Source of the DNA: Elusimicrobia bacterium HGW-Elusimicrobia-3
GTDB lineage: Bacteria; Elusimicrobiota; Elusimicrobia; Elusimicrobiales; UBA9959
Length of the DNA stretch: 64,000 bases
Assembly (NCBI GenBank): GCA_002840355.1
Contig: PHAL01000001.1
Span: 62,001-126,000, forward strand
Reading direction: 5' to 3'
Position numbers and translations under genes: made by a program. Below, piece after piece: positions 1-64,000 of this stretch. Within the stretch, counting starts at the first letter, position 1, and every line of letters starts with the position of its first letter. The notes beneath the pieces were generated by a model. It worked only from the letters and a program-made list of their open reading frames with translations. It had not been told where the DNA came from and ran no database searches.

Positions 1-81
1 CCGTTAAAGAAGCCCAAAGTGTCGAAGAAAGATTCAGCATGGCCGTTACTGAAAGAACATGTCGAGGCTTCGCCTCGATAG
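1..81 (+). CDS. C-terminal end of an unidentified protein (partial)
   Basis: Reading from the first base gives an open frame of 26 codons ending in TAG at 79-81, with a lysine-rich tail. The 5' part lies outside the window, so no function can be given. The last residues, VEASPR then stop, are encoded by a short palindrome that recurs in the window; another copy supplies the end of the gene at 38421-39254 in the same reading frame. That shared frame is the main reason for believing the frame is real; codon evidence is too short to be decisive. The next gene starts 24 bases later. Confidence 0.4.
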
Positions 82-83
82 GA
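60..83. repeat. Short palindromic repeat, copy 1
   Basis: The palindrome TCGAGGCTTCGCCTCGA with flanking T/ATAGG forms a hairpin of CGAGGC and GCCTCG around TTC. Related copies are at 38353-38378, 39229-39253 and 39429-39455. Here it covers the stop codon of the upstream frame, so it may act both as coding tail and as a 3' hairpin. Confidence 0.75.
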
Positions 84-104
84 AAAACGGGGGCAGGAGA
101 ATTC

Positions 105-980
105 ATGAAAGGCATTATTCTGGCGGGCGGGGCGGGGACGCGGCTGTATCCCATAACCAGCGTGGTGTGCAAACAACTGCTGCCGGTTTACGACAAGCCG
201 ATGATCTATTACCCGCTGTCGGCGCTGATGCTGGCGGGCATACGGGAGATACTGATAATTTCGACCCCGACGGACCTGCCGCGATTTCGCGAGATATTCG
301 GCGACGGCTCGGCGTGGGGGCTTAAACTTTCTTATATAGAGCAGCCAAAGCCCGAGGGCATAGCGCAGGCTTTTCTGCTGGCCGAAGACTTTATTGGCAA
401 AGACGACGCCTGCCTGGTACTTGGGGACAACATTTTTTACGGGCACGGCCTGCCGGAAGCCTTTCTCAGGGCGGTAAAGAGCGCCAGATCCGGGAAGGCC
501 ACCGTGTTCGGTTATTATGTCACCGACCCGCAGCGCTATGGCGTGGTCGCCTTCGGTAAAAAGGGCGAAACTACTTCCATCGAGGAGAAGCCCGCAAAGC
601 CCCGCAGTAATTATGCCGTTACCGGGCTGTACTTCTATCCCAACAGCGTCGTTAAAACCGCCAAAGCCATAAGGCCCAGCGCCCGCGGCGAGCTGGAGAT
701 CACCGATGTTAATAAAGTCTTCCTGAAGCGCAACAGACTCAATGTCGAGCTGCTCGGGCGCGGCTACGCCTGGCTGGATACCGGCACCTTCGAGAGCCTG
801 CTGGAGGCCGGGGAATTCATCGCCACCGTAGAGAAGCGCCAGGGCTTAAAGATTGCCTGCATCGAAGAGATAGCCTATAACCAGGGCTGGATCTCCAAAG
901 AGAGCCTGCTGCGCATGGCCGAAGGCCTCAACAAGAACAGCTACGGCGCTTACCTGAAGAAAGTGGCGGGAGGACAATAA
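105..980 (+). CDS. rfbA: Glucose-1-phosphate thymidylyltransferase
   Basis: Joins glucose-1-phosphate and dTTP to give dTDP-glucose, the first step of dTDP-L-rhamnose synthesis in the cytoplasm. The 291-residue protein opens with the nucleotidyltransferase signature GGAGTRLYP and carries [11 protein letters not shown] and [10 protein letters not shown], typical of RfbA/RmlA, at the usual family length. The ATG at 105 is preceded by the ribosome site GCAGGAGA; an upstream in-frame ATG at 39 would add unrelated residues and read through the palindrome at 60-83. It is the first gene of a four-gene rhamnose operon and overlaps rfbC by one base. Confidence 0.95.
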
Positions 981-1522
981 TGCCTTTTGAATTCGAAGGT
1001 CTGGAACTCGACGGCGCGGTTCTGATAAAACCGCGGGTCTTCTCCGACGAACGCGGTTTCTTCGTTGAGAGCTACAAGCGCAGCGACTTTCTCGCCGCTG
1101 GCATAGCGGCAGAGTTCGTTCAGGACAATCATTCCAAGTCGGATAAGGGCGTGCTGCGCGGCCTGCATTACCAGCGCGGCGCCGCCGCGCAGGGCAAGCT
1201 GGTGCGCTGCATAAACGGGGCCATGCTCGACGTGGCCGTGGACCTGCGGCGCGGATCGGCCACCTTCGGCAAATGGCTGGCCACCGAGCTGAGCTCCATA
1301 AACGCCCATATGCTGTACCTGCCGCCCGGTTTTGCGCACGGCTTCCTGGTGCTCAGCGAGACCGCGGAGATCCTTTACAAGTGCACAGCCGAATATTCCG
1401 CCAAGGACGACGCCGGCGTGCGCTGGGACGACCCCGACATCGGAGTGGAGTGGGGCATCACCGACCCGATACTTTCAGTCAAGGACGACGCCCTGCCGCT
1501 GCTTAAGGACGCCCAACTCTGA
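980..1522 (+). CDS. rfbC: dTDP-4-dehydrorhamnose 3,5-epimerase
   Basis: Epimerises C3 and C5 of dTDP-4-keto-6-deoxyglucose. The 180-residue cupin-type protein has the family blocks QDNHSKSDKGVLRGLHYQ, with the catalytic histidine in GLHYQ, and LPPGFAHGFLVL. Length matches RmlC. Start and stop codons overlap the neighbours by one base on each side (TAATG and TGATG), so translation with rfbA and rfbD is probably coupled. Confidence 0.95.
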   Translation: MPFEFEGLELDGAVLIKPRVFSDERGFFVESYKRSDFLAAGIAAEFVQDNHSKSDKGVLRGLHYQRGAAAQGKLVRCINGAMLDVAVDLRRGSATFGKWLATELSSINAHMLYLPPGFAHGFLVLSETAEILYKCTAEYSAKDDAGVRWDDPDIGVEWGITDPILSVKDDALPLLKDAQL

Positions 1523-2364
1523 TGAGGGTTCTGATCACCGGTTCAAAAGGCCAGCTGGGCGCGGCTTTCGTGCGGCGCTTCGAGGCCAATGGCTGGGACT
1601 ACGCCTGCGCCGACGTGGACACGCTGGATATTACCAACATCAATGCCGTGATGGACGCGGTTATCCCTTACCGCCCCGGGCTGATAATCAATTGCGCCTC
1701 CTACAACCTGGTGGACAAGGCCGAGACCGAACCCGAGCAGGCCTACGCCGTAAACGCCGAGGGCGTGCGCCACCTGGCCCTGGCCGCCCGCCGGCTGGAA
1801 TCCAAACTGCTGCATTTCGGCACCGACTATGTCTTCGACGGCGCCAAGGCGGCGCCGTACTCCGAGACCGACGCCGCGAACCCGCTGAATAGATACGGAG
1901 CCTCCAAGCTGAAGGGGGAAGCCTACGCGCTGGAGACACCGGACGCGCTGGTGCTGCGGCTGAGCTGGGTGTACGGCGCGGGGCAGCAGAATTTCATTCA
2001 CAAGCTGCTCGGCTGGGCCGCTAAACCGGGCCCGCTGCGCGTCTGCGACGACGAGATCTCTGTGCCCACTTACACCGAAGACATAGTGGATGTTGCCATG
2101 GAAACTTTAAAGGCAGGGCTGACCGGACGCTGGCATTTGACCGGCAGCGGCAACTGTTCTCGCTACGATTGGGCCAGGGCAGCCCTGCGCGCCCACGGCG
2201 TTGAGAGGGAAATACTGCCAGCGAAAATGGCGGAGTTCAGCCTGCCCGCCCGGCGGCCGGCCTATTCGGCCATGTCCAACACCGTCCTATGCGGGGAACT
2301 AGGGATAAAGATACCGCACTGGCAGGAGTCGGTGGAGAAATTTATCAGGGAGAGCAAACAATGA
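1522..2364 (+). CDS. rfbD: dTDP-4-dehydrorhamnose reductase
   Basis: NAD(P)H-dependent reduction of the 4-keto group, the last step to dTDP-L-rhamnose. The 280-residue short-chain dehydrogenase begins [14 protein letters not shown] (nucleotide-binding glycine motif), has FGTDYVFDG and the catalytic YGASKLKGE (YxxxK), and ends with the RmlD-type block [10 protein letters not shown]. It overlaps rfbC by one base and rfbB by four bases. Confidence 0.95.
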
Positions 2365-3434
2365 AGACCATTCTCGTAACCGGCGGCGCGGGGTTTATAG
2401 GCAGCAACTTCATCCGCTACCTGTTCGGTCCCGGCGGTTTTAAAGGCCGCGTGGTGAACCTGGACAAGCTCACTTATGCCGGCAACCCCGAAAATCTTCT
2501 GGACATAGAAAAAGCGCAGCGCGGCCACTATAACTTCGTAAAGGGGGATATCTGCGACTTCAAGCTGCTGGAGCGGCTGTTCAAGAAGTACAAGTTCGAC
2601 GCCATAGTGCATTTCGCCGCCGAGAGCCATGTGGACCGCTCCATCTTCGGCCCCAAGGATTTCATCGAAACAAATATACACGGCACCTTCGCGCTGCTAG
2701 AAACAGCGCGCCAGGCCTGGGCCGGGCGCAAGGACGTGCGCTTTCACCATATCAGCACCGACGAGGTTTACGGCTCGCTGGGCAGGACGGGCAAGTTCAA
2801 GGAGACCACCCCTTACGATCCCCGCAGCCCATATTCCGCCTCCAAAGCTTCGTCGGACCACCTGGTGATGGCCTACCACCACACCTACGGCCTGCCGGTA
2901 ACCATCTCCAACTGCTCCAACAATTACGGCCCGTTCCATTTTCCGGAGAAACTCATTCCGCTCGTCATACTGAACGCCTTGGACGGCAAGCCGCTGCCCG
3001 TATACGGCGACGGCGCGCAGGTGCGCGACTGGCTGTATGTGGAAGACCATTGCTCGGCCATCTGGCAGGTGCTGCGCAAGGGCCGCCCCGGCCAGACCTA
3101 CAATGTGGGCGGCAATTGCGAGATGAAGAACCTCGACGTGGTGAAGGCCATCTGCGCCGCGCTGGAGGCTGACGAGCCGTCCGCGAAGAACCCGGCCTTG
3201 AAGGGTAAGAAGTACGCCGACCTGATCACTTTCGTAAAAGACCGCCCCGGCCATGACCGGCGCTACGCCATAGATTTCTCGAAGATAAAGAAAGAACTCG
3301 GCTGGCGGCCGTCGGTGACTTTCAAGGAAGGCCTGCGGCATACGGTGCGCTGGTACCTGGCCAACCCGGGCTGGGTCATAGACGTGAAGAACGGCAATTA
3401 CCGCAAATGGATAAAAAAGAACTACAAGAGATGA
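2361..3434 (+). CDS. rfbB: dTDP-glucose 4,6-dehydratase
   Basis: Converts dTDP-glucose to dTDP-4-keto-6-deoxyglucose, the second step of the rhamnose pathway. The 357-residue extended SDR has [12 protein letters not shown] at the N-terminus, STDEVYG with the catalytic acidic pair, [12 protein letters not shown] (YxxxK) and [14 protein letters not shown], all typical of RmlB. The ATG at 2361 is chosen over one 72 bases upstream because it directly precedes the NAD-binding strand and follows AGGGAGA. Order here is A-C-D-B, and the stop overlaps the next start (ATGA). Confidence 0.95.
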
Positions 3435-4177
3435 AGCTGGTCTTCCTGGGCACCAACGGCTGGTACGACAACGCCGACGGCAATACCGTCTGCGCTTTGA
3501 TAAAAACAAAGCGCTGGGACATAGTGCTGGACGCCGGCAACGGCATTTATAAACTGGACCAGTACATAGACGGGACCAAGCCGGTATTTATCCTGCTCAG
3601 CCATTTTCACATAGACCATATAGCCGGCCTGCATACGCTGGTGAAGTTTCGTTTCAAGAAAGGGCTGACCATTTGCGGCGGCTCCGGCGCGCGCAGCGTG
3701 CTGGGCAAATTCGTCAACCGGCCTTTCACCGTGCCGCTGGCCAAGTTGCCCTATCCCGTAAAAATATTGGAATTACCGTCGGAAGCGGACCAGCTGCCCT
3801 TCAGGCTGCAGACGCTGCCGCTGGAGCACGCCGACCCGGTGCTGGGCATGCGCCTGGCGCTGGAGGGAAAAACTCTGACCTATATCACCGACACCGGCCC
3901 CTGCCCCAACGCGGCAGAACTGGCCAAAGGCGCCGACCTGCTGATAACCGAATGCGCCAATCTGCCGGGGGAATTTAACCCGCATTGGCCGCATTTCAAT
4001 CCCGAAACCGCCGGCCGGCTGGCCGCCGAGGCCGGGGCGCGGCGGCTGGTGATGACGCATTTTTCAGCCTCGCGCTACCCTTTCCCGAGCAACCGCGCCC
4101 TGGCGCTGCGCCATGCCCGCAAGGTTTTCCCTGCCGCGGCTACAGCCAGAGACGGGCTGCAAATTCTTCTGAAATAA
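3431..4177 (+). CDS. Metallo-beta-lactamase-fold hydrolase, RNase Z-like
   Basis: The 248-residue protein has the metal-binding motif SHFHIDH (HxHxDH), a later ITDTG and LITECAN block and a C-terminal MTHFS, the arrangement of RNase Z/ElaC-type hydrolases. It starts [15 protein letters not shown], as members of this branch do. The substrate cannot be read from sequence: tRNA 3' processing, a cyclic nucleotide or another phosphodiester are possible. It is translationally coupled to rfbB (ATGA overlap), which is unusual company for this family; a role in sugar metabolism is not established. Confidence 0.8.
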
Positions 4178-4188
4178 CCCCCGCTATT

Positions 4189-4246
4189 TTGGCCAATCCC
4201 CGGCCTTTGCTATAATATAGATAATATAAGGGCCGGCTATCCGGCC
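4189..4246 (+). promoter_or_regulatory. Promoter and 5' leader hairpin of the gmd operon
   Basis: TTGGCC at 4189-4194 and TATAAT at 4211-4216 are separated by 16 bases; the -10 is extended (TGCTATAAT). The predicted transcript starts about 4223 and soon meets a hairpin, GGCCGG-CTAT-CCGGCC at 4231-4246, before the ribosome site AAGGGCGGG. It would drive the long overlapping gene series that begins with gmd. Confidence 0.7.
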
Positions 4247-4273
4247 GTTCTAACATCTATAAAGGGCGGGCAC

Positions 4274-5377
4274 ATGAAAAAGGCTTTAATTACTGGCATC
4301 ACCGGGCAGGACGGCTCCTATCTCACCGAGCTTCTACTGGAAAAAGGCTACGAAGTGCATGGCATACGCCGCCGCGCGGCCTCTTTCAACATGGCCCGCA
4401 TCTCCCACCTGGTCGGCCACAAGCGGCTTAAACTGCATTACGGTGACCTGACCGATTCCACCAACCTCACCCGCCTGATAGCCGAGATAAAGCCCGACGA
4501 GATCTTTAACCTGGGCGCGCAGAGCCACGTGGCCGTCAGCTTCGACGAGCCCGAATACACGGCCGACTGCGACGGCCTGGGCACCATGCGCCTGCTAGAG
4601 GCCGTGCGCCTGCTGGGCCTGGCCAAGAAAACCCGCATCTACCAGGCTTCCACCTCGGAGCTGTACGGCAAGGTGCGCGAGATTCCCCAGAGCGAGACCA
4701 CGCCCTTCCACCCGCGCAGCCCCTACGGCGTGGCCAAGATGTACGCCTTCTGGATTACCGTCAATTACCGCGAGTCCTACGACATGTTCGCCTGCAACGG
4801 CATACTGTTCAACCACGAGAGCCCGCTGCGCGGCGACGAGTTCGTGACCCGCAAGATTACCCGCGCCCTGGGCCGCATACTGCTGGGCGACCAGAACTGC
4901 CTGTACATGGGCAACATGAACTCGCTGCGCGACTGGGGCCATGCCCGCGACTATGTGCGCGCCATGTGGCTTATTCTGCAACAGCGCAAGCCCGAGGATT
5001 TCGTGATAGCCACCGGCAAGCAGTACTCCGTGCGCAAATTCATAGAGGTGGCCGCCGCCGAGCTGGGGATAACCATAGCCTGGAAAGGCAAAGGCACCGC
5101 CGAGACCGGCGTGGTGAAGTCCGTGAAAGCCATCCCCGGCGTGGAGGCCAAGGTGAAGCCCGGCGACGTGATAGTGCGCGTAGACCCCAAGTTCTACCGC
5201 CCCGCCGAGGTGGAAACACTGTTGGGCAACCCCGCCAAGGCCAAGCGGGTGCTGGGCTGGAAGCCCGAAGTGACTTTCGAGGGCCTGGTGCGCGAGATGG
5301 CCGCCAGCGACCTCAAGCTCGCCCAGAGCGAGCATATGCTGCGCAAGTCCGGCTACGCCGGGGTGAAAAGCTGCTGA
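4274..5377 (+). CDS. gmd: GDP-mannose 4,6-dehydratase
   Basis: Forms GDP-4-keto-6-deoxy-D-mannose, precursor of GDP-L-fucose and GDP-D-rhamnose. The 367-residue extended SDR starts [21 protein letters not shown] (TGxxGQDG motif of Gmd), has [17 protein letters not shown] (YxxxK) and the Gmd-specific [14 protein letters not shown]. The C-terminal substrate-loop region has the block [20 protein letters not shown], differing from the DEKGIDxxTGKV pattern of its neighbour. A second gmd-like gene follows with a one-base overlap. Confidence 0.92.
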
Positions 5378-6405
5378 TGAAAAAAGCTCTGATAACCGGC
5401 TACCGCGGCCAGGACGGCGCTTACCTCAGCAGGTTCCTGCTGGGCAAGGGCTACGAAGTCTACGGCGCTGACCGCGCCGGAGATTCCGGGCAATGGCGGT
5501 TGCGCGAGCTGGGCATAGAGGGCCGCGTGAAAGAAGTGGCCTTAGACCTGCTGGAAGCCTCCAATATTTCCGACGCACTGGAAAAGATTCAGCCCGACGA
5601 GATATATAATTTCGCCGCTCAAAGCTTTGTGCTGGTCTCCTTCACGCAGCCGGTGCTGACGGCTGAGATAAACGCCGTGGGCGTGGCCCGCCTGCTGGAA
5701 GCCGTGCGCAAGACCTGCCCCAAGGCCAGGTTTTTCCAGGCCAGCACGGCGGAGCTGTTCGGCAGCACGGGCAGCGCGCAGAAGAACGAGACTACCGATT
5801 TTCACCCTCGCAGCCCTTACGCCGTAAGCAAGCTTTACGCGCATTGGCTTACCGTCAATTACCGCCAGGCGCAGGGCATGTACGCCTGCAACGGCATCCT
5901 TTTCAACCATGAGAGCCCGCTGCGCGGAGAGGAGTTTGTAACGCGCAAAATAACCACCGCCGTGGCCCGCATAAAGAACGGCCTGCAGGAGACGGTGGCC
6001 GTGGGCAACCTGGACGCGCTGCGCGACTGGGGATATGCCAAGGAATACGTAGAGGGCATGTGGCTTATGCTGCAGCAGCCCGAGGCCGACGACTATATAC
6101 TCGCCACCGGCGAGGTGCATTCAGTCAGGGAATTCATAGCGGAGGCTTTTGCTGCCGCCGGCATGGACCTGGAATGGAAAGGCGAGGGGCTGGATGAAAA
6201 AGGCATAGACGCGCGTACCGGCAAGGTGCGCGTGGAGATCTCTAAAGAGTTCTACCGCCCGGCGGATGTTAAAGAACTGGTAGGCGACGCCGCCAAGGCC
6301 AAGCGGGTGTTGGGCTGGGAGCCAAAGATTAAATTTAAAGACCTGGCCGCGCTGATGATGGACGCCGAATTGAAGCGGCAGGAAAACATAAAGGTGGACT
6401 TATGA
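5377..6405 (+). CDS. Second GDP-mannose 4,6-dehydratase family protein
   Basis: The 342-residue protein is clearly homologous to the preceding Gmd: TGYRGQDGAYLSRFLL, STAELFG, YAVSKLYAHW (YxxxK), [14 protein letters not shown] and LRDWGYAKEYVEGMW. It has diverged beyond a recent duplicate. It retains DEKGIDARTGKVRVEISKEF, closer to ordinary Gmd than the first copy. It could be a true dehydratase or act as a reductase/epimerase on the same GDP-4-keto sugar, for example towards GDP-D-rhamnose; sequence alone does not decide. It overlaps both neighbours by 1-4 bases. Confidence 0.85.
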   Translation: MKKALITGYRGQDGAYLSRFLLGKGYEVYGADRAGDSGQWRLRELGIEGRVKEVALDLLEASNISDALEKIQPDEIYNFAAQSFVLVSFTQPVLTAEINAVGVARLLEAVRKTCPKARFFQASTAELFGSTGSAQKNETTDFHPRSPYAVSKLYAHWLTVNYRQAQGMYACNGILFNHESPLRGEEFVTRKITTAVARIKNGLQETVAVGNLDALRDWGYAKEYVEGMWLMLQQPEADDYILATGEVHSVREFIAEAFAAAGMDLEWKGEGLDEKGIDARTGKVRVEISKEFYRPADVKELVGDAAKAKRVLGWEPKIKFKDLAALMMDAELKRQENIKVDL

Positions 6406-7805
6406 AAGCGATAATACTTGCCGGCGGTTCCGGCACGCGCCTGTGGCCGGTTTCCCGCTACGGCATGCCCAAACAGTTCATAAAGCTCAACGGGGGGAAA
6501 TCCCTGCTCTGCCAGACCGTAGAGCGCCTGGCCGCCGTGGTGCCGCTCAAGGACATCTTCGTTATCACCAACGAGGATTACCGCTTTCACGTGCAGGCCG
6601 ACCTGCGCTCGGTTTCTCCCACGATAGAGGATAATGTGATCCTGGAGCCCGTGGGCCGCAATACCGCCCCGGCCATAGCGCTGGTGATGCGCTACTGCAT
6701 GGAGAAGCTTAAGTGTTCCAAGGACGAGGTTATCTTTATCTGCCCGTCGGACCACATTATACAGCCGGTAGAGAAATTCGCCCGCTACGCCCGGCAGGCT
6801 GAGGCGGCCGCCAAGGCCGGCAGCATTGTCACCTTCGGCATAAAGCCCAGCCGGCCTGAGACCGGCTACGGCTATATCAAGAAAGGCGCCAAGACCCCCG
6901 GCAACGGCGGCGTCTGTAAGGTTGCCAAGTTCGCCGAGAAGCCCGACGCCAAGACCGCGGCCAAGTACCTGCTGGCCGGGGACTATTACTGGAACTCGGG
7001 CATGTTCTCTTTCACCATCGCCACCATGCTCGCCGAGTTCAAGGCCTACGCCCCGGAGATCAGCCGCAAGATGCCGCAGACTTTCTCCAAGATGGTCGCC
7101 GACTTCAAGAACATGCCGTCCATCTCTATAGACTACGCCGTTATGGAGAAATCCAAGAAGGCCGCGTTGCTGCCCATAGATATACTGTGGTCCGACGTGG
7201 GGTCCTGGGATTCGCTGCACGAGGTGATAGCGCCCGACGGCGACGACAATGTTAAGGTTGGGGATGTGCTGGCGCTGGACACCAAGCGCACCGTAGTGAT
7301 GGGCGAGAAGCGCCTGATCTCCACCATAGGCCTCAAGGACATTATCATCATTGATACGCCGGACGCGCTGCTGGTAGCCAAGCGCGGCCAGGCGCAGCGC
7401 GTGAAAGAAGTTGTAGACATGCTCAAGGACCGCAAGCGCAAGGAAGTGGTGGAGCACATGACCACCTACCGCCCCTGGGGCAGCTATACGATACTTGAGG
7501 AAGGTTCGCGCTACAAGATAAAGCGCATAGTGGTTAAGCCCGGCCACAAGCTCAGCCACCAGCTGCATTACCACCGCAGCGAGCACTGGATAATCGTAAA
7601 AGGCACCGCCAAGGTTACGCTCGACAAGCAAACCTCGCTGGTGCACGAGAACGAGAGCACCTATGTGCCCAAGTCCACCGAGCACCGCCTGGAGAACCCC
7701 GGCAAGGTGCCGCTGGAGATGATAGAGGTACAGAACGGAGAGTATGTGGGTGAAGATGATATCGTGCGCTACGACGATAAATACGGAAGAGCAAATGGAA
7801 AATAA
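6402..7805 (+). CDS. manC: Mannose-1-phosphate guanylyltransferase / mannose-6-phosphate isomerase
   Basis: Makes GDP-mannose from mannose-1-phosphate and GTP. The 467-residue protein has the N-terminal nucleotidyltransferase signature GGSGTRLWPVSR, the GMP pyrophosphorylase block FAEKPD, and a C-terminal cupin (about residues 350-460) with RPWGSYTILEEG and KPGHKLSHQLHYHRSEHW, the isomerase-type domain of bifunctional ManC/AlgA. It lies between gmd and fcl, giving the full route from mannose-1-phosphate to GDP-fucose. Confidence 0.94.
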   Translation: MKAIILAGGSGTRLWPVSRYGMPKQFIKLNGGKSLLCQTVERLAAVVPLKDIFVITNEDYRFHVQADLRSVSPTIEDNVILEPVGRNTAPAIALVMRYCMEKLKCSKDEVIFICPSDHIIQPVEKFARYARQAEAAAKAGSIVTFGIKPSRPETGYGYIKKGAKTPGNGGVCKVAKFAEKPDAKTAAKYLLAGDYYWNSGMFSFTIATMLAEFKAYAPEISRKMPQTFSKMVADFKNMPSISIDYAVMEKSKKAALLPIDILWSDVGSWDSLHEVIAPDGDDNVKVGDVLALDTKRTVVMGEKRLISTIGLKDIIIIDTPDALLVAKRGQAQRVKEVVDMLKDRKRKEVVEHMTTYRPWGSYTILEEGSRYKIKRIVVKPGHKLSHQLHYHRSEHWIIVKGTAKVTLDKQTSLVHENESTYVPKSTEHRLENPGKVPLEMIEVQNGEYVGEDDIVRYDDKYGRANGK

Positions 7806-8853
7806 AACTCGTACTTATGTTGCGGGCCATACGGGCCTGGTAGGTTCCGCGCTTTGGCGCCGTTTATCTGCCGATAATGGGCGGGAGCTGGTTTCTACAG
7901 ATCTTGCTTCGCTGGACCTGCGCCGTCAGACGGATACCGAAAAATTCTTCGAAGGCGGAAAGATAGATCAGGTCTTTTTGGCCGCGGCCAGGGTGGGCGG
8001 CATTCTGGCCAACAGCACATATAAAGCCGAGTTCATCTACGACAATCTTGCCATAGCGATGAACGTTATACACGCGGCGCATAAGAGCGGCGTAAAAAAG
8101 CTTCTCAATCTTGGTTCTTCCTGCATATATCCCAAGCTGGCCCCGCAGCCGATGACCGAAGATGCCCTGCTTACCAGCGCCCTAGAGCCTACTAATGAGC
8201 CTTACGCCATCGCAAAAATAGCGGCGCTGAAACTTTGCCGTTATTATAACGAGCAGTACGGCACCAACTATATCTCAGTGATGCCGACCAATCTTTACGG
8301 GCCCGGCGATAACTATAACCTGGAGACGGCGCACGTGTTGCCGGCCATGCTGCGCAAGTTCCGCCTGGCCCGCCTGCTGGCCGACGGGAATATGCCAGCT
8401 ATACGCAAAGACCTGTCCCGGTATCCGGTAGGCTTCGGACTGGACAAGAAAGTTGTCGGCGATGCCGATGTTAAAGACGCTCTCGCGCAGTTAGGCGTTT
8501 CGGCCACGGCGGTAAAACTATGGGGGACCGGCGTGGTTTACCGAGAGTTCCTCTATGTGGATGATATGGCCGACGCCTGCGCCTATCTGATGAATAACTG
8601 CGACTATAAGGGTATCGGCGAGGTTATTAATATCGGCACAGGCCAGGACATACAGCTCAAGGATCTGGCTGAGATAATTCGCCGCGTTACCGGCTTCGGT
8701 GGCGCGATAGATTATGACAGGACAAAACCTGACGGGACACCCAAGAAACTCTTGAACGTTTCCAGAATGACCTCGCTGGGTTGGAAAGCCAAGATAAGCC
8801 TGGAAGAGGGCATTAAACTGGAGCATGAGCGGTACCTGACGGAAACCAATTGA
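7795..8853 (+). CDS. fcl: GDP-L-fucose synthase
   Basis: NADPH-dependent 3,5-epimerase/4-reductase that turns GDP-4-keto-6-deoxymannose into GDP-L-fucose. The 352-residue protein has [41 protein letters not shown] (YxxxK) and [17 protein letters not shown], all hallmarks of Fcl/WcaG. Compared with the 320-residue enterobacterial enzyme it has about 35 extra residues before the WGTG block (around [15 protein letters not shown]), a variant I recall from other phyla. The ATG at 7795 lies inside the end of manC, after GGAAGA. GC content is slightly lower than in the neighbours. Confidence 0.92.
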
Positions 8854-8875
8854 ACTCACACGGAGAGACAAAAAT

Positions 8876-9652
8876 ATGAAAGTAGTCATACTTGCTGGCG
8901 GCATGGGGACGAGGCTGAGCGAAGAGACCGACCTGAAGCCCAAGCCGATGACGGAGATAGGCTTGAAGCCCATGCTCTGGCATATCATGAAGATCTACTC
9001 CCATTACGGGTTCAACGACTTCGTGCTCTGTCTGGGCTATAAGGGCTACATGATCAAGGAGTACTTCGCTAACTACTTCCTGCACCAGGCCGACGTGACC
9101 ATAGACATGAAGAAGAACTGCATGGAAGTGCATCACTGCAAAGCCGAGCCCTGGAAAGTGACGCTGGTGGACACCGGCCAAAGTACCATGACCGGCGGCC
9201 GCATAAAGCGCGTGCAGGAGTATATCGGCGACAAGCCTTTTATGCTGACCTACGGCGACGGCGTGGCAGACGTGGACCTGAAGAAGCTGATCGCTTATCA
9301 CAAGAAACAGGGCAAGCTGGCCACGATGACGGCCATACAGAACCTGGGGCGCTTCGGCGCGATAGATATGAACTCCGCCGGCAAGGTGCGCGCTTTCCAG
9401 GAGAAACCGATGGGCGACGGGGCCTGGATAAACGGCGGCTTCTTCGTGCTGCAGCCCGAGATCTTCGATTACATAAAGGACGGGGACGCCACTATCTGGG
9501 AGCGCGGCCCGCTGGAAGGGCTGGCCCGCGACGGGCAGCTGTGCGCCTACCAGCACAATGGTTTCTGGAAATGCATGGACACGCTGCGCGACAAGACCGA
9601 GCTTGAGAAGTTCTGGCAGTCCGAAAAGGCTCCTTGGAAACTCTGGAAATGA
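8876..9652 (+). CDS. rfbF: Glucose-1-phosphate cytidylyltransferase
   Basis: Makes CDP-glucose from glucose-1-phosphate and CTP, the entry to CDP-dideoxyhexoses. The 258-residue protein begins [20 protein letters not shown], the signature that separates RfbF from RfbA, and has [12 protein letters not shown] and [15 protein letters not shown]. It follows fcl after 22 bases with the ribosome site GGAGAG and overlaps rfbG by four bases. Confidence 0.94.
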
Positions 9653-10713
9653 AGAATTCCTGGCAAGGCAAAAAAGTATTCCTGACCGGCCACACCGGCT
9701 TTAAAGGCGCGTGGCTCTCCATCTGGCTGGACTCGCTGGGCGCCAAGGTTACCGGCTACGCGCTTAAGCCGCCGACCAAGCCCAGCATCTTCGAGCTGTG
9801 CCGTCTGGACCGCCGGATAAAGTCCGTCATCGGCGACGTGCGCGACGCCGCTAAGCTCAAGCGCGCCATGCAGGCCGCCACGCCCGAAATCGTCATCCAC
9901 ATGGCGGCACAGCCGCTGGTGCGTCTGTCCTACAAAGAACCGGCCGAGACCTACGAGACCAATGTGATGGGCGTAGTCAACCTGCTGGAAGGCGTGCGGG
10001 CCTGCCCCTCGGTGCGCGCCGTGGTGAATGTCACCACCGACAAATGCTACGAGAACCGCGAGCATAACCGCGCCTTCCGCGAGGACGAGCCCATGGGCGG
10101 CTATGATCCCTATTCTTCCAGCAAGGGCTGCTCCGAGCTGGTAACTTCCGCCTACCGCAATTCTTTCTTCAATCCGGCCGACTATAAAAAGCACGGCGTT
10201 GCGCTGGCTTCGGCCAGGGCCGGCAACGTGATAGGCGGCGGCGACTGGGCCGAAGACCGCCTTATCCCCGACATCATCCGCGCCGGTCTGCGGGGGGAGA
10301 AGGTGCGCATACGCAACCCGCGCGCCATACGCCCCTGGCAGCATGTGCTGGAGCCCCTCTCTGGCTACCTGAGGCTGGCTGAAATGCTTTATACTCACGG
10401 CCCCCGCTACGCGCAGGCCTGGAACTTCGGCCCAGACGCCGGCGACGCCAAGGACGTGGAGTGGATAGTGAAGCGCATGTTCGCCCGTTGGCCCGAGGCC
10501 GCCGGCTATACCATCGACAAGGGCCGGCACCCCCACGAGGCGCATTACCTCAAACTGGATTCTTCCAAAGCCCGCAAGGAACTGGGCTGGGCGCCGCGCT
10601 GGCACATCGGCGGGGCCATAGACAAGATCATAGAGTGGACGCGCGCCTACAAGGCCGGGGAAGACATGCGCGAGGTCTGCCTGAAACAGATAGCGGAGTA
10701 TTCAAAGATATGA
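9649..10713 (+). CDS. rfbG: CDP-glucose 4,6-dehydratase
   Basis: Converts CDP-glucose to CDP-4-keto-6-deoxyglucose. The 354-residue SDR opens with [21 protein letters not shown], a block diagnostic of RfbG, and contains [18 protein letters not shown] (YxxxK), [17 protein letters not shown] and [13 protein letters not shown]. The start at 9649 gives a four-base overlap with rfbF; an in-frame ATG 15 bases earlier lies inside rfbF and is less likely. Confidence 0.94.
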
Positions 10714-12050
10714 CCAACCAGGAAACCAAAGCACGCAAAGAGATATTCAAGAAGGTTTCGGCATACTACAAGAAGTTCCACCGAAAGCCGGCTTTCAGGC
10801 CGGGGGAAACCTTCGTGAACTACGGCGGCCGCGTTTACGACGACAAGGAACTGATAAACCTGACCGACACCGCCCTGGATTTCTGGCTGACCTCTGGCCG
10901 CTACTGCGCCGAGTTCGAGAAACAGCTGGGCGAGTACCTCGGAGTGAAATACGTCTCGCTGGTGAACTCCGGCTCCTCGGCCAATTTAATAGCCTTCATG
11001 GCCCTGACCTCGCCCAAACTGTGCGCTCGGCAGATAAAACCCGGCGACGAAGTGATAACCGTGGCGGCCGGTTTCCCTACTACCGTCACGCCCATCATAC
11101 AGTACGGCGCCGTGCCGGTGTTCGTGGACGTGGAACTGCCGTCTTACAATGTGAATTGCGCAATGCTGGAGAAGGCTCTCTCCCGCAAGACCAAGGCCGT
11201 AATGCTGGCCCACACGCTGGGCAACCCCTTCGACATAGCCAAGGTCAAGAAGTTCTGCGACAAGCACGGCCTGTGGCTGATAGAGGACAACTGCGACGCG
11301 CTGGGCTCCAAGTACGCCGGTAAGTTCACCGGCACGCACGGCCATATCGGCACCTCCAGCTTCTACCCCCCGCATCACATGACCATGGGCGAGGGCGGCG
11401 CGGTATATACCAATGACCCGCTGCTTAAGAAACTGATCGAGTCCTTCCGGGACTGGGGCCGCGATTGCTGGTGCCCGTCGGGCCAGGACAATACCTGCCA
11501 TAACCGCTTCACCCGCCAGTACGGCGAACTGCCGCTGGGCTATGATCATAAGTACGTGTATTCCCATTTCGGCTACAACCTGAAGGCTACCGAGATGCAG
11601 GCCGCCGTAGGCTTGGCCCAGCTCAAGAAGTTCCCGGCTTTCGTAGAGGCCCGCAAGAAGAATTGGTCTTTCCTGCGCAAGGAGCTGGGGAAATATTCGA
11701 AGAAGCTCATCCTGCCCGAGCCCACCGCCAAGTCCGACCCCAGCTGGTTCGGCTTCCTGTTGACGGTGCGCGAGGACGCCGGCTTTACCCGCGACGCGCT
11801 GGTGACGCACCTGGAAACCAACAAGGTGCAGACCCGCATGCTGTTCGCCGGCAACCTGATAAAGCACCCCTGCTTCGACGCCATGCGCAAGAGCGGCAAG
11901 GGCTACCGCGTGGCGGGGGAACTGAAGAATACCGACGCCATACTGCACCGCACCTTCTGGATTGGCGTCTATCCCGGCATGACTAAAGAGATGTTGAAGT
12001 ACATTTCTGAAGTCTTCGGGAGTTTCCTGGCTACGGCAGGGGGAAAATAA
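10710..12050 (+). CDS. rfbH: CDP-4-keto-6-deoxyglucose 3-dehydrase (E1)
   Basis: A PMP-dependent, iron-sulfur dehydrase that removes the C3 hydroxyl and leads to CDP-3,6-dideoxy-4-keto sugars. The 446-residue DegT-family fold has histidine in place of the PLP-binding lysine (FYPPHHMTMGEGG, around residue 222), the defining change of E1. Cysteines 253, 255 and 263 in DCWCPSGQDNTC fit its [2Fe-2S] site. The family normally works with a flavin/iron-sulfur reductase (RfbI, DdhD or AscD); none is encoded in the window. It starts with a four-base overlap of rfbG. Confidence 0.93.
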   Translation: MTNQETKARKEIFKKVSAYYKKFHRKPAFRPGETFVNYGGRVYDDKELINLTDTALDFWLTSGRYCAEFEKQLGEYLGVKYVSLVNSGSSANLIAFMALTSPKLCARQIKPGDEVITVAAGFPTTVTPIIQYGAVPVFVDVELPSYNVNCAMLEKALSRKTKAVMLAHTLGNPFDIAKVKKFCDKHGLWLIEDNCDALGSKYAGKFTGTHGHIGTSSFYPPHHMTMGEGGAVYTNDPLLKKLIESFRDWGRDCWCPSGQDNTCHNRFTRQYGELPLGYDHKYVYSHFGYNLKATEMQAAVGLAQLKKFPAFVEARKKNWSFLRKELGKYSKKLILPEPTAKSDPSWFGFLLTVREDAGFTRDALVTHLETNKVQTRMLFAGNLIKHPCFDAMRKSGKGYRVAGELKNTDAILHRTFWIGVYPGMTKEMLKYISEVFGSFLATAGGK

Positions 12051-12830
12051 ATGCTAAGACCCAACTTTATAAAGCAGAAATTAGCTTCCGGCCGGCCCGT
12101 TATCGGGACTTGGTCGGTTATCCCGTCCCCGGTGGTGGCAGACGTGATCGCCTCCAGCGGCGTGGACTTCCTGATAATAGATTCCGAACATGGGCCGATA
12201 AACTTCGAGACGGCGCAACAGATGGTGATCGCATGTGAGTCCAGGGGCGTATCTCCGGTTATGCGGGTTTCAGGAGTTAATGAGGGGGAGATACTCAAGG
12301 CGCTCGATATCGGCGCACACTGCGTGCAGATCCCCAACGTTACCAACAGGGCCGAGATAGATGCCGTGGTCCGCATGTCCAAATATCCGCCCGCCGGCAA
12401 CCGGGGCTTCTCGCCTTTTACCAGGGCCGGCGGTTATTCCCACGAGAACGCCGTTAAACTTACCGGTACCGCCAATGAGAACACGATGATAGCGGTGCAC
12501 ATAGAGGGCAAGGCCGCCGTGGAGAACATCCAGGACTTCCTCGATGTAAAAGAACTGGATGTCATCTTCATAGGCCTTTTCGATATTTCCAAATCGCTGG
12601 GCATTCCCGGGCAGGTGAACGACCCGCGGGTGCAGCAGATACTCGCCGAATTGTCAGCGAAGATAAAGCAGGCCGGCAAGTATCCCGGCACCATAGCTAC
12701 CGACGCCGCCCAGTTGGAGCGGTTCCTGGCAGCCGGGTTGCAGTACATAACCTATTCCGTGGATTGCGAGATGCTCGGCCGCGCTTACAAGAAAGCCGTG
12801 GCCGAGTTCAAGGAGATGGTGAAAGCATGA
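12051..12830 (+). CDS. HpcH/HpaI family aldolase
   Basis: The 259-residue protein matches class II pyruvate aldolases of the HpcH/HpaI family: GTWSVIPSPVVADVIASSG, then IIDSEHGPINFE (base and metal-site region), VMRVSG, and IFIGLFDISKSLGIPG. Such enzymes condense or cleave pyruvate and an aldehyde using a divalent metal. It begins directly after the rfbH stop and overlaps the thiamine-diphosphate gene by four bases. In this setting I infer a biosynthetic role making or remodelling a 2-keto acid for a sugar branch; degradation of an aromatic or sugar acid is the family's better-known job, but no such pathway is here. Confidence 0.85.
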   Translation: MLRPNFIKQKLASGRPVIGTWSVIPSPVVADVIASSGVDFLIIDSEHGPINFETAQQMVIACESRGVSPVMRVSGVNEGEILKALDIGAHCVQIPNVTNRAEIDAVVRMSKYPPAGNRGFSPFTRAGGYSHENAVKLTGTANENTMIAVHIEGKAAVENIQDFLDVKELDVIFIGLFDISKSLGIPGQVNDPRVQQILAELSAKIKQAGKYPGTIATDAAQLERFLAAGLQYITYSVDCEMLGRAYKKAVAEFKEMVKA

Positions 12831-14635
12831 AAAAAATCAGAGTCGCGGATTACGTGGCCAAATTTATTTCGGACGACCTGAAGGTTAAGGACGTCTTTAT
12901 GGTTTCGGGCGGAGGGATAATGTTCCTCACCGACGCCGTGGCGCAGAACCGCAAGCTGAACCCGGTGTGCAGCCACCACGAGCAGACCGTGGCGATAGCC
13001 CTGGACGCTTATTCCAGGGTGACCCAGAACATGGGCGTGGGCCTGTTCACCACAGGGCCGGGCGCCACCAACGCCATAACGGGCCTGGCCGGGGCGTGGC
13101 AGGACTCGGTACCGGGCTTCTTCATCTCGGGCCAGTCCAAGCGCAAAGAGACCGTACACAACTCAGGCGTAAAAGGCCTGCGCCAGTATGGGATACAGGA
13201 AGTTGACATCATCCCGGTGGTAAAACCCCTCTGCAAATACGCGGTTTTTCTGAATAACCCCGAAGAGATACGCTACGAGCTGGAAAAGATGCGCCACATA
13301 GCGGTGACAGGCCGCCCCGGCCCCGTTTGGATAGACATCCCGCTGGACGTGCAGGGAGCCCTGGTGGACCCGTCGAAACTGCGGGGCTTCAAGCCCGCCG
13401 CCCCTGAAGTGAAGGATGCCCCCACTTCAGCGGAAATGGCCGCCTTCAATAAGCTTTTAAAAGCCGCCAAGCGCCCCGTCCTGATAGCCGGGCACGGCAT
13501 CAGGCTAGGCAAGGCGCTGCCGGCTTTCAAACGCTTCGCCGAAAAATTCCAGATTCCGGTAGTGTCCACTTACCTCGGCGTGGACGTGTTGCCCTCCGGC
13601 CACCCGCTCTATATAGGGCGGGTCGGCATAAAGGGCACCCGGGCAGGGAACATGGCCGTGCAGAACGCGGACCTGGTGGTAAGCGTGGGCTCCAGCCTGC
13701 ACGTCGGGTCCATCGGTTACGAATACGACCTCTTCGCGCCCTGCGCCAAGAAGGTAGTGGTGGACATAGACAGGACCTCGCACCGCAAGAAGACCATAAA
13801 GATAGACCTGTACGTGAATTCCGACGCCGGCAAATTCCTGGGCGCCGCCCTTAAAGCGCCACGCCCCGGATTTTATCCCGGCTGGGCCGCTGGCTGCCGC
13901 AAGATGAAAGCCAAGTACCCGGTGAACCTTCCGGAATACGCCGGAATCAAGAGCCGCGTCAATATCTACAGCTTCGTGGACGCCCTCTGCGCGCAGTTGG
14001 GCGGCCGGGACATTGTGATCAGCGACGCCGGGTCCGCCTATTACGCGGTCTCCCAGGCCGTCAGAGTGGGGGCGGGACAGCGCTACATCACCTCCGGCTC
14101 CCTGGGTGCTATGGGCTACACCCTGCCTGCCGTGATAGGCGCTTACTACGCCGCCAGGCGGCGCATAGTGGGCATAACCGGCGACGGCTCCTTCCAGTTC
14201 AACATCCAGGAGCTGCAGACCATAGCCCATTACGGCATACCGGTGAAGATCTTCGTGCTCAACAACGAGGGCTACCTGTCTATCAGGACCACGCAGGACA
14301 AGTTCTTCGACAAGCGTTTCATCGGCGAGGGCCCTTCCTCCGGAGTAACCTGCCCCGACACGGCCAAGATAGCCGCGGCCTACGGCCTTAAATACCTGGC
14401 CGTCCGCAATAACGGCGAGATGAACGGGAGGATAAAGGCCGCGCTGGACTTCAAGGGGCCGGTGCTCTGCGAGGTCTTCACACCCAAGAAGCAATTGATA
14501 ATCCCCACGGTGGCGTCGGTGAAGAGGGAGGACGGGAGCATGGTCTCGCGCCCGCTCGACGACATGTTCCCTTTCTTGCCGGGCAAGGAGCAGGCGGAAA
14601 ACCTGCGGATCTGCACAGGGAAGGCCAATGTCTAA
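12827..14635 (+). CDS. Thiamine-diphosphate enzyme, acetolactate synthase/YerE-like
   Basis: The 602-residue protein has the three-domain layout of pyruvate-decarboxylating ThDP enzymes: an N-terminal domain with the catalytic glutamate (SHHEQ, E52) and TTGPGATNAITGLAGAW, a central domain about 195-345, and a C-terminal ThDP-binding domain with GDGSFQFNIQEL (about 452-463) and NNEGY (479-483). In yersiniose synthesis YerE, of this superfamily, moves a two-carbon unit from pyruvate to a CDP-4-keto-3,6-dideoxyhexose; rfbFGH upstream would supply that kind of acceptor. The donor could instead be a longer 2-keto acid made by the neighbouring aldolases. A plain acetolactate synthase is less likely in this context. 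Confidence 0.85.
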   Translation: MKKIRVADYVAKFISDDLKVKDVFMVSGGGIMFLTDAVAQNRKLNPVCSHHEQTVAIALDAYSRVTQNMGVGLFTTGPGATNAITGLAGAWQDSVPGFFISGQSKRKETVHNSGVKGLRQYGIQEVDIIPVVKPLCKYAVFLNNPEEIRYELEKMRHIAVTGRPGPVWIDIPLDVQGALVDPSKLRGFKPAAPEVKDAPTSAEMAAFNKLLKAAKRPVLIAGHGIRLGKALPAFKRFAEKFQIPVVSTYLGVDVLPSGHPLYIGRVGIKGTRAGNMAVQNADLVVSVGSSLHVGSIGYEYDLFAPCAKKVVVDIDRTSHRKKTIKIDLYVNSDAGKFLGAALKAPRPGFYPGWAAGCRKMKAKYPVNLPEYAGIKSRVNIYSFVDALCAQLGGRDIVISDAGSAYYAVSQAVRVGAGQRYITSGSLGAMGYTLPAVIGAYYAARRRIVGITGDGSFQFNIQELQTIAHYGIPVKIFVLNNEGYLSIRTTQDKFFDKRFIGEGPSSGVTCPDTAKIAAAYGLKYLAVRNNGEMNGRIKAALDFKGPVLCEVFTPKKQLIIPTVASVKREDGSMVSRPLDDMFPFLPGKEQAENLRICTGKANV

Positions 14636-15494
14636 AAAACTAAAAACGGCCATACTCGGCAGCGGGCTGATAGGCACGGACCTCATGATAAAGATCATGC
14701 GCTCGCCGTATTTGGAATGCACGCTCTTCGTGGGCAGGAACCTGCAGTCGAAGGGCATGGCCAAGGCTTTAAGCCTGGGAGTGAAGATCTCCGACCAGAG
14801 CATAGATGCCATAGTGAAAGACCCGTCGTGCTGCGACCTGGTCTTCGACGCCACTTCAGCCAAGGGACACGCCGTGCACGCGCCTATACTTGAGAAGTTG
14901 GGCAAGCTGGCCATTGACCTCACCCCGGCGCAGGTGGGCGCTATGTGCGTGCCGGGCGTGAACCTGAAAGACTGCCGCGGTCTCAAGAACGTGAACATGG
15001 TCACCTGCGGCGGCCAGGCCTCTATCCCGCTGGCCTACGTGGTGGGCCAGGTGCACAAGGACGTGGAATACATAGAGGTGGTTTCCACTATTTCCTCGCG
15101 CAGCGCCGGTCCGGCCACCAGGGCAAATCTGGACGAATACATAGAAACTACTGAGAACGGCCTGAAGCACTTTTCCGGAGCCGCCAGGACCAAGGCGATA
15201 CTGGTGCTTAACCCGGCGCAGCCCTGCATAAACATGCAGACCACCGTGCGGGCCACGGTGGCCAAACCCGACATGGAAGCCCTGATCCCCAGGGTAAAGG
15301 AAATGGTGGGGATAATACAGAAATACGTGCCGGGCTATAACTTGGTGGTGGCGCCGACGCTGGAGAATAACCGCATAATCATGATGGTGCGGGTCCAGGG
15401 CCTGGGGGATTATCTGCCCAGTTATGCCGGTAACCTGGATATCATCAACTGCGCGGCCATAGCCATGGCCGAGGAATACGCCAAAAATGCATAA
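14628..15494 (+). CDS. Acetaldehyde dehydrogenase (acylating)
   Basis: Interconverts acetaldehyde, CoA and NAD+ with acetyl-CoA and NADH. The 288-residue protein has AILGSGLIGTDLMIK (NAD binding), the catalytic cysteine C127 in VTCGGQASIPL and VVSTISSRSAGPATRANLDEY, as in DmpF/MhpF. It is slightly shorter than the usual 300-310 residues. It overlaps the ThDP gene by eight bases and the aldolase gene by eight. In DmpFG-type complexes acetaldehyde passes through a tunnel between this enzyme and the aldolase, so the adjacency suggests a channelling pair; direction (making acetaldehyde) is inferred from the biosynthetic setting. Confidence 0.93.
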   Translation: MSKKLKTAILGSGLIGTDLMIKIMRSPYLECTLFVGRNLQSKGMAKALSLGVKISDQSIDAIVKDPSCCDLVFDATSAKGHAVHAPILEKLGKLAIDLTPAQVGAMCVPGVNLKDCRGLKNVNMVTCGGQASIPLAYVVGQVHKDVEYIEVVSTISSRSAGPATRANLDEYIETTENGLKHFSGAARTKAILVLNPAQPCINMQTTVRATVAKPDMEALIPRVKEMVGIIQKYVPGYNLVVAPTLENNRIIMMVRVQGLGDYLPSYAGNLDIINCAAIAMAEEYAKNA

Positions 15495-16500
15495 ATTACT
15501 CATACACGACGTGACTTTGCGGGACGGCTCCCACGCTATCGGGCACCAGTTGTCCGCAGCGCAGGTGGCGGCTTACGCCGCGGCGGCGGACAAGGCCGGC
15601 GTGCCCATCATAGAAGTCGGACACGGCAACGGCCTGGGCGCCTCCTCCTTGCAGGTGGGGGAAAGCCTGCTGCCGGACATGGAGATGATCACCGTTGCCA
15701 GGAAGAACATTTCCAGGTCCAAACTGGGCATCTTTATCATTCCCGGTTTCGCCACCATCAACAAAGACCTGAAGCCCGCCGTCGAGGCTGGCGCCGACGT
15801 GGTGCGGGTGGCCTCCCACTGCACCGAGGCGGACATCACAGAACGGCACATCTCTTACGCCCGCGAAAAGGGCAAAGACGTTTACGGCGTACTGATGATG
15901 TCGCACATGGCTCCGAAAGAGACCTTGGCCGAAGAGGCCCTGAAGATGGAGTCCTACGGCGCGCAGGGCGTGATCCTAATGGATTCCGCCGGCGCCTACC
16001 TGCAGAACGACGTCAGCGAGAAGGTTTCGGCGCTGGTGCGGGCGCTTACCATCCCAGTCGGTTTCCACGCCCACAACAACCTGGGCTTGGCCGTGGCCAA
16101 TTCGGTGGCGGCGGCCGAAGCCGGCGCCACCATCATCGACGGTTCCGCCCGGGGATTCGGCGCGGGGGCCGGAAATACGCCGATAGAGCTGCTGATAGGC
16201 GTCTTCGAGAAAATGGGTTTCGCCACCGGAGTGGAACTTTACAAGATACTGGATGCCAGTGACATCGCCGAGAAAGAGTTGATGAAGGTGCTGCCTTTCC
16301 CCAAACCCACCAGCATAGTTAGCGGCCTGGCCGGGGTGTTCTCGGGCTTCTCCAAGCACGTCGAGCGGGTGGCGCTGGAATACAAGGTTGACCCCAGGGA
16401 CATTTTTTTCGAATTGGGCCGCAGGCGCGTTGTAGGCGGCCAGGAGGACCTCATCGTTGAGGTCGCAATAGAACTTTCCCGCAAAAAGGAACTGAAATGA
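15487..16500 (+). CDS. 4-hydroxy-2-oxovalerate aldolase
   Basis: Reversibly forms 4-hydroxy-2-oxopentanoate from pyruvate and acetaldehyde. The 337-residue TIM-barrel protein has the family signature DVTLRDGSHA (R12, D13) and metal-binding histidines in FHAHNNLGLAVANS (H194, H196), followed by the small communication-domain region seen in DmpG. Partner of the preceding dehydrogenase. Finding this meta-cleavage-pathway pair between a ThDP enzyme and sugar dehydrogenases, with no ring-cleavage genes, argues that it feeds sugar modification. Confidence 0.93.
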   Translation: MHKLLIHDVTLRDGSHAIGHQLSAAQVAAYAAAADKAGVPIIEVGHGNGLGASSLQVGESLLPDMEMITVARKNISRSKLGIFIIPGFATINKDLKPAVEAGADVVRVASHCTEADITERHISYAREKGKDVYGVLMMSHMAPKETLAEEALKMESYGAQGVILMDSAGAYLQNDVSEKVSALVRALTIPVGFHAHNNLGLAVANSVAAAEAGATIIDGSARGFGAGAGNTPIELLIGVFEKMGFATGVELYKILDASDIAEKELMKVLPFPKPTSIVSGLAGVFSGFSKHVERVALEYKVDPRDIFFELGRRRVVGGQEDLIVEVAIELSRKKELK

Positions 16501-17558
16501 GCCAGACCGCTATTGAAAAGATCCGCGGAGACGTGGAAGAAGTTTTAAAGGACAGTGCCCAGCTGCTGGCGCCCCTGAAAGGGGAAAAGATCCTCATCAC
16601 CGGCGGTACCGGCTTTGTTGGCACCTGGCTGGTGGAGACCCTGGCCGCGCTGAACGACCAGCTGGGCTACGGCGTCAAAATACAGCTGCTGGCCAAGCAC
16701 GCTTCGCAGCTGAAGGCCCGGGCGCCCCACCTGGCCGGCCGCAAAGACGTTTCCCTGGTGGACAAGGACGTAAAGGATATCATCGAGATAGACGGCGATA
16801 TCACTTATGTCATCCACGCCGCGGCCAATCCCGACAACCGACTGCACGCCTCCGACCCGCTGCGCGTGATGGGCGTGGTGTCAAAAGGCACGGAATCTGC
16901 CTTGGCGGCCGCTTCGCGCCTGAGCGGGCTGAAGAAGTTTATGAATATCAGCTCCGGCCTTATCTACGGGCCGCAGCCGCTGGCGCTGGAAGCCCTGCCA
17001 GAAACCTATTCCGGCGGCCCGGACTGCGCGTCCATCATGTCGGTTTACGCCGAGTCCAAGCGCTTCGCCGAAACGCTGTGCGCCGTGCACCGCAACCAGT
17101 ACAAGATGCCCGTGGTCACCGCCAGGCCTTTCGCCTTCATCGGCCCTTACCAGCTGCTGGACAAGCCCTGGGCCGTGAATAATTTCATCAACGACGCCCT
17201 GAGAGGCGGCCCGATCAACATCCTGGGCGACGAGAAGACCGTGCGCAGCTATATGTACCCAAGCGACATGGCCTTCTGGCTGCTGCGGATACTGGCGGCG
17301 GGGGAGTCAGGCCGCGCCTACAACGTGGGCAGCCCCTGCGGCGTCACCCTGAAAGAGCTGGCGGATAAAATCGCTTCCAATTTTACGCCCCAGCCGGAAG
17401 TGACGCTGGCCTCCAAGTCTTTCAAGCCGCAGCACCGCTCCCGGTTCGTCCCAGATGTGAAAGAGGCGGAGACCGCCCTGGGCCTGAAGATAAAGGTGGG
17501 GATAGACGAGGCCGTGAAGAAAACGCTGCTGTGGCACAAAGCGGCGGATAAAGTCTAG
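16497..17558 (+). CDS. NAD-dependent sugar epimerase/dehydratase (extended SDR)
   Basis: A 353-residue extended SDR with about 25 extra N-terminal residues before KILITGGTGFVGTWLVETL. It has NISSGLIYG, the catalytic YAESKRFAETLC (YxxxK) and ARPFAFIGPYQLL, resembling dTDP-glucose dehydratases and UDP-glucuronate decarboxylase-like enzymes. It overlaps the aldolase gene by four bases. A reductase or epimerase acting on the branched CDP sugar is my inference, by analogy with YerF; the exact reaction cannot be assigned. Confidence 0.82.
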   Translation: MSQTAIEKIRGDVEEVLKDSAQLLAPLKGEKILITGGTGFVGTWLVETLAALNDQLGYGVKIQLLAKHASQLKARAPHLAGRKDVSLVDKDVKDIIEIDGDITYVIHAAANPDNRLHASDPLRVMGVVSKGTESALAAASRLSGLKKFMNISSGLIYGPQPLALEALPETYSGGPDCASIMSVYAESKRFAETLCAVHRNQYKMPVVTARPFAFIGPYQLLDKPWAVNNFINDALRGGPINILGDEKTVRSYMYPSDMAFWLLRILAAGESGRAYNVGSPCGVTLKELADKIASNFTPQPEVTLASKSFKPQHRSRFVPDVKEAETALGLKIKVGIDEAVKKTLLWHKAADKV

Positions 17559-18476
17559 ATGAAAAGAATTCTGATCACCGGCGCCGGCGGCTTCGCGGGG
17601 CGCAATCTGGCCGAGCATCTGGGCGGCAGCGGTCTGTACCGGGTATTTGCCGCGCGCCACTCCGACCTGGACCTGATGGACGAGGGGGCCGTGCAGAAAT
17701 ACCTCGGCGCCAACGGGATAGAACTGGTCATCCACTGCGCCAACGTGGGCGGCACCCGGAAGACCGGATACGACGCCGGATCCGCCGACGTGGTAAGCGC
17801 CAACCTGCGCATGTTCTTTAATCTGGCCCGCTGTCTAACTCCCGGAATGCGCATGATAAACCTGGGCAGCGGCGCCGAATACGACCACAGGGCTTACGCC
17901 CCGCGGATGAAGGAAGACTACTTCGACTACAGTGTGCCGGCGGACCCTTATGGTTTCTCCAAGTACGCTATCTCGAAATATATCGAGAAACAGGAGAGTA
18001 TCACCTGCCTGCGCATCTTCGGCCTGTACGGCAAGTACGAGGACTATACTTTCAAATTCATCTCGAACGCTATAGTGAAGAACCTGCTGGGACTGCCGAT
18101 AACGATCAACCAGAACGTGCGCTTTGACTACCTCTACGTAGGGGACTTCGTCCGCATGGTCGAGAAGGTAATCGGGGTCACTACGCGTGCTCGCCATTAT
18201 AATGTCACTCCATCTGAGTCGATAGATCTGCTGTCTTTGGCAGGGTTGGTTAACAGGGTGGCAGTTGTCCCCTCTGAGGTTATAGTCTTGAACTCTGGTA
18301 TGAACCGGGAGTATACAGGGGATAATTCCCTGTTCTTAGGTGAATTCCCGGGTTTTGAGTTCACTCCATATTTGGACGGGGTTAGGGAACTTTATTCGTA
18401 TTACCGCGAAAATATTGGGAGTCTTGATGTGGAAAAAATCAAAGCCGATCCATATCTTAAGAACTGCAGGAAATAG
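17559..18476 (+). CDS. NAD-dependent sugar epimerase/reductase (SDR)
   Basis: A 305-residue SDR: RILITGAGGFAGRNLAEHL, LGSGAEYDH, and YGFSKYAISKYIE (YxxxK). Follows its neighbour with no gap. Its first two thirds have the high-GC codon choice of region 1, but from about nt 18180 (residue 207) the codons turn AT-rich, so the gene straddles a composition boundary. It may finish the CDP sugar or serve another nucleotide sugar; no specific reaction can be named. Confidence 0.8.
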   Translation: MKRILITGAGGFAGRNLAEHLGGSGLYRVFAARHSDLDLMDEGAVQKYLGANGIELVIHCANVGGTRKTGYDAGSADVVSANLRMFFNLARCLTPGMRMINLGSGAEYDHRAYAPRMKEDYFDYSVPADPYGFSKYAISKYIEKQESITCLRIFGLYGKYEDYTFKFISNAIVKNLLGLPITINQNVRFDYLYVGDFVRMVEKVIGVTTRARHYNVTPSESIDLLSLAGLVNRVAVVPSEVIVLNSGMNREYTGDNSLFLGEFPGFEFTPYLDGVRELYSYYRENIGSLDVEKIKADPYLKNCRK

Positions 18477-18512
18477 TAATTTGTTGGTCCCATATGGCTT
18501 CTGCCGCTATCG

Positions 18513-19550
18513 ATGAACATAATCAATAGACCAGTAAAACTTGCCGTATGGCTTGACACCCCATACCAGAAATACGACTGGTTTAATCCGAAAAATCCTT
18601 TAAACTGCGACGGATGGCTTGAGCCGTTCTTCCGTATCAAAAGAGCAATAGAACAAACAGGCGGAATCTGCGATACGCAGAACTATTACCTATCTCGTGG
18701 AATAATCCCGGATATCGTTTTATTTCTCGATATTCCTGCCCAGCCGGTTGCACGATTGATCGGGGAGTGGGACGCTACTGTTCGCAAATGGCTTTTTATC
18801 CAAGAGTCAGAAGTAATTATCCCTAGAAACTGGGATATGCAAAGGCATGTCCAGTTTGAAAAAATATTTACCTGGGATGATAGCCGCGTAGACAATGAGA
18901 AGTATTTTAAACTTAATTATACACACGCTTTCCCGAAGGTAATCCCGCAAGATGCCGCTGTAAGGAGAGGATTCTGTGTAGTAATCGCTGGCAATAAACG
19001 CTCATCTCATCCCTTGGAGTTGTATTCCCGCAGAATTGAAGCAATACGGTGGTTTGAAAAACACCATCCCGGGGAATTAGATCTTTATGGTCGCGGCTGG
19101 GATGAATACCTGTTTACCGGTAGCCTGCCTGTCCGGGCTCTTAACCGGTTTAAGCCTCTAAGGCGCTTGCTGGCTCCGAGATTCCCGTCTTACAAAGGAG
19201 AAACAGCGCAGAAGCGGACAGTGTTGCAACAGTACAAGTTCTGCATTTGTTACGAGAACGCCGTGTTCCCTGGGTATATTACTGAAAAGATATTCGACTG
19301 CTTCTTTTCAGGGGTTGTTCCGGTGTATTGGGGCGCTCCGAACGTGTTAAGCCATATCCCTGCAAACTGCTTTATTGATAAACGGTCTTACAACTCATAT
19401 GAAGAGCTCTATTTTAAAATGTGCAGTATGACCGAAAAGGATTTTGCCGAATATCTTGAGGCTGTCAGATCGTTCCTGGCAGGAGCCAGCTCCAGGCAAT
19501 TTTCTGCGGATGCCTTTGTGGAAACCTTACTTGCTGCGGTGGTTAAATGA
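18513..19550 (+). CDS. Glycosyltransferase family 10 (fucosyltransferase-like)
   Basis: The 345-residue protein carries the GT10 signature CYENAVFPGYITEKIFDCFF followed by GVVPVYWGAPNV, the donor-binding region of bacterial and animal alpha-1,3/4-fucosyltransferases, and an N-terminal WLDTPYQKYDWFNP acceptor domain. The neighbouring gmd-manC-fcl genes provide GDP-L-fucose, which fits. A side-chain fucose on the O-unit is the likely product; linkage and acceptor are unknown. First gene wholly inside the lower-GC block. Confidence 0.88.
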   Translation: MNIINRPVKLAVWLDTPYQKYDWFNPKNPLNCDGWLEPFFRIKRAIEQTGGICDTQNYYLSRGIIPDIVLFLDIPAQPVARLIGEWDATVRKWLFIQESEVIIPRNWDMQRHVQFEKIFTWDDSRVDNEKYFKLNYTHAFPKVIPQDAAVRRGFCVVIAGNKRSSHPLELYSRRIEAIRWFEKHHPGELDLYGRGWDEYLFTGSLPVRALNRFKPLRRLLAPRFPSYKGETAQKRTVLQQYKFCICYENAVFPGYITEKIFDCFFSGVVPVYWGAPNVLSHIPANCFIDKRSYNSYEELYFKMCSMTEKDFAEYLEAVRSFLAGASSRQFSADAFVETLLAAVVK

Positions 19551-21043
19551 ACAGGGACTTTTTAATCCTTAGTACTGGCAGAATAATACAAAGCGCTATC
19601 GGAATTGTTTCTATCCGGTTGCTGACATCCCTGCTTTCCCCGGCAGAGGTCGGCAATTATTATCTTATTTTTGCCGTTATCGGATTTTGCACTCTTACCT
19701 TCATCAGCCCTCTCGGCTTTTATATGAACCGGAAGCTGCATGGCTGGGCAGAGCATAGAATTGCCGTATCGCGGTATAAGAGATTGCATCACTACCTGCT
19801 GCTCGTTTTTATCCTCTCGTTCTTTGCTGTCTTTCTGCTAAATAAAACAGTGGGAATTGGCGGCTCACTTGGCGCCCTTCAGTTTGCACTGATAACTGGC
19901 CTGTTTCTATACCTATCCACTTGTAACCAAGCCATTATACCGGCTTTTAATATGTTGGGGAGAAGAATACATTTCGTTGTGTTCATGGCGTTGACCCTCT
20001 GTTTAGGCCTTCTCTTTTCTATACTGCTGGTAGAATTAGTGTCCCGTAGCGCTTTCTACTGGGTTCTGGGTCAGGTAATTGCACTCGGTGTTGTTGCGAT
20101 TATTGCTTGGTTTTATTTTGGGGAAGTTTTAAAGAGTTACTCTCCCACAAATACCGTCTCTGGTCCGGAACCTGAGCCAATCAGGCAGATATTTTCTTTC
20201 ATATGGCCTTTGGGTCTGACTTTCTTTTTTATGTGGGGGCAAAACCTTTCTTACCGCATTATTGTCGAGAAAACAGCCGGTTTGGAATTTCTTGGCATGC
20301 TCGGTGTAGGGTTCGGTATCGCGGCCGGTATGGCTGCCGCAATGGAATCTGTGGTCCAGCAACTGTATTTTCCGTTATTCTATGATGGGATTAATACTTC
20401 TGACCCGGTTAGAAGGACTCAGGCCTGGAATTCCATGGCAAAGGCGACACTACCCCTGTATGCGGCTTTTGCAGTGATGGTGTCGTGCCTTTCTCCTTTC
20501 CTGATGAAACTGCTTGCCGGGGAGCGGTTCCATGCTTCATACCTATTTCTTCTCTGCGGCGCGTGGGTTGAGTTCTTCCGTATGTCAAATAACATTCTCG
20601 CCGGAGTAGCTCATTCTGAAATGCAAACCAGGCATCTGGTCAAATCATATTTTGCAGGAGCTAGTATTGCGGCTGGCGGCACTTTCCTGGCTGTGCAGCA
20701 TCCGGATCGGGCGACACTCATTCCATTTGTGCTCATATTGAGCGGCCTGGCTACTGTCTCCGTGATGTATTTTGACATGAGAAAACTGATGCGCCTGCAC
20801 GTATTCACGAAAGAGCTTTTGTTTTCAATTCTGCTGTCGCTCCCCTTTCTTGCGGCGATATTCCTTTACCCGTATCAGACTGATATGTATGTTGCGTCCG
20901 GAATTGTCTTTGCTTTTGGCGCATATTTCCTTTTTTCTCAGTATAAACTTAATCAAGATATAGTGTCGGGAAGAAAGAAATCTGCTTTGCCTGAGGTAAT
21001 ACCTGCCGACTCTTCTGGCGCACAGGGTCGAGATAGTGTCTGA
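19547..21043 (+). CDS. Wzx-type O-unit flippase
   Basis: A 498-residue polytopic membrane protein with about 12 hydrophobic spans across the full length and the polysaccharide-transporter N-terminus DFLILSTGRIIQSAIGIVSIRLLTSLLSPAEVGNYYLIF. Expected to move undecaprenyl-linked oligosaccharide units across the inner membrane. It overlaps the GT10 gene by four bases. A second flippase-like domain occurs in the fusion gene at 25314-27779. Confidence 0.85.
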   Translation: MNRDFLILSTGRIIQSAIGIVSIRLLTSLLSPAEVGNYYLIFAVIGFCTLTFISPLGFYMNRKLHGWAEHRIAVSRYKRLHHYLLLVFILSFFAVFLLNKTVGIGGSLGALQFALITGLFLYLSTCNQAIIPAFNMLGRRIHFVVFMALTLCLGLLFSILLVELVSRSAFYWVLGQVIALGVVAIIAWFYFGEVLKSYSPTNTVSGPEPEPIRQIFSFIWPLGLTFFFMWGQNLSYRIIVEKTAGLEFLGMLGVGFGIAAGMAAAMESVVQQLYFPLFYDGINTSDPVRRTQAWNSMAKATLPLYAAFAVMVSCLSPFLMKLLAGERFHASYLFLLCGAWVEFFRMSNNILAGVAHSEMQTRHLVKSYFAGASIAAGGTFLAVQHPDRATLIPFVLILSGLATVSVMYFDMRKLMRLHVFTKELLFSILLSLPFLAAIFLYPYQTDMYVASGIVFAFGAYFLFSQYKLNQDIVSGRKKSALPEVIPADSSGAQGRDSV

Positions 21044-21054
21044 AGCGCATTATA

Positions 21055-21999
21055 ATGAACTCAAATATTATTCTAACCGTTGCAATTCCGACCTATAACG
21101 GGGGGGCAACCCTTGCCAAAACTCTGGAAAGCGTGTCTTCACAACTTATGCCGGGAGTGGAGATTCTGATTTCAGATAATTGCTCGGATGATTCTACAAA
21201 GCGAATTTCTCAACTCTTTGAAGATAAATATCCCGCAGTGAAGTATAAACGCCAGGATACTAACATCGGTTATGACCGGAATGTGGACTACTGTATGAGG
21301 AGCGCGTCTGGCGCATTTGTCTGGCTTCTGGGAGACGACGATATGATACTGCCTGGAGGGGTTGAGGCAGTTCTGAATGCGGTAACGCGCAATCCGGAAG
21401 TCGGCCTCCTGTTCGTGAACTACCCACATACGATAGAGGTTCCTGTAATCGATGGTGGGCTATGCCGCAGCGGGGATGAGTTTTTAAGAAAAACAAGATT
21501 TAAGAGCGGGTTTCTCTCTTCCAACGTTTTCCAAAAGGAACTTTGGGTAAAAACCAACGTCGCGCAGTACTTTGATTCGGGCTGGATTCACATGGGGTTT
21601 ATTGTCGAAGTAGCTTCCTCCATTACTTCATATGTGGAACCGCGTGAGCTGGTGGATTATATCCGGGACGGTACGGCGCTAATGAGGTGGGGGGGCAGCG
21701 GCTCTTATATTCATACGGGGCTTAAGCTAGTGTCCATATACTCCAGGATGCCCGGGCTTGGCTATTCCCAGATTACCCGCCGAATGGCTTATTTGTCCGT
21801 TAAGGGCGGTTATTGGAAGAACATTTGCATTGCCAAGGCTAAGGGCTTTGCCGTTTCCCCGGGATTAATAGCGGATTTTGTCCGCCTGTATTCAGGTTTC
21901 CCTTCTTTCTGGTTGGTAGATCTTCCGATTTTACTTTGTCCGGGGAAAATCTTCCAGGCTCTTTTCTGGATGTACAAGAAGTTGTCATTGTTTAAGTGA
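21055..21999 (+). CDS. Glycosyltransferase family 2
   Basis: A 314-residue GT-A fold enzyme: LTVAIPTYNGGATLAKTLESV, ISDNCSDDST, and the metal-binding LLGDDDMIL region. It most likely adds a sugar of the O-unit on the cytoplasmic face. The C-terminal 40 residues are hydrophobic and may lie on the membrane. The donor cannot be predicted. Confidence 0.87.
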   Translation: MNSNIILTVAIPTYNGGATLAKTLESVSSQLMPGVEILISDNCSDDSTKRISQLFEDKYPAVKYKRQDTNIGYDRNVDYCMRSASGAFVWLLGDDDMILPGGVEAVLNAVTRNPEVGLLFVNYPHTIEVPVIDGGLCRSGDEFLRKTRFKSGFLSSNVFQKELWVKTNVAQYFDSGWIHMGFIVEVASSITSYVEPRELVDYIRDGTALMRWGGSGSYIHTGLKLVSIYSRMPGLGYSQITRRMAYLSVKGGYWKNICIAKAKGFAVSPGLIADFVRLYSGFPSFWLVDLPILLCPGKIFQALFWMYKKLSLFK

Positions 22000-22111
22000 T
22001 CTATTGCGTGTCTAAGAACTTAGGATATCGGCTCTGTAACGCCGCACTGTAGTATTGTAAAATATAGCCTGCTTTATAGGTCTATTCCTGAATCGATATA
22101 GGAGCAAGAAA

Positions 22112-22732
22112 ATGCCCGCAATCAAGGATTTCGTTCCGCCCATACTTCTCGGCCCCATAAGGGCGTTCCGGAGAATGTTTTTTAGCGAAGCTAAAAAGAG
22201 GCGTGACGCTACGGTCCCACCCGCTCCCAAGGTCAAGCAGGACCACGTTAAGGATTATGCCAAACGTTATGATATGCATGTCTTCGTTGAGACTGGGACA
22301 TACCTTGGCGAAATGGTGAATGCAGTTAGAAAGACGTTTAAGGTCATTTATTCGGTAGAACTTTCAAAGGAACTGCACGAAAGGGCTAAGCAATGGTTCA
22401 CCGACCACGAACACATACACCTGCTGCAAGGGGATAGCGGCGAGGTTATAGCGGAACTTACAAAAAAAATAGACTCTCCCTGCCTTTTCTGGCTGGATGC
22501 CCATTATTCTGGCGGAATCACCGCCAGGGGAGATATGGATACCCCCATAGTTGCCGAGCTTGAGAATATTTTTAGCCGGCCATACAAAGATGTAATACTG
22601 ATCGACGATGCCCGGTGTTTTATTGGTGAAGATCATTATCCGACCATTGAATTTGTTGAGAGTTTTACTAAAGAGAAGAGACCTGAATATAAAGTGTCCG
22701 TAAAAGACGATATTATATTCATCCACCCCTGA
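22112..22732 (+). CDS. SAM-dependent methyltransferase-like protein
   Basis: A 206-residue protein with a basic N-terminus and a Rossmann-type core: FVETGTYLGEMVNAVRKTF resembles motif I of class I methyltransferases, SVELSKELHERAKQWF follows as the acidic-loop strand, and LFWLDAHYSGGITARGDMDTP is the block shared by a family found in polysaccharide clusters. It may methylate a sugar hydroxyl of the O-unit; activity is not shown by sequence. A 112-base AT-rich gap precedes it, with no convincing promoter. Confidence 0.65.
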   Translation: MPAIKDFVPPILLGPIRAFRRMFFSEAKKRRDATVPPAPKVKQDHVKDYAKRYDMHVFVETGTYLGEMVNAVRKTFKVIYSVELSKELHERAKQWFTDHEHIHLLQGDSGEVIAELTKKIDSPCLFWLDAHYSGGITARGDMDTPIVAELENIFSRPYKDVILIDDARCFIGEDHYPTIEFVESFTKEKRPEYKVSVKDDIIFIHP

Positions 22733-22792
22733 CTTTAACGATTGATTCTGGAACATCCCTGAAACGCAGGGGCTCAGCCGGTCAGCATATTG

Positions 22793-23824
22793 ATGAAGCT
22801 ACCCCCATCCCAGGTCTGTATCTGCATCCCGGCTTATAACGCCGAGGGGACCCTTGCTGCCACGCTGGATTCCATCCTTGCCCAAACCTATCAGCATATA
22901 AAAGTTGTTGTCGTAGACAATGCATCTACAGATGACACATACAAAATTGCATCCGGATATGCAGAAAAGGATGCGCGTGTATCCGTTTCCAGAAATCCAG
23001 AGAATATTGGTGGAGAAGGGAATTTTACGCGGTGTATCGAACTGGCGTCCGGAGATTATACAGCGATATTCCATTCTGACGATATTTACTCATCTGACAT
23101 GGTGGCCCGCCAGGTGGATTTACTGGATGGTGCCCCTCAAGCGGGGGTTGTCTTTACCATGGCGGTGAATATCGATTCGGTTGGCCGAGAAGGCAAGGTT
23201 CATGTTCTTCCAAAAGATCTAAAACCAGGAGAAGACGGGCTTTACGGATTCGATGCCGTTTTTAACGCGATGCTCCGTAATGGCAACTTCCTGTTCTGTC
23301 CCAGCGCAATGGTGCGCACTAACATTTATAAAGAACACATAAAGGTCTGGGACACGGGTTCATATGCTACATCTTCAGATGCTGATGTGTGGCTAAGGAT
23401 TTTGTCTAAGTTTAAGGCTGGCATTATTAACGAGCCATTGCTGCGTTACCGGGTAGCGCAGGCCAGCTTTAGCTATACCGCTGCAAGGTTGCGCACAGCT
23501 CCGCATGACATGCTTCGTGTCTTTCGGCACTACATCGGGTTAATAGGTGCTAATGTAATAGCCCCTGACCAAATGCGTGATTTTAGGCTTTTGGTGCTTA
23601 AGGATACTATAAATCGGGCCTTTAATCTTTTTCTGGGCGGACGAAGCAAGGAGGCCCGGTTGCTTTTATCCGATCTTTTCAGGTTTGAAACGCTTTCTTT
23701 GGTTTTAGCCAGGCCTGATTTCGTAAAGTTTTACGCATTTGGTTTCTCGGTGTACCTGCTTTGCATATTGCCTTTGCCTAAACGATACAGAATGTCCTTG
23801 GGGGGACTTCGATATCACGGGTGA
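22793..23824 (+). CDS. Glycosyltransferase family 2
   Basis: A 343-residue GT2: VCICIPAYNAEGTLAATLDSIL, VVVDNASTDDTYKIA, SVSRNPENIGGEGNFTRCIE and FHSDDIYS (DxD-type metal site). The ATG at 22793 is preferred over the in-frame TTG immediately before it. The C-terminus carries a hydrophobic span (FSVYLLCILPL). Likely transfers one sugar of the O-unit; donor unknown. Confidence 0.87.
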   Translation: MKLPPSQVCICIPAYNAEGTLAATLDSILAQTYQHIKVVVVDNASTDDTYKIASGYAEKDARVSVSRNPENIGGEGNFTRCIELASGDYTAIFHSDDIYSSDMVARQVDLLDGAPQAGVVFTMAVNIDSVGREGKVHVLPKDLKPGEDGLYGFDAVFNAMLRNGNFLFCPSAMVRTNIYKEHIKVWDTGSYATSSDADVWLRILSKFKAGIINEPLLRYRVAQASFSYTAARLRTAPHDMLRVFRHYIGLIGANVIAPDQMRDFRLLVLKDTINRAFNLFLGGRSKEARLLLSDLFRFETLSLVLARPDFVKFYAFGFSVYLLCILPLPKRYRMSLGGLRYHG

Positions 23825-23865
23825 TTTATTTTGGTTTATTTCGCGGTAGGGGGAACTGAAGTAAA

Positions 23866-25317
23866 ATGCTGGCAAATATTCGCGAGTCTAGCACCATGTC
23901 CCGTATCGCGGTGGGCATTCCGCTTTTCATTATAGTTGTGTTGGCGGGAATTACAGCCCGGGTTTATCCCGGTAGCCTGGTCGTTTATCTGCTTTTTACT
24001 ATAGTCTTTAACACCCTTTTGTTCAGCGGCATAAGCGATAAACGTATATTCTTTGACACTTTTCTGGGGTTATTTCTTTGGTTGGGGTTTTGGTTTAAAC
24101 TATCCGTAGGGATTTCGTTCATGCATGGACAATTCGGTGAACCGATAGGGGGTTTTGATTGGTCCGGGGCGGCATATGACCGAGCTCTCATTGTCGCCTC
24201 AATTGCGGGGATAGCTTTTTTAGTCTCCCAGGCTTTTCGCAAATATCTTTTCGCCCGCGTAACAGAGTCGAGGGAGTCGGATAGTCTGGCGCTCGAGTCA
24301 TTCTATCTAAAGCACCGCGCTCTGATACTTTCAGCATTTGCTGCGCTGGTTCTTTTCTTCTCCATTTCCAACCTTATACTCGGAGTATACCAGCGCGGTC
24401 TAACTCCGAGAACAGTATTGCCTTTCGGTTTGTCCGGGGTGTATACGCTGATGCTTCTTTTTGGGCTTGCTTCTGTTTCAGCCGTCATACTTAACATTGA
24501 GCTAAAAAGAAAATCAGCCCCATATTTGGTTTCCTTCCTGTGTGTGTTAGAGTGTTTTCTTTCGAATGTTTCCATGTTTAGTCGTGGGATGATACTTAAC
24601 GGGACCGCCCTGGTTCTGGGCGCACTTGAACGCATGAAAAGAACAGGGCGAAGTCTTTCCCTGAAGTATGGCCTGATTGCTATTACTTCCTTCGTGATTA
24701 TCTTTTTATTTTCGGTTGTAACTGTTAACTATATCCGCCTTTTTACTTTCAATAAAACACCTGCTTCCGCGGAAGCCCCCGTTATGCCGGACCGGTCTGT
24801 GGCGAATTCCACCCCGCTGCGGTCTTTTATTAACCGGTGGGTGGGGATAGAAGGCGTGCTGGCCGTTTCTAGCCATGCAGGACTTGGCTGGGGATTGTGG
24901 CATGAGGCATGGGGGGAGAGATATTCCTCATCTGGGACAAGTCTCTATGACAGTAAAATAGTTGCCCATGGTAATAATTACCTGATTGGCAATATGGAGG
25001 GAAAGCATTTTATTACCTTGCCGGGACTGATCGCTTTCCTGTATTATCCCGGCAGTAAATGGTTCCTTTTCCTGGGAGCTTTCTTGGCCTATGCGCTGGC
25101 CGCGCTTATCGAAGTATTTGTTTTTAAAGTGGCCGGCGGCAACGTAATCCTCTGCTCTCTGATCGGGCAGGTCTTGGCAAGCCGCTACGCCCACTTCGGG
25201 TATGTCCCACGGCAGGGGTATCTCTTGCTTGCGGGTGTTCTCGGAGTCGCTCTTTCCATATTTGTCTTTGAATGGTTTATCTCCAATAGGGCCGAGGCGG
25301 AACGGAGGGCGCAGTGA
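23866..25317 (+). CDS. Wzy-like oligosaccharide repeat-unit polymerase
   Basis: A 483-residue membrane protein with roughly 11-12 hydrophobic segments. The loop with FSRGMILNGTALVLGALE and the later NRWVGIEGVLAVSSHAGLG resemble the SRG and RWxGxEG blocks of O-antigen polymerases, which join lipid-linked repeat units in the periplasm. The start at 23866 has GGGGGA eleven bases upstream; an ATG at 23896 is possible. It overlaps the next gene by four bases. Confidence 0.72.
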   Translation: MLANIRESSTMSRIAVGIPLFIIVVLAGITARVYPGSLVVYLLFTIVFNTLLFSGISDKRIFFDTFLGLFLWLGFWFKLSVGISFMHGQFGEPIGGFDWSGAAYDRALIVASIAGIAFLVSQAFRKYLFARVTESRESDSLALESFYLKHRALILSAFAALVLFFSISNLILGVYQRGLTPRTVLPFGLSGVYTLMLLFGLASVSAVILNIELKRKSAPYLVSFLCVLECFLSNVSMFSRGMILNGTALVLGALERMKRTGRSLSLKYGLIAITSFVIIFLFSVVTVNYIRLFTFNKTPASAEAPVMPDRSVANSTPLRSFINRWVGIEGVLAVSSHAGLGWGLWHEAWGERYSSSGTSLYDSKIVAHGNNYLIGNMEGKHFITLPGLIAFLYYPGSKWFLFLGAFLAYALAALIEVFVFKVAGGNVILCSLIGQVLASRYAHFGYVPRQGYLLLAGVLGVALSIFVFEWFISNRAEAERRAQ

Positions 25318-27779
25318 CTATAAAATCCTACCTGTTCCCAGCGGCATTTGCTTTTAACGGTTTTTCACTTTCCCTCTTGGTTGTTATCTCTGGTTTGTCC
25401 GGGGCTTCCTCCTTGGCCGCGGATCTTTCCTTGGCGCAAGCGTCGATGATAGCTGTGTTTTTCAGTCTTTCGGCAAATGCCAGGAACCTTATTCTGAAAG
25501 CGTCGGGAGAGGAAACCGAGCGGTCTTTGTCGCAAATGCGCGGCATTATGGCGCCGGTTCTCGCTTGCATCGCTTTATTCCTCTCTATCCACATCTCCCA
25601 GGTAGACATTTCTCTTTCTCTGGCAATTGTCTGCCGGCAACTTTCTGAATGGTTCTCTGAAATCGAACTTGCGCATGATGAAAAGGGTGCCAGATACGCT
25701 TCGGCAAAACGCTACCTGTATCTATCAATTCCGTCTCTGTTTGGGAGTATCGCCGCGCTTCTGTTCTTACCATCCCTATTTCTGCCCATGCTGTTCCTCT
25801 GGGCGTTGTTACCGCTTGCCTACTGTATTCCTGGTATACGCCGGATTCTGAAGACTATGGGGCATGTCTCAATAGATTGGCGGAAACTTATCCCGAACTA
25901 CGCGTCAACTTTTATCATCGGGACCGTTGTGCTTTTCTTCCGGCTTTTGATCGCGGGTTTCTCAGGGAAAGAAACTGCAGGGCAGCTATTTACCGCTTTC
26001 GCCATTGGCAGCCTTATCGGATCTGTATATGAAAAAACTATTGGCCCCAGTCTGGCTGTTTCTCAATCATTAAGTAAGACAAAGGAGTTAATTTCCAGGG
26101 CGGCCTGGGGGATTCCTGTGCTGGGGATGGGAATTATAATCTTCCTTCTAGCCGCATGGGAACTGCCGGCATATTTGGCTACCCATCTGACGCTTTTCTC
26201 CGCTTTAGGCTTTTCGTTAGTAGGCGGTTTTATAATGGTCGGGGCGCAGGAGATAAAAATATCGTTGCTGCATTCTGAGTCCAGAGATGACGTATTTATG
26301 GGGGATCTGGTTGCAAATTTCGGCATACTGCTCTCCGTACCTGTGGTGTATTTGCTTTTCGGAGAAAAAGCCTTTGTCGCTCTTTTTTTGATCAATTCTC
26401 TGCTCGTATATTTCAGTTATTGGCTTATTAGCGGCAGGACCGGGTTAAAGGTTACGCCTAGGCTGGAATCTTATCTGCATATCTTAACGGCCTTTGCAGT
26501 GCTGGCCCCGGTCTTTTTCCAGTTATCATCCGGGATATATCATGGCCGGCTTGAAGTGTATGATTGGGGCGGCGCCTTAGGCATGTTGCCGTTGCCACTC
26601 TCCATGTTCTTGTGCTTTCCGCTTATCCTATTCATGCACTCTTTGCGCCGGTTTAGATTCTTTTCCATTTTCACTTTCTTAATTCTCAGCACGATGCTTT
26701 TGGGGACTATTCTTTCTTCTGCCGGGGATACTTTTGCGGCAAGAGATAAGGTTCTGCTGTCTTTGCAATGCATTATTCCTTTTTTTGGGCTTATTCTGGC
26801 TGAACATGCCGGAGCTGATGAAACTTTTTTGCGCAGAATGGCGAAAGTCTTTCTTTGGGTCACTGTGATGATTGCGGGAATGCAGATTCTCGTTGCTGTG
26901 GTGTCTGGCCTGCTTCGTTTAAGTCCCGATTTATACCTGTTCAGCATATACGGGAATTCGCAATATGTGGCGGTTGTAATGGTGTCTGCGTTCCTTATAG
27001 GGCTGATTTCACTATATCCTTTAATGGAATTTAGCGGCAGCAAGTCGCCAATTCTGTTCTTGCCTATAATGTGCCTATATGTGGCGTTGTCCTGGTCAAT
27101 GCTGGCTATCGGGTTACTCGCGTTCGGAGTGGGGGTGTTCTTGTCGCTTAATAGGTTTAATAAGATAATCGGGTTGTCGCTGCTGGTCGGCCTTCTCGCT
27201 TTTACCGGTGTGTACGGGGTTGTTTTTCACTATAAGGGAGATTTTGCATTAATGAAACAGGGGTCTCATGCCAAGTTTGTTGATTTGCGCGAAAGAGCAA
27301 ATTCACTTGAGGCACCCATCAGTCCTGTCACAACGCCGCCTCCCACAAGTGCCGGAGCACTTCCCACAAATATCCATGAACGCGTCTCTATTTGGAAGTT
27401 TTATGCCGGGTCTATTCTGAATTCAGACATTCAAGGCATTCTGTTCGGGCATCCTAAACCGCCCCCTCGGCAGCAGTACCCCAGCGCGCATAATTACTAT
27501 TTGGATGTGATGTATAATTTCGGTCTATTCACGCTGCTTCCGGTTCTGTCGCTGCTCTTCTATACTGTCCTGTCAGTCTGGAAATCAAGAAGAATATTTG
27601 CGGATAACCACTACGCTGCGGCTTTAGCCTCGATGCTTTTCTTTATGCTGTTTGTGGAAAACTTATTTAAGGTGGGACTCAGGCAACCGTACTCCGGTAT
27701 ATATTCTTTTTTCCTTTGGGGGTTGTTGCTCTCATTCCTGCGTCATAAGTCATTTTCTGCGCCAAAGGTGGTTCCATGA
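25314..27779 (+). CDS. Fusion of a Wzx-like flippase domain and an O-antigen ligase/polymerase-like domain
   Basis: An 821-residue protein, almost entirely hydrophobic, from a GTG start with the strong ribosome site ACGGAGGG and a four-base overlap with the gene before. Residues 1-378 look like a polysaccharide-transporter half: about 10-12 spans with FFSLSANARNLILKASGEE near the N-terminus. Residues about 385-815 look like an O-antigen ligase/polymerase: multiple spans, a large hydrophilic loop about 645-725 rich in proline, and SAHNYYLDVMYNFGLFTLLP (about 724-743), the block typical of WaaL/Wzy_C proteins. There is no internal stop or frame change. A fusion would combine export with transfer or polymerisation. 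Confidence 0.7.
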   Translation: MTIKSYLFPAAFAFNGFSLSLLVVISGLSGASSLAADLSLAQASMIAVFFSLSANARNLILKASGEETERSLSQMRGIMAPVLACIALFLSIHISQVDISLSLAIVCRQLSEWFSEIELAHDEKGARYASAKRYLYLSIPSLFGSIAALLFLPSLFLPMLFLWALLPLAYCIPGIRRILKTMGHVSIDWRKLIPNYASTFIIGTVVLFFRLLIAGFSGKETAGQLFTAFAIGSLIGSVYEKTIGPSLAVSQSLSKTKELISRAAWGIPVLGMGIIIFLLAAWELPAYLATHLTLFSALGFSLVGGFIMVGAQEIKISLLHSESRDDVFMGDLVANFGILLSVPVVYLLFGEKAFVALFLINSLLVYFSYWLISGRTGLKVTPRLESYLHILTAFAVLAPVFFQLSSGIYHGRLEVYDWGGALGMLPLPLSMFLCFPLILFMHSLRRFRFFSIFTFLILSTMLLGTILSSAGDTFAARDKVLLSLQCIIPFFGLILAEHAGADETFLRRMAKVFLWVTVMIAGMQILVAVVSGLLRLSPDLYLFSIYGNSQYVAVVMVSAFLIGLISLYPLMEFSGSKSPILFLPIMCLYVALSWSMLAIGLLAFGVGVFLSLNRFNKIIGLSLLVGLLAFTGVYGVVFHYKGDFALMKQGSHAKFVDLRERANSLEAPISPVTTPPPTSAGALPTNIHERVSIWKFYAGSILNSDIQGILFGHPKPPPRQQYPSAHNYYLDVMYNFGLFTLLPVLSLLFYTVLSVWKSRRIFADNHYAAALASMLFFMLFVENLFKVGLRQPYSGIYSFFLWGLLLSFLRHKSFSAPKVVP

Positions 27780-28918
27780 GGCTCGCGGTTGTGAATAGAA
27801 CCGGTGGCGGGGCTAGCGGCGGATATAAACGCTATATCTCAGCAATACTGCCGCGCTTGGCCGCTTGTCCTGAAATCGAGGCGGTTCTTTGTGCTGCCCC
27901 ACCCCAATTAGGCTTAAAGTCCTGGCTAGATCCATCTCCAAAAATACACTTTACAGACTGCGAACCTTTCCGCTTCTTGAGACATGCCCCAGACGTCGGA
28001 TTACGGATGGCCCTGGACGCTTTTGGCCCGGACTTACTCTTTGTCCCTTTGGAAAGGTATATGCGTTATGGCGACATCCCTGTCGTTACGGTTCTGCACA
28101 ACATGGCCCCACTGGCCGGGGCCAGAACCGGCAGCGGACTGATGAGCCGGATAAAATCCGCGGCCCAGGCCTTTGAAACCAGGACTGCTGTGCGCCGGTC
28201 GGCTGCAGTTATTACGCCTACAGATTATGTGCGGAAATATTTGGTGAAAGAACTAGGCGCTCCGGCTGATAAAATTACGGCTATAAAATTCGGCCCCAGC
28301 CCGGTAGCGGATGAACTCCGGCGACCCGAGCGCTGGCGAGACGGGGGGGGTAAATTTGTTTTTACGACAGGTTCCATGGAGATGTACAGGGGACTCGAAG
28401 ACCTTATTGCGGCCATGCCGGTTGTTAAAGCGAAGTGGCCTGGCCTGAAATTGGCGGTAGCAGGTGCAGCTAGGCCCGCCACGCAAACATACCTTGACAG
28501 CCTGAAAGCGCTGGCCGCCGCCAAAGGCGTAGAGGGGGACATACTCTGGCTGGGCAGTCTGGACGACGCTGAAATGGCCTGGTGCTACACCAATTGTTCC
28601 GCTTTCGCGATGACCAGCCGGCTTGAGTCTTTCGGTTTCCCAGCGCTGGAAGCCATGCAGCACGGTTGCGCCTGCGTTTCTGCCGAGAGCCCCTGCCTTC
28701 CTGAAATATTCGGCGAGGCAGCCGTCTATTACCCCGCCGGGGATTCTGTGGCGCTCGCGGCGCGGCTGAATGAAGCGCTTTCCCGTGCCCCCCTGGAGCG
28801 GGAAAAGTTCTCGGCGCACTCGCTTAAGCGGGCTGGGGAGTTTTCCTGGGACTCCGCGGCCGTCGCCACCCTGCAAGTCCTGAAAAAGGCGGCCGGAGCC
28901 GCCAGACTGCCCGTGTAG
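27776..28918 (+). CDS. Glycosyltransferase family 4
   Basis: A 380-residue GT-B enzyme: VNRTGGGASGGYKRYI at the N-terminus, VFTTGSMEMYRGLEDLI at the start of the donor domain, and SRLESFGFPALEAMQHGCACV with the E-x7-E pattern of GT4. It probably adds a nucleotide-activated sugar to the O-unit with retention. GC content climbs back through this gene, marking the right edge of the lower-GC block. It overlaps the fusion gene by four bases. Confidence 0.88.
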   Translation: MRLAVVNRTGGGASGGYKRYISAILPRLAACPEIEAVLCAAPPQLGLKSWLDPSPKIHFTDCEPFRFLRHAPDVGLRMALDAFGPDLLFVPLERYMRYGDIPVVTVLHNMAPLAGARTGSGLMSRIKSAAQAFETRTAVRRSAAVITPTDYVRKYLVKELGAPADKITAIKFGPSPVADELRRPERWRDGGGKFVFTTGSMEMYRGLEDLIAAMPVVKAKWPGLKLAVAGAARPATQTYLDSLKALAAAKGVEGDILWLGSLDDAEMAWCYTNCSAFAMTSRLESFGFPALEAMQHGCACVSAESPCLPEIFGEAAVYYPAGDSVALAARLNEALSRAPLEREKFSAHSLKRAGEFSWDSAAVATLQVLKKAAGAARLPV

Positions 28919-28922
28919 TCCC

Positions 28923-28966
28923 TATAATTAAAATTTGTTATTATTATATACCGGCGACGCCGCCGG
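28923..28966 (+). promoter_or_regulatory. Probable promoter and leader hairpin
   Basis: The 69-base gap after the GT4 gene is AT-rich with TATAAT at 28923-28928 and a second TATTAT-like stretch at 28942, then a hairpin CCGGCG-ACGC-CGCCGG at 28951-28966. No good -35 is visible. It probably starts transcription of the UDP-6-deoxy-HexNAc genes. Confidence 0.45.
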
Positions 28967-28987
28967 TAAGGGATTTATTGGGTTTCC

Positions 28988-29878
28988 ATGTTAAAAACAC
29001 CGCGCATACTGATACTCGGGGGAGGAGGCACGCTGGGCCATAAGCTCTGGCAGGTACTGCCTACCCGTTTCCCGCACACTTTCGCCTCTATCCGCAAAAA
29101 GCGGGATTTCTACGCTAAATGCGGTCTCTTCGCCGGTCCTAATGTCATCGACGGGCTGGACCTGCGGGACTTCGCCCGCGTCAACGCCGTGCTCGACGAA
29201 ATAAAGCCCTCGGTCATCGTGAACTGCGCCGGCGTAACGCTGCGCAGCAAGGAAGCCCAGGACAAGAATTCCGCCATTTCCATAAACGCGCTGCTGCCGC
29301 ACCGGCTGGCCGAGTGGTGCTCCCGCTCCGGGGCGCGGCTGATACATTTCAGCACGGTCTGCGTCTACGACGGCAAGAAGGGCGGCTATACCGAGGAAGA
29401 CCCGCCCGACGCCCGCGACCTGTACGGCATGACCAAGATCCTGGGCGACGTGACGGCGCCCTTCGCCCTGACGCTGCGCTCCTCTTTCATCGGCCGCGAG
29501 ATCTTCGGCGGCGCCGAGCTGCTGGAGTGGTTCCTGGCGCAGGAGGGGAAGACCGTGAAGGGCTTCCGCAAGGCGCTGTTCACCGGCCTGACCACCAATA
29601 AGCTCGCCGAGCTGGTGGGGGACCTTATAGAGAACCATCCCGGCCTCAACGGGCTTTACCATGTCTCCAGCGAGACGGTCTCCAAGTATGAATTGCTGAA
29701 GCTGATGAAGGACGCCTACAACCTGGACGTGCAGATAGTGCCGGAGGAAGGGTTCGAGATGAAGCGCGACCTGGACGGCAACAGGTTCGCCAAGGCTACG
29801 GGCTTCGTCTGCCCGCCCTGGAGCCGGCTGATGGCCGAGATGGCCGCCGACAAGACCCCGTACGCCGAGTGGCGCTGA
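28988..29878 (+). CDS. RmlD-like nucleotide-sugar reductase (WbvR-like)
   Basis: A 296-residue SDR: RILILGGGGTLGHKLWQVL, HFSTVCVYDG, YGMTKILGD (YxxxK), and LTLRSSFIGRE. Similar in plan to RmlD. Placed directly before a UDP-GlcNAc dehydratase/epimerase and a 2-epimerase, it best fits the 4-keto reductase that gives UDP-L-RhaNAc in the L-QuiNAc pathway (WbvR); the L-FucNAc pathway uses a different, cupin-fused reductase (CapF/FnlB), which this is not. Assignment is by context and family. Confidence 0.8.
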   Translation: MLKTPRILILGGGGTLGHKLWQVLPTRFPHTFASIRKKRDFYAKCGLFAGPNVIDGLDLRDFARVNAVLDEIKPSVIVNCAGVTLRSKEAQDKNSAISINALLPHRLAEWCSRSGARLIHFSTVCVYDGKKGGYTEEDPPDARDLYGMTKILGDVTAPFALTLRSSFIGREIFGGAELLEWFLAQEGKTVKGFRKALFTGLTTNKLAELVGDLIENHPGLNGLYHVSSETVSKYELLKLMKDAYNLDVQIVPEEGFEMKRDLDGNRFAKATGFVCPPWSRLMAEMAADKTPYAEWR

Positions 29879-29902
29879 CCAGCCCGGATAAAGGAAAAGC
29901 TT

Positions 29903-30916
29903 ATGCCTAACGTGAAGAACAAGACCATATTGATAACCGGCGGCACCGGTTCCTTTGGCCACGAGCTGCTGAAGACGATAATGGACAAGGATTTCAAGGA
30001 AGTGCGCATCTTCAGCCGCGACGAGCTGAAACAGGAGCACATGCGCATACAGCTCAACAATCCGCGCGTGAAGTTCTATATCGGCGACGTGCGCGACCGC
30101 GACAGCGTGGACGCCGCGATGAAGGGCGTGGACATGGTGTTCCACGCCGCGGCCCTCAAGCAGGTGCCGTCCTGCGAGTTCTTCCCGATGCAGGCCGTGA
30201 TGACCAATATCTTCGGCAGCCACAACGTGGTGGAGTCCGCCGTGCAGCACAATGTGGGCAGCGTGGTGTGCCTGGGCACCGACAAGGCCGTCTACCCCGT
30301 GAACGCCATGGGCATGACCAAGGCGCTGATGGAGAAAGTGGCCCAGGCCGCCTGCCGCGGCCTTAAGGAAACCGACACCCGCGTCTCCACGGTGCGCTAC
30401 GGCAACGTGATGTGCTCGCGCGGTTCGGTGATTCCGCTGTTCATCAAGCAAATAAAAGAGAACAAGCCGATCACCGTCACCGACCCCGGCATGACGCGCT
30501 TCCTGCTGCCGCTGCCAGACGCCATCAAGCTGGTGCTGTTCGCTTTCACCAACGCCAAGCAGGGCAACATCTTCATCAAGAAGGCCCCGGCCTGCACCGT
30601 GGGCGATCTCGCCGAGGCGCTCAAGGAACTCTTTAAGTCCGACGTGCCGGTAAAGACCATCGGCATCCGCCACGGCGAGAAGATCTACGAGACGCTGGCC
30701 ACCATGGAAGAGCTGCGCCGCGCCGAGGACATGGGCGACTACTTCCGCGTGCACATGGACGGACGTGACCTGAACTACAACAAGTATTTCACCGAAGGCG
30801 ACAAGAAAGAGGCCAAGGTGTCCGACTACACGTCGCACAACACCGAGCGCCTGAACGTCAAGCAGGTCAAAGCGATGCTGCTGAAGTTGCCGGAAGTGGT
30901 CTCGGAACTTAAGTAA
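29903..30916 (+). CDS. UDP-GlcNAc 4,6-dehydratase/5-epimerase (WbvB/CapE/FnlA family)
   Basis: A 337-residue SDR with ILITGGTGSFGHELLKTIM, HAAALKQVPSCEFFP and the unusual catalytic motif around LGTDKAVYPVNAMGMTKALMEK, where methionine replaces the tyrosine of YxxxK. These are marks of the CapE/FnlA/WbvB family, which makes UDP-2-acetamido-2,6-dideoxy-4-keto-L-hexoses from UDP-GlcNAc. Length matches. The next two genes carry the pathway on. Confidence 0.93.
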   Translation: MPNVKNKTILITGGTGSFGHELLKTIMDKDFKEVRIFSRDELKQEHMRIQLNNPRVKFYIGDVRDRDSVDAAMKGVDMVFHAAALKQVPSCEFFPMQAVMTNIFGSHNVVESAVQHNVGSVVCLGTDKAVYPVNAMGMTKALMEKVAQAACRGLKETDTRVSTVRYGNVMCSRGSVIPLFIKQIKENKPITVTDPGMTRFLLPLPDAIKLVLFAFTNAKQGNIFIKKAPACTVGDLAEALKELFKSDVPVKTIGIRHGEKIYETLATMEELRRAEDMGDYFRVHMDGRDLNYNKYFTEGDKKEAKVSDYTSHNTERLNVKQVKAMLLKLPEVVSELK

Positions 30917-30937
30917 AGCGACTAGCACGGAGAATTT

Positions 30938-32071
30938 ATGCCTATAAAACTGATGACTATCGTGGGGACCAGGCCGGAGATCATAAAGCTCAGCCGCGTT
31001 ATGCACGAGGCCGAGACGCACCTGGACCACGTGATTGTGCATACCGGCCAGAATTACGACTACGAGCTCAATGAAATCTTCTTCAAGGAGCTCGGCATCC
31101 GCAAACCGGACTATTTCCTGAACTCCGTAGGCAAGACGCTGGCCGAGACCATAGGCAACATCATAGCCAAGGCCGACGAGGTGATGGAGAAAGAGAAGCC
31201 CGACGCCATACTGCTCTACGGCGACACCAACAGCTGCCTGAGCGTGATGCCGGCCAAGCGCCGCAAGATCCCCGTCTTCCATATGGAGGCCGGCAACCGC
31301 TCTTTCGACCAGCGCGTGCCCGAGGAGCTCAACCGCAAAGTGGTGGACCACCTCAGCGACATCAACATGACGCTCACCGAGCACGCCCGCCGCTATCTGC
31401 TGGCCGAAGGCATAAGGCCCGAGACCGTGATAAAGACCGGCTCCCCGATGAAAGAAGTGCTGGCTTTTTACATGCCCAAGATCCTCAAGTCCGACGTGCT
31501 CAAACGCCTGAAGCTCAAGGACAACGCCTACTTTGTGGTGAGCACCCACCGCGAGGAGAACATAGACAGCCCCGAGAATTTCAAGAACCTGCTGGAGTCC
31601 CTCAACGCGCTGGCCAAGAAATACAATATGCCGGTGATAGTCTCCACGCACCCGCGCACCCGCAAGAAGCTCGAGGAGCTGGGCATGAAGGGCCTGGACA
31701 AGCGCATCAGCTTCCTCAAGCCGCTGGGCTTCTACGACTATGTGAAACTGCAGCTCAACGCTTTCTGCGTGGTTTCCGACAGCGGCACGATAACCGAGGA
31801 GTCCACCCTGCTCAATGTGCCCGCTGTCACCATACGCCAGGCGCACGAGCGCCCCGAGGGCATGGACGAGGGCACCCTGATCATGTGCGGCCTGAAGGCC
31901 GAGCGCGTGCTGGAATCCGTGGCCGTGGTGGTGAAGCAGCATTCCGCCGCCAAGCGGCAGTTTCGCATGGTGGGGGACTACGACACCGACAACGTTTCCA
32001 AGAAAGTGCTGCGCATAGTGCTGAGCTATACGGACTATATCAACCGCACCGTCTGGCGCAAAACCAACTGA
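30938..32071 (+). CDS. UDP-HexNAc 2-epimerase (WbvD/FnlC/WecB family)
   Basis: A 377-residue protein of the UDP-GlcNAc 2-epimerase fold: LMTIVGTRPEIIKLSRVM, HTGQNYDYELNEIFF, YGDTNSCLSVMPAKRRKIPVFHMEAGNR, VVSTHREENI and SDSGTITEESTLLNVPAVTIR. In the L-QuiNAc and L-FucNAc routes this family inverts C2 at the last step. With an RmlD-like reductase upstream, UDP-L-QuiNAc is the better guess. Confidence 0.92.
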   Translation: MPIKLMTIVGTRPEIIKLSRVMHEAETHLDHVIVHTGQNYDYELNEIFFKELGIRKPDYFLNSVGKTLAETIGNIIAKADEVMEKEKPDAILLYGDTNSCLSVMPAKRRKIPVFHMEAGNRSFDQRVPEELNRKVVDHLSDINMTLTEHARRYLLAEGIRPETVIKTGSPMKEVLAFYMPKILKSDVLKRLKLKDNAYFVVSTHREENIDSPENFKNLLESLNALAKKYNMPVIVSTHPRTRKKLEELGMKGLDKRISFLKPLGFYDYVKLQLNAFCVVSDSGTITEESTLLNVPAVTIRQAHERPEGMDEGTLIMCGLKAERVLESVAVVVKQHSAAKRQFRMVGDYDTDNVSKKVLRIVLSYTDYINRTVWRKTN

Positions 32072-32078
32072 GGTTCCG

Positions 32079-33284
32079 ATGCCGGAAAAACTGAAGGTTT
32101 TAATAGTAACCGAAAGGTTTTACCCGGAGGAATTCATTGTTAACGACCTGGCGGCCGAGTGGGCCGCCGGGGGCATGGCGGTGGACGTGCTGACGCAGGC
32201 GCCCAGCTACCCCGCCGGGCGGCTATTTGCCGGCTACTCCAACGCTTTCTTTTCCTCGGACAACTGGAAGGGAATAAACATCTTCCGCTTCTTCACCGTC
32301 ACCGGCTACCGAGATTCGCTGCTGCTCAAACTTCTGAACTATTTGAATTTTGCCTTCACCGGCACCCTGGCCGCGCTGGTAAAGGCGCGCGGCTATGACC
32401 GCATCTTCGTCTACCAGACCGGGCCGCTGACGCTGGCTATACCGGCGGTGATCGCGGGCCGGATATACGGCATACCGGTGACGATCTGGACTCAGGACAT
32501 CTGGCCGGACATGGTGTACTCCTATGGTTTTAAGCGGACGCGCCTGCTGGACTGGTTCCTGGGCCTGATTATCCGTTTTGTCTACGCCAACTGCTCCGAG
32601 ATATTGGTTTCCTGCGAGGGCTTTGCCCGGCGCATAGAGGAATATGTGCCAGGCAGGCAGATAAAGCATTTTCCTAACTGGCCCACCGTTGTGCCTGACG
32701 GGGGGGTGGAACGCATGCCGCTGCCGGCCGGTTTTAATTTTACTTTCGCCGGGAATGTGGGCAAGCTGCAGAACCTGGAGAATATACTGCGCGGCTTCGC
32801 TCTGGCCGTAGCGAAGCAGCCGGAGCTCAGGCTTAATATTGTCGGCGACGGCTCCCACCTGGAAACGCTGAAAACCATGGCTAAGGAAGGGAGCATCCCC
32901 GGCGTTACTTTCTGGGGGCGGCATGCCAGCCACCAGATGCCGGCCTTCTTCAGGGCCAGCGACGTGATGATAGTTTCGCTGAGCAATACGCCCGGGTTGA
33001 ATTTGGTGGTGCCGGCCAAATTCCAGGCCTACCTGGCCTTTCATAAGCCGGTATTTGCTGTAATTAACGGCGAGGTAAAAGACCTGGTGGGCAAACATTG
33101 CATAGGGCTGAGCGCGGACCCGGATAGTCCCGAAGCCATACGCGATGGGTTTTTAGAATTTTATTTCAGCAACCAGGGCGGCACGAATAATTTTGCCGCC
33201 AACGCCCGGCGACTGCTCGAGACTGAATACGACCGCGCGCTGATAATCGCAGGCATGCGCGCCCGCGTGGCGGCGGCCAAATAG
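32079..33284 (+). CDS. Glycosyltransferase family 4, WbuB-like
   Basis: A 401-residue GT4 with LIVTERFYPEEFIVNDLAAEW, YQTGPLTLAIPAVI, WTQDIWPDMVYSYGF and NFTFAGNVGKLQNLE; these N-terminal blocks recall WbuB-type L-FucNAc/L-QuiNAc transferases. It follows the trio that would make such a donor, seven bases downstream. It likely adds the 6-deoxy-L-HexNAc as the second sugar of the unit, onto the lipid-linked first sugar. Confidence 0.87.
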   Translation: MPEKLKVLIVTERFYPEEFIVNDLAAEWAAGGMAVDVLTQAPSYPAGRLFAGYSNAFFSSDNWKGINIFRFFTVTGYRDSLLLKLLNYLNFAFTGTLAALVKARGYDRIFVYQTGPLTLAIPAVIAGRIYGIPVTIWTQDIWPDMVYSYGFKRTRLLDWFLGLIIRFVYANCSEILVSCEGFARRIEEYVPGRQIKHFPNWPTVVPDGGVERMPLPAGFNFTFAGNVGKLQNLENILRGFALAVAKQPELRLNIVGDGSHLETLKTMAKEGSIPGVTFWGRHASHQMPAFFRASDVMIVSLSNTPGLNLVVPAKFQAYLAFHKPVFAVINGEVKDLVGKHCIGLSADPDSPEAIRDGFLEFYFSNQGGTNNFAANARRLLETEYDRALIIAGMRARVAAAK

Positions 33285-33312
33285 ACTATAATTGATTTAT
33301 GGCGGGGATAAA

Positions 33313-34716
33313 ATGCTGATATTCAGGTGGCGCAGGCTTTTCCTATTCCTGGGGGATGTTGCCCTTTTTTACGCCGCGCTGTGGCTGGCGCTGACGGCGC
33401 GCCGCTTCACTATTGTCCCGCTGGATTTCTACCTGCAGCACGTTAAGGTGTTCTCCGTCTTCCTGCCGGTGTGGACCGCCGTGTTCTATGTGATGGGGTT
33501 CTACGACCTGCGCCGCATTAACCGCTTGGTCAACCTGATTAATATTAGCCTGATCTCATTTGTAATCAACCTGGCCGCTGCCAGCGCCGTCTTTTACGCT
33601 TTTTACCTGCAACTCGGACTTACGCCCAAGACGAATTTACTGCTTACCGTGGTGTTCCTGCACGTGCTGGCCACACTGTGGCGCCGCGTGTGGACGCGCG
33701 TAGTGCTCTCTAAAATTCTGGTACAGAAGGTCGCTTTCCTGGGCACTAATCCGCTGATAGAAGAGATAAAGCGGGACCTGCCGGTGACCCCGCATTTGGG
33801 CTTCACCGTGGTGCCGCTGCCGGAGATGGGGAAGGTAAATTCTTCCGACGGCTACTGGCGGCCTAACGGCCGCTGCTGCGTGGATCTGGCCAGTAAGGTA
33901 GACGTGCTGGTGGTGGACGCCGAAGAGGCAGAACGCAACCCTGCCGTGGGCGGGCTGATGATGTCCACCGCCGTGATGGAAGAGATACCGATAATTACCC
34001 ACCTGGACTTTTACGAGGACCTTTACGGCAAGATACCACCGGACTCGGCCGCCAAACCCAGCTGGCTACTGAGCAATGTGCTGCACAAGAGCAACCAGTT
34101 CTACGCCGTATTCAAGCGAGGGCTGGATGTATTTGGCGCCGTGGTCGGTCTTGTGCTGACCCTGCCGCTTACCCTTACGGCTTACATGGCCATAAAAATC
34201 GAAGGCGGTCTGAGAACGCCCGTGTTCTTTGTTCAAAAGCGGGTGGGGCACCTGGGCCGGCGCTTTATAATCTGGAAATTCCGCACTATGGTGGTAGGCG
34301 CCAGCAAGGCCGGGCCGCTGTACAAAGAGGAGCGGGGGGATTCGCGCATAACCAAACTGGGGAAGTTCCTGCGCGGCACCCGGCTAGACGAGATACCGCA
34401 GCTCTGGAACGTTTTAAAGGGCGATATGTCCCTGGTGGGGCCTCGCCCCGAGTGGACTCGCGAGGTGCGCATACTGGAGAGCAGCGTGCCGCATTATCAC
34501 CTGCGCCACCTTATAAAGCCCGGCGTTACCGGCTGGGCGCAGATAAATTATCACGCCACTTCCAGCCAGGAGGAATCGGTGGAGAAGCTCCACTACGACC
34601 TCTATTACGTTAAGAACATGTCCCTGGCTTTGGACCTGGGTATTGTTTTAAGGACTTTCCGCAGGATATTCCAGAAAGACTCGGTTATGGCCGCGAGGGC
34701 GGCCATGCCTTCCTAG
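33313..34716 (+). CDS. Polyprenyl-phosphate glycosyl-1-phosphate transferase (initiating)
   Basis: Starts O-unit assembly by moving a sugar-1-phosphate to undecaprenyl phosphate. The 467-residue protein has about five N-terminal membrane spans, a Rossmann-like middle part (VAFLGTNPLIEEI), and a C-terminal bacterial sugar transferase domain with KRGLDVFGAVVGLVLTLPLT, WKFRTMVVGA, LDEIPQLWNVLKGDMSLVGPRPE and ITGW-like GVTGWAQINYHA. WbaP/WcaJ type. The ATG at 33313, after GGCGGGG, is chosen over a TTG 21 bases upstream. It converges on the ligase-like gene, overlapping by four bases. Confidence 0.93.
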   Translation: MLIFRWRRLFLFLGDVALFYAALWLALTARRFTIVPLDFYLQHVKVFSVFLPVWTAVFYVMGFYDLRRINRLVNLINISLISFVINLAAASAVFYAFYLQLGLTPKTNLLLTVVFLHVLATLWRRVWTRVVLSKILVQKVAFLGTNPLIEEIKRDLPVTPHLGFTVVPLPEMGKVNSSDGYWRPNGRCCVDLASKVDVLVVDAEEAERNPAVGGLMMSTAVMEEIPIITHLDFYEDLYGKIPPDSAAKPSWLLSNVLHKSNQFYAVFKRGLDVFGAVVGLVLTLPLTLTAYMAIKIEGGLRTPVFFVQKRVGHLGRRFIIWKFRTMVVGASKAGPLYKEERGDSRITKLGKFLRGTRLDEIPQLWNVLKGDMSLVGPRPEWTREVRILESSVPHYHLRHLIKPGVTGWAQINYHATSSQEESVEKLHYDLYYVKNMSLALDLGIVLRTFRRIFQKDSVMAARAAMPS

Positions 34717-35957
34717 ACTGTTTCTTTTTCAGCAGCGGCAGCTAAAGCGATCGCCATGAAAATGGCGAAGGAGGTGTGCACGTGCTGGAAAGAGATCTCT
34801 GTGAGATTCACCACATAGAAAGCGGGCAGGGCGCATAGCGCCCAGAGGGCGTAAGGGCTGGCCGTGGCCTTGAAGCGCCGGGCCGCGAATATGAACATGG
34901 TTAAGAAGAGCAGCAACAGCGCGCCCAGGCCCAGCAGGCCGCGCTCTGCTGCCTGGTGCACATACAGGTTATTGAGCGTTCCGTATATGCCTTGCTCCGG
35001 GAAAGGATCGGGGTGATACTTCTTAAAAACCTTTTTCACATTGTCGGGCCCCACGCCTACTACTGGGTGGGCTTTGAACATTTTATATCCCAGTTTCCAA
35101 AGCTCCAGGCGTACGCTGATACCGGTATTTCTCGAGTTCTCGGCGAAGTCGCCCTGCCGGTATTCAGTCATATCGGCCAGGCTGCCGCGCAGGGAGGGGG
35201 TGAGCGCTGTCAGGACCGCGCCGGCGGCCAGCAGCGCGCCAGCGAGTATGGCCAGCTTTTTCCGGGTGCCTGAGGCGAAAGCGAACATGAAGGACAGGCC
35301 GGCGGCCAGGCCGAGGTAGGCGCCCCTGGTCTGGCTGAGTGCCACTGCGGCCAGGATGAGGGCGGCGGCAAGGGCGTATAAAAAACGTTCTCTCTTTGAG
35401 TCCGTATTCAGGGGAAGAAGCAGTCGGCTAAAGGCCAGTAGGAAGGCTATGGTCATCGCCTCGCCGTAGCGCACGGCGTTCATCAGCACGCCGGCACGGG
35501 CGACATATAAGTCATTGGCGACAACCGAACGCACAACTTCGGTTATACCGAAGATAGCCGATATCGCGGCGGCCGCTATATATACAGCCGCCAACTTGGA
35601 GAGATGCTCCTTCTTCACCGCCAGCAGCAGCGTGGACAGGCAGACATACTTGAGGAAATCGGAGTTGAGCTGGCCCAGGCCCTTGGCGGGGTAATAGGCG
35701 GTAAGGGCGGTGAGCAGGCAGACGCCGAGGTATATCATCCACGGGACGAAGAGGGGATGGCTGGCCAGGGCGGGGAGGATGGACCGCAGGGTATGCTCGC
35801 GGTGCTTCTTTATCAGCAGGCCGATTATGGCCAGGAACAGGGCGATCTGCACTACCGTGACCGAGAAGACCACCGAGAAAGCGAAAAGGCAGAGGGCGGC
35901 TGAAATTAGGTTGTCGGGCGAGCGCCAGGAGGGGGACTGAACCGTTGTGGTGGTCAT
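34713..35957 (-). CDS. O-antigen ligase-like protein (WaaL family)
   Basis: A 414-residue membrane protein with about 11 spans and the Wzy_C/O-antigen ligase region: a hydrophilic loop with NTGISVRLELWKLGYKMFKAHPVVGVGPDNVKKVF and YGTLNNLYVHQAAERGLLG. Family members either join finished polysaccharide to lipid A-core or polymerise units. Being separate from the variable block and convergent to the initiating transferase, I favour ligase. Translation probably starts at the very 5' end of the mRNA, because a -10 (TATAAT on the minus strand, 35971-35966) lies eight bases before the ATG. Confidence 0.82.
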   Translation of the reverse strand: MTTTTVQSPSWRSPDNLISAALCLFAFSVVFSVTVVQIALFLAIIGLLIKKHREHTLRSILPALASHPLFVPWMIYLGVCLLTALTAYYPAKGLGQLNSDFLKYVCLSTLLLAVKKEHLSKLAAVYIAAAAISAIFGITEVVRSVVANDLYVARAGVLMNAVRYGEAMTIAFLLAFSRLLLPLNTDSKRERFLYALAAALILAAVALSQTRGAYLGLAAGLSFMFAFASGTRKKLAILAGALLAAGAVLTALTPSLRGSLADMTEYRQGDFAENSRNTGISVRLELWKLGYKMFKAHPVVGVGPDNVKKVFKKYHPDPFPEQGIYGTLNNLYVHQAAERGLLGLGALLLLFLTMFIFAARRFKATASPYALWALCALPAFYVVNLTEISFQHVHTSFAIFMAIALAAAAEKETV

Positions 35958-35965
35958 GCAGGCAT

Positions 35966-35971
35966 ATTATA
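35966..35971 (-). promoter_or_regulatory. -10 box close to the start codon of the ligase-like gene
   Basis: TATAAT read on the minus strand with TTTG just upstream. Only eight bases separate it from the ATG and there is no ribosome site, so the mRNA would have almost no leader. Confidence 0.5.
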
Positions 35972-35989
35972 CAAATAGTGCGCCGGGCG

Positions 35990-36018
35990 TTGATTAGGCC
36001 CCTTTATACTGCTAAAAT
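35990..36018 (+). promoter_or_regulatory. Promoter of the UDP-xylose genes
   Basis: TTGATT at 35990-35995 and TAAAAT at 36013-36018, 17 bases apart, with an extended TGC before the -10. It is divergent to the ligase-like gene. The gene has a normal leader with GGGGAGA. Confidence 0.65.
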
Positions 36019-36048
36019 CATATTAAGTTAAAGGCGACGGGGAGAATA

Positions 36049-36993
36049 ATGACCAAGCGCAAGATTTTGGTTACCGGCGGGGCGGGGTTCATAGGGTCGC
36101 ATTTGTGCCGGCGGCTGCTGGCGGAAGGCAACGACGTGATGTGCGTCGACAGCCTGTTCACCGGCAGCAAGGACAATATCCTCGACCTGCTCGACAACAA
36201 GCGCTTCGAGTTCATACGCCACGACATCTGCGAGCCGCTCACCCTGGAAGTGGAGCAGATCTACAATTTAGCCTGCCCGGCCTCGCCGGTGCATTACCAG
36301 TTCAACCCGGTGCATACCACCAAGACCTCGGTGAACGGCATGATAAACATGCTGGGCCTGGCGCGCCGCACCAAGGCCACCATACTGCAGGCCAGCACCA
36401 GCGAAGTGTACGGCGACCCAGAGATACACCCGCAGCCCGAGAGCTACTGGGGCCGGGTGAACCCCATAGGCCCGCGCGCCTGCTACGACGAGGGCAAGCG
36501 CTGCGCCGAGACGCTGTGCTTCGACTACCACCGCCAGCACAAGCTGCCGGTGCGCGTGGTGCGCATCTTCAATACCTACGGCCCCAACATGCACCCCAAC
36601 GACGGGCGCGTGGTGAGCAACTTCATAGTGCAGGCCCTGCAGAACAAGGACATCACCATTTACGGCAAGGGCAACCAGACGCGCAGCTTTCAGTACGTCG
36701 ACGATTTGGTTAACGGCATGCTGCTGCTGATGAACAACAAGACGGGCTTCACCGGGCCGGTGAACATCGGCAACCCCGACGAGTTCACCATCAAGCAGCT
36801 GGCCGAGAAGGTGCTGAAGCTCATTCCCGGGAGCAAGAGCAAACTCATTTACAAACCGCTGCCGCAGGACGACCCGCGCCAGCGCCAGCCCGACATAGCT
36901 TTGGCGAAGAAGGAACTTGGCTGGGCCCCCACGATAAAACTCGAAGAGGGCCTGCGCAAGACCGTTGAATACTTCAGGAGCGTGCTTAAATAA
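36049..36993 (+). CDS. UDP-glucuronate decarboxylase (UDP-xylose synthase)
   Basis: NAD-dependent conversion of UDP-glucuronate to UDP-xylose. The 314-residue extended SDR has [41 protein letters not shown] (diagnostic of UXS), [37 protein letters not shown] (YxxxK) and [21 protein letters not shown]. Its substrate is made by the following UDP-glucose dehydrogenase, with which it overlaps by one base. Confidence 0.94.
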
Positions 36994-38348
36994 TGAACAA
37001 ATCCATTTGCTGCATCGGCGCGGGCTACATCGGCGGGCCGACCATGGCCGTGATAGCCGACCATAACCACGACCGCAAGGTGGTGGTGGTGGACATCAAC
37101 AAGGAGCGCATAGACGCCTGGAACTCCGACAAGCTGCCCATCTTCGAACCCGGCCTGGCCGAGGTGGTGAAGCGCCGCCGCGGCAAGAACCTGTTCTTCT
37201 CGACGGACATAGACAAGGCCATCCGCGACTGCGATATCATTTTCGTGGGCGTGAACACGCCCACCAAGACCTTCGGCCGCGGCGCCGGCGCGGCGTCTGA
37301 CCTGCAGTACTGGGAAGCCACCGCCCGCAACATAGTTAAGGTGGCCAACCGCGACAAGATAGTGGTGGAGAAGAGCACCCTGCCCGTGCGCACCGCCGAG
37401 GCCATGGAGAGCATTCTCAAGCGCCATCCCAAGCACCATTTCGAAGTCTTATCCAACCCCGAGTTCCTCGCCGAGGGTACCGCCATAGCGGACCTGGAGA
37501 AGCCCGACCGCGTGCTGATAGGCGGCCACCAGACGCCGCGCGGCAAGGCTGCCATAAAGGCCCTGGCCGACGTGTACGGCACCTGGGTGCCCAAGGAGCG
37601 CATACTCACCACCAACCTGTGGTCCTCCGAACTTTCCAAGCTGGCGGCCAACGCCTTCCTGGCGCAGCGCGTGAGCTCCATCAACTCCCTGTCGGCCCTG
37701 TGCGAGACCACCGGCGCCGACGTGGAAGAGGTCGCCCGCGCCATAGGCATGGATTCCCGCATAGGTTCCAAGTTCCTCAAGACCGGCCCCGGTTTCGGCG
37801 GCAGCTGCTTCAAGAAGGACATTCTGAATCTGGTCTACATCTGCGAGACCTACGGCCTCACCGAGGTGGCCAATTACTGGCGCCAGGTGGTGCAGATGAA
37901 CGACTACCAGCAGGAGCGGCTGGTGGGCGACATCATAAGGACGATGTTCAACACGCTGGCCAACAAGAAGGTGGCCGTGTTCGGCTTCGCCTTCAAGGCC
38001 AATACCTCGGACACCCGCGAGAGCCCGGCCATAGCCATCACTAAAATGCTGGCCGAGGAGCACGCCCAGATAGTGATCACCGACCCCAAAGCCCTCAAGC
38101 ACGTGGCCGAAGACCTGGGCAAGGTGGCCGAGAAGGTAAAGACCTCCGCCGACCCCTACGCCGCCGCCCGCGACGCGGATGCCATCATACTCCTGACCGA
38201 CTGGGAGGAGTACAAGACGCTGGATTACAAGCGCCTGTACGCCGAGATGCGCAAGCCGGCCTTCATCTTCGACTACCGCAACATACTGCCCCACGCGCAG
38301 CTGCGCAAGATCGGCTTCGCGGTGAGGGGCCTGGGTAAGCCGCTGTAG
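36993..38348 (+). CDS. UDP-glucose 6-dehydrogenase
   Basis: Oxidises UDP-glucose to UDP-glucuronate with NAD+. The 451-residue protein has [44 protein letters not shown], the catalytic cysteine in [12 protein letters not shown], and [18 protein letters not shown]-terminal wording is closer to the animal/plant type than to the short bacterial Ugd. Coupled with the decarboxylase to supply UDP-xylose, probably for glycans outside the O-unit block. Confidence 0.94.
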
Positions 38349-38352
38349 GCCT

Positions 38353-38378
38353 CCCTGTCGGGGCTTCGCCTCGAAGGG
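38353..38378. repeat. Short palindromic repeat, copy 2 (degenerate)
   Basis: CCCTGTCGGGGCTTCGCCTC with GAAGGG following; one arm has changed bases compared with the other copies. Begins five bases after the UDP-glucose dehydrogenase stop codon. Confidence 0.7.
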
Positions 38379-38390
38379 CGCTGCAGTGAA

Positions 38391-38412
38391 GAAGGCCCGT
38401 TCGCGGGCCTTC
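38391..38412 (+). terminator. Hairpin with TTCG loop after the UDP-glucose dehydrogenase gene
   Basis: GAAGGCCCG-TTCG-CGGGCCTTC is a nine-pair stem with a very stable tetraloop, eight bases before the next ATG. The T-run afterwards is poor, so it may be a weak terminator or a boundary element. Confidence 0.55.
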
Positions 38413-38420
38413 TCAATAGT

Positions 38421-39254
38421 ATGACGAGAGCCTCCTTCGCATCCTTCATTTGCGCGCTCGCCGCGGGCTGCGCCTGCCTTTTTACGGCGCCGGTCGCCGC
38501 GCAGCAGAATAACCTGCACGTACTGCCGCCGCCGTCGGTGGATTTCTCCCGGGAGAGGACCCGCGATATCTCGGCCGGCTACGCTTCGGTCGGAGGGGCC
38601 AGGATAAACGCCGGTTGTCTGGATGTAAACCTGACTTTCGGCTCCCGCACTTCCAGTTCCACTTACCGCAGCACCAGCTTCGGCACTGCCTTGATAGGCG
38701 GGGTTGGGCCCGAGCGCGTATACCTGGACCAGGTCAAAAAGGATATCAACGGCGTTACCATACATGCCAGCGGCAATAAACACTACCTGTTCGGCCGGGG
38801 GGAATACCCGCGCTGGGCGCTGCTGACCTCGATACCGCTTTCTTTCGGCAGTTTCACCATAGGCAATAACAACAAAGAGGAGACCGCGGTATACAATTTT
38901 CTGACCGGTCTGCAGGGCGGCGCCGCGCTCAACTATAAAGCGGGCGACTATATGCTGACGCCGTCGCTGGCGGCCGGCCTGCTCGGCGGCTACCGTGAAA
39001 AATACAAGGGCGGGGTTTACCTGAAGAACCTGAGGTCGGGGGTGGTAAAGCCGTTCCTGGTGCTGACGCTGGGGGCCGAGTTGCACTATCTGCCGAGGCA
39101 ATTCAAGGCGGCGGCGGCCTGGCAGCGGGCCTTCAGCTCCGGCGAGGACAGGGCCACCGACTCCCTGATGCTGCAATTTTCGTTCGGCTGGGACTTCTGG
39201 GGCCGCCGGTCCTCCTCGGGGGAGACGCCCCCTATCGAGGCTTCGCCTCTATAA
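38421..39254 (+). CDS. Secreted or outer-membrane protein of unknown function
   Basis: A 277-residue protein with a signal peptide (hydrophobic FICALAAGCACLF, cleavage likely after APVAA). The rest alternates glycine, aromatic and polar residues in strand-like stretches (LLTSIPLSFGSFTIG, AALNYKAGDYMLTPSLAAG, LVLTLGAELHYLP), ending in MLQFSFGWDFWG before a short tail, as expected of a small beta-barrel. I do not recognise a family. The last residues IEASPL and the stop codon are encoded by a copy of the dispersed palindrome, so the gene may originally have ended near the tryptophan-rich stretch. Confidence 0.7.
   Translation: MTRASFASFICALAAGCACLFTAPVAAQQNNLHVLPPPSVDFSRERTRDISAGYASVGGARINAGCLDVNLTFGSRTSSSTYRSTSFGTALIGGVGPERVYLDQVKKDINGVTIHASGNKHYLFGRGEYPRWALLTSIPLSFGSFTIGNNNKEETAVYNFLTGLQGGAALNYKAGDYMLTPSLAAGLLGGYREKYKGGVYLKNLRSGVVKPFLVLTLGAELHYLPRQFKAAAAWQRAFSSGEDRATDSLMLQFSFGWDFWGRRSSSGETPPIEASPL
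39229..39253. repeat. Short palindromic repeat, copy 3
   Basis: CCTATCGAGGCTTCGCCTCT followed by ATA. It encodes the last residues and stop codon of the gene at 38421-39254, in the same frame as copy 1 does for the gene ending at 81. Confidence 0.75.
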
Positions 39255-39428
39255 ATGGCCTTATGGCCCGGGAGTTGCCGCTGCTGGCAACGGGCGTCGA
39301 CCTGCTGACAGGCGGCCCGGCTTCACGCGCCAGCAAGCCGGCGGCCGCCTCCGCCTGGCGTTTTTACGCAGCCCCGGCTTCCGGGGGGATGCAGTTGGCG
39401 CTATCCCGCCGTTTCTGACTGACGCCCT

Positions 39429-39455
39429 CCCTGTCGAGGCGAAGCCTCGATAGGG
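39429..39455. repeat. Short palindromic repeat, copy 4
   Basis: CCCTGTCGAGGCGAAGCCTC followed by GATAGGG: a near-perfect hairpin in inverted orientation to copies 1-3, eight bases upstream of the gap -10 box. Confidence 0.75.
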
Positions 39456-39459
39456 AATT

Positions 39460-39468
39460 TGCTACAAT
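39460..39468 (+). promoter_or_regulatory. Probable extended -10 promoter of gap
   Basis: TTGCTACAAT places an extended -10 (TGC-TACAAT, -10 at 39463-39468) about 64 bases before the gap ATG. The -35 position would fall within palindrome copy 4 and has no consensus. The leader holds the ribosome site AAAGGAGA. Confidence 0.5.
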
Positions 39469-39532
39469 TTAGGGGTTGTTAATATAGATTTCGTTAATTA
39501 TTCACGCGGTTACCATATTAAAGGAGACACAA

Positions 39533-40585
<1,053 letters not shown>

Positions 40586-40592
40586 TTTAGCC

Positions 40593-40636
40593 TGGGTGTC
40601 GGGTCCGCGTAATTGGGCGCGGACCCTGAGACGCCC
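40593..40636 (+). other. Large hairpin between gap and the GTPase gene
   Basis: GGGTCCGCG and CGCGGACCC (40600-40625) pair round an eight-base loop, and outer GGGTGTC and GACGCCC extend the stem. No T-run follows, so it may control mRNA stability or partial readthrough rather than end transcription. Confidence 0.5.
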
Positions 40637-40667
40637 GGCCGGTTAGCGTTCGCGACAGGAGAGCTGC

Positions 40668-41981
40668 ATGGCTAAGAAAAGAGTGCTGATCATGGGGGCC
40701 GCGGGCCGCGACTTCCATAACTTCAACGTGTTCTACCGCGGCAACAAGGACGTGGAAGTGGTGGCCTTCACCGCCTACCAGATCCCCAACATCGCCGGCC
40801 GCAAGTACCCCAGGGAACTCGCCGGCAAAATGTACCCCAAGGGCATTCCGATCTTCGAAGAGAAAGAACTGCCGGAGCTGATCAAGAAGTTCAAGGTGGA
40901 CGAAGTGGTGTTCGCCTACTCCGACGTGGCCTTCAACACCGTGATGGCCAAGGGCAGCATAGTCCTGGCCTGCGGCGCCGACTTCACCCTGCTGGGCGGC
41001 GAGCATACCTACATCAAATCCAAGAAGCCCGTTATCGCCGTCTGCGCCGTGCGCACCGGCTGCGGCAAGAGCCAGACCACCCGCGCCATAGCCACCATGC
41101 TCAAGGAGATGGGCAAGAAGGTGGTGGCCATACGCCACCCCATGCCTTACGGCGACCTGGTCAAGCAGACCTGGCAGCGCTACGAGACGCTCGAGGACCT
41201 CAAGAAGCACGACTGCACGATAGAGGAGATGGAAGAGTACGAGCCGCACATCGCCGCCGGCCACATCATCTACTCCGGCGTGGACTACGGCGAGATCCTC
41301 AAGCGGGCCGAGAAAGAGGCGGACGTCATCCTGTGGGACGGCGGCAACAACGACCTGTCCTTCTACAAGCCCGACCTGCAGATCACCGTGACGGACCCGC
41401 TGCGCTCCGGCCACGAGGCCACCTTCCACCCCGGCGCCGCCAACCTGCGCATGGCCGACGTGGTGGTGATCAATAAGGTGGACACCGCCAGCGCCAAGGA
41501 AATAGCCACCGTGCGCGCCAACATCAAGGCGATGAACCCCAAGGCCACCATCATAGAGGCCGAGAGCCCGGTGACCGTGGACAACCCCGCGGCCGTGAAG
41601 GGCAAGCGGGTGCTGGTGGTCGAAGACGGCCCCACGCTGACCCACGGCGACATGCACTTCGGCGCCGGCCACGTGGCCGCCCGCAAGTACAAGGCCAAGG
41701 CCATAGTGGACCCCCGCCCGTACGCCGTGGGCACCATCAAGAAGGTGTACGAGAACTTCAAGCAGATCACCGACATCCTGCCGGCGATGGGCTACGGCGA
41801 GCGCCAGATGGCCGAACTCAACAAGACCATCAACGCGGTGCCGTGCGACATGGTGATAGTGGGCACGCCGATAGACCTGGCGCGCCACCTGAAGTTCAAC
41901 AAGCCCTCGGTGCGCGTGACCTACGAGCTCAAAGAACGCAAGCCCGGCGGCCTGAAAGCCGCCCTGAAGAAAGTTATATAA
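40668..41981 (+). CDS. COG2403-type GTPase, cyclic 2,3-diphosphoglycerate synthetase-like
   Basis: A 437-residue protein with an N-terminal Rossmann-like part (KRVLIMGAAGRDFHNFNVFYR, about 1-120) and a P-loop domain with AVCAVRTGCGKSQTTRAIA near residue 125, followed by ILWDGGNNDLSFYKPDLQITVTDP and VVVINKVDTA (NKxD, guanine specificity). This matches the predicted GTPase family that includes archaeal cyclic 2,3-diphosphoglycerate synthetase. The bacterial role is not known to me. Lying between gap and pgk, which produce and use 1,3-bisphosphoglycerate, it probably acts on a phosphoglycerate. Confidence 0.8.
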   Translation: MAKKRVLIMGAAGRDFHNFNVFYRGNKDVEVVAFTAYQIPNIAGRKYPRELAGKMYPKGIPIFEEKELPELIKKFKVDEVVFAYSDVAFNTVMAKGSIVLACGADFTLLGGEHTYIKSKKPVIAVCAVRTGCGKSQTTRAIATMLKEMGKKVVAIRHPMPYGDLVKQTWQRYETLEDLKKHDCTIEEMEEYEPHIAAGHIIYSGVDYGEILKRAEKEADVILWDGGNNDLSFYKPDLQITVTDPLRSGHEATFHPGAANLRMADVVVINKVDTASAKEIATVRANIKAMNPKATIIEAESPVTVDNPAAVKGKRVLVVEDGPTLTHGDMHFGAGHVAARKYKAKAIVDPRPYAVGTIKKVYENFKQITDILPAMGYGERQMAELNKTINAVPCDMVIVGTPIDLARHLKFNKPSVRVTYELKERKPGGLKAALKKVI

Positions 41982-42038
41982 GCTGGCCGCCCCGGGGCGG
42001 AAACGGCCCGGGCGCGGATAACATTTACAGAGGTAAAC

Positions 42039-43256
42039 ATGACCACGGAAAACAAGACTGTATTAAGGCTGGCCAAGGTGCAGGACTCCAAACTCAAGGA
42101 CAAGAACGTGCTGGTGCGCGTGGACTACAATGTGCCCTTGAAGGACGGCGTGATAACGGACGACACCCGCATCCGCGAGACGATGAAGACCGTTAAGCTG
42201 CTGCTCGAGGGCAATAACCGGGTGGTGCTGATGGCCCACCTGGGCCGCCCCAAGGGCAAACCCGAGCCGAAATACAGCCTGAAGCCGCTGGTGGGCCGCC
42301 TGGAGGAACTCTCCGGCGCCAAGGTGCATTTCGCCCCCGACTGCGTGGGGCCCGAAGCGGATAAAGTGGTGGCGGCGGCCAAGAAGGGGGAGATAGTGCT
42401 CCTCGAGAACCTGCGCTACCACGCCGAGGAAGAGAAGAACGACGACGCTTTCGCCAAGCAGCTGGCCAAGCACGGCGAGTTCTTCGTGCAGGAGGCCTTC
42501 GGCGCCCTGCACCGCGCGCACGGCAGCACCTCGGCCATCTGCAAGCATCTGCCCGGGGCCATCGGCTTCCTGGTGCAGAAGGAGCTGGAGTACCTCGACA
42601 AGGCCATGGTGAGCCCGGTGCGGCCCTTCCTGGCCATCATCGGCGGCGCCAAGGTGGCCGACAAGCTCTCCGTGCTCTACAGCCTCATCGAGAAGGTGGA
42701 CACCCTGATCATCGGCGGCGGCATGGCCTACACCTTCCTCGCCGCGCAGAACACCAATATCGGCAAGTCGCTGCTGGAAGCCGACAAGATAGAGGAAGCC
42801 AAGAACATCATTCTCAAGGCCCACCGCAATAACGTCGAGCTGCTGCTGCCCGCGGACCACCGCGTGGTGCAGGAAATCAAGCCCGACGCCCAGGTGGACG
42901 TAACCCAGGCGATGGCCGTGCCGGACGGCTGGATAGGCGTGGACATAGGCCCCCGCACCGAGCTGCTGTTCGCCGACAAGATCAAGAGTTCCAAGACCAT
43001 CTTCTGGAACGGCCCCGTGGGCATCTTCGAGACGCCCGCTTTCGCCAGCGGCAGCATCACCGTGGCCAACGCCATGGCCGGCGCCACCCGCGCGGGCGCG
43101 ACCACCATTCTCGGCGGCGGCGACACGCTGAGCGTGCTCAAGACCGCCAAGGTGAAAGGCGAGAACATTTCTCACTGCTCTACCGGCGGCGGCGCCAGCC
43201 TGGAGTTCGTGGAAGGAAAGCAGCTGCCGGGCCTGGTGGCCCTGTCACAGAAATAA
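42039..43256 (+). CDS. pgk: Phosphoglycerate kinase
   Basis: Transfers the acyl phosphate of 1,3-bisphosphoglycerate to ADP. The 405-residue protein has VLVRVDYNVPLKDG (normally VDFNVP), RPKGKPEPKYSLKPL, FGALHRAHGST (usually FGTAHRAHAS), GGAKVADKLSVL, WNGPVGIFE and the C-terminal GGGDTLS with STGGGASLEF. The small substitutions in two signatures are conservative. It sits with gap and secG, a common bacterial grouping. Confidence 0.96.
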   Translation: MTTENKTVLRLAKVQDSKLKDKNVLVRVDYNVPLKDGVITDDTRIRETMKTVKLLLEGNNRVVLMAHLGRPKGKPEPKYSLKPLVGRLEELSGAKVHFAPDCVGPEADKVVAAAKKGEIVLLENLRYHAEEEKNDDAFAKQLAKHGEFFVQEAFGALHRAHGSTSAICKHLPGAIGFLVQKELEYLDKAMVSPVRPFLAIIGGAKVADKLSVLYSLIEKVDTLIIGGGMAYTFLAAQNTNIGKSLLEADKIEEAKNIILKAHRNNVELLLPADHRVVQEIKPDAQVDVTQAMAVPDGWIGVDIGPRTELLFADKIKSSKTIFWNGPVGIFETPAFASGSITVANAMAGATRAGATTILGGGDTLSVLKTAKVKGENISHCSTGGGASLEFVEGKQLPGLVALSQK

Positions 43257-43270
43257 TAGGAGATTAAACG

Positions 43271-43588
43271 ATGTATACCCTTATCATAAGCGTGCATGTG
43301 GCGTTGGCGATAATCCTGATCATCTCGATCCTCGTGTTCCAGACCAGCAAGGGCTCGGCGCTGAGCATGTTCGGCGGCGGCGGCGACGCGCTGTTCAACG
43401 CGGCCAGCGGCACCACCTTCATCAAGAAGTTCACCGCCGTCTGCGCCGGCCTGTTCGCCGTGACCTCGCTGCTGCTCACCATCTACGGCTCGAGCAACCG
43501 CTTCCGCTCGGTGACGCAGGAGTACCCGCTGCAGGCCCCGGCCCAGCAGGCCGCCCCCGCCCAGCCCGCGGCCCCCGCCAAGAAGTAA
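43271..43588 (+). CDS. secG: Protein translocase subunit SecG
   Basis: Small inner-membrane partner of SecYE. The 105-residue protein has two hydrophobic spans (TLIISVHVALAIILIISILVF and CAGLFAVTSLLLTIY) around the conserved QTSKGSALSMFGGGGDALF loop, and a C-terminal alanine/proline/glutamine-rich tail. Follows pgk after 14 bases with ribosome site AGGAG. Confidence 0.93.
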   Translation: MYTLIISVHVALAIILIISILVFQTSKGSALSMFGGGGDALFNAASGTTFIKKFTAVCAGLFAVTSLLLTIYGSSNRFRSVTQEYPLQAPAQQAAPAQPAAPAKK

Positions 43589-43600
43589 ACAGGCGGCAGT

Positions 43601-43639
43601 AAAAGAAAAAAGCCCCGTGCGAACGGGGCTTTTTCTTTT
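43601..43639. terminator. Bidirectional intrinsic terminator
   Basis: AAAAAAGCCCCG and CGGGGCTTTTTC flank a five-base loop, with A-run on the left and T-run on the right. It serves secG from the left and the convergent CNNM gene from the right. Confidence 0.9.
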
Positions 43640-43651
43640 GGCCTGACAGGC

Positions 43652-45169
43652 TTATTTCATGACCTTGTTCTCGAAGGTGCGGATGATGTCCATCAGGTTG
43701 TCGGGGGACTTGGCCGAGAAGAGGCGCTTGCGCAGGGTGAGGTTGGAGATTAGCCCGGAGAGCTGCGAGAGGATGTTGAGCTGCAGGGTGGGCTCGTTGA
43801 AGGGGGTGAGGATCATGAAGATAAGCCGCACGGGCTGGCTGTCGGGCGAGGGGAAGTAGATGCCCTCCCGGCTCTTGCCGAAGGCCAGCAGCGGCTTGGA
43901 CAGCGAGGCCAGGCGGGCGTGGGGGAAGGCGGTCTGGTGGCCGAGGGCGGTGGAGAAGTTGGTCTCGCGCTTGATGATGGCCTTCAGGGCGTCGGCCTTG
44001 TCGAAGACCGGGGAGTGGGTATGCAGGGCCGTCAGCAGCTCCTCCAGGGCTTCGAAGCGGCCGCTTTCCTTGAGCTCCATCACGCAAGCCTCGGGCTGGA
44101 TCAGGCCGCTCAGGAGCAGCTTGGGGGGCTGCTCGAACTCGTCGCGTATTTCGCCGGTCAGCTCTTCCACGATGTCTTCCATTGTGAGCAGGCCGGTGGT
44201 TTCGCCCTTGGCGTTCTTGGCCAGGGCCAGCTGTATGCGCTTCTCCTGGAAGTCGCGCAGCGCGCGCTCCACGGAAGCCTCCTCCGAGATCTCGGAGAGG
44301 GGGCGCTTGACGGTGTTGAGGTCCGGCACCGGGCAGTTGGGGGCGAGCAGGCAGTCGTAGAGGTCTTTGAAATGGATGTAGCCCACCGTGAGGCCGTCCT
44401 TGGCCACCAGCGGGTAGCGGGAGAAGCGCTTCTGCTTGATCATGCGCAGGGTCTCTTCGGGCGGGGCGCCCAGGGTGATGAAGCTGATGGCGCCGCGGGG
44501 CGTCATGACTTCCTTTACCCGGGTTTTGCCGAAGTCGAACAGGTGCTCGAACATCATCAGGCGGCCCAGCGAGATCTTGCCGTGCTCCTGGCTCTGGCCC
44601 AGGATCATGCGCAGTTCCTCGTCGGAGTGCACGGTCTCCTCGTGGTTGTGGCGGATATGCAGCAGGCGCAGCACGGCGTTGGCGCTCTCGTTGAGCAGCC
44701 ACATGGGGACGAAGAAGACGGTGTGGAAGAACTTGAACGGCGCGGCGATCCACAGGGCGGACTTCTCGGGCATGCGGATGGCCATGTTCTTGGGCACCAG
44801 CTCGCCGAGCACCACGTGGAAGGCGGTAATGATGCTGAAGGCGATGGCGATGGAGGCGGTGTGGGTGGCGGCGGGGGTGACCGCGATGCCGAGGGCGTTG
44901 AACAGCGGCGGCACGAAGCGGGCCACGGCGGGCTCGCCTACCCAGCCGAGGCCGATGCTGGCGATCGTGATGCCGAGCTGGGCGGTGGAGAGGTAGGCTT
45001 CGAGGTCGCGCACGGCCTCTTTGGCTATCTTGGCGCGGGTGACGCCCTGGGCGGCCAGCTCTTCGAGCCGGGTGAAGCGGACTTTTACCACGGCGAACTC
45101 GGCGAGCACGAAGAAAGAGTTGAGAAGCAGGAAAAAGAGGGCCGCCAGGATGTAAAGCAATTCGGTCAT
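43652..45169 (-). CDS. CNNM/CBS-domain membrane protein with C-terminal PTS EIIA-like domain
   Basis: A 505-residue protein. Residues 1-175 are a CNNM domain (FFVLAEFAVVKVR, STAQLGITIASIGLGWVGEP, VLGELVPKNMAI), as in CorC/HlyC-type magnesium or metal transporters. Residues about 200-340 are a CBS pair (TRVKEVMTPR, GLLTMEDIVEELTGEI). In place of the usual CorC_HlyC domain, residues about 355-505 resemble a fructose/PtsN-type EIIA domain: ETNFSTALGHQTAFPHARL, with H417 at the phospho-histidine position, VRLIFMILTP, and RLFSAKSPDNLMDII. Phosphorylation could gate ion transport. The ATG at 45169, seven bases after a -10 box, is chosen; upstream codons run into the tRNA gene. Confidence 0.82.
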   Translation of the reverse strand: MTELLYILAALFFLLLNSFFVLAEFAVVKVRFTRLEELAAQGVTRAKIAKEAVRDLEAYLSTAQLGITIASIGLGWVGEPAVARFVPPLFNALGIAVTPAATHTASIAIAFSIITAFHVVLGELVPKNMAIRMPEKSALWIAAPFKFFHTVFFVPMWLLNESANAVLRLLHIRHNHEETVHSDEELRMILGQSQEHGKISLGRLMMFEHLFDFGKTRVKEVMTPRGAISFITLGAPPEETLRMIKQKRFSRYPLVAKDGLTVGYIHFKDLYDCLLAPNCPVPDLNTVKRPLSEISEEASVERALRDFQEKRIQLALAKNAKGETTGLLTMEDIVEELTGEIRDEFEQPPKLLLSGLIQPEACVMELKESGRFEALEELLTALHTHSPVFDKADALKAIIKRETNFSTALGHQTAFPHARLASLSKPLLAFGKSREGIYFPSPDSQPVRLIFMILTPFNEPTLQLNILSQLSGLISNLTLRKRLFSAKSPDNLMDIIRTFENKVMK

Positions 45170-45176
45170 TGGGTAT

Positions 45177-45182
45177 ATTTTA
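45177..45182 (-). promoter_or_regulatory. -10 box close to the start codon of the CNNM gene
   Basis: TAAAAT on the minus strand, preceded by TTG (extended -10) with TTTAGC 17 bases further upstream. Only seven bases lie between it and the ATG, with no ribosome site. Confidence 0.55.
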
Positions 45183-45207
45183 CAATTTAAGCGGGTAATG
45201 CTAAAAT
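45179..45207 (+). promoter_or_regulatory. Promoter of tRNA-Leu
   Basis: TTTACA at 45179-45184 and TAAAAT at 45202-45207 are 17 bases apart, with TGC before the -10. Transcription would start near 45214, 25 bases before the mature tRNA. It overlaps the opposed promoter of the CNNM gene. Confidence 0.55.
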
Positions 45208-45238
45208 ATCTTAGCTCTTTAAATAGTAAACGTTTTAC

Positions 45239-45320
45239 GCGCGGGTGGTGGAACTGGTAGACACGCACGTTTGAGGGGCGTGTGCCTAACGGCTTGCGGG
45301 TTCGATTCCCGCCCCGCGCA
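45239..45320 (+). tRNA. tRNA-Leu (anticodon GAG)
   Basis: Acceptor GCGCGGG pairs with CCCGCGC at 45313-45319, discriminator A at 45320. The D-arm GGAACTGGTAGACAC, anticodon arm CACGT-TTGAGGG-GCGTG, a long variable arm (TGCCTAACGGCT) and T-arm GCGGGTTCGATTCCCGC fit a class II leucine tRNA reading CUC/CUU. The CCA end is not encoded. Confidence 0.95.
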
Positions 45321-45337
45321 AATTTAAAATAACACAA

Positions 45338-45370
45338 AGGCGAGGAATATTATTCCTCGCCTTTTTTTTC
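45338..45370 (+). terminator. Terminator of tRNA-Leu
   Basis: GGCGAGGAAT and ATTCCTCGCC form a ten-pair stem with a short loop, followed by eight T. A strong intrinsic terminator 20 bases after the tRNA. Confidence 0.92.
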
Positions 45371-45386
45371 GGGGACCGCGTCGCCA

Positions 45387-45500
45387 GGCATGCAGGAACG
45401 CAAAATCGGCGTCGGCCACACCGTGGCCGCGCCTGCCGCCCTCGGCCCTCGCGCTATGCAAGCTCGGACCTCCGGGGGGCTTTTGCTAACCCTGCATGCC
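45387..45500 (+). repeat. Fold-back repeat A1 (114 bp)
   Basis: Perfect ten-base terminal inverted repeats GGCATGCAGG (45387-45396) and CCTGCATGCC (45491-45500) enclose AACGCAAAATCGGCGTC, a hairpin GGCCAC-ACC-GTGGCC (45414-45428) and CCGCCCTCGGCCCTCGCGCT. Most of the inside is identical to repeat A2 at 54347-54491. The heptamer CGTCGCC flanks it (45379-45385 and 45501-45507), like a target-site duplication one base off the end. No gene inside. It starts 17 bases after the tRNA-Leu terminator. Confidence 0.85.
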
Positions 45501-45551
45501 CGTCGCCGCGTAGGAACTAAAATCCAGCCCGTTTTTTTATATCATTACCCT

Positions 45552-46772
45552 ATGCTTTCCAAATATTTCAAGAGTTCGCTGCTCAAAGAGATCGCCGCCA
45601 AGACCGGCACGCCGACTTATGTTTATTCGCAGGCCGCTTTTTTGAAGCAGGTGGGGGCTTATAAGAAGGCTTTCAAGGGGCTGGACCCGCTGTTCTGCTA
45701 CGCGATGAAGGCCAACAGCAGCGGCGCGCTGTGCGCGCTGGCCGCCGGCGAGGGCTGGGGGGCCGACGTGGTGAGCGGCGGCGAGCTGTACCGCGCCCTG
45801 CGCGCAGGCTTCGAGCCGGGCAAGATCATTTTCTCCGGGGTGGGCAAGACGCCCGACGAGCTGGCCTACGCGCTGGAAAGCGGCATCCTGTTCGTCAACG
45901 CCGAGTCTTTCGAGGAGGTGGCGGAGCTGGAGCGCGTGGCGCGGCGGCTGAAGCTGCGCGCGCCGCTGTCGCTGCGCCTCAACCCCGACGTGGACCCGCA
46001 CACGCATAAGTATATTTCCACCGGCAGATTGGGCAGCAAGTTCGGCGTCTCGTTCGAGGAGGCGCAGAAGATCTATATGTACGCGGCCGAGTCGGCCCAC
46101 CTCAGGCCCGTGGGGGCGCATTTCCATATCGGCTCGCAGGTGCATTCCGCGGCCCCGTACGGGCTGGCGGCCGGGCGGCTGGCGGCGTTCATGCTGCGTC
46201 TGGCCAGCCGCGGCATCAACCTGAAATACGCCGACGCCGGCGGCGGCTGGGGCGTGAAAGAGGGCGGGGAGATGGAAGACCCGGCGGCGCTGGCGCGCGA
46301 GCTGGGGGCGGTGTTCGCCGGTACCGGGCTGAAGCTGCTGCTGGAGCCGGGGCGCTCGGTGGCGGCTCCCTCGGGGTTGCTGCTGACCCGCGCGATCTAC
46401 CGCAAGGCCAGCGGCGACAAGAATTTCATCATAGCCGACGCGGCCATGAACGACCTGGTGCGCCCCGCCCTGTACGGGGCGAAACACCCGGTGGAGCTCG
46501 TGGGCGGCGGCCGCGGCGAGCGGCGGCGCTGGGACATAGTGGGCCCCGTCTGCGAGAGCGGCGACTTCCTGGCCGAAGGGGTGACCCTGCCCGAGCCGGC
46601 CCCCGGCGCCCTGCTGGCCATTTATTCCGCGGGCGCCTACGGCATGTCCATGAGCTCGCAGTATAATTCCCGGCCGCGCGCGGCCGAGGTGCTGGTCACC
46701 GGCCCGGCCTCGTGGAAGGTCATCCGCCGCCGCGAGACCTACGCCGACCTGGTAGCCGCCGAAGTGAAATAG
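45552..46772 (+). CDS. lysA: Diaminopimelate decarboxylase
   Basis: PLP-dependent last step of lysine synthesis. The 406-residue protein has the PLP lysine in FCYAMKANSSGALCAL, HIGSQVHSAAPY, DAGGGWGV, LLLEPGRSVAAPSG, and the substrate block GPVCESGDFLAEGV with the C-terminal YSAGAYGMSMSSQYNSRPRAAEVLV. The ATG at 45552 begins the usual LysA N-terminus; upstream codons in frame read through repeat A1 and have no family match. An AT-rich TATATC lies eight bases before the ATG and there is no ribosome site, so this mRNA may also be leaderless. Confidence 0.95.
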   Translation: MLSKYFKSSLLKEIAAKTGTPTYVYSQAAFLKQVGAYKKAFKGLDPLFCYAMKANSSGALCALAAGEGWGADVVSGGELYRALRAGFEPGKIIFSGVGKTPDELAYALESGILFVNAESFEEVAELERVARRLKLRAPLSLRLNPDVDPHTHKYISTGRLGSKFGVSFEEAQKIYMYAAESAHLRPVGAHFHIGSQVHSAAPYGLAAGRLAAFMLRLASRGINLKYADAGGGWGVKEGGEMEDPAALARELGAVFAGTGLKLLLEPGRSVAAPSGLLLTRAIYRKASGDKNFIIADAAMNDLVRPALYGAKHPVELVGGGRGERRRWDIVGPVCESGDFLAEGVTLPEPAPGALLAIYSAGAYGMSMSSQYNSRPRAAEVLVTGPASWKVIRRRETYADLVAAEVK

Positions 46773-46790
46773 CGGCCGTCCGGCCGTAGC

Positions 46791-46825
46791 AAATGAAAAC
46801 GCCCCTCGCGGGGCGTTCTCATTTT
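46791..46825. terminator. Bidirectional terminator after lysA
   Basis: ACGCCCC-TCGC-GGGGCGT with further pairing of AAATGA and TCATTT outside. It lies between lysA and the convergent amidase gene and can serve both. Confidence 0.88.
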
Positions 46826-46837
46826 ATTGGGGGAAAA

Positions 46838-47965
46838 TCAGCGGGTCTCGAGGTAGTACAGCAGCTGGCGCAGGCTTTCGGCCTGGGGCTCGGCGGGGAG
46901 GGTGACGGGGGCGGCGGGCACTTCCACCGGGCGCGGTTGCTGCGGGGCGTAGACCAGGCCGCGCAGGGATGACATCTTGGCGTACAGGTCGTCGCCGGGG
47001 CAGTCGGTGTTGCCCAGTTCGCGGTGGGCGTAGAAGCTGCTGATATTGATCTCGTAGGTGTCCTTGACGTAGCGGCCCACGGCTACGAAAGAGTCCTGCG
47101 TGAGAGAAGTGAATTTGTCGTGGGCGGGGGCGTGGTAGTTGCCCATGATGGAGATGCCCACATTGCCGGTATTGCGGTTCTTCACGTGGGCGCCCAGCAC
47201 GTTGATGGGGCGGCCTTCGAAGACATTGCCGGCCGGGTCGATGAGGAAATGGTAGGCGATGTCGTTCCAGCCGCGGCCGTTCTGGTGGAAATCCTGTATG
47301 AACTGCATCTCGACGACGGCGTCGTCGAAGTTCTTGGGGTAATGGGCCTGCGTGTGGTGCAGGGTGAAGTAATAGGGCGCGTGGCGGGTGAAAGGCTCCT
47401 TGGGCGGCTGGGCCTGCCAGTCGGCGCGGCGGTACAGTTTGAACGGGGCCGTGGCCGGCACGAACAGGTCCGGCTCGGGCACATAGGCGGAGGTGGAGAC
47501 CTCCACCGGGGCTTCGCGCTCGCGCAGTTCGCCCTCGGTGAGCAGGTCGGTGGCGTAGATGACCAGGCGCTGGCTGTTCTTGAGGCCCAGGTCGGTGACC
47601 AGGATCTTTACCGGCTGGCGGGTGGTGGAGGGGGCCTTGTACCTGGCCCAGAAGCGGCCGTTGGGGAAGCGGCGGAAGCCGGTCTGGCGGTATTCCACGT
47701 CGGCCGCGAAGAAGGAGCGGCCCTTGCCCAGCAGGTCCAGGCGTATGTCCGGCTCGGGCATGAGGCCCTGCAGCAGTATTACGTCGTAATCCTTGTCCGG
47801 CATTTCGCTGAAGCGGCCCTCATAGGTAACCTGCCCGTCGCTCTTGGCTTTCACTTCGAGCGTGAGGGGATAGCTCTGCCCGGCGAAGACGAGGTCTTTC
47901 TCGTCGCCGGCCTGGGCGTAAACCAACATGGGGGCGAGCAGCAGCGTTAAAAGTAGTTTTATCAT
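46838..47965 (-). CDS. Exported PGRP-type N-acetylmuramoyl-L-alanine amidase
   Basis: A 375-residue protein with a signal peptide (KLLLTLLLAPMLVYAQA). Residues about 20-170 form a beta-rich N-terminal part of unknown type. The C-terminal half, about 185-335, is an amidase_2/PGRP domain with the zinc ligands in FTLHHTQAHY and HRELGNTDCPGDDLYAKM and the typical HFLIDPAGNVFEGRP and GNVGISIMGNY. It probably cleaves the amide between muramic acid and the peptide in the periplasm for wall turnover or recycling. The ATG at 47965 is twelve bases after a TATAAT box. Confidence 0.88.
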   Translation of the reverse strand: MIKLLLTLLLAPMLVYAQAGDEKDLVFAGQSYPLTLEVKAKSDGQVTYEGRFSEMPDKDYDVILLQGLMPEPDIRLDLLGKGRSFFAADVEYRQTGFRRFPNGRFWARYKAPSTTRQPVKILVTDLGLKNSQRLVIYATDLLTEGELREREAPVEVSTSAYVPEPDLFVPATAPFKLYRRADWQAQPPKEPFTRHAPYYFTLHHTQAHYPKNFDDAVVEMQFIQDFHQNGRGWNDIAYHFLIDPAGNVFEGRPINVLGAHVKNRNTGNVGISIMGNYHAPAHDKFTSLTQDSFVAVGRYVKDTYEINISSFYAHRELGNTDCPGDDLYAKMSSLRGLVYAPQQPRPVEVPAAPVTLPAEPQAESLRQLLYYLETR

Positions 47966-47977
47966 AGCTCTAATCAA

Positions 47978-47983
47978 ATTATA
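47978..47983 (-). promoter_or_regulatory. -10 box of the amidase gene
   Basis: TATAAT on the minus strand, twelve bases before the ATG; the predicted leader is about six bases and has no ribosome site. Confidence 0.45.
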
Positions 47984-48041
47984 ACCGTATAGGAAATTTA
48001 GGGCAGGGCCAAAGGGCCTAGGGGCGGCTGGGCCCTTCGGT

Positions 48042-48788
48042 CTAAGCCTGCGGGGGCCGGCGTCTGTAGAGCAGCGCCGAGGCCAGCACATTGCTGAAAT
48101 CCATGACGGCCGTCTTGAAGCCCTCGGCCCCGTCCAGGAAGCCCAGCTTGAAGAAGTAGGCCGAGAGAAAGCGGGTGAAGGGGCGCAGCAGGATGAACAG
48201 GCGGCTGCGGCCCTTGAGAGCGTAGGAGCGGCAGAGTATCTCGCTGTAGAAGGCGCGCTTCTTGGCCATGTCGGCGGGGGTGGAATAGGGGTAATGCAGC
48301 AGCGGCTCGGCCAGGGCGGCCACCGGGCCGTCCACCTGCAGGCGCTCGTGCACGGGCAGCGGCAGGAATCTGGCCCGGCCGCGCGCGAACAGGCGCAGCT
48401 GGGTGTCGGGGTACTTGCCGCCATGCCTGAGCCAGCGGCCGAAATAAAAATTCTTGCGGGGCAGGGTGGCGGCGGCGGCGCCGCCGGGTTCGGCTATGAA
48501 GCGCTTGAGCTCTCCGCGCAGGGCGGGGGAGATCTCCTCGTCGGCGTCCAGGATGAACACCCAGTCGCCGGAGGCCTGGTCTATGGAGAACTGCTTGTTG
48601 ACGTAGACCGCCTGGCTGTTGGGCCGGGCGAAATATTTGATCTTGAAATCGCGGGCGGCCAGGGCGGTGCCGTCGGTGGAGCCGCAGTCCACGAAGATCA
48701 CTTCGTCTGCCCAGGCGGCGCTGGCCAGCGACCGGGCCACGTTGGCCTCCTCGTTGTGGGCTATCATGGCTATGGACAGGGTGGGCAT
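48042..48788 (-). CDS. Glycosyltransferase family 2, WaaE-like
   Basis: A 248-residue GT2 with LSIAMIAHNEEANVARSLASAAW, VFVDCGSTDGT-like IFVDCGSTDGTALAA, FILDADEEIS (DxD site) and LPRKNFYFGRWLRHGGKYPDTQLRLF, the plan of KdtX/WaaE beta-glycosyltransferases acting on the lipopolysaccharide inner core. Its start overlaps the stop of the GT4 gene upstream by one base, so the three glycosyltransferases 50933-48042 form one unit. Confidence 0.9.
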   Translation of the reverse strand: MPTLSIAMIAHNEEANVARSLASAAWADEVIFVDCGSTDGTALAARDFKIKYFARPNSQAVYVNKQFSIDQASGDWVFILDADEEISPALRGELKRFIAEPGGAAAATLPRKNFYFGRWLRHGGKYPDTQLRLFARGRARFLPLPVHERLQVDGPVAALAEPLLHYPYSTPADMAKKRAFYSEILCRSYALKGRSRLFILLRPFTRFLSAYFFKLGFLDGAEGFKTAVMDFSNVLASALLYRRRPPQA

Positions 48789-49813
48789 CAGGCCAGCTCC
48801 TCGAAAAGCTTGACGGTGGCGGCGGCGAAGGCCGCCGTGGAAAATTCGGCGGCGGCGCGCGCGCGGTTGGCGGCGCCCAGCGCGGCGGCGGCGGCCGGGT
48901 CGGCCAGCAGGCGGCCCAGTTTTTCGGCCAGGGCGGCGTGGTCGCCGGGCGGCACCAGCCAATCGGCGTCGACGTACTCCGGCAGGCTGCCGGCCGAGGT
49001 GGAGACCAGCGGGCGGCCGGCGGCCAGCCATTCCAGCGCGGCGCGGCTGACGGCCTCGCTGCCCAGCGAGGCGATGACGCCTATGTCGCAGCCGGCCATG
49101 AACTTGAACGGGCCGTCCACCCGGCCGTGGAAGACTACCGAGGCGTCTATCTCCAGGTCTTCGGCCCGGCGCAGCAGGTCGGCGTATTTAAGGTTGGCCT
49201 CGTAGCCGGCGATGTGGAACTCGGCGGCCGCGCCGCCGCCCAGGAGCAGCGCCGCGGCTTTGAGGAAAACTTCGTGGCCCTTTACCGGGTCCAGCCGGCC
49301 CAGCAGGCCTATCTTTATCTTGCCGCCGGGCCGCGGCGGGGTTAAGGGCGGCAGGTCTATGCCCTGGCGTATCACCCGCACGCCCTCGCCGAGGCCCGCC
49401 CGCCAGTACAGGCCTTTGATATATTCGGAGGCGGCCACGGTGCGGCGCGCCGCCCGCTGGGCGAAGCCGGCCGACGGTACCCGCACGTCGGCCTTTACCC
49501 GCACCAGGGGCAGGCCCAGCAGGGCGCCTATGGTCTGGGTGCGGCCGGTGTGGGCGCAGACGGCGTCGAACTGCCCGGCGGCGGCGGTCTGGCGCAGGCG
49601 CCAGACGGCCAGCGGCAGCCGCAGGTGGTCCTTGCGGCCGGGCAGGGGGAGGCTGCCGAAACCCTCGCGGGCGGCGAAGGCCTCGGCCGCGCTGCCGGGC
49701 GGGCAGGCGAAAACTACGGCGTGGCCCGCGGCGCGCAGCGCCAGGGCCTGGTCGAAGGCGTAAGCGGCCAGGCCGCTATTCCAGGGGATGTCTATGGCGC
49801 TTAAGATTTTCAA
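48788..49813 (-). CDS. Glycosyltransferase family 4
   Basis: A 341-residue GT-B enzyme: MKILSAIDIPWNSGLAAYAF, GLLGRLDPVKGHEVFLKAA and SLGSEAVSRAALEWLAAGRPLV (E-x7-E region). It is alanine-rich and very GC-rich. The ATG lies 38 bases inside the upstream GT4 gene, but the N-terminal strand is standard, so the overlap is probably real. Likely acts on lipopolysaccharide core. Confidence 0.88.
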   Translation of the reverse strand: MKILSAIDIPWNSGLAAYAFDQALALRAAGHAVVFACPPGSAAEAFAAREGFGSLPLPGRKDHLRLPLAVWRLRQTAAAGQFDAVCAHTGRTQTIGALLGLPLVRVKADVRVPSAGFAQRAARRTVAASEYIKGLYWRAGLGEGVRVIRQGIDLPPLTPPRPGGKIKIGLLGRLDPVKGHEVFLKAAALLLGGGAAAEFHIAGYEANLKYADLLRRAEDLEIDASVVFHGRVDGPFKFMAGCDIGVIASLGSEAVSRAALEWLAAGRPLVSTSAGSLPEYVDADWLVPPGDHAALAEKLGRLLADPAAAAALGAANRARAAAEFSTAAFAAATVKLFEELA

Positions 49814-50933
49814 TCGCTGCCTCGTAGCATTTCAGGGTAAGGGCCGCCATGCGGGGGGAAGAGAAATCCTCGCGGCGGCGGTGGGCTTCGGCGGCCAGCC
49901 TGGCGCGCAGTTCGGGGTCCCGGATGAGGCGCAGGGCGGCACGGGCCAGCGCCTCGTGGTCGCGCGGGGGCACGGTGAGGCCGTTGGCCCCGTCCTCCAC
50001 CACGTCGGTAATGCCGCCGGCGGTGGTGGCCAGCAGCGGCAGGCCGGCGTTCATGGCTTCCACCAGCACGCTGCCCATGCCCTCCTCGCAGGAGGACAGC
50101 AGGAACAGGTCCAGCGCGGCCAGCACTTTGTACGGATCCTTGCGGTAGCCGATCAGCTTGAAGCGGTCCTGGATCTTGAGCATGCGCGCCAGGTGGGCGG
50201 TCTTCTGCTCCAGCGGGCCCTCGCCGGCTATGAGGAAATAGGTGTCGGGGGCTTCTTTTAGCACGGCGGCGGCGGCGCGCACCATGTTTTCGGGGTCCTT
50301 GTGCGGGACCAGCGCGATGAGCGAGCCGGCCCAGAAGGCGTCCCTGGGGATGGCCAGCTCGGCGGCCAGCTCGGCGCGGGCGGCGGAGCGGTAGGCGGGG
50401 TACTCGCCCGGCTTCCAGGGGGTGTCGTCGAGGTCTATGGTGCTGTTGACCACGGCGATCTTCTCCTCGGGCACGCCGGCCCGCAGCATGATGTCCCTGA
50501 CGGCCTCGGAGATGGCGATGACCGAATGGGCCTTGGAATATTTATAGCGGGCGGTAAAAGAGCCGGGGATGAAGTCCACGCGGCGGTGCGCCACGCGCAC
50601 GCAGTCGAGGCCGGCCGAGGCCAGCCAGGAGACGCCGGCGGTGTGGCCGGTGTGGGAGTGCAGCACGGGCGGGAAGTTGCCGGCGGGCAGGCGCTTGAGG
50701 GCGCGGCGCAGCAGCAGCGCGCTGAGCGGGTCCCATTCGAAATAATAGGGCAGGGTCAGCGTTTTGAAATTCTTGCGCAGGGCGGCGGCGTGCAGCGGCG
50801 AGCCGTGGCGGCAGACGACGGTATTGTCGTGGCCGAGGCGGTCCAGTTCCTTGACCAGGTACAGCATCTGGCGCTGGCCCCCGCGGAGTTCTTTTCCGTC
50901 GTCGAGGTGAAATACGGTGAGGCGGTTTTCCAT
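49776..50933 (-). CDS. Glycosyltransferase family 4
   Basis: A 385-residue GT4: VFHLDDGKELRGGQRQMLYLVKEL at the N-terminus, LIALVPHKDPENMVRAAAAVL, and SSCEEGMGSVLVEAMNAGLPLLAT with the E-x7-E motif. The N-terminal wording resembles core heptosyl/glucosyl transferases of GT4. First gene of a three-gene unit; the ATG is ten bases after a TAGAAT box (minus strand 50949-50944). Confidence 0.9.
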   Translation of the reverse strand: MENRLTVFHLDDGKELRGGQRQMLYLVKELDRLGHDNTVVCRHGSPLHAAALRKNFKTLTLPYYFEWDPLSALLLRRALKRLPAGNFPPVLHSHTGHTAGVSWLASAGLDCVRVAHRRVDFIPGSFTARYKYSKAHSVIAISEAVRDIMLRAGVPEEKIAVVNSTIDLDDTPWKPGEYPAYRSAARAELAAELAIPRDAFWAGSLIALVPHKDPENMVRAAAAVLKEAPDTYFLIAGEGPLEQKTAHLARMLKIQDRFKLIGYRKDPYKVLAALDLFLLSSCEEGMGSVLVEAMNAGLPLLATTAGGITDVVEDGANGLTVPPRDHEALARAALRLIRDPELRARLAAEAHRRREDFSSPRMAALTLKCYEAAIENLKRHRHPLE

Positions 50934-50992
50934 ATAAAGAAATATTCTAACAAATTAGGGAAAGAGGATTAGGGGAGAAAGACGATGGGGGA

Positions 50993-51097
50993 CAGGGATC
51001 GGTCACGGGTTCCCTCCTCGCCGTCGCTCGTCGGGCCCCGCGACCCCGCCTCCCCGCTGCGGGCTGCTGCCCTCGCGGGTCCGGCTTTCGATCCCTG
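50993..51097. repeat. Possible fold-back repeat C next to tRNA-Ala
   Basis: Nine-base perfect terminal inverted repeats CAGGGATCG (50993-51001) and CGATCCCTG (51089-51097) around a GC-rich inside with CTGCTGCCCTCGCGGGTCCG, which recalls CTGCCGCCCTCGGCCCTCGC of repeat A1. The same nonamer is the T-arm of the adjacent tRNA-Ala, and the right end continues GCACGAGCCA, close to the tRNA 3' end. Kinship with A1/A2 is uncertain. Confidence 0.45.
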
Positions 51098-51099
51098 GC

Positions 51100-51121
51100 A
51101 CGAGCCATAATTATGGCTCGT
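51100..51121. repeat. Perfect 22-bp palindrome
   Basis: ACGAGCCATAA and its exact inverse TTATGGCTCGT are adjacent without a loop. Could bind a dimeric protein or be a further boundary hairpin after tRNA-Ala. Confidence 0.7.
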
Positions 51122-51131
51122 TTCACGACCG

Positions 51132-51169
51132 CCAAATTTAAAAGCCCCTTGCGGGGCTTTTAAATTTGG
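51132..51169 (-). terminator. Terminator of tRNA-Ala
   Basis: AAATTTAAAAGCCCC and GGGGCTTTTAAATTT pair perfectly around TTGC, and the stem extends two more pairs into the encoded CCA of the tRNA. Symmetrical, with A/T tracts on both sides. Confidence 0.88.
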
Positions 51170-51242
51170 TGGACGTGACAGGGATCGAACCTGCGACCTC
51201 CTCCATGCCATGGAGGCGCTCTCCCAGCTGAGCTACACGCCC
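51167..51242 (-). tRNA. tRNA-Ala (anticodon GGC)
   Basis: Reading the minus strand from 51242: acceptor GGGCGTG, D-arm GCTCAGCTGGGAGAGC, anticodon arm CCTCC-ATGGCAT-GGAGG (anticodon GGC), T-arm GCAGGTTCGATCCCTGT, acceptor CACGTCC and discriminator A. Unlike tRNA-Leu, CCA is encoded (51169-51167). Confidence 0.95.
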
Positions 51243-51369
51243 GAAAAACCGATTACTGCGTTAAAGAACTGAATATATGATATAAAAAATTTCCATTAAG
51301 TTCAAGCGCAAAAACAGCGGCCAGGCGGCGCCGCCTCCTTTTGTGTGGCGGGCCCGGTGTGATAATTCG

Positions 51370-51375
51370 TAAAAT
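51370..51375 (+). promoter_or_regulatory. -10 box deciding the glucan phosphorylase start
   Basis: TAAAAT ends one base before an ATG at 51376 and six bases before a second in-frame ATG at 51382. With a start of transcription about seven bases after the -10, only the second can be translated, as a leaderless mRNA. Confidence 0.5.
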
Positions 51376-51381
51376 ATGCGC

Positions 51382-53928
51382 ATGAAGATCAAATCGTTCA
51401 ACGTAATACCGAACCTGCCGGACAGCCTGAAGGCCCTGGACGAACTGTCCACCAACATGTGGTTCACCTGGAACTGGGACGCCATCATGATGTTCGTCAG
51501 CATCAACGAGGACCTGTGGCACCGCTCCCACCGCAATCCCAAGTGGATACTGGGCACGCTGGCCCCCGAGCGCCTGGACGAGCTCAGCCGGGACGACAAC
51601 TTTTTGGGCAAGCTGGGGGAGATAAAGAAGAAATTCGAGGATTACATGTCCTACAAGGACACCTGGTTCGCCAAGCACGCCGACGGCCAGGACAAGGACA
51701 TGCTGGTGGCCTATTTCTCCATGGAGTACGGCATAGGCGAGGGCCTGCCGATCTACTCCGGCGGCCTGGGCATGCTCTCGGGCGACCACCTGAAGTCCTC
51801 CTCGGACCTGGGCATGCCGCTGGTGGGCGTGGGCCTTCTTTATAGGAAGGGCTACGTGCAGCAGGTGCTCAACCGCGACAACTGGCAGACCGAGCGCTAC
51901 CCCGAGAACGACTGGTACAACATGCCGGTGCAGATAGTGAAGGACCACGCCGGCAAGCCGCTGCGCGTGGAGGTGGACCTGGCCGGCGAGCGCGTGGTGG
52001 TGGGCGTGTGGAAGGTGCCCGTCGGGCGCGGATCGCTGTACCTGCTCGACACCAACCTGCCCGAGAACTCCCCGGCCTCCCGGACGATCACCGAGCAGCT
52101 TTACGGCGGCGACCGCGAGAACCGCATCCGCCAGGAGATAGTGCTGGGCATCGGCGGCGCCCGGGCGCTGGAGGCCATGGGCCTCAAGCCCACCGTCTTC
52201 CACGTCAACGAGGGCCACAGCGCCTTCCTGCTCTTCGAGCGCATCCGCCACCTGATGAAGAGCCGCGGCCTGAGCTACGCCGAGGCGCGCGAGATAGTGT
52301 GGGCGTCCTCGGTGTTCACCACGCACACCCCGGTGATGGCCGGCAACGAGTATTTCGACTTCGAGCTGGTGCGCAAGTATTTCGAGACCTACTCCAAGGA
52401 GCTGGGCCTGACCTTCCCCGAGTTCCTGGACCTGGGCAAGGAGGAGCATACCTCCATGGGCTTCTGCATGACCGTCGTGGCCATGAAGCTGTCCGCCTTC
52501 CTCAACGGCGTGAGCCTGCTGCACCGCGACGTGTCGCGCGACATGTGGCACAAGCTGTGGCCCGGCCTGCCGCGCTACGAGGTGCCGATAGAGGGCATCA
52601 CCAACGGCGTGCATACCTGCAGCTGGATCAGCCACGAGCATCACCAGCTTTACAGCAAGGCGCTCTCCGGCGGCAACAACGGCGTGCCGGATTCCTGCGA
52701 CTGGCCCAAGATCACCGAGATAGACGATAAAGAATTCTGGGACACGCATATGCTGCGCAAGGTGAAGCTGGTGAAGCTGGTGCGCGAGCGCCTGCGCCGG
52801 CAGCACACCCGCCTGGGCGCCGACCGCACGGTGCTCGCCGAGATAGAGACGGTGCTCAACCCCGAGTACCTGACCATCGGCTTCGCGCGGCGCTTCGCCA
52901 CGTACAAGCGCGCCACGCTGTTCATGCGCGACCTGGAGCGCCTGCTCAAACTGGTGACCGACGAGGACATGCCGGTGCAGTTCGTGTTCGCGGGCAAGGC
53001 CCACCAGGCCGACGCGCACGGCAAGGAATTCATCAAGCAGGTGGCGCGGCTGTCCCTGGACAAGCGCTTCAAGAACCGCATCATCTTCGTGGAAGACTAC
53101 AACATGAACGTCGCCCGCTACATGGTGCAGGGCGTGGACGTGTGGATGAACAACCCCATCCGCCCGCTCGAGGCCAGCGGCACCAGCGGCATGAAGGCCG
53201 TCATCAACGGCGTCATGAACCTCTCCGTGCTCGACGGCTGGTGGCCCGAGGGCTACTCCCCGGACGTGGGCTGGGCCATAGGCGGCACCGAGGCCTACAA
53301 CTCGGACGAGGAGCGCGACTACGTGGAGGCCGAGAGCATCTACAACCATATCAAGAAGATGGTGGCGCCGCTCTACTACCAGCGCGACGAGCAGGGCCTG
53401 CCGCGCGGCTGGATCAAGATGATGAAGGCCTGCGTGCAGAAGCTGGTGCCCCACTTCAACACAAACCGCATGGTGCGCGAGTACCACGAGAAGTTCTACT
53501 CGCACGCGCACCGTTCCTCCAGGAAGTTCCTGGAGAACTCCCGCGTGGCTGAGATCGCCCGCTGGCGCCGCAAGCTCGAGGACAACTGGCCCCGCGTGAA
53601 AGCGGTGGTGGACCAGTTCAAGCCGGAGATGGAGGTGCATGCCGGGGCCAAGCTGCCGGTGAGCGCCGTGGTCTGGCTCGGGGACCTGAAGCCCGAGGAC
53701 GTGGACGTGCAGCTCTACATCGGCGCGGCCGGCGGCGAGGGGGAGTTCAAGGACGGCAAGGCCCTCTCCATGACGCACGACGCGCGCATGGGCGACGCCT
53801 ACCTCTACAAGGGCGAGGTGCCCTGCTACAAGAGCGGGCGGCACGACTTCGCGGTGCGCGTGCTGGGCAGGCACCCGGACGCGGTGAACGCGCTGATGCC
53901 GCTGTACCTGAAGTGGAGCGAGGAGTAA
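51382..53928 (+). CDS. glgP: Alpha-glucan (glycogen) phosphorylase
   Basis: Releases glucose-1-phosphate from alpha-1,4-glucan; that product could feed both glycolysis and the nucleotide-sugar genes. The 848-residue GT35 protein is of the shorter thermophile-type branch: IAYFSMEYG-like VAYFSMEYGIGEGLPIYSGGLG, HVNEGHSAFLLFERIR, TTHTPVMAGNEYFD, FARRFATYKRATL, and the PLP site EASGTSGMKAVINGVMNLSVLDGWWPEG with the lysine in GMKA. The C-terminal 100 residues after about 745 are a beta-rich extension common in this branch. An ATG two codons upstream is possible but lies too close to the -10. Confidence 0.93.
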   Translation: MKIKSFNVIPNLPDSLKALDELSTNMWFTWNWDAIMMFVSINEDLWHRSHRNPKWILGTLAPERLDELSRDDNFLGKLGEIKKKFEDYMSYKDTWFAKHADGQDKDMLVAYFSMEYGIGEGLPIYSGGLGMLSGDHLKSSSDLGMPLVGVGLLYRKGYVQQVLNRDNWQTERYPENDWYNMPVQIVKDHAGKPLRVEVDLAGERVVVGVWKVPVGRGSLYLLDTNLPENSPASRTITEQLYGGDRENRIRQEIVLGIGGARALEAMGLKPTVFHVNEGHSAFLLFERIRHLMKSRGLSYAEAREIVWASSVFTTHTPVMAGNEYFDFELVRKYFETYSKELGLTFPEFLDLGKEEHTSMGFCMTVVAMKLSAFLNGVSLLHRDVSRDMWHKLWPGLPRYEVPIEGITNGVHTCSWISHEHHQLYSKALSGGNNGVPDSCDWPKITEIDDKEFWDTHMLRKVKLVKLVRERLRRQHTRLGADRTVLAEIETVLNPEYLTIGFARRFATYKRATLFMRDLERLLKLVTDEDMPVQFVFAGKAHQADAHGKEFIKQVARLSLDKRFKNRIIFVEDYNMNVARYMVQGVDVWMNNPIRPLEASGTSGMKAVINGVMNLSVLDGWWPEGYSPDVGWAIGGTEAYNSDEERDYVEAESIYNHIKKMVAPLYYQRDEQGLPRGWIKMMKACVQKLVPHFNTNRMVREYHEKFYSHAHRSSRKFLENSRVAEIARWRRKLEDNWPRVKAVVDQFKPEMEVHAGAKLPVSAVVWLGDLKPEDVDVQLYIGAAGGEGEFKDGKALSMTHDARMGDAYLYKGEVPCYKSGRHDFAVRVLGRHPDAVNALMPLYLKWSEE

Positions 53929-53937
53929 GGCTCGGTG

Positions 53938-53988
53938 TTGTGCCGCGGCCTAAAATATATATAATAGTTCTAACGGCCGGAAACGGCC
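53938..53988 (+). promoter_or_regulatory. Promoter and leader hairpin of the cold-shock gene
   Basis: TTGTGC at 53938-53943 and TATAAT at 53960-53965 with 16 bases between. The leader of about 55 bases begins with a hairpin GGCCG-GAAA-CGGCC (53975-53988, GNRA-type loop) and ends with the ribosome site GAGAGG. Structured leaders are usual for cold-shock mRNAs, but this one is short. Confidence 0.65.
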
Positions 53989-54027
53989 CGGTAGCATGCG
54001 GAAATAAATAGAGAGGTAAATAAGCAA

Positions 54028-54243
54028 ATGGCAAAAGGTAAAGTAAAGTGGTTCAACGACAAGAAGGGGTTCGGCTTCATCATCCCGGAGGACGGCTCTA
54101 AGGACCTCTTCGTACATCACTCTTCCATTCAAGGCGACGGCTTCAAGACCCTGGCTGAAAACCAGGAAGTGGAGTTCGAAACCGAGAACACCGACAAGGG
54201 CCCCAAAGCGGTCAACGTGACCAAGACCCAGGCCCCCAAGTAA
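54028..54243 (+). CDS. cspA: Cold-shock protein
   Basis: A 71-residue single-domain CSD protein that binds single-stranded RNA and DNA. Both RNP motifs are present: KGFGFI (RNP1) and LFVHHSSI (RNP2-type VFVHFS), with the start [17 protein letters not shown] typical of the family. It has its own promoter and terminator. Confidence 0.96.
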
Positions 54244-54263
54244 GCTTAACTTACCTTGGAATA

Positions 54264-54292
54264 CCGGCCCCGGCAACGGGGCCGGTTTTTTT
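54264..54292 (+). terminator. Terminator of the cold-shock gene
   Basis: CCGGCCCCG-GCAA-CGGGGCCGG followed by seven T, twenty bases after the stop codon. Confidence 0.92.
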
Positions 54293-54346
54293 ATATCCAA
54301 ATTCTCCTGGCATGCGAGGCCTGCGCCGCACGTTGTGGGGCGGTTT

Positions 54347-54491
54347 ACCATATGGGCAGGAACGCAAAATCGGCGTCGCGCACACCGTGCGCGCGCCTGC
54401 CGCCCTCGGCCCTCGCGCTATGCAAGCTCGGGGCGGAGAACTGTCGCTGCGCTCCAGCCCGGGGGGCTTTTGCTAACCCTGCCCATATGGT
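54347..54491 (+). repeat. Fold-back repeat A2 (145 bp)
   Basis: Fourteen-base perfect terminal inverted repeats ACCATATGGGCAGG (54347-54360) and CCTGCCCATATGGT (54478-54491). The inside matches repeat A1 almost base for base, except that the central hairpin is GCGCAC-ACC-GTGCGC (54378-54392) and about 30 bases (54432-54461), themselves foldable via GGAG and CTCC, are added. End and hairpin differences are compensated on both arms. Confidence 0.85.
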
Positions 54492-54544
54492 TCCCGCCAG
54501 GTTTCTCCCATGAAACGGTCTGGTACTGGAGAACGGCAGGCTGA

Positions 54545-54658
54545 CGAGGGTATGCCTTCGCAGGGGCCTCGCGTAGGTGAGGCTTGCGTAGCGCCGAACC
54601 GAAGCGAAAGAGTGAGGCCACGGTGTGGCCGAACGTACCCGGAGAAGGCATGCCCTCG
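54545..54658 (-). repeat. Fold-back repeat B (114 bp), inverted family member
   Basis: Terminal inverted repeats CGAGGGTATGCCTTC and GAAGGCATGCCCTCG differ at one position. Read on this strand it resembles the reverse complement of A1: GCTTGCGTAGCGC against GCTTGCATAGCGC and GGCCACGGTGTGGCCGA in both. Length equals that of A1. It lies between A2 and the outer inverted repeat at 54670-54689. Confidence 0.7.
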
Positions 54659-54721
54659 CCGGCCCTTACGCGTTCCTGCCCATATGGTAGGCCGCCAAGG
54701 TTGTTGGCGGCTACACTAGGG

Positions 54722-55717
54722 TTAGTAGTAGAGGAACTCCCGCTTGGTGATCTCGGGGGCGGACTGGGTGTCGGGGAGGCGGTTGCCGTTGTAGACGATG
54801 GAGCGGCTTTTGCGCTCCTCGGTCCAGTTGCCCTTGGCGTCGTACTTGTAGGCGTAGGCGTACTCGTACTTGGGCTCGGCGGCGTCGGCGTCGTAGACCA
54901 GCTCCTTCTCGGGGCGGCCCTTGGCGTCGCAGTAGATCTCGACGCGCGTCATGGGCTGCTCGCCCGAGTCGTAGGTGGTGGAGACCTCGCGGCGCAGCGT
55001 GCCGTCCTCGCGCAGCTCGTAGACCGTGCGCTTGCGCAGCTCGTTGCTGCCGCCGTAGACCGTATGCGTGCGCGAGGCCGCGGCCTTGTTCCAGGCCCAG
55101 GTGTCCCGGCTCATCTGGCGGCCGTCGAAGTCGTTGACCGTGGTCTCGGTCAGGTTGTTCTTCTTGTCGTAGACGCGCAGCGTGACGCTCTCGAGGTTGA
55201 GCAGCGGGTCGAAGGCGTGCTCCTCGGCCGTGAAGCCGGCCTTGGTGTAGAGCCGGAAGATCTGGCGCACCGGCCTGCGGGCGCTCTCGCGGCCCTGCGA
55301 GGGGGAGGCGTCGAAGACGCGCACGATGCCGAAGTCCTTCTTCTTGTTGCGGCGGCAGAACTCGTCGGCCGAGGACTGGGCCTCGCCGCTGAAGGTGGTG
55401 GTCAGTTTTTCCGCGGACTTGCGCTTTTCGCAGAAGGCGCGGGCCTCGTCCTTTTCCAGGTAGGTGAAGGAGTGCTTGAGCACCAGGTTCTTGCCGTCGT
55501 ACTCCGCCTCCTCGGTCTTCATGCCGTAGAGGTCGCAGGCGAGCGTGTTGACGGCCTTGGGTTTGCCCGCCAGCCAGGCCTTGCCGCGCTTGAGCGGCTG
55601 CATGCGCAGCACCTTGAGCGCGCGGGTCCGGGGCTTGAGCTCGGGGCATTTAAGTTCGGTCTGCGCGGCGGCGGGCAGGCCGAGGGCCAGGATGGTCAGG
55701 AAAATAACGGTTCTCAT
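54722..55717 (-). CDS. Secreted protein of unknown function
   Basis: A 331-residue protein with a signal peptide (RTVIFLTILALGLPAAAQ). The mature part has about six cysteine-containing or repeated segments of the form (Y/F)xxx(G/D)xxxxE, such as VYDKKNNLTETTVNDFDGRQ and YKYDAKGNWTEERKSRS, reminiscent of YD-type repeats found in bacterial cell-surface proteins. I do not recognise a defined family. It has a ribosome site GGGAGA and a TATAAT box (minus strand 55750-55745) with a normal leader. Confidence 0.7.
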   Translation of the reverse strand: MRTVIFLTILALGLPAAAQTELKCPELKPRTRALKVLRMQPLKRGKAWLAGKPKAVNTLACDLYGMKTEEAEYDGKNLVLKHSFTYLEKDEARAFCEKRKSAEKLTTTFSGEAQSSADEFCRRNKKKDFGIVRVFDASPSQGRESARRPVRQIFRLYTKAGFTAEEHAFDPLLNLESVTLRVYDKKNNLTETTVNDFDGRQMSRDTWAWNKAAASRTHTVYGGSNELRKRTVYELREDGTLRREVSTTYDSGEQPMTRVEIYCDAKGRPEKELVYDADAAEPKYEYAYAYKYDAKGNWTEERKSRSIVYNGNRLPDTQSAPEITKREFLYY

Positions 55718-55795
55718 TTTGTCTCCCTTGCGAGTCGTAAATATATTATACTTTTACTGAATTTAAATTGCCGAAATTTCCGTACCGGAGGACAC

Positions 55796-56095
55796 ATGAC
55801 CGACAACAAAGAAGGCGCGAAGCCGATGCAGCTGGAAGTGCAGATGGACGAGGCCACCGCGCAGGGCACCTACGCCAACCTCGCCGGCGTCACCCACAGC
55901 GAGACCGAGTTCATCTTCGATTTCCTGTTCCTGCAGCCCAACCAGCCCAAGGCCAAGCTGCGCGCGCGCATCATCTCCAGCCCCGTGCACACCAAGCGCT
56001 TCCTGCTCGCGCTGCAGGAGAACATCAAGCGCTACGAGGAACGCTTCGGCGCCATCCCCGAGCGCGCGGTCAACCTGACGCAGGGCCACAGCTGA
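55796..56095 (+). CDS. DUF3467 family protein
   Basis: A 99-residue protein: EVQMDEATAQGTYANLAGVTHSETEFIFDFLF, then ARIISSPVHTKRFLLALQENIKRYEERFG, the conserved pattern of DUF3467. Small, cytoplasmic, function unknown. Good ribosome site GGAGGAC; the promoter probably overlaps that of the divergent secreted-protein gene (AT-rich 55740-55770). Confidence 0.88.
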   Translation: MTDNKEGAKPMQLEVQMDEATAQGTYANLAGVTHSETEFIFDFLFLQPNQPKAKLRARIISSPVHTKRFLLALQENIKRYEERFGAIPERAVNLTQGHS

Positions 56096-56106
56096 GCCCG
56101 GCGGGG

Positions 56107-56146
56107 AAAAGAAAAAAGCCCGGGAAGGTCCCGGGCTTTTTCTTTT
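56107..56146. terminator. Bidirectional terminator
   Basis: GCCCGGG and CCCGGGC with A-run before and T-run after, between convergent genes. The same GCCCGGG core recurs in the terminators at 59061-59087 and, shorter, 61548-61569. Confidence 0.92.
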
Positions 56147-56155
56147 GACGGGGGG

Positions 56156-57484
56156 CTACTTGGCGCCCTGCAGCAGGAAGGCCTGACGCTCCACCGGGAG
56201 GTGGCAGTTGAGCTGGTAGCCCTTCTGCTTGATGCGGGTCAGCGCGTCGCTCGCCATTTCGTCGAGCTGCTCGTCGGAATAGTCCGGATGGGCGTGCCAC
56301 AGCACCAGGTCGCGGGCCTGGGCCTTCTCTACCGCGAAGTCCACCACCACGGACAGGCCCGAGTGGCCCTGCTTCTTGAACGTCTCGTAATCCTTGTCGT
56401 TGTAGACGGCGTCGTGCACGAAGATGTCGGAGCCCTTCACGAAGCCGCCGAGCTTCTCGTCGTAGTCCTGGAAGGCGGTGGCGTCGCCCCAGATCTCGCT
56501 GTCGGGGCAGTAGGAGATGCGGCGGCCGAGGATGTCGAGCACGTAGACCAGGGTGCTGGTGGGATGGTTGGCGTACATCGCCGACAGCTTGACGCCGGGG
56601 AACAGCTCGTAGTTGTCCTCGAGGATCTCGTAGATGTCGATCTTGGCCTTCGGGGCCTGCTTGGTGAGCGAGAACGAGCTGTAGAACGTGGCCTGCGCCA
56701 CCTCCTTGAGCGTCTTCTCGGGGTCGTTGGAGCCGATGAGGTGGATGTTGAAGTGGGGGTCGTGGATGGGCGCGAAGCGGCCCAGGCCCAGGATATGGTC
56801 CATGTGGAAATGCGTCAGGCAGATCCAGATGTCCTTGTAATAGCGCTTCTTCTCCGCTATTTCCTTGCCCAGCTCGACGATGCCGGTGCCGGCGTCGAAG
56901 ATGAAGATGTGCTCCCTGGTCTCCACCGAGAGGCAGGAGGTCTGGCGGCCGTAGCGCGAGGCGGAGTTGGGCAGCGTGGCGGGCAGGCCGCGGGCGCCCC
57001 AGACCGTCATGCGGATCTGGCCGGCGTCGAGATCGCTGGCCTGCGGGTGCTCCTCCTCGCGGATGATGGCGGGCCCGGCCGCGGGCGCTTCCCCCGGGGA
57101 CGGGGCGGGGGCCGCGCCGTCGAGGATGCTCTTGACCGTGTTGGAGAAGGTCTCGACGTTGTAAGGCTTCTGCAGGAAGAAATCGGCGCCGAGCTGGAAC
57201 GCGCGCTGCTTTTCCACGTCGTAGGACTTGCCCGAGACCACGATGATCTTCATGTGCTTGAGCGCGGGGTCCGACTTGACGGACTTGCAGATGTCCATGC
57301 CGGTGATGCCGGGCATCATGATGTCGGTCACGATCATGCGGGGCATCTGGGCCTTGATGGTGGGGATGGCCTCGAGCGAGTCCTGTACAAGCGTCACGGT
57401 GTAGCCCGCGTCGGTGAGCAGGTCGCGCGAAAGCTCCCCGACCATGGGGTCGTCGTCTACGATGATAATGTCGGGATTTGCCAT
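56156..57484 (-). CDS. Receiver domain fused to a metallo-beta-lactamase-fold hydrolase
   Basis: A 442-residue protein. Residues 1-121 form a response-regulator receiver: acidic pocket D10-D12, phospho-acceptor D54 in IVTDIMMPG, and K106 in LQKPYN. A proline/alanine-rich linker (122-157) leads to a hydrolase domain with CLTHFHMDH (metal site at 225-230), ISYCPDSEIWGD and a late WHAHPDYS. The hydrolase resembles phosphodiesterase/RNase Z-like enzymes. Phosphorylation may switch the hydrolysis of a nucleotide or other phosphodiester. No kinase is adjacent; a histidine kinase gene lies 3 kb away. Confidence 0.85.
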   Translation of the reverse strand: MANPDIIIVDDDPMVGELSRDLLTDAGYTVTLVQDSLEAIPTIKAQMPRMIVTDIMMPGITGMDICKSVKSDPALKHMKIIVVSGKSYDVEKQRAFQLGADFFLQKPYNVETFSNTVKSILDGAAPAPSPGEAPAAGPAIIREEEHPQASDLDAGQIRMTVWGARGLPATLPNSASRYGRQTSCLSVETREHIFIFDAGTGIVELGKEIAEKKRYYKDIWICLTHFHMDHILGLGRFAPIHDPHFNIHLIGSNDPEKTLKEVAQATFYSSFSLTKQAPKAKIDIYEILEDNYELFPGVKLSAMYANHPTSTLVYVLDILGRRISYCPDSEIWGDATAFQDYDEKLGGFVKGSDIFVHDAVYNDKDYETFKKQGHSGLSVVVDFAVEKAQARDLVLWHAHPDYSDEQLDEMASDALTRIKQKGYQLNCHLPVERQAFLLQGAK

Positions 57485-57513
57485 TGTTTTCTCCGCTCGC
57501 TGACGGTATTTAC

Positions 57514-57519
57514 TATAAT
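57514..57519. promoter_or_regulatory. AT-rich divergent promoter region
   Basis: ACTATAATAGTATAAATTA lies between the divergent receiver/hydrolase and rsmD genes and offers TATAAT on the + strand and TATTAT-like boxes on the other. No clear -35 is visible. Confidence 0.4.
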
Positions 57520-57565
57520 AGTATAAATTAATCCCGTTAAGGAAATGTTTCAACTCCATTAAATT

Positions 57566-58174
57566 ATGATGAGGATAATCGCCGGAACGCACCGCGGAAG
57601 GAAGATCTTCTCGGTGCCCAAAGACAAGTTCGTGAAGCCGATCTCGGCGAGGATACGCCAGTCCTTCTTCGACATCGTGCGCCCGTACATCACCGGCGCC
57701 GTGCTGCTGGACCTCTACGCGGGCGTGGGCACCGTGGGCCTGGAGGCCCTCAGCCGCGGCGCCTCCAAGGTGGTCTTCGTGGAGAAGGAAGGCATCTGCG
57801 TCAAGACCATAGAGAAGAACATCGCCGCGCTGGAGTTCACCGAGAAGGCCAAGGTGCTCAAGGCCGACGTGCTGGCCGGCCTGAAATGGCTGGAGCATTT
57901 TTCCGACTACAAGGGCTACGACATCGTGTTCATGGGGCCGCCTTACCGCACCTCCGAGAACCTGCCGCTGTTCTACAGCGTCGAGACGCTCACCCTGCTC
58001 GCCGAGGCCAAAATAGTCAACCCGACGGCCCTGATAGTGGTGCAGCACCACAAGAAAGAGGTGCTGACGCCCGTCCCCGGCCTGGAGCACGTGCGCCACG
58101 AGCGCTACGGCGACACCGACGTGGACTTCTTCCGGCCAAAGCCGAATCCCGCGGCGCAGGACGTCCGCCCTTGA
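57566..58174 (+). CDS. rsmD: 16S rRNA (guanine-N2) methyltransferase RsmD
   Basis: Expected to methylate G966 of 16S rRNA. The 202-residue protein has IIAGTHRGRKIFSVP, RIRQSFFDIV, LLDLYAGVGTVGLEALSRGAS (SAM motif I) and FVEKEGICVKTIEKNI, as in RsmD. The catalytic motif IV, normally DPPY, reads MGPPY here, so the acidic residue is missing at that position. A second ATG three bases downstream is equally possible. Confidence 0.87.
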   Translation: MMRIIAGTHRGRKIFSVPKDKFVKPISARIRQSFFDIVRPYITGAVLLDLYAGVGTVGLEALSRGASKVVFVEKEGICVKTIEKNIAALEFTEKAKVLKADVLAGLKWLEHFSDYKGYDIVFMGPPYRTSENLPLFYSVETLTLLAEAKIVNPTALIVVQHHKKEVLTPVPGLEHVRHERYGDTDVDFFRPKPNPAAQDVRP

Positions 58175-58319
58175 ACCTTCCGGGCATGCCGCGCGGGATT
58201 CCCCGCGAAGCGGGCGGAGGGCCCAGCGCTATGCGCGCCAGGCCCGACGGGCTGCATGCCTCCCGCAGGGCGCCCGCTATGCGGGCGGAAAACCGCGGCA
58301 GCGGTTTTCAGGCGGCGAA
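58175..58319. other. Hairpin-rich gap, possible degenerate fold-back repeat D
   Basis: GGCATGC (58183-58189) and GCATGCC (58254-58260) bound a 78-base stretch with GGGCCCAGCGCTATGC, recalling GGCCCTCGCGCTATGC of A1. After it come two clean hairpins: CGCCCGC-TAT-GCGGGCG (58270-58286) and AAAACCGC-GGCA-GCGGTTTT (58290-58309). No coding sequence supported. Confidence 0.5.
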
Positions 58320-59042
58320 ATGATCTTCGACCCGTTCGAGCTCAACTACAGCAAGATCCGGGCTTACCTGGACTGCCCTTTCCTTTACCGCTACATCTAC
58401 GCCGAGCGCAAGTTCGCGCCGCAGACGCCGTTTTCCTCGCTGGGCCTCTCCGTGCACAGGGCGCTGGGGGCCTTTCACGCCCGCCCCGGCGACCTGGGCG
58501 ACCTGCTGCAGTACTACGAGGACAACTGGATACACCACGGCTACGGCCGCGCGCAGGAGAGCATGGAGTTCTACAACCGCGGCGCGCGGGTGCTGGAGGC
58601 CTGGTGGCTGCACTGGCAGGCCAACACGGCGGCCGTGCTCTACTCCGAGAAGCACTTCGAGTTCCCTTTCGAGAAATGGCGGATCAAAGGCACCATAGAC
58701 CGCGTGGACCGGCTGCCCGGCGGCCTGGTGGAGCTGCTCGACTACAAGATGGGTTTCGAGGACCGCAACGAGTGGGACGTGGCGGGCAGCCTGCAGCTCA
58801 AGATCTACGCGCTGGGCCTGGCCCGCGCGCTGCGGCAGAAGGTGGGCGCCACCGGCTATTTCATCCTCACCTCCCTGCAGAAGGTGTCGCTGCCCTACGA
58901 CCCGTCGGGCGAGGAGGCCACGCTGGCCCTCATCCGCGAGACCGGCGACAAGATGCTGGCCCTGACGATGGACCGCAAGGGCAATTGCCCGCGCTGCCCC
59001 ATCCGCCGGCTCTGCCCCGAATCCACCGCCAAAGAAGAGTAG
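58320..59042 (+). CDS. RecB-like PD-(D/E)XK nuclease with iron-sulfur cysteines
   Basis: A 240-residue protein with SKIRAYLDCPFLYRYIY at the N-terminus, GTIDRVDRLPGGLVELLDYKMG (D, then D-x-K catalytic core), a QLKIYALGLAR helix (QxxxY) and C-terminal CPRCPIRRLC. One N-terminal and three C-terminal cysteines fit the iron-sulfur cluster of the AddB/Cas4 nuclease group. It is a stand-alone nuclease domain without a helicase. No CRISPR or cas genes are nearby. Likely acts in DNA repair. Confidence 0.85.
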   Translation: MIFDPFELNYSKIRAYLDCPFLYRYIYAERKFAPQTPFSSLGLSVHRALGAFHARPGDLGDLLQYYEDNWIHHGYGRAQESMEFYNRGARVLEAWWLHWQANTAAVLYSEKHFEFPFEKWRIKGTIDRVDRLPGGLVELLDYKMGFEDRNEWDVAGSLQLKIYALGLARALRQKVGATGYFILTSLQKVSLPYDPSGEEATLALIRETGDKMLALTMDRKGNCPRCPIRRLCPESTAKEE

Positions 59043-59060
59043 GCGCCGCCGCCGCAAAAG

Positions 59061-59087
59061 AAAAGCCCGGGAAGTTCCCGGGCTTTT
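59061..59087. terminator. Bidirectional terminator
   Basis: AAAAGCCCGGG and CCCGGGCTTTT flank AAGTT between the convergent nuclease and permease genes. Confidence 0.92.
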
Positions 59088-59091
59088 CGCT

Positions 59092-60207
59092 TTAGCGCTG
59101 TACGCCGGCCGGCGGGGCCGCGGGGGCGCTCTCCGGGGGCGGCAGGTGGGGGAGGTTCTTGGCTTCCTTGTAGATCTGCAGGAAGACTATGACGCAGGAG
59201 ATCAGCAGCGGGCCGAGGAACAGGCCCAGCGGGCCGTACACCTTCATGCCGCCGATGATGCCGAGGAAGAGCAGGAAGATGGGCAGCTTGGCGCCCTTGC
59301 CTATCAGGATGGGCCGCAGGAGGTTGTCGGTCAGGCCCACGGCCACCGCGCCCCAGAGCAGCACGAACAGGGCGGTCTTGGCGCCGGCGAGGAAGTACAT
59401 GATCGCGGTGAGCGGCAGCCAGACGAGGCTGGTGCCGACGAAGGGCACCAGCGCGGCGAAGGAGGTGAGCAGGCCGAACAGGGCCGGGGCCTTTACGCCG
59501 GCCAGCCAGTAGCCGAAAGCGCCGATGAAGCCCTGGATGAGGGCCGTCAGCAGCAGGCCGCGCACGACGGCCATCGTGGTGATGTAGAGCTGGTTGGCCA
59601 CGCGGTGCTTGTACTCGGCGTCCATGGGGATGAGGTCGATGAGCCAGTGCAGGAAGCGCTCGCCGTCGCGGAACAGCGCGAACAGCGAGAACACCATCAC
59701 CATGAAATTCACGAGGAAGAAGAAGATGTTCTTGAGCAGGACGGTGCCCGAGCTGGTGATCTTCTCCTGCAGGCCTTTCACGCTGGTGGTCAGGATCTCG
59801 CCGAGGTCTATGTTGAGGTAGGCCTTCACGCTGTCGGGCAGGCGGATATCGAGGTCCTTGAGGGAGATGGCGCTGAGCCACTCGTTGGTGCGCGGGTAGA
59901 GGTCGCGGGATTCGTTGAGCAGCAGCCAGCCGAAGATCAGCAGCGGCAGCGCCAGCGTGAACACGGCGATGAAGGTGGTGGCGGCGGCGGCCGCGGAGCG
60001 GTTGGAGACGATCTTCCTGCGGATCCAGGCGTGCACGGGGTAGAAGATCAGCGCGAAGGCCGCGGCCACCACGAGCGCCCCGATGAACGGCGACAGGATC
60101 TGCAGCAGCTGGTAGAGCAGGAAGATCAAAATGCCGAAGAAGAAGAACAGGAAAAGCTGGGCCTTGTCGAAGCGCAGCAGCTTCGGCGGCGGGGGGATTG
60201 CGGTCAT
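59092..60207 (-). CDS. AI-2E family permease
   Basis: A 371-residue membrane protein with about eight spans. FIGALVVAAAFALIFYPVHAWIRRKI near the N-terminus, FFLVNFMVMVFSLFALFRDGERFLHWL, then GLLLTALIQGFIGAFGYWLAGV and FLVPFVGTSLVWLPLTA-like AALVPFVGTSLVWLPLT are the family hallmarks. Members export autoinducer-2 or act as sodium/proton antiporters; the substrate here is open. The ATG is six bases from a TATAAT box (minus strand 60219-60214), suggesting a leaderless mRNA. Confidence 0.9.
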   Translation of the reverse strand: MTAIPPPPKLLRFDKAQLFLFFFFGILIFLLYQLLQILSPFIGALVVAAAFALIFYPVHAWIRRKIVSNRSAAAAATTFIAVFTLALPLLIFGWLLLNESRDLYPRTNEWLSAISLKDLDIRLPDSVKAYLNIDLGEILTTSVKGLQEKITSSGTVLLKNIFFFLVNFMVMVFSLFALFRDGERFLHWLIDLIPMDAEYKHRVANQLYITTMAVVRGLLLTALIQGFIGAFGYWLAGVKAPALFGLLTSFAALVPFVGTSLVWLPLTAIMYFLAGAKTALFVLLWGAVAVGLTDNLLRPILIGKGAKLPIFLLFLGIIGGMKVYGPLGLFLGPLLISCVIVFLQIYKEAKNLPHLPPPESAPAAPPAGVQR

Positions 60208-60213
60208 AGGACC

Positions 60214-60247
60214 ATTATAGATAAAGAGGGCTCGCTGTTGCTATAAT
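60214..60247. promoter_or_regulatory. Divergent leaderless promoters of the permease and kinase genes
   Basis: Minus strand TATAAT at 60219-60214 is six bases before the permease ATG at 60207. Plus strand TATAAT at 60242-60247 (extended TGC before it) is six bases before the kinase ATG at 60254. Neither start has a ribosome site. Confidence 0.6.
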
Positions 60248-60253
60248 CGGGAT

Positions 60254-61528
60254 ATGACGAAACTGACGCTGGCGCTGGCGCGAGGAGAAGTGACCACTTT
60301 CTCGAGGAGTTCCTACGAGGTGGTCTTCTCCGTGTTCATGATCGCGCTGGCCTACTTCTACCGCGACAACCCGCAGATCGTCTACCCGCGCATCCTCTAC
60401 TTCTTCGTGCTGCTGCTGGGCGCCAATTTCGCCTTCAACCGCCTGCTCAAGACCCGGGCCTCGGTCAGCCTCTGGGTGCTGGACCTGATGCTGCTGGCCA
60501 ATTTCTGGATCATCACCGGCGTGCTGTACTATTCCGGCGGCAGCGGCTCCTACTTCTGGGTGCTGTACCTGCTGCCGGTCTTCGCCGCCTCGCTGATGGC
60601 CAGCGTTAAGGACGCCGCCGGCGTGGTGCTGCTCTGCGCGCTGGGGCTGGCCGTGTTCAACTGGCCGCTGGCCGGCGTGGACCTGGCCGCCGCCCTGGCG
60701 CTGGCCGTCAAGACGGCCGTGCTGGTCTTCTCGGCGGCGGTGGTGTTCCGCACGTCCCAGTCGCGCAAGGCCGCGGAGGCGGGCATGGCCTTCAAGCGCG
60801 CGCAGGTGGAGAAACTGGAGCGCGAGGTGCTGGCCAAGGAGTCGGAGCTGGTAAAGACCGCCACGGCGGGCGAGGTTGGCGCGCTGGTGAGCGGCGTGAT
60901 GCACGACCTGGGCAACTCCGTCTCGGTGATCCTGCTCAGCGCGCAGCTGATGGAGCAGGACCCGGAGCTCAAGCGCGAGGACCTGGGGCGCATCCTGAAG
61001 GCGGCGCGCTACTCCAAGAGCATGATCTCCAGCGCGATGAGCATCGTGCGCGGCCAGGAGTACGCTTTCGAGGAATTCCCGCTGGGCGAGGCGGCCGAGG
61101 GGGCCGCGCTGCTGACCGAGTACCACGCCCGCAAGCGCGGGGCCGCGGTGGAGGTCAAGACGGCGCCGGACCTGCCGCCGATACGGGCCAGCCGGGCGCA
61201 CGTGGAGCGCGTGCTGGTGAACACCCTGCTCAACGCCCTTTCCTTCGTGCCCGCCGAGGGCGGGCGCGTAACGCTGACGGTGCGCGCCGAGGGGGAGGAG
61301 GCCGTTATGGAGGTGGAAGATAACGGGCCCGGCTTCCCGCCGGCGCTGCTCGCCGGCGGCGTGAAGGCTTTCGGTACCACGCGCAAGGAAAAAGGGGGGA
61401 CTGGGCTGGGGCTGTTCGTCTGCGGCCAGGTGGCCCGCCGTCACGGCGGCACCATGGTGCTGACCAACGTCCCGGGCGGCGGCGCGCGGGTGACCGTGCG
61501 GCTGCCGCTGGCGGGGCCGGTGAATTAG
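60254..61528 (+). CDS. Membrane-bound sensor histidine kinase
   Basis: A 424-residue protein with six hydrophobic spans in residues 20-175, no large periplasmic loop, a coiled coil (about 175-210), the phosphoacceptor in VSGVMHDLGNSVSVILLSAQ (H-box with HDLGN), NTLLNALSFVP (N-box), VEDNGPGFPP (G1) and GTGLGLFVCGQVARRHGG (G2). The short membrane sensor suggests it detects a membrane or intracellular signal. No response-regulator gene is adjacent; the receiver/hydrolase at 56156-57484 is a possible partner. Confidence 0.92.
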   Translation: MTKLTLALARGEVTTFSRSSYEVVFSVFMIALAYFYRDNPQIVYPRILYFFVLLLGANFAFNRLLKTRASVSLWVLDLMLLANFWIITGVLYYSGGSGSYFWVLYLLPVFAASLMASVKDAAGVVLLCALGLAVFNWPLAGVDLAAALALAVKTAVLVFSAAVVFRTSQSRKAAEAGMAFKRAQVEKLEREVLAKESELVKTATAGEVGALVSGVMHDLGNSVSVILLSAQLMEQDPELKREDLGRILKAARYSKSMISSAMSIVRGQEYAFEEFPLGEAAEGAALLTEYHARKRGAAVEVKTAPDLPPIRASRAHVERVLVNTLLNALSFVPAEGGRVTLTVRAEGEEAVMEVEDNGPGFPPALLAGGVKAFGTTRKEKGGTGLGLFVCGQVARRHGGTMVLTNVPGGGARVTVRLPLAGPVN

Positions 61529-61547
61529 CCGGCGGCGGAGGAAATAA

Positions 61548-61569
61548 AAAGCCCGGGCAGCCGGGCTTT
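61548..61569. terminator. Bidirectional terminator
   Basis: AAAGCCCGG-GCAG-CCGGGCTTT between the convergent kinase and uppP genes. Confidence 0.88.
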
Positions 61570-61583
61570 CTCATTTGCGGGGG

Positions 61584-62363
61584 TTAGTTCCAGAACAGCA
61601 GGGCTATGGCGGTACCGAGCAGCACCCGGTAGACCAGGAAAGGGGCCAGCGTGCGGCGCTTTACCCAGGCCAGGAGCAGCCAGATGAAGGCCAGCCCGGA
61701 GAGAAAGGAGGCCGCCAGGCCCCAGGCGAAAGCCGCGTTGAGCTGGTCCGGCGTGATCTTGCGCGCCTCCAGCAGGCCGGCGCCGAGTATGACCGGCGTG
61801 GAGAGCAGGAAGGAGAGGCGGGCCGCCGCCGACCGGCGGTAGCCGATGAAGAGGGCCGCCATGATGGTCATGCCCGAGCGCGAGGCGCCGGGCATCAGCG
61901 CCACGCACTGGGCCAGGCCTACCAGCAGCGCGTGCCGCCAGGTGAAGGCCTCCTCGTCCAGGCGCTGGGCCGGGGCGCGGTCGGCCGCGTAGATGACGGC
62001 AGAGAAGAACACCAGATTGAAGGCGATCCAGAGCGGGTCGCGGAAGACGGTCTCGGCGTAGTCGTTGAGGGCGAGGCCCGCTATGGCGGCCGGCACCGAG
62101 GCCAGCGCGAGCAGCCAGAGCAAATTGCCGCCCGGAGCGCGCGGCGTGGTGAAGGCGTCGCGGAAGATCTTCAGCCAGTCCTTGGCGAAGTAGATGAGCA
62201 CGGCCAGCAGCGTGCCCAGGTGCAGCATCACGTCGTAGGCCAGGCCCTGGTACTCCCAGCCGAACAGCCGCGGCGCCAGCGCCAGGTGGGCGGAGCTCGA
62301 GATGGGGAGGAATTCGCCCGCGCCCTGCAGTATGCCTAAAATTACCGCTTGAAGCTCAGTCAT
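61584..62363 (-). CDS. uppP: Undecaprenyl-diphosphate phosphatase
   Basis: Recycles the lipid carrier used for peptidoglycan and for the O-unit genes in this window. The 259-residue membrane protein has the BacA signature QGAGEFLPISSSAHLAL and PGASRSGMTIMAALFIGY, with seven to eight spans. The start overlaps the stop of the SpoIID-like gene by eight bases. Confidence 0.95.
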   Translation of the reverse strand: MTELQAVILGILQGAGEFLPISSSAHLALAPRLFGWEYQGLAYDVMLHLGTLLAVLIYFAKDWLKIFRDAFTTPRAPGGNLLWLLALASVPAAIAGLALNDYAETVFRDPLWIAFNLVFFSAVIYAADRAPAQRLDEEAFTWRHALLVGLAQCVALMPGASRSGMTIMAALFIGYRRSAAARLSFLLSTPVILGAGLLEARKITPDQLNAAFAWGLAASFLSGLAFIWLLLAWVKRRTLAPFLVYRVLLGTAIALLFWN

Positions 62364-63483
62364 GCCGTATCTCCGTTCCCGGGTAATAGTGCTTTAGTAT
62401 GTCGCGGTATTTGAAGCCCCTGCGCGCCATGCCTTCGGCGCCCCACTGGCACATGCCCACGCCGTGCCCGCTGCCCACGCCGTCGAGAAAAACATAGTCC
62501 TTGCCCCGCAGGATGCTGAACCAGGAGCTGCGCACGGCGTTCCAGCCGGCCCGGCGGCCTATGCCGTGGTAGAAATCGGTGGCGGACACCGCGACGCGGC
62601 GGCGCTGCGTCTGGATCTCCAGCCGCGCCACGCGGCCGCTCTCGCCCCAGGCAGAAGCCTTGAGGCCCTGGGCGGTCTCGTCGGGCAGTATCCAGCGGGC
62701 CTGGCGGGCCAGGCGCGTGAGGCCGGTGTAGTAGATCTTGGTCTTCCAGTGGAAGCGCGGGGCTATGGAGCAATAGGGCTTGCCGCGCGGGCCGTCCCTG
62801 ACGCCGGCGAGGTAGGGCTTGCCGGGAAAGGGCCAGACATTCGTCATATCTTCGGTGTGGCCGCCGCAGGCGGAGTGGTAATAGGTCTCGGCCGGGGCGC
62901 CGCCGTAATAGAGCACCTCGCCGGCGGTGGCCTCGGCGGCCTCGCGGGCGCGCCGCTTGACCGCCGCCGAGCCGGTGTAAAGCTGGCAATGGGTGGAATC
63001 GCAGAGGTTGTAGCCCTCTCCGGAGTGCGCTTTGTAATGCTTGAGCGCGTAGGTGCGCGCGGCCACCGCCTGGGCTTTGTAGGCCTCGGGGTGGGCCAGG
63101 TCGGCCGCCTCGCCGCTGACCACGCCGGCTATGTACTCCTCGAGCGGCAGGCGGTTGACTATGCGCAGCCGCCCTTTCCTGGACGAGAAGATCAGCTCGC
63201 CGCGGTAGAGGCGGCGCGGCAGGCCTTTGCCGGAGAGCCAGACGCCGCCGCGGGCGCGCAGCGTGCGTGCCGGGCCGGCCTTGTGCCGGCCGTCCAGCGA
63301 CACCATGGCGCCCCTGACCCGCATCACGGCCTTGCCGGCCAGCGGGTGGCCGCCGGCGTGCGCCTCGCCGTCCGGCTCCAGCGTGACGGCCGAAAGCTTG
63401 CGCAGCGAATAGATGCCCACCTCGGCCTGGCGCTCGGCGGCGCCGGCGGGCAGGGCCAGCAGCAGCAGCAATAGCAGGGTCAA
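62356..63483 (-). CDS. Exported SpoIID/LytB-domain protein
   Basis: A 375-residue protein with an N-terminal signal (TLLLLLLLALPAGAA) and the SpoIID domain: RLPLEEYIAGVVSGE, HPEAYKAQAVAARTYALKHY, the acidic/cysteine region YNLCDSTHCQLYTG, HSACGGHTEDM and the C-terminal GVGSGHGVGMCQWGAEGMA. SpoIID is a lytic transglycosylase acting on denuded glycan; no sporulation genes are present, so a role in wall remodelling or as amidase enhancer is more likely. Flanked by uppP and the SixA-like gene, with overlaps on both sides. Confidence 0.93.
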   Translation of the reverse strand: MTLLLLLLLALPAGAAERQAEVGIYSLRKLSAVTLEPDGEAHAGGHPLAGKAVMRVRGAMVSLDGRHKAGPARTLRARGGVWLSGKGLPRRLYRGELIFSSRKGRLRIVNRLPLEEYIAGVVSGEAADLAHPEAYKAQAVAARTYALKHYKAHSGEGYNLCDSTHCQLYTGSAAVKRRAREAAEATAGEVLYYGGAPAETYYHSACGGHTEDMTNVWPFPGKPYLAGVRDGPRGKPYCSIAPRFHWKTKIYYTGLTRLARQARWILPDETAQGLKASAWGESGRVARLEIQTQRRRVAVSATDFYHGIGRRAGWNAVRSSWFSILRGKDYVFLDGVGSGHGVGMCQWGAEGMARRGFKYRDILKHYYPGTEIRHD

Positions 63484-63965
63484 CTGGGGTCCTTGGGAGG
63501 AGGGGGGGAATAGAATTCTACCAGCGAGGAGGGGCCGGGCCGCTCGGCCGGGCTTACGCGCACGAAGCCGGCCGGGGCCAGGTCGTAGCTCTCGCTGCCG
63601 GTGAAATAGCCGGCTATGGCCCCCAGGAGCGGCTGGTGGCCCACCACCAGCACGCGGCCGCCGCCGCAGGCGAGGCCTTCTATCAGCGTCAGCAGGGCCT
63701 GGGCCGGCCCGTCGCTGAGCTGGCTGGCCGTCTCGCGGGCGGCGCCGGGAAAAACTTCGGCCGCTATTTCGGCGGTGCGGCGGGCGCGGGCCAGCGGGCT
63801 GGACACGATGCGCCCGGGGGTGAAGCCGGCGGCGGCCAGGTGCCGCGCGGCTTCGCGGGCCTCCTGCTCCCCGCGCGGGGAGAGGGGGCGCTCGGAATCG
63901 GAGGCTACGCCCGCCTCGCGGGAGGAAAGGGAGTGGCCGTGGCGCATGAATACCAGTTCCGTCAT
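63480..63965 (-). CDS. SixA-like histidine-phosphatase
   Basis: A 161-residue histidine-phosphatase-superfamily protein: VFMRHGHSLSSREA (RHG catalytic motif), SDSERPLSPRGEQEARE, VSSPLARARRTAEI and VVGHQPLLGAIAGYF. Length and order match SixA, which removes phosphate from phospho-histidine proteins; a sugar-phosphate phosphatase is an alternative. First gene of a three-gene unit with spoIID-like and uppP. The ATG is six bases after a TAAAAT box (minus strand 63977-63972). Confidence 0.85.
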   Translation of the reverse strand: MTELVFMRHGHSLSSREAGVASDSERPLSPRGEQEAREAARHLAAAGFTPGRIVSSPLARARRTAEIAAEVFPGAARETASQLSDGPAQALLTLIEGLACGGGRVLVVGHQPLLGAIAGYFTGSESYDLAPAGFVRVSPAERPGPSSLVEFYSPPPPKDPS

Positions 63966-63971
63966 GCCTAT

Positions 63972-63977
63972 ATTTTA
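63972..63977 (-). promoter_or_regulatory. -10 box close to the start codon of the SixA-like gene
   Basis: TAAAAT on the minus strand preceded by TTTG, six bases before the ATG, no ribosome site. The -35 region lies at the window edge. The last 23 bases hold no gene. Confidence 0.5.
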
Positions 63978-64000
63978 CAAATTTGAGGGGCGCGGCGGGG

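Follow-up and report, generated by a model that had tools for sequence, protein, structure and literature searches.

Flipping and polymerisation of surface-sugar units are normally carried out by separate proteins. Whether cargo is physically handed from Wzx to Wzy remains, to our knowledge, an open question, the proteins being separate and their interactions hard to show. The window analysed here, a 64,000-nucleotide stretch of the 2.88 Mb genome of Elusimicrobia bacterium HGW-Elusimicrobia-3, poses this question within a single gene: does one open reading frame encode both a flippase and the enzyme that acts on the flipped unit, and what would such a protein (FUS below) do? The features that bear on it first are:

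25314 to 27779, plus strand: FUS, 821 residues, a MOP flippase-type N half followed by a Wzy_C-type C half
25314 to 26450, plus strand: N half of FUS (residues ~1-379), 12 predicted TM helices, MOP-superfamily fold (AF2, Foldseek, hhalign and residue conservation)
26457 to 27776, plus strand: C half of FUS (residues ~382-821), ~12 TM helices, O-antigen ligase/polymerase of the Wzy_C, clan GT-C1 type (PF04932, hhalign)
27483 to 27524, plus strand: motif SAHNYYLDVMYNFG of the C half (residues 724-737)
23866 to 25317, plus strand: the partner membrane protein PART, 483 residues
27776 to 28918, plus strand: a GT4 glycosyltransferase, here a separate gene

A sequence-only reading of this DNA had placed a single uninterrupted frame of 821 residues at 25314-27779, and these coordinates are exact, with no internal stop. 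The frame opens with GTG, just downstream of a GGAGG motif that makes a good Shine-Dalgarno site, and shares 4 bp with each neighbouring gene (GTGA, 25314-25317; ATGA, 27776-27779), which ties it to PART on the 5' side and to the GT4 gene on the 3' side. Direct searches with the window protein against Pfam, NCBIfam, PHROGs and PDB sequences returned no match, and a viral fold library gave chance matches only.

The AlphaFold model of FUS, computed with 28 homologues (mean pLDDT 82.4, pTM 0.84), places about 12 helices within residues 2-372. When the model was compared with the PDB using Foldseek, the best 40 matches were all MOP proteins (MurJ, WzxE, MATE), with probabilities mostly of 1.00, and the first 49 rows consisted almost exclusively of such structures; WzxE (9g9n) aligned over 422 columns with a TM score of 0.64 by target length. 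The E-values for the 821-residue query are marginal (4.6e-3 at best), and a profile comparison was therefore added. Against a MOP profile assembled from PF01943 hits, neighbouring Wzx proteins and E. coli WzxE, hhalign scored the N half at 75% in local mode (E 2.6e-5) and 91% in global mode (E 1.4e-7), while reversed and crossed controls for both halves stayed below 1%. Eight charged residues are invariant in the N half (R57, R76, R108, E112, E116, E123, R210 and D331). Arg210, present in 27 of 27 sequences, aligns in every alignment mode to Arg239 of WzxE, the sole fully conserved positive residue of that protein and a member of a periplasmic arginine pair whose partner, R44, is essential (PMC11706664). 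R57 lies in the same region as WzxE R44 but is aligned 7 residues off, in a part where the alignment is weak. Fold and profile both assign the N half to the MOP superfamily, with flipping itself an inference. It shares with Wzx, WzxE and MurJ the 12-TM MOP fold, a counterpart of WzxE R239 at R210 and a location in a polysaccharide cluster; unlike them, it is too divergent for Pfam, it is followed by a second, enzyme-type domain of ~440 residues, and it carries a distinct invariant set (R108/E112/W113/E116/E123).

From residue 382 onward the model contains a further ~12 helices, with a predicted periplasmic loop at residues ~640-727 that includes a low-confidence stretch (640-682). Aligned with Wzy_C proteins, the C half scores 96% and 98% in hhalign. 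PF04932 reaches 22.9 bits on the window protein (E=9.6e-5), under its cut-off of 31.7, and 40.6 bits, above the cut-off, on the Herbaspirillum member of the family; no WaaL structure is among the best 50 Foldseek matches listed for the whole of FUS. The sequence-only reading had joined a polysaccharide-transporter-like early half to a later half with the O-antigen ligase/polymerase block SAHNYYLDVMYNFG and a large periplasmic loop, and the MOP fold, the separate Wzy_C-type domain and the predicted loop bear it out on each point. It had further asked for the membrane spans to be counted, which gives ~12 per half, and for the same architecture to be sought elsewhere, which yields 23 further full-length members in unrelated genomes. 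The finding it had named in advance as fatal, a first half that is not MOP or two halves that make up one ligase fold, did not materialise: the N half is MOP and the Wzy_C domain is distinct.

Whether this domain polymerises or ligates can be approached through its conserved residues. O-antigen ligases employ two arginines and one histidine, and the BP-Pols and inverting polymerases of clan GT-C1 mostly have Asp or Glu where the O-ligases have His (PMC10920833). By position in the alignment, R690 and H726 of FUS likely correspond to the phosphate-binding Arg265 and the acceptor-activating His313 of the O-ligase; for its Arg191, the FUS C halves offer no clear conserved counterpart. The window protein has both R690 and H726, which are lost in a minority of family members, and of the 26 C halves whose motif is intact, 7 have Tyr, Phe, Leu or Thr in place of H726. 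What an O-ligase requires, conservation of two diphosphate-binding arginines and a catalytic histidine, is thus not met across the family. R719 and D731 are each conserved in 25 of 26 C halves, and N727 is also near-invariant. Because D731 and R719 are near-invariant and H726 is not, and because the polymerases of the clan mostly use Asp or Glu, a polymerase is favoured over a ligase to lipid A-core, with modest confidence: the role is inferred from residue conservation, without a comparison against GT125-GT129 models.

The likenesses run in both directions. Like WaaL (Wzy_C, CAZy GT121), the C half has ~12 TM helices and, close to its C-terminal end, a long periplasmic loop, and most members contain the RxxxW and HN motifs; unlike WaaL, its His and Arg vary across the family, it is joined to a flippase fold, and it is encoded inside a biosynthesis cluster. 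With the GT-C1 inverting Wzy/BP-Pol enzymes (GT125-GT129) it shares a late periplasmic loop bearing a conserved Arg and acidic residue (R719, D731), a likeness not drawn from direct comparison with their profiles, and also the location in a cluster. The CAZy study of these families does not describe such a fusion in the passages that were searched, and the terms fusion, fused and flippase do not occur in it.

To define the family, ~85,000 species genomes were scanned in an initial survey with patterns from the C-half motif, and full-length relatives outside the phylum were found in a Methylophilaceae bacterium, Herbaspirillum sp. CF444, Pseudomonas mosselii, a Verrucomicrobiales MAG and a deltaproteobacterial MAG. 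The full-length members total 24, from Elusimicrobiota, Verrucomicrobiota, a deltaproteobacterium, Pseudomonas, Herbaspirillum and relatives, and Methylophilaceae. Because the 23 others lie in unrelated genomes, neither misassembly nor a frameshift accounts for FUS. The family is widespread but sparse, occurring in ~1-2% of sampled genomes overall: 3 of 32 in the source genus, 6 of 299 in the genus Pseudomonas, 7 of 344 in the Herbaspirillum family, 3 of 150 in the Methylophilaceae, 2 of 297 in the phylum of the deltaproteobacterial MAG, and 5 of 369 (one of them a short match only) in the class of genome G343. Viral contigs, phages, plasmids and E. coli genomes were searched without finding a relative. 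Trees of the two halves have 12 of 21 splits in common, and each of the 10 strongly supported C-half splits is strong in the N-half tree too, with no strong conflict between the trees; pairwise identities of the halves correlate at 0.87, with family means of 39% (N half) and 35% (C half). Since the trees agree, one ancient fusion event followed by joint inheritance would be the simplest reading of the sequences. A C half without an N half occurs in one genome (G345, L019:3813-5117, plus strand), where it starts at the domain boundary and adjoins its own PART gene, and a partial second C-half copy is present in another (G607); a lone N half was not found in the genomes surveyed. In Pseudomonas mosselii, a second, frameshifted FUS copy (L016:3986-6456, plus strand) stands in tandem with the intact one, either a sequencing error or a pseudogene.

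PART (~480 residues) lies near FUS in 20 of 25 genomes, as the next gene in 17, and is absent from the vicinity in five. It is polytopic and conserved across phyla, numerous arginines and tyrosines in it are invariant, and its conservation exceeds that of FUS (36-48% identity to the window copy). Searches of Pfam, NCBIfam and the PDB revealed no relative, and no similarity emerged when PART was compared with profiles of MOP, Wzy_C and E. coli WzyE. PART offers a lead towards a new family of membrane proteins for polysaccharide assembly.

The remaining genes of the window that bear on function are:

19547 to 21043, plus strand: a separate MOP/Wzx-like protein of the same cluster (own MOP profile, E=1.8e-11)
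28988 to 29878, plus strand: FnlB-like reductase
29903 to 30916, plus strand: FnlA-like dehydratase
30938 to 32071, plus strand: FnlC/WecB-like 2-epimerase
32079 to 33284, plus strand: WcaI/WbuB-like glycosyltransferase, conserved near FUS
33292 to 34716, plus strand: polyprenyl glycosylphosphotransferase, the initiating enzyme (TIGR03025, 318.7 bits, over cut-off; PF02397)
34713 to 35957, minus strand: a separate Wzy_C protein, an ordinary ligase/polymerase (PF04932, E=2.3e-20)

The genes from 28988 to 32071 probably form a UDP-L-FucNAc-type sugar pathway that is conserved beside FUS, and the FnlB-, FnlA- and FnlC-like enzymes recur together with the WcaI/WbuB-like transferase in most FUS clusters. 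The gene set resembles the O-antigen modules that combine FnlA/FnlB/FnlC with WbuB, with the same sugar pathway and transferase; the modules known so far encode Wzx and Wzy as two distinct proteins. In Burkholderiales clusters, the genes beside FUS encode an initiating transferase of the WecA type, a phosphohexomutase, heptosyltransferase I and a Kdo transferase, a set that identifies an LPS O-antigen locus. A separate MOP/Wzx protein is found in 11 of 25 clusters, including the source window, where it has no Pfam or NCBIfam match and is recognised by our custom MOP profile only. In 13 clusters (18-60 kb examined, some ended by contig ends) no other MOP protein is recognised, with the polytopic proteins inspected as well, and FUS is therefore the sole flippase candidate in the examined regions; the remaining cluster (G345) has no more than a weak MurJ-like match, which falls within an ORF of 971 residues.

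Beside the computed observations (the architecture, its recurrence, the co-inheritance of the halves, the transport-type residue conservation and the gene context) we set an inference about function, for which there are no activity data. We incline, if only slightly, towards FUS being a natural fusion of a Wzx-type flippase with a Wzy_C/GT-C1 domain that flips an O-unit and then transfers it, probably with PART. As a plausible pathway, most likely for an O-antigen-like surface polysaccharide whose repeat unit includes an L-FucNAc-type sugar (the substrate, too, is inferred), the N half would move the undecaprenyl-diphosphate-linked unit across the inner membrane, and the tethered C half would then transfer it on the periplasmic side, probably together with PART acting as a subunit, by polymerisation more likely than by ligation to lipid A-core. 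Direct hand-over of the flipped unit to the transferring site is plausible, as an inference, but is complicated by the separate Wzx present in some clusters, that of the source window included. Counting against the flip-then-polymerise mechanism are this separate Wzx in 11 clusters, the loss of R690 and H726 in a minority of members, the lack of a clear counterpart of Arg191, the marginal Foldseek E-values and the absence of WaaL from the best 50 Foldseek matches listed.

More tentatively, the family may constitute a multi-phylum assembly machine in which flippase and polymerase share one polypeptide and work with PART, each unit being channelled from the glycosyltransferase through the flippase to the polymerase and never set free in between; this remains a possibility that we rate as short of probable. 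In some Elusimicrobiota, the cytoplasmic GT4 enzyme would be joined to the machine as well. In two congeners of the source organism (L003:361-3912 and L004:337-2757, both minus strand), FUS runs on into a C-terminal GT4 domain, i.e., a flippase-polymerase-glycosyltransferase triple fusion. Genome G028 carries the N half, the C half and GT4 in one ORF (1,183 aa from the likely ATG), whereas in G027 two contigs end in the pieces, one in the N half and the other in the C half plus GT4, the pattern that an assembly gap within a single gene would leave.

Two other assignments of the flipping, polymerising and ligating steps are not excluded. The first, which we regard as unlikely, makes the C half a WaaL-type O-antigen ligase, with FUS exporting and ligating and PART serving as the true Wzy polymerase. 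Wzy_C/PF04932 is indeed the O-antigen ligase family, and PART, conserved, polytopic, rich in invariant Arg and Tyr and without a named family, is in several clusters the only other large polytopic protein besides the initiating transferase; a Wzy of this kind would suit polymerases notorious for extreme sequence diversity (PMC10920833). Such a ligase needs its catalytic His, however, which the 7 substituted C halves lack; the window already has a ligase candidate in its separate Wzy_C protein, and five genomes with FUS have no PART nearby. The second, less credible again, treats the N half as a MOP-fold docking or gating module, with a separate Wzx flipping and FUS polymerising or ligating. 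The 11 clusters with a separate Wzx, the source window among them, agree with it, as do the C half found alone beside its own PART, the partial copy in another genome and the N half that never stands alone. Set against it are an N half whose conservation equals or exceeds that of the C half, the eight charged residues that never vary in it (the counterpart of WzxE R239 among them) and the 13 clusters with no other recognised MOP protein. To the weakest alternative, that the halves are one large ligase fold or that FUS merely reflects chance read-through, or two genes joined during assembly, we give almost no credence: only the absence of a named Pfam/NCBIfam domain from the window protein, a general point, favours it, and it is refuted by the MOP fold match, the separate profile matches of the halves and the 24 independent full-length members.

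Neither FUS nor PART is named in Pfam or NCBIfam. Our search of the open-access literature, with subscription papers mostly outside its scope, found no report of a Wzx-Wzy or flippase-polymerase fusion, and none is described in the searched passages of a 2025 Wzy review and a 2024 CAZy polymerase study; this supports, without proving, that FUS is undescribed so far. On the preferred reading, as a flippase joined to a transferring domain, evolution may have brought two steps of surface-sugar assembly together in one molecule, and the conservation of a covalent fusion as one piece in several phyla argues, on evolutionary grounds, that both steps gain from coupling. FUS also offers a single-polypeptide target for structural work.

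An ORF of 971 residues in the deltaproteobacterial MAG (L134:16478-19390, plus strand) has a MOP/MurJ-like second half (own MOP profile, E=6e-9) and a first half that resembles a membrane glycosyltransferase by eye, and may be another flippase fusion.

Follow-up and report, generated by a model that had tools for sequence, protein, structure and literature searches.

What does a cell gain from placing a metallo-beta-lactamase (MBL) domain behind a phospho-receiver, and is hydrolysis the output that such a switch controls? The question is raised by a gene of Elusimicrobia bacterium HGW-Elusimicrobia-3, located in the 64,000-nucleotide stretch of contig PHAL01000001.1 that we analyzed as a whole and call the window. 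A first-pass annotation had proposed a receiver–MBL fusion at 56156–57484 and left its strand unstated. The gene lies on the minus strand, runs from 57484 to 56156 with the stop codon included, and encodes a 442-aa protein (table 1). This frame is supported by its GC content at the three codon positions (0.60/0.37/0.95, vs. 0.93/0.38/0.58 for the plus-strand frame); the plus-strand frame over the same interval looks like a shadow ORF. Pfam agrees with the fusion. Response_reg (PF00072) matches residues 6–116 with 85.4 bits against a curated cut-off of 30.2, Lactamase_B_2 (PF12706) matches residues 218–397 (1.6e-10, 41.4 bits, curated cut-off 27), and Lactamase_B (PF00753) also scores above its curated cut-off (1.6e-6).

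The AlphaFold model (mean pLDDT 88.1) contains two folded domains joined by a low-confidence linker. The receiver pocket is complete, with D10–D12, D54, S84, and K106 all present, and the residue numbers first given for D10–D12, D54, and K106 are correct on the minus-strand translation. The HxHxDH motif, also reported as intact, corresponds to H225–H230, and the window copy carries a complete set of MBL ligands: H225, H227, D229, H230, H307, D328, and H397. Roles were assigned to these ligands by alignment and fold rather than from the coordinates of the model.

Table 1. Features of the receiver–MBL locus, in window positions
Feature	Position	Strand	Evidence
Receiver–MBL response regulator, 442 aa	56156..57484	-	Domains, AlphaFold model, relatives
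CheY-like receiver, residues 1–121	57122..57484	-	PF00072 4e-24
D54 codon	57323–57325	-	D54 in 92/92 distinct rows
K106 codon	57167–57169	-	K106 in 92/92 distinct rows
Linker, residues 122–155, mostly predicted disordered	57020..57121	-	pLDDT <50 at 124–141 and 143–145
MBL domain, residues 156–440, RNase Z/phosphodiesterase-like	56165..57019	-	PF12706, PF00753, fold matches
H225-x-H227-x-D229-H230 metal motif	56795..56812	-	D229 and H230 altered in some orthologues
H307, presumed site-1 ligand	56564..56566	-	0 changes in 79 orthologues
D328, presumed bridging ligand, PDSE motif with E330	56501..56503	-	E330 in 92/92 rows
H397, presumed site-2 ligand	56294..56296	-	Asn jointly with H230 in 5 orthologues, two genera
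D358 (HDA) to H374 (GHS), motif counterpart of the RNase Z HEAT/HST Glu-His pair	56363..56413	-	H374 in 92/92 rows, D358 variable
Back-to-back -10 like boxes, TATAAT on + and TATACT on -, between the receiver–MBL gene and rsmD	57514..57525	.	
rsmD, divergent neighbor	57566..58174	+	TIGR00095 139.9 bits vs. cut-off 117.5
Membrane histidine kinase, candidate partner	60254..61528	+	Pfam and co-occurrence

Comparison of the MBL domain with known structures by Foldseek and VIA-align gave RNase Z as best matches (Z 29.3 and 29.1), followed by YhfI (Z 27.4), PhnP (23.6), and yeast PDE1 (23.3). Nucleotide-bound MBLs are also found among its neighbors, and the top ones are mostly phosphodiester hydrolases. 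The protein shares with RNase Z (Rbn, ELAC) not only the fold but a HEAT/HST-like pair. This Glu-His pair is said to aid proton transfer in RNase Z (excerpt of PMC3433465), and its counterpart would be H374 (GHS) and D358 (HDA), which correspond by motif. Membership of the RNase Z family is, however, ruled out: the score with the TIGR02651 equivalog model is 67.3 for a cut-off of 292.95, the RNase Z motif PxKxRN (excerpt of PMC3433465) is missing from all 92 distinct receiver–MBL sequences. The window protein also differs from RNase Z in its fused receiver. T224–H230 also conforms to [T/S]HXHXDH, which defines the atypical class-II phosphodiesterases (excerpt of PMC9293780). Two carriers of this motif, YhfI and Rv1339, cleave cyclic mononucleotides, YhfI with a strong preference for cAMP/cGMP, and the Apyc1 enzymes cut cyclic mononucleotides broadly (excerpts of PMC9117128 and PMC9293780). 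The window protein resembles this class (YhfI, Rv1339, CpdA of Corynebacterium, and Apyc1 kin) by its PF12706 MBL fold, its THxHxDH motif, and its structural match to YhfI, but it has an additional N-terminal receiver, and the second metal site is altered in some orthologues of the window type. Judged by fold and motif, a phosphodiesterase activity of the window copy is plausible. The window encodes another, stand-alone HxHxDH MBL protein (3257–4177), and no other protein of the genome matches PF12706 better.

Receiver–MBL matches (E ≤ 1e-40) were found in at least 65 of 247 Elusimicrobiota genomes, a lower bound because six candidates were scored per genome; the copy matched in genome G175 is divergent and has no rsmD. 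A scan of the collection returned 56 loci: 36 near full-length copies with 65–97% identity, five with 38–45% identity, one partial copy (L051), and 14 one-domain or part matches. The receiver–MBL gene is usually divergent from rsmD, present at 39 of 41 loci, the remaining two stopping at contig edges. Among 20 more distant stretches, 14 have rsmD and the other six contain divergent or paralogous copies. This gene order is kept across families f1, f2, f7, f8, and f10. Of the 78 orthologues with 120 bp or more of upstream sequence, 44 have the opposed -10 like boxes, as compared with a mean of 0.145 and a maximum of 2 in base-shuffled controls; in the 92-row tree described below, the clade containing f1 has them in 44 of its 46 rows, and none of the 32 other rows does. 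The boxes at 57514–57525 may constitute a two-way promoter, which may in turn account for the stable order of the two genes. A DUF3467 gene (55796–56095), convergent with the receiver–MBL gene, is likewise present at 34 of the 36 loci with 65–97% identity, the other two stopping at contig edges.

The association with rsmD could also be read functionally. The protein would then be a relative of RNase Z that cleaves or binds RNA under phospho-control, with rsmD perhaps linking it to ribosome work, as the best fold matches, the order conserved in five families, and the divergent promoter motif common to the f1 clade might suggest. We consider this unlikely, given the equivalog score and the lack of PxKxRN throughout the family; moreover, a shared promoter alone can conserve divergent neighbors.

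The conservation of the two active pockets was analyzed in 103 collected sequences, of which 92 distinct ones remained after removal of 11 identical sequences: 79 orthologues and 13 divergent or paralogous copies. Because THFHMDHI is among the patterns used to find the collection-scan loci, intact copies are over-represented there; the other loci came from a search with the whole protein. In these 92 rows, D54, K106, E330, and H374 are invariant, and S84 (91/92), D12 (91/92), and D11 (90/92) nearly so. The set formed by D229, H230, and H397 is incomplete in 21 rows, 17 of them orthologues (17/79), and 18 of the 79 orthologues have any metal ligand altered, H227 being changed in L088. Five orthologues belonging to two genera carry H230N together with H397N, as predicted by the loss of one metal site. 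The changes range from a mild D229E in L095 to L073, an orthologue (match from 5714) with rsmD about 3 kb off, where nearly all metal ligands are gone and D54 and K106 are kept. The full metal site is retained in the window genus and across most of the family to which it belongs. Loss of D54 or of metal ligands in homologues had been named at the outset as evidence against a phosphorylation-controlled hydrolase. The answer is divided between the domains: D54, like K106, was never lost, whereas ligands of the MBL domain were.

Parsimony on the 79 orthologues requires no change at D54, K106, H307, E330, or H374, but six at D229, four at H230, and three at H397. Because the median MBL column requires 13 changes, site 2 is still conserved above average, yet clearly below the receiver pocket, and most lineages keep it. 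On the 92-row tree, in which the long branches of the divergent copies make their placement unsure, the site-2 label needs eight changes, at least seven of them forced by supported branches (7–9 over bootstraps). This tree and the MBL-domain tree were built with the ligand columns retained.

How far such changes affect activity can be gauged from human ELAC2, in which the attacking water is positioned by D550 and the precursor remained mostly uncleaved when the zinc ligand H548 was mutated (excerpt of PMC11649783). From its numbering, D550 would be the Asp of the HxHxDH motif, and therefore changes of D229 should damage hydrolysis. Metal binding might persist with Asn in place of H230 and H397, and a one-metal mechanism is possible in the site-2-altered orthologues. 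The MBL domain of these copies looks to be under purifying selection: its dN/dS was 0.033, 0.081, 0.059, 0.086, and 0.099 in the five of eight altered pairs with estimable dS, values that come from three clades and with dS near saturation (1.15–2.26) in four of the five, compared with 0.041–0.279 in nine intact pairs. Because site 2 was altered repeatedly and independently and dN/dS nevertheless stays low, the family as a whole is unlikely to depend on two-metal hydrolysis as its indispensable output.

The same observations could be pushed further, to an MBL domain that acts throughout as a metal or redox sensor or as a scaffold and is never a hydrolase, including in the window species. Enzyme-like domains without activity have precedents in the REC-YN-GYP protein PA2572 (excerpt of PMC3411652) and in the N-terminal domain of ELAC2 (excerpt of PMC11649783), and the recurrent alteration of site 2 in domains under purifying selection agrees with this view. 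This extension is doubtful, since neither the window genus nor the bulk of its family has lost the full site, and the invariance of H374 is most easily explained by catalysis.

The genome itself encodes a second receiver–MBL protein (L005:904–2247), with the domains in the same order. Using this paralogue as a query, we found matches in 47 of 140 Myxococcota genomes (E ≤ 1e-50), the alignments listed covering the MBL part. Five of the six Myxococcota loci returned (L135–L139) translate as receiver–MBL fusions; L127 does not by the same pattern. These proteins match the window protein in domain content and order, but are distinguished by a THTHWDHIQGF motif, and in the MBL tree the window type and the THTHWDHIQGF type, which groups the L005 paralogue with Myxococcota, form separate clades. 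A single origin of the fusion found no support among 200 bootstrap trees (0%), in an analysis where several forks are open and the domain cuts of L127 and L134 are loose. Site 2 is kept in all seven Elusimicrobiota rows of the THTHWDHIQGF type. At L148:6501–11054, in Myxococcota, Pfam identifies a PAS-HisKA-HATPase-REC-Hpt kinase followed downstream on the same strand by the receiver–MBL gene, an arrangement that fits a two-component output. In two more of the four Myxococcota neighborhoods examined (L150 and L151), an ORF of 1,085 or 1,075 aa, with a start similar to that of the L148 kinase, lies beside the receiver–MBL gene; the fourth, L149, shows no such neighbor. The initial view that outputs of the MBL fold are uncommon fits the literature found, but has to accommodate a second clade in the same genome and in Myxococcota.

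The existence of this clade also bears on whether the two domains communicate at all. They could perform unrelated tasks, phosphorylation never reaching the MBL domain, and the long disordered linker would be compatible with this. However, all 79 orthologue rows, gathered by searching with the fusion protein itself, are unsplit, the receiver pocket is invariant, and the fusion is found in two separate clades; we regard independent functions as very improbable.

The membrane kinase located beyond rsmD had been put forward as a possible partner. It has a HATPase_c domain (5e-22), a HisKA match of 24.6 bits, slightly below the cut-off of 26.9, and hydrophobic segments in a crude hydropathy scan. 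Of 247 genomes, 51 contain a match to it (E ≤ 1e-40), and all but one of these (50) also carry the receiver–MBL gene; for L164, a control kinase encoded in the same genome, the corresponding figures are 21 and 18. Among the 36 genomes of family f1, 34 have the receiver–MBL gene, 33 the kinase, and 18 the control; in f2, the only two genomes matching the kinase are the only two with the receiver–MBL gene. Common descent accounts for part of this co-occurrence, and the f7 kinase matches, with about 31–39% identity, may not be orthologues. A second control kinase (L158; 45 of 247 genomes, 15 with the receiver–MBL gene) was left out of the comparison, although favorable to the pairing, because its contig looks foreign. 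This 482-aa kinase (C77:3678–5123) is 100% identical to one in G035, from another family of the phylum, and contig C77 may be a contaminant of the assembly.

The candidate kinase is encoded at 20 of the 41 loci, some of which end short of its position, and in the f2 genome of L067 it lies at most 1.5 kb from the receiver–MBL gene. At 12 loci retaining BacA, SpoIID, or SixA beyond the kinase position there is no kinase match, and adjacency was therefore dropped as proof of pairing. As the genome contains 48 HisKA matches, the partnership is a lead, reasonable but unproven: the proposal gains from the shared distribution and loses from the frequent lack of adjacency.

A cyclic nucleotide was among the substrates first envisaged. 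If the protein were a phospho-regulated cAMP/cGMP phosphodiesterase, the receiver would set the rate of signal removal. PF12706 and the [T/S]HXHXDH motif are as in YhfI and Rv1339, and the window genome has five matches to the PF00211 cyclase family and five to GGDEF. A PF00211 match is present in 64 of the 65 genomes with the receiver–MBL gene versus 43 of the 182 others, raw counts that are not corrected for genome size or descent. The median number of cyclases is two in site-2-altered genomes and four in intact ones (16 and 48 genomes, G175 left out). Altered genomes are also smaller, however, and the number of cyclases scales with genome size; once the model includes size, the difference is weak (t = -1.7, or -1.6 with 16 and 47 genomes when G057, where just residues 1–202 of the receiver–MBL protein are seen, is left out of the intact set), and this link to cyclic nucleotides was dropped. 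A gene for a cNMP-binding protein (L147:10436–10933) lies about 1.3 kb from the L005 paralogue. It was not found beside the other receiver–MBL copies, whose flanks are short, and the neighborhood link, limited to the paralogue of this genome, was not retained either. A phospho-regulated cAMP/cGMP phosphodiesterase is improbable. The broader suggestion of a phospho-controlled phosphodiesterase keeps the support of fold, motif, and cyclase and GGDEF matches, but the altered site-2 ligands weigh against it as a rule for the family, and no single substrate is indicated.

We favor, with a probability of about 0.5, a single-gene response regulator in which a phospho-controlled MBL pocket is common to the family and catalysis is optional. 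It would combine an intact receiver, a flexible linker, and an MBL domain similar to RNase Z and atypical class-II phosphodiesterases, with the full two-metal ligand set in the window species. Phosphorylation of D54, perhaps by the 60254 kinase or by another one, would alter receiver packing or dimerization, and the linker would pass this signal to the MBL domain and change access to its site. In the window species, the MBL domain would most likely hydrolyze a phosphodiester, either in RNA or in a nucleotide. Sister lineages whose second metal site is altered would most likely use the same switch to control binding of a ligand, RNA, or protein by the MBL domain, without ordinary two-metal hydrolysis. 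More tentatively, the output may have been converted repeatedly from a two-metal phosphodiesterase to a phospho-controlled non-catalytic binding module, the receiver remaining frozen and the fold under purifying selection. Such a conversion would form an enzyme-to-pseudoenzyme series within one orthologous, syntenic gene.

Response regulators with enzymatic output include REC-HD-GYP, REC-EAL, and REC-CheB proteins, and Treponema ODP offers a parallel for an MBL protein in signaling. As in the former, the receiver of the window protein precedes an enzyme domain, which here is an MBL domain, and some receiver–MBL members have a degenerate active site, as in PA2572. The available part of PMC7666581, on Treponema ODP, does not mention the MBL fold. 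In the literature found, as far as its accessible parts go, no receiver–MBL protein is described; Galperin's 2010 review, outside that scope, could mention one. The word "lactamase" does not occur in the main text of PMC5847659, PMC1183210, or PMC4558063. The protein of PMC4364456 is an OmpR-type regulator in the excerpt seen and differs from receiver–MBL. In a profile search of the PDB, which gave 285 matches, the 60 that were listed showed nothing but receivers.

The receiver–MBL gene is a real, conserved response regulator gene. Its parts are ordinary; their combination, and the repeated change of catalytic ligands behind an intact switch, are unusual. If our reading is true, an MBL output module is added to two-component signaling, and one gene, mostly at one locus, provides an evolutionary series in which catalytic ligands were lost several times and the switch was kept. 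A general question would then become testable: do response regulators of the enzyme type have catalysis or binding as their essential output? The reading would also point to a widespread signaling gene in a largely uncultured phylum.
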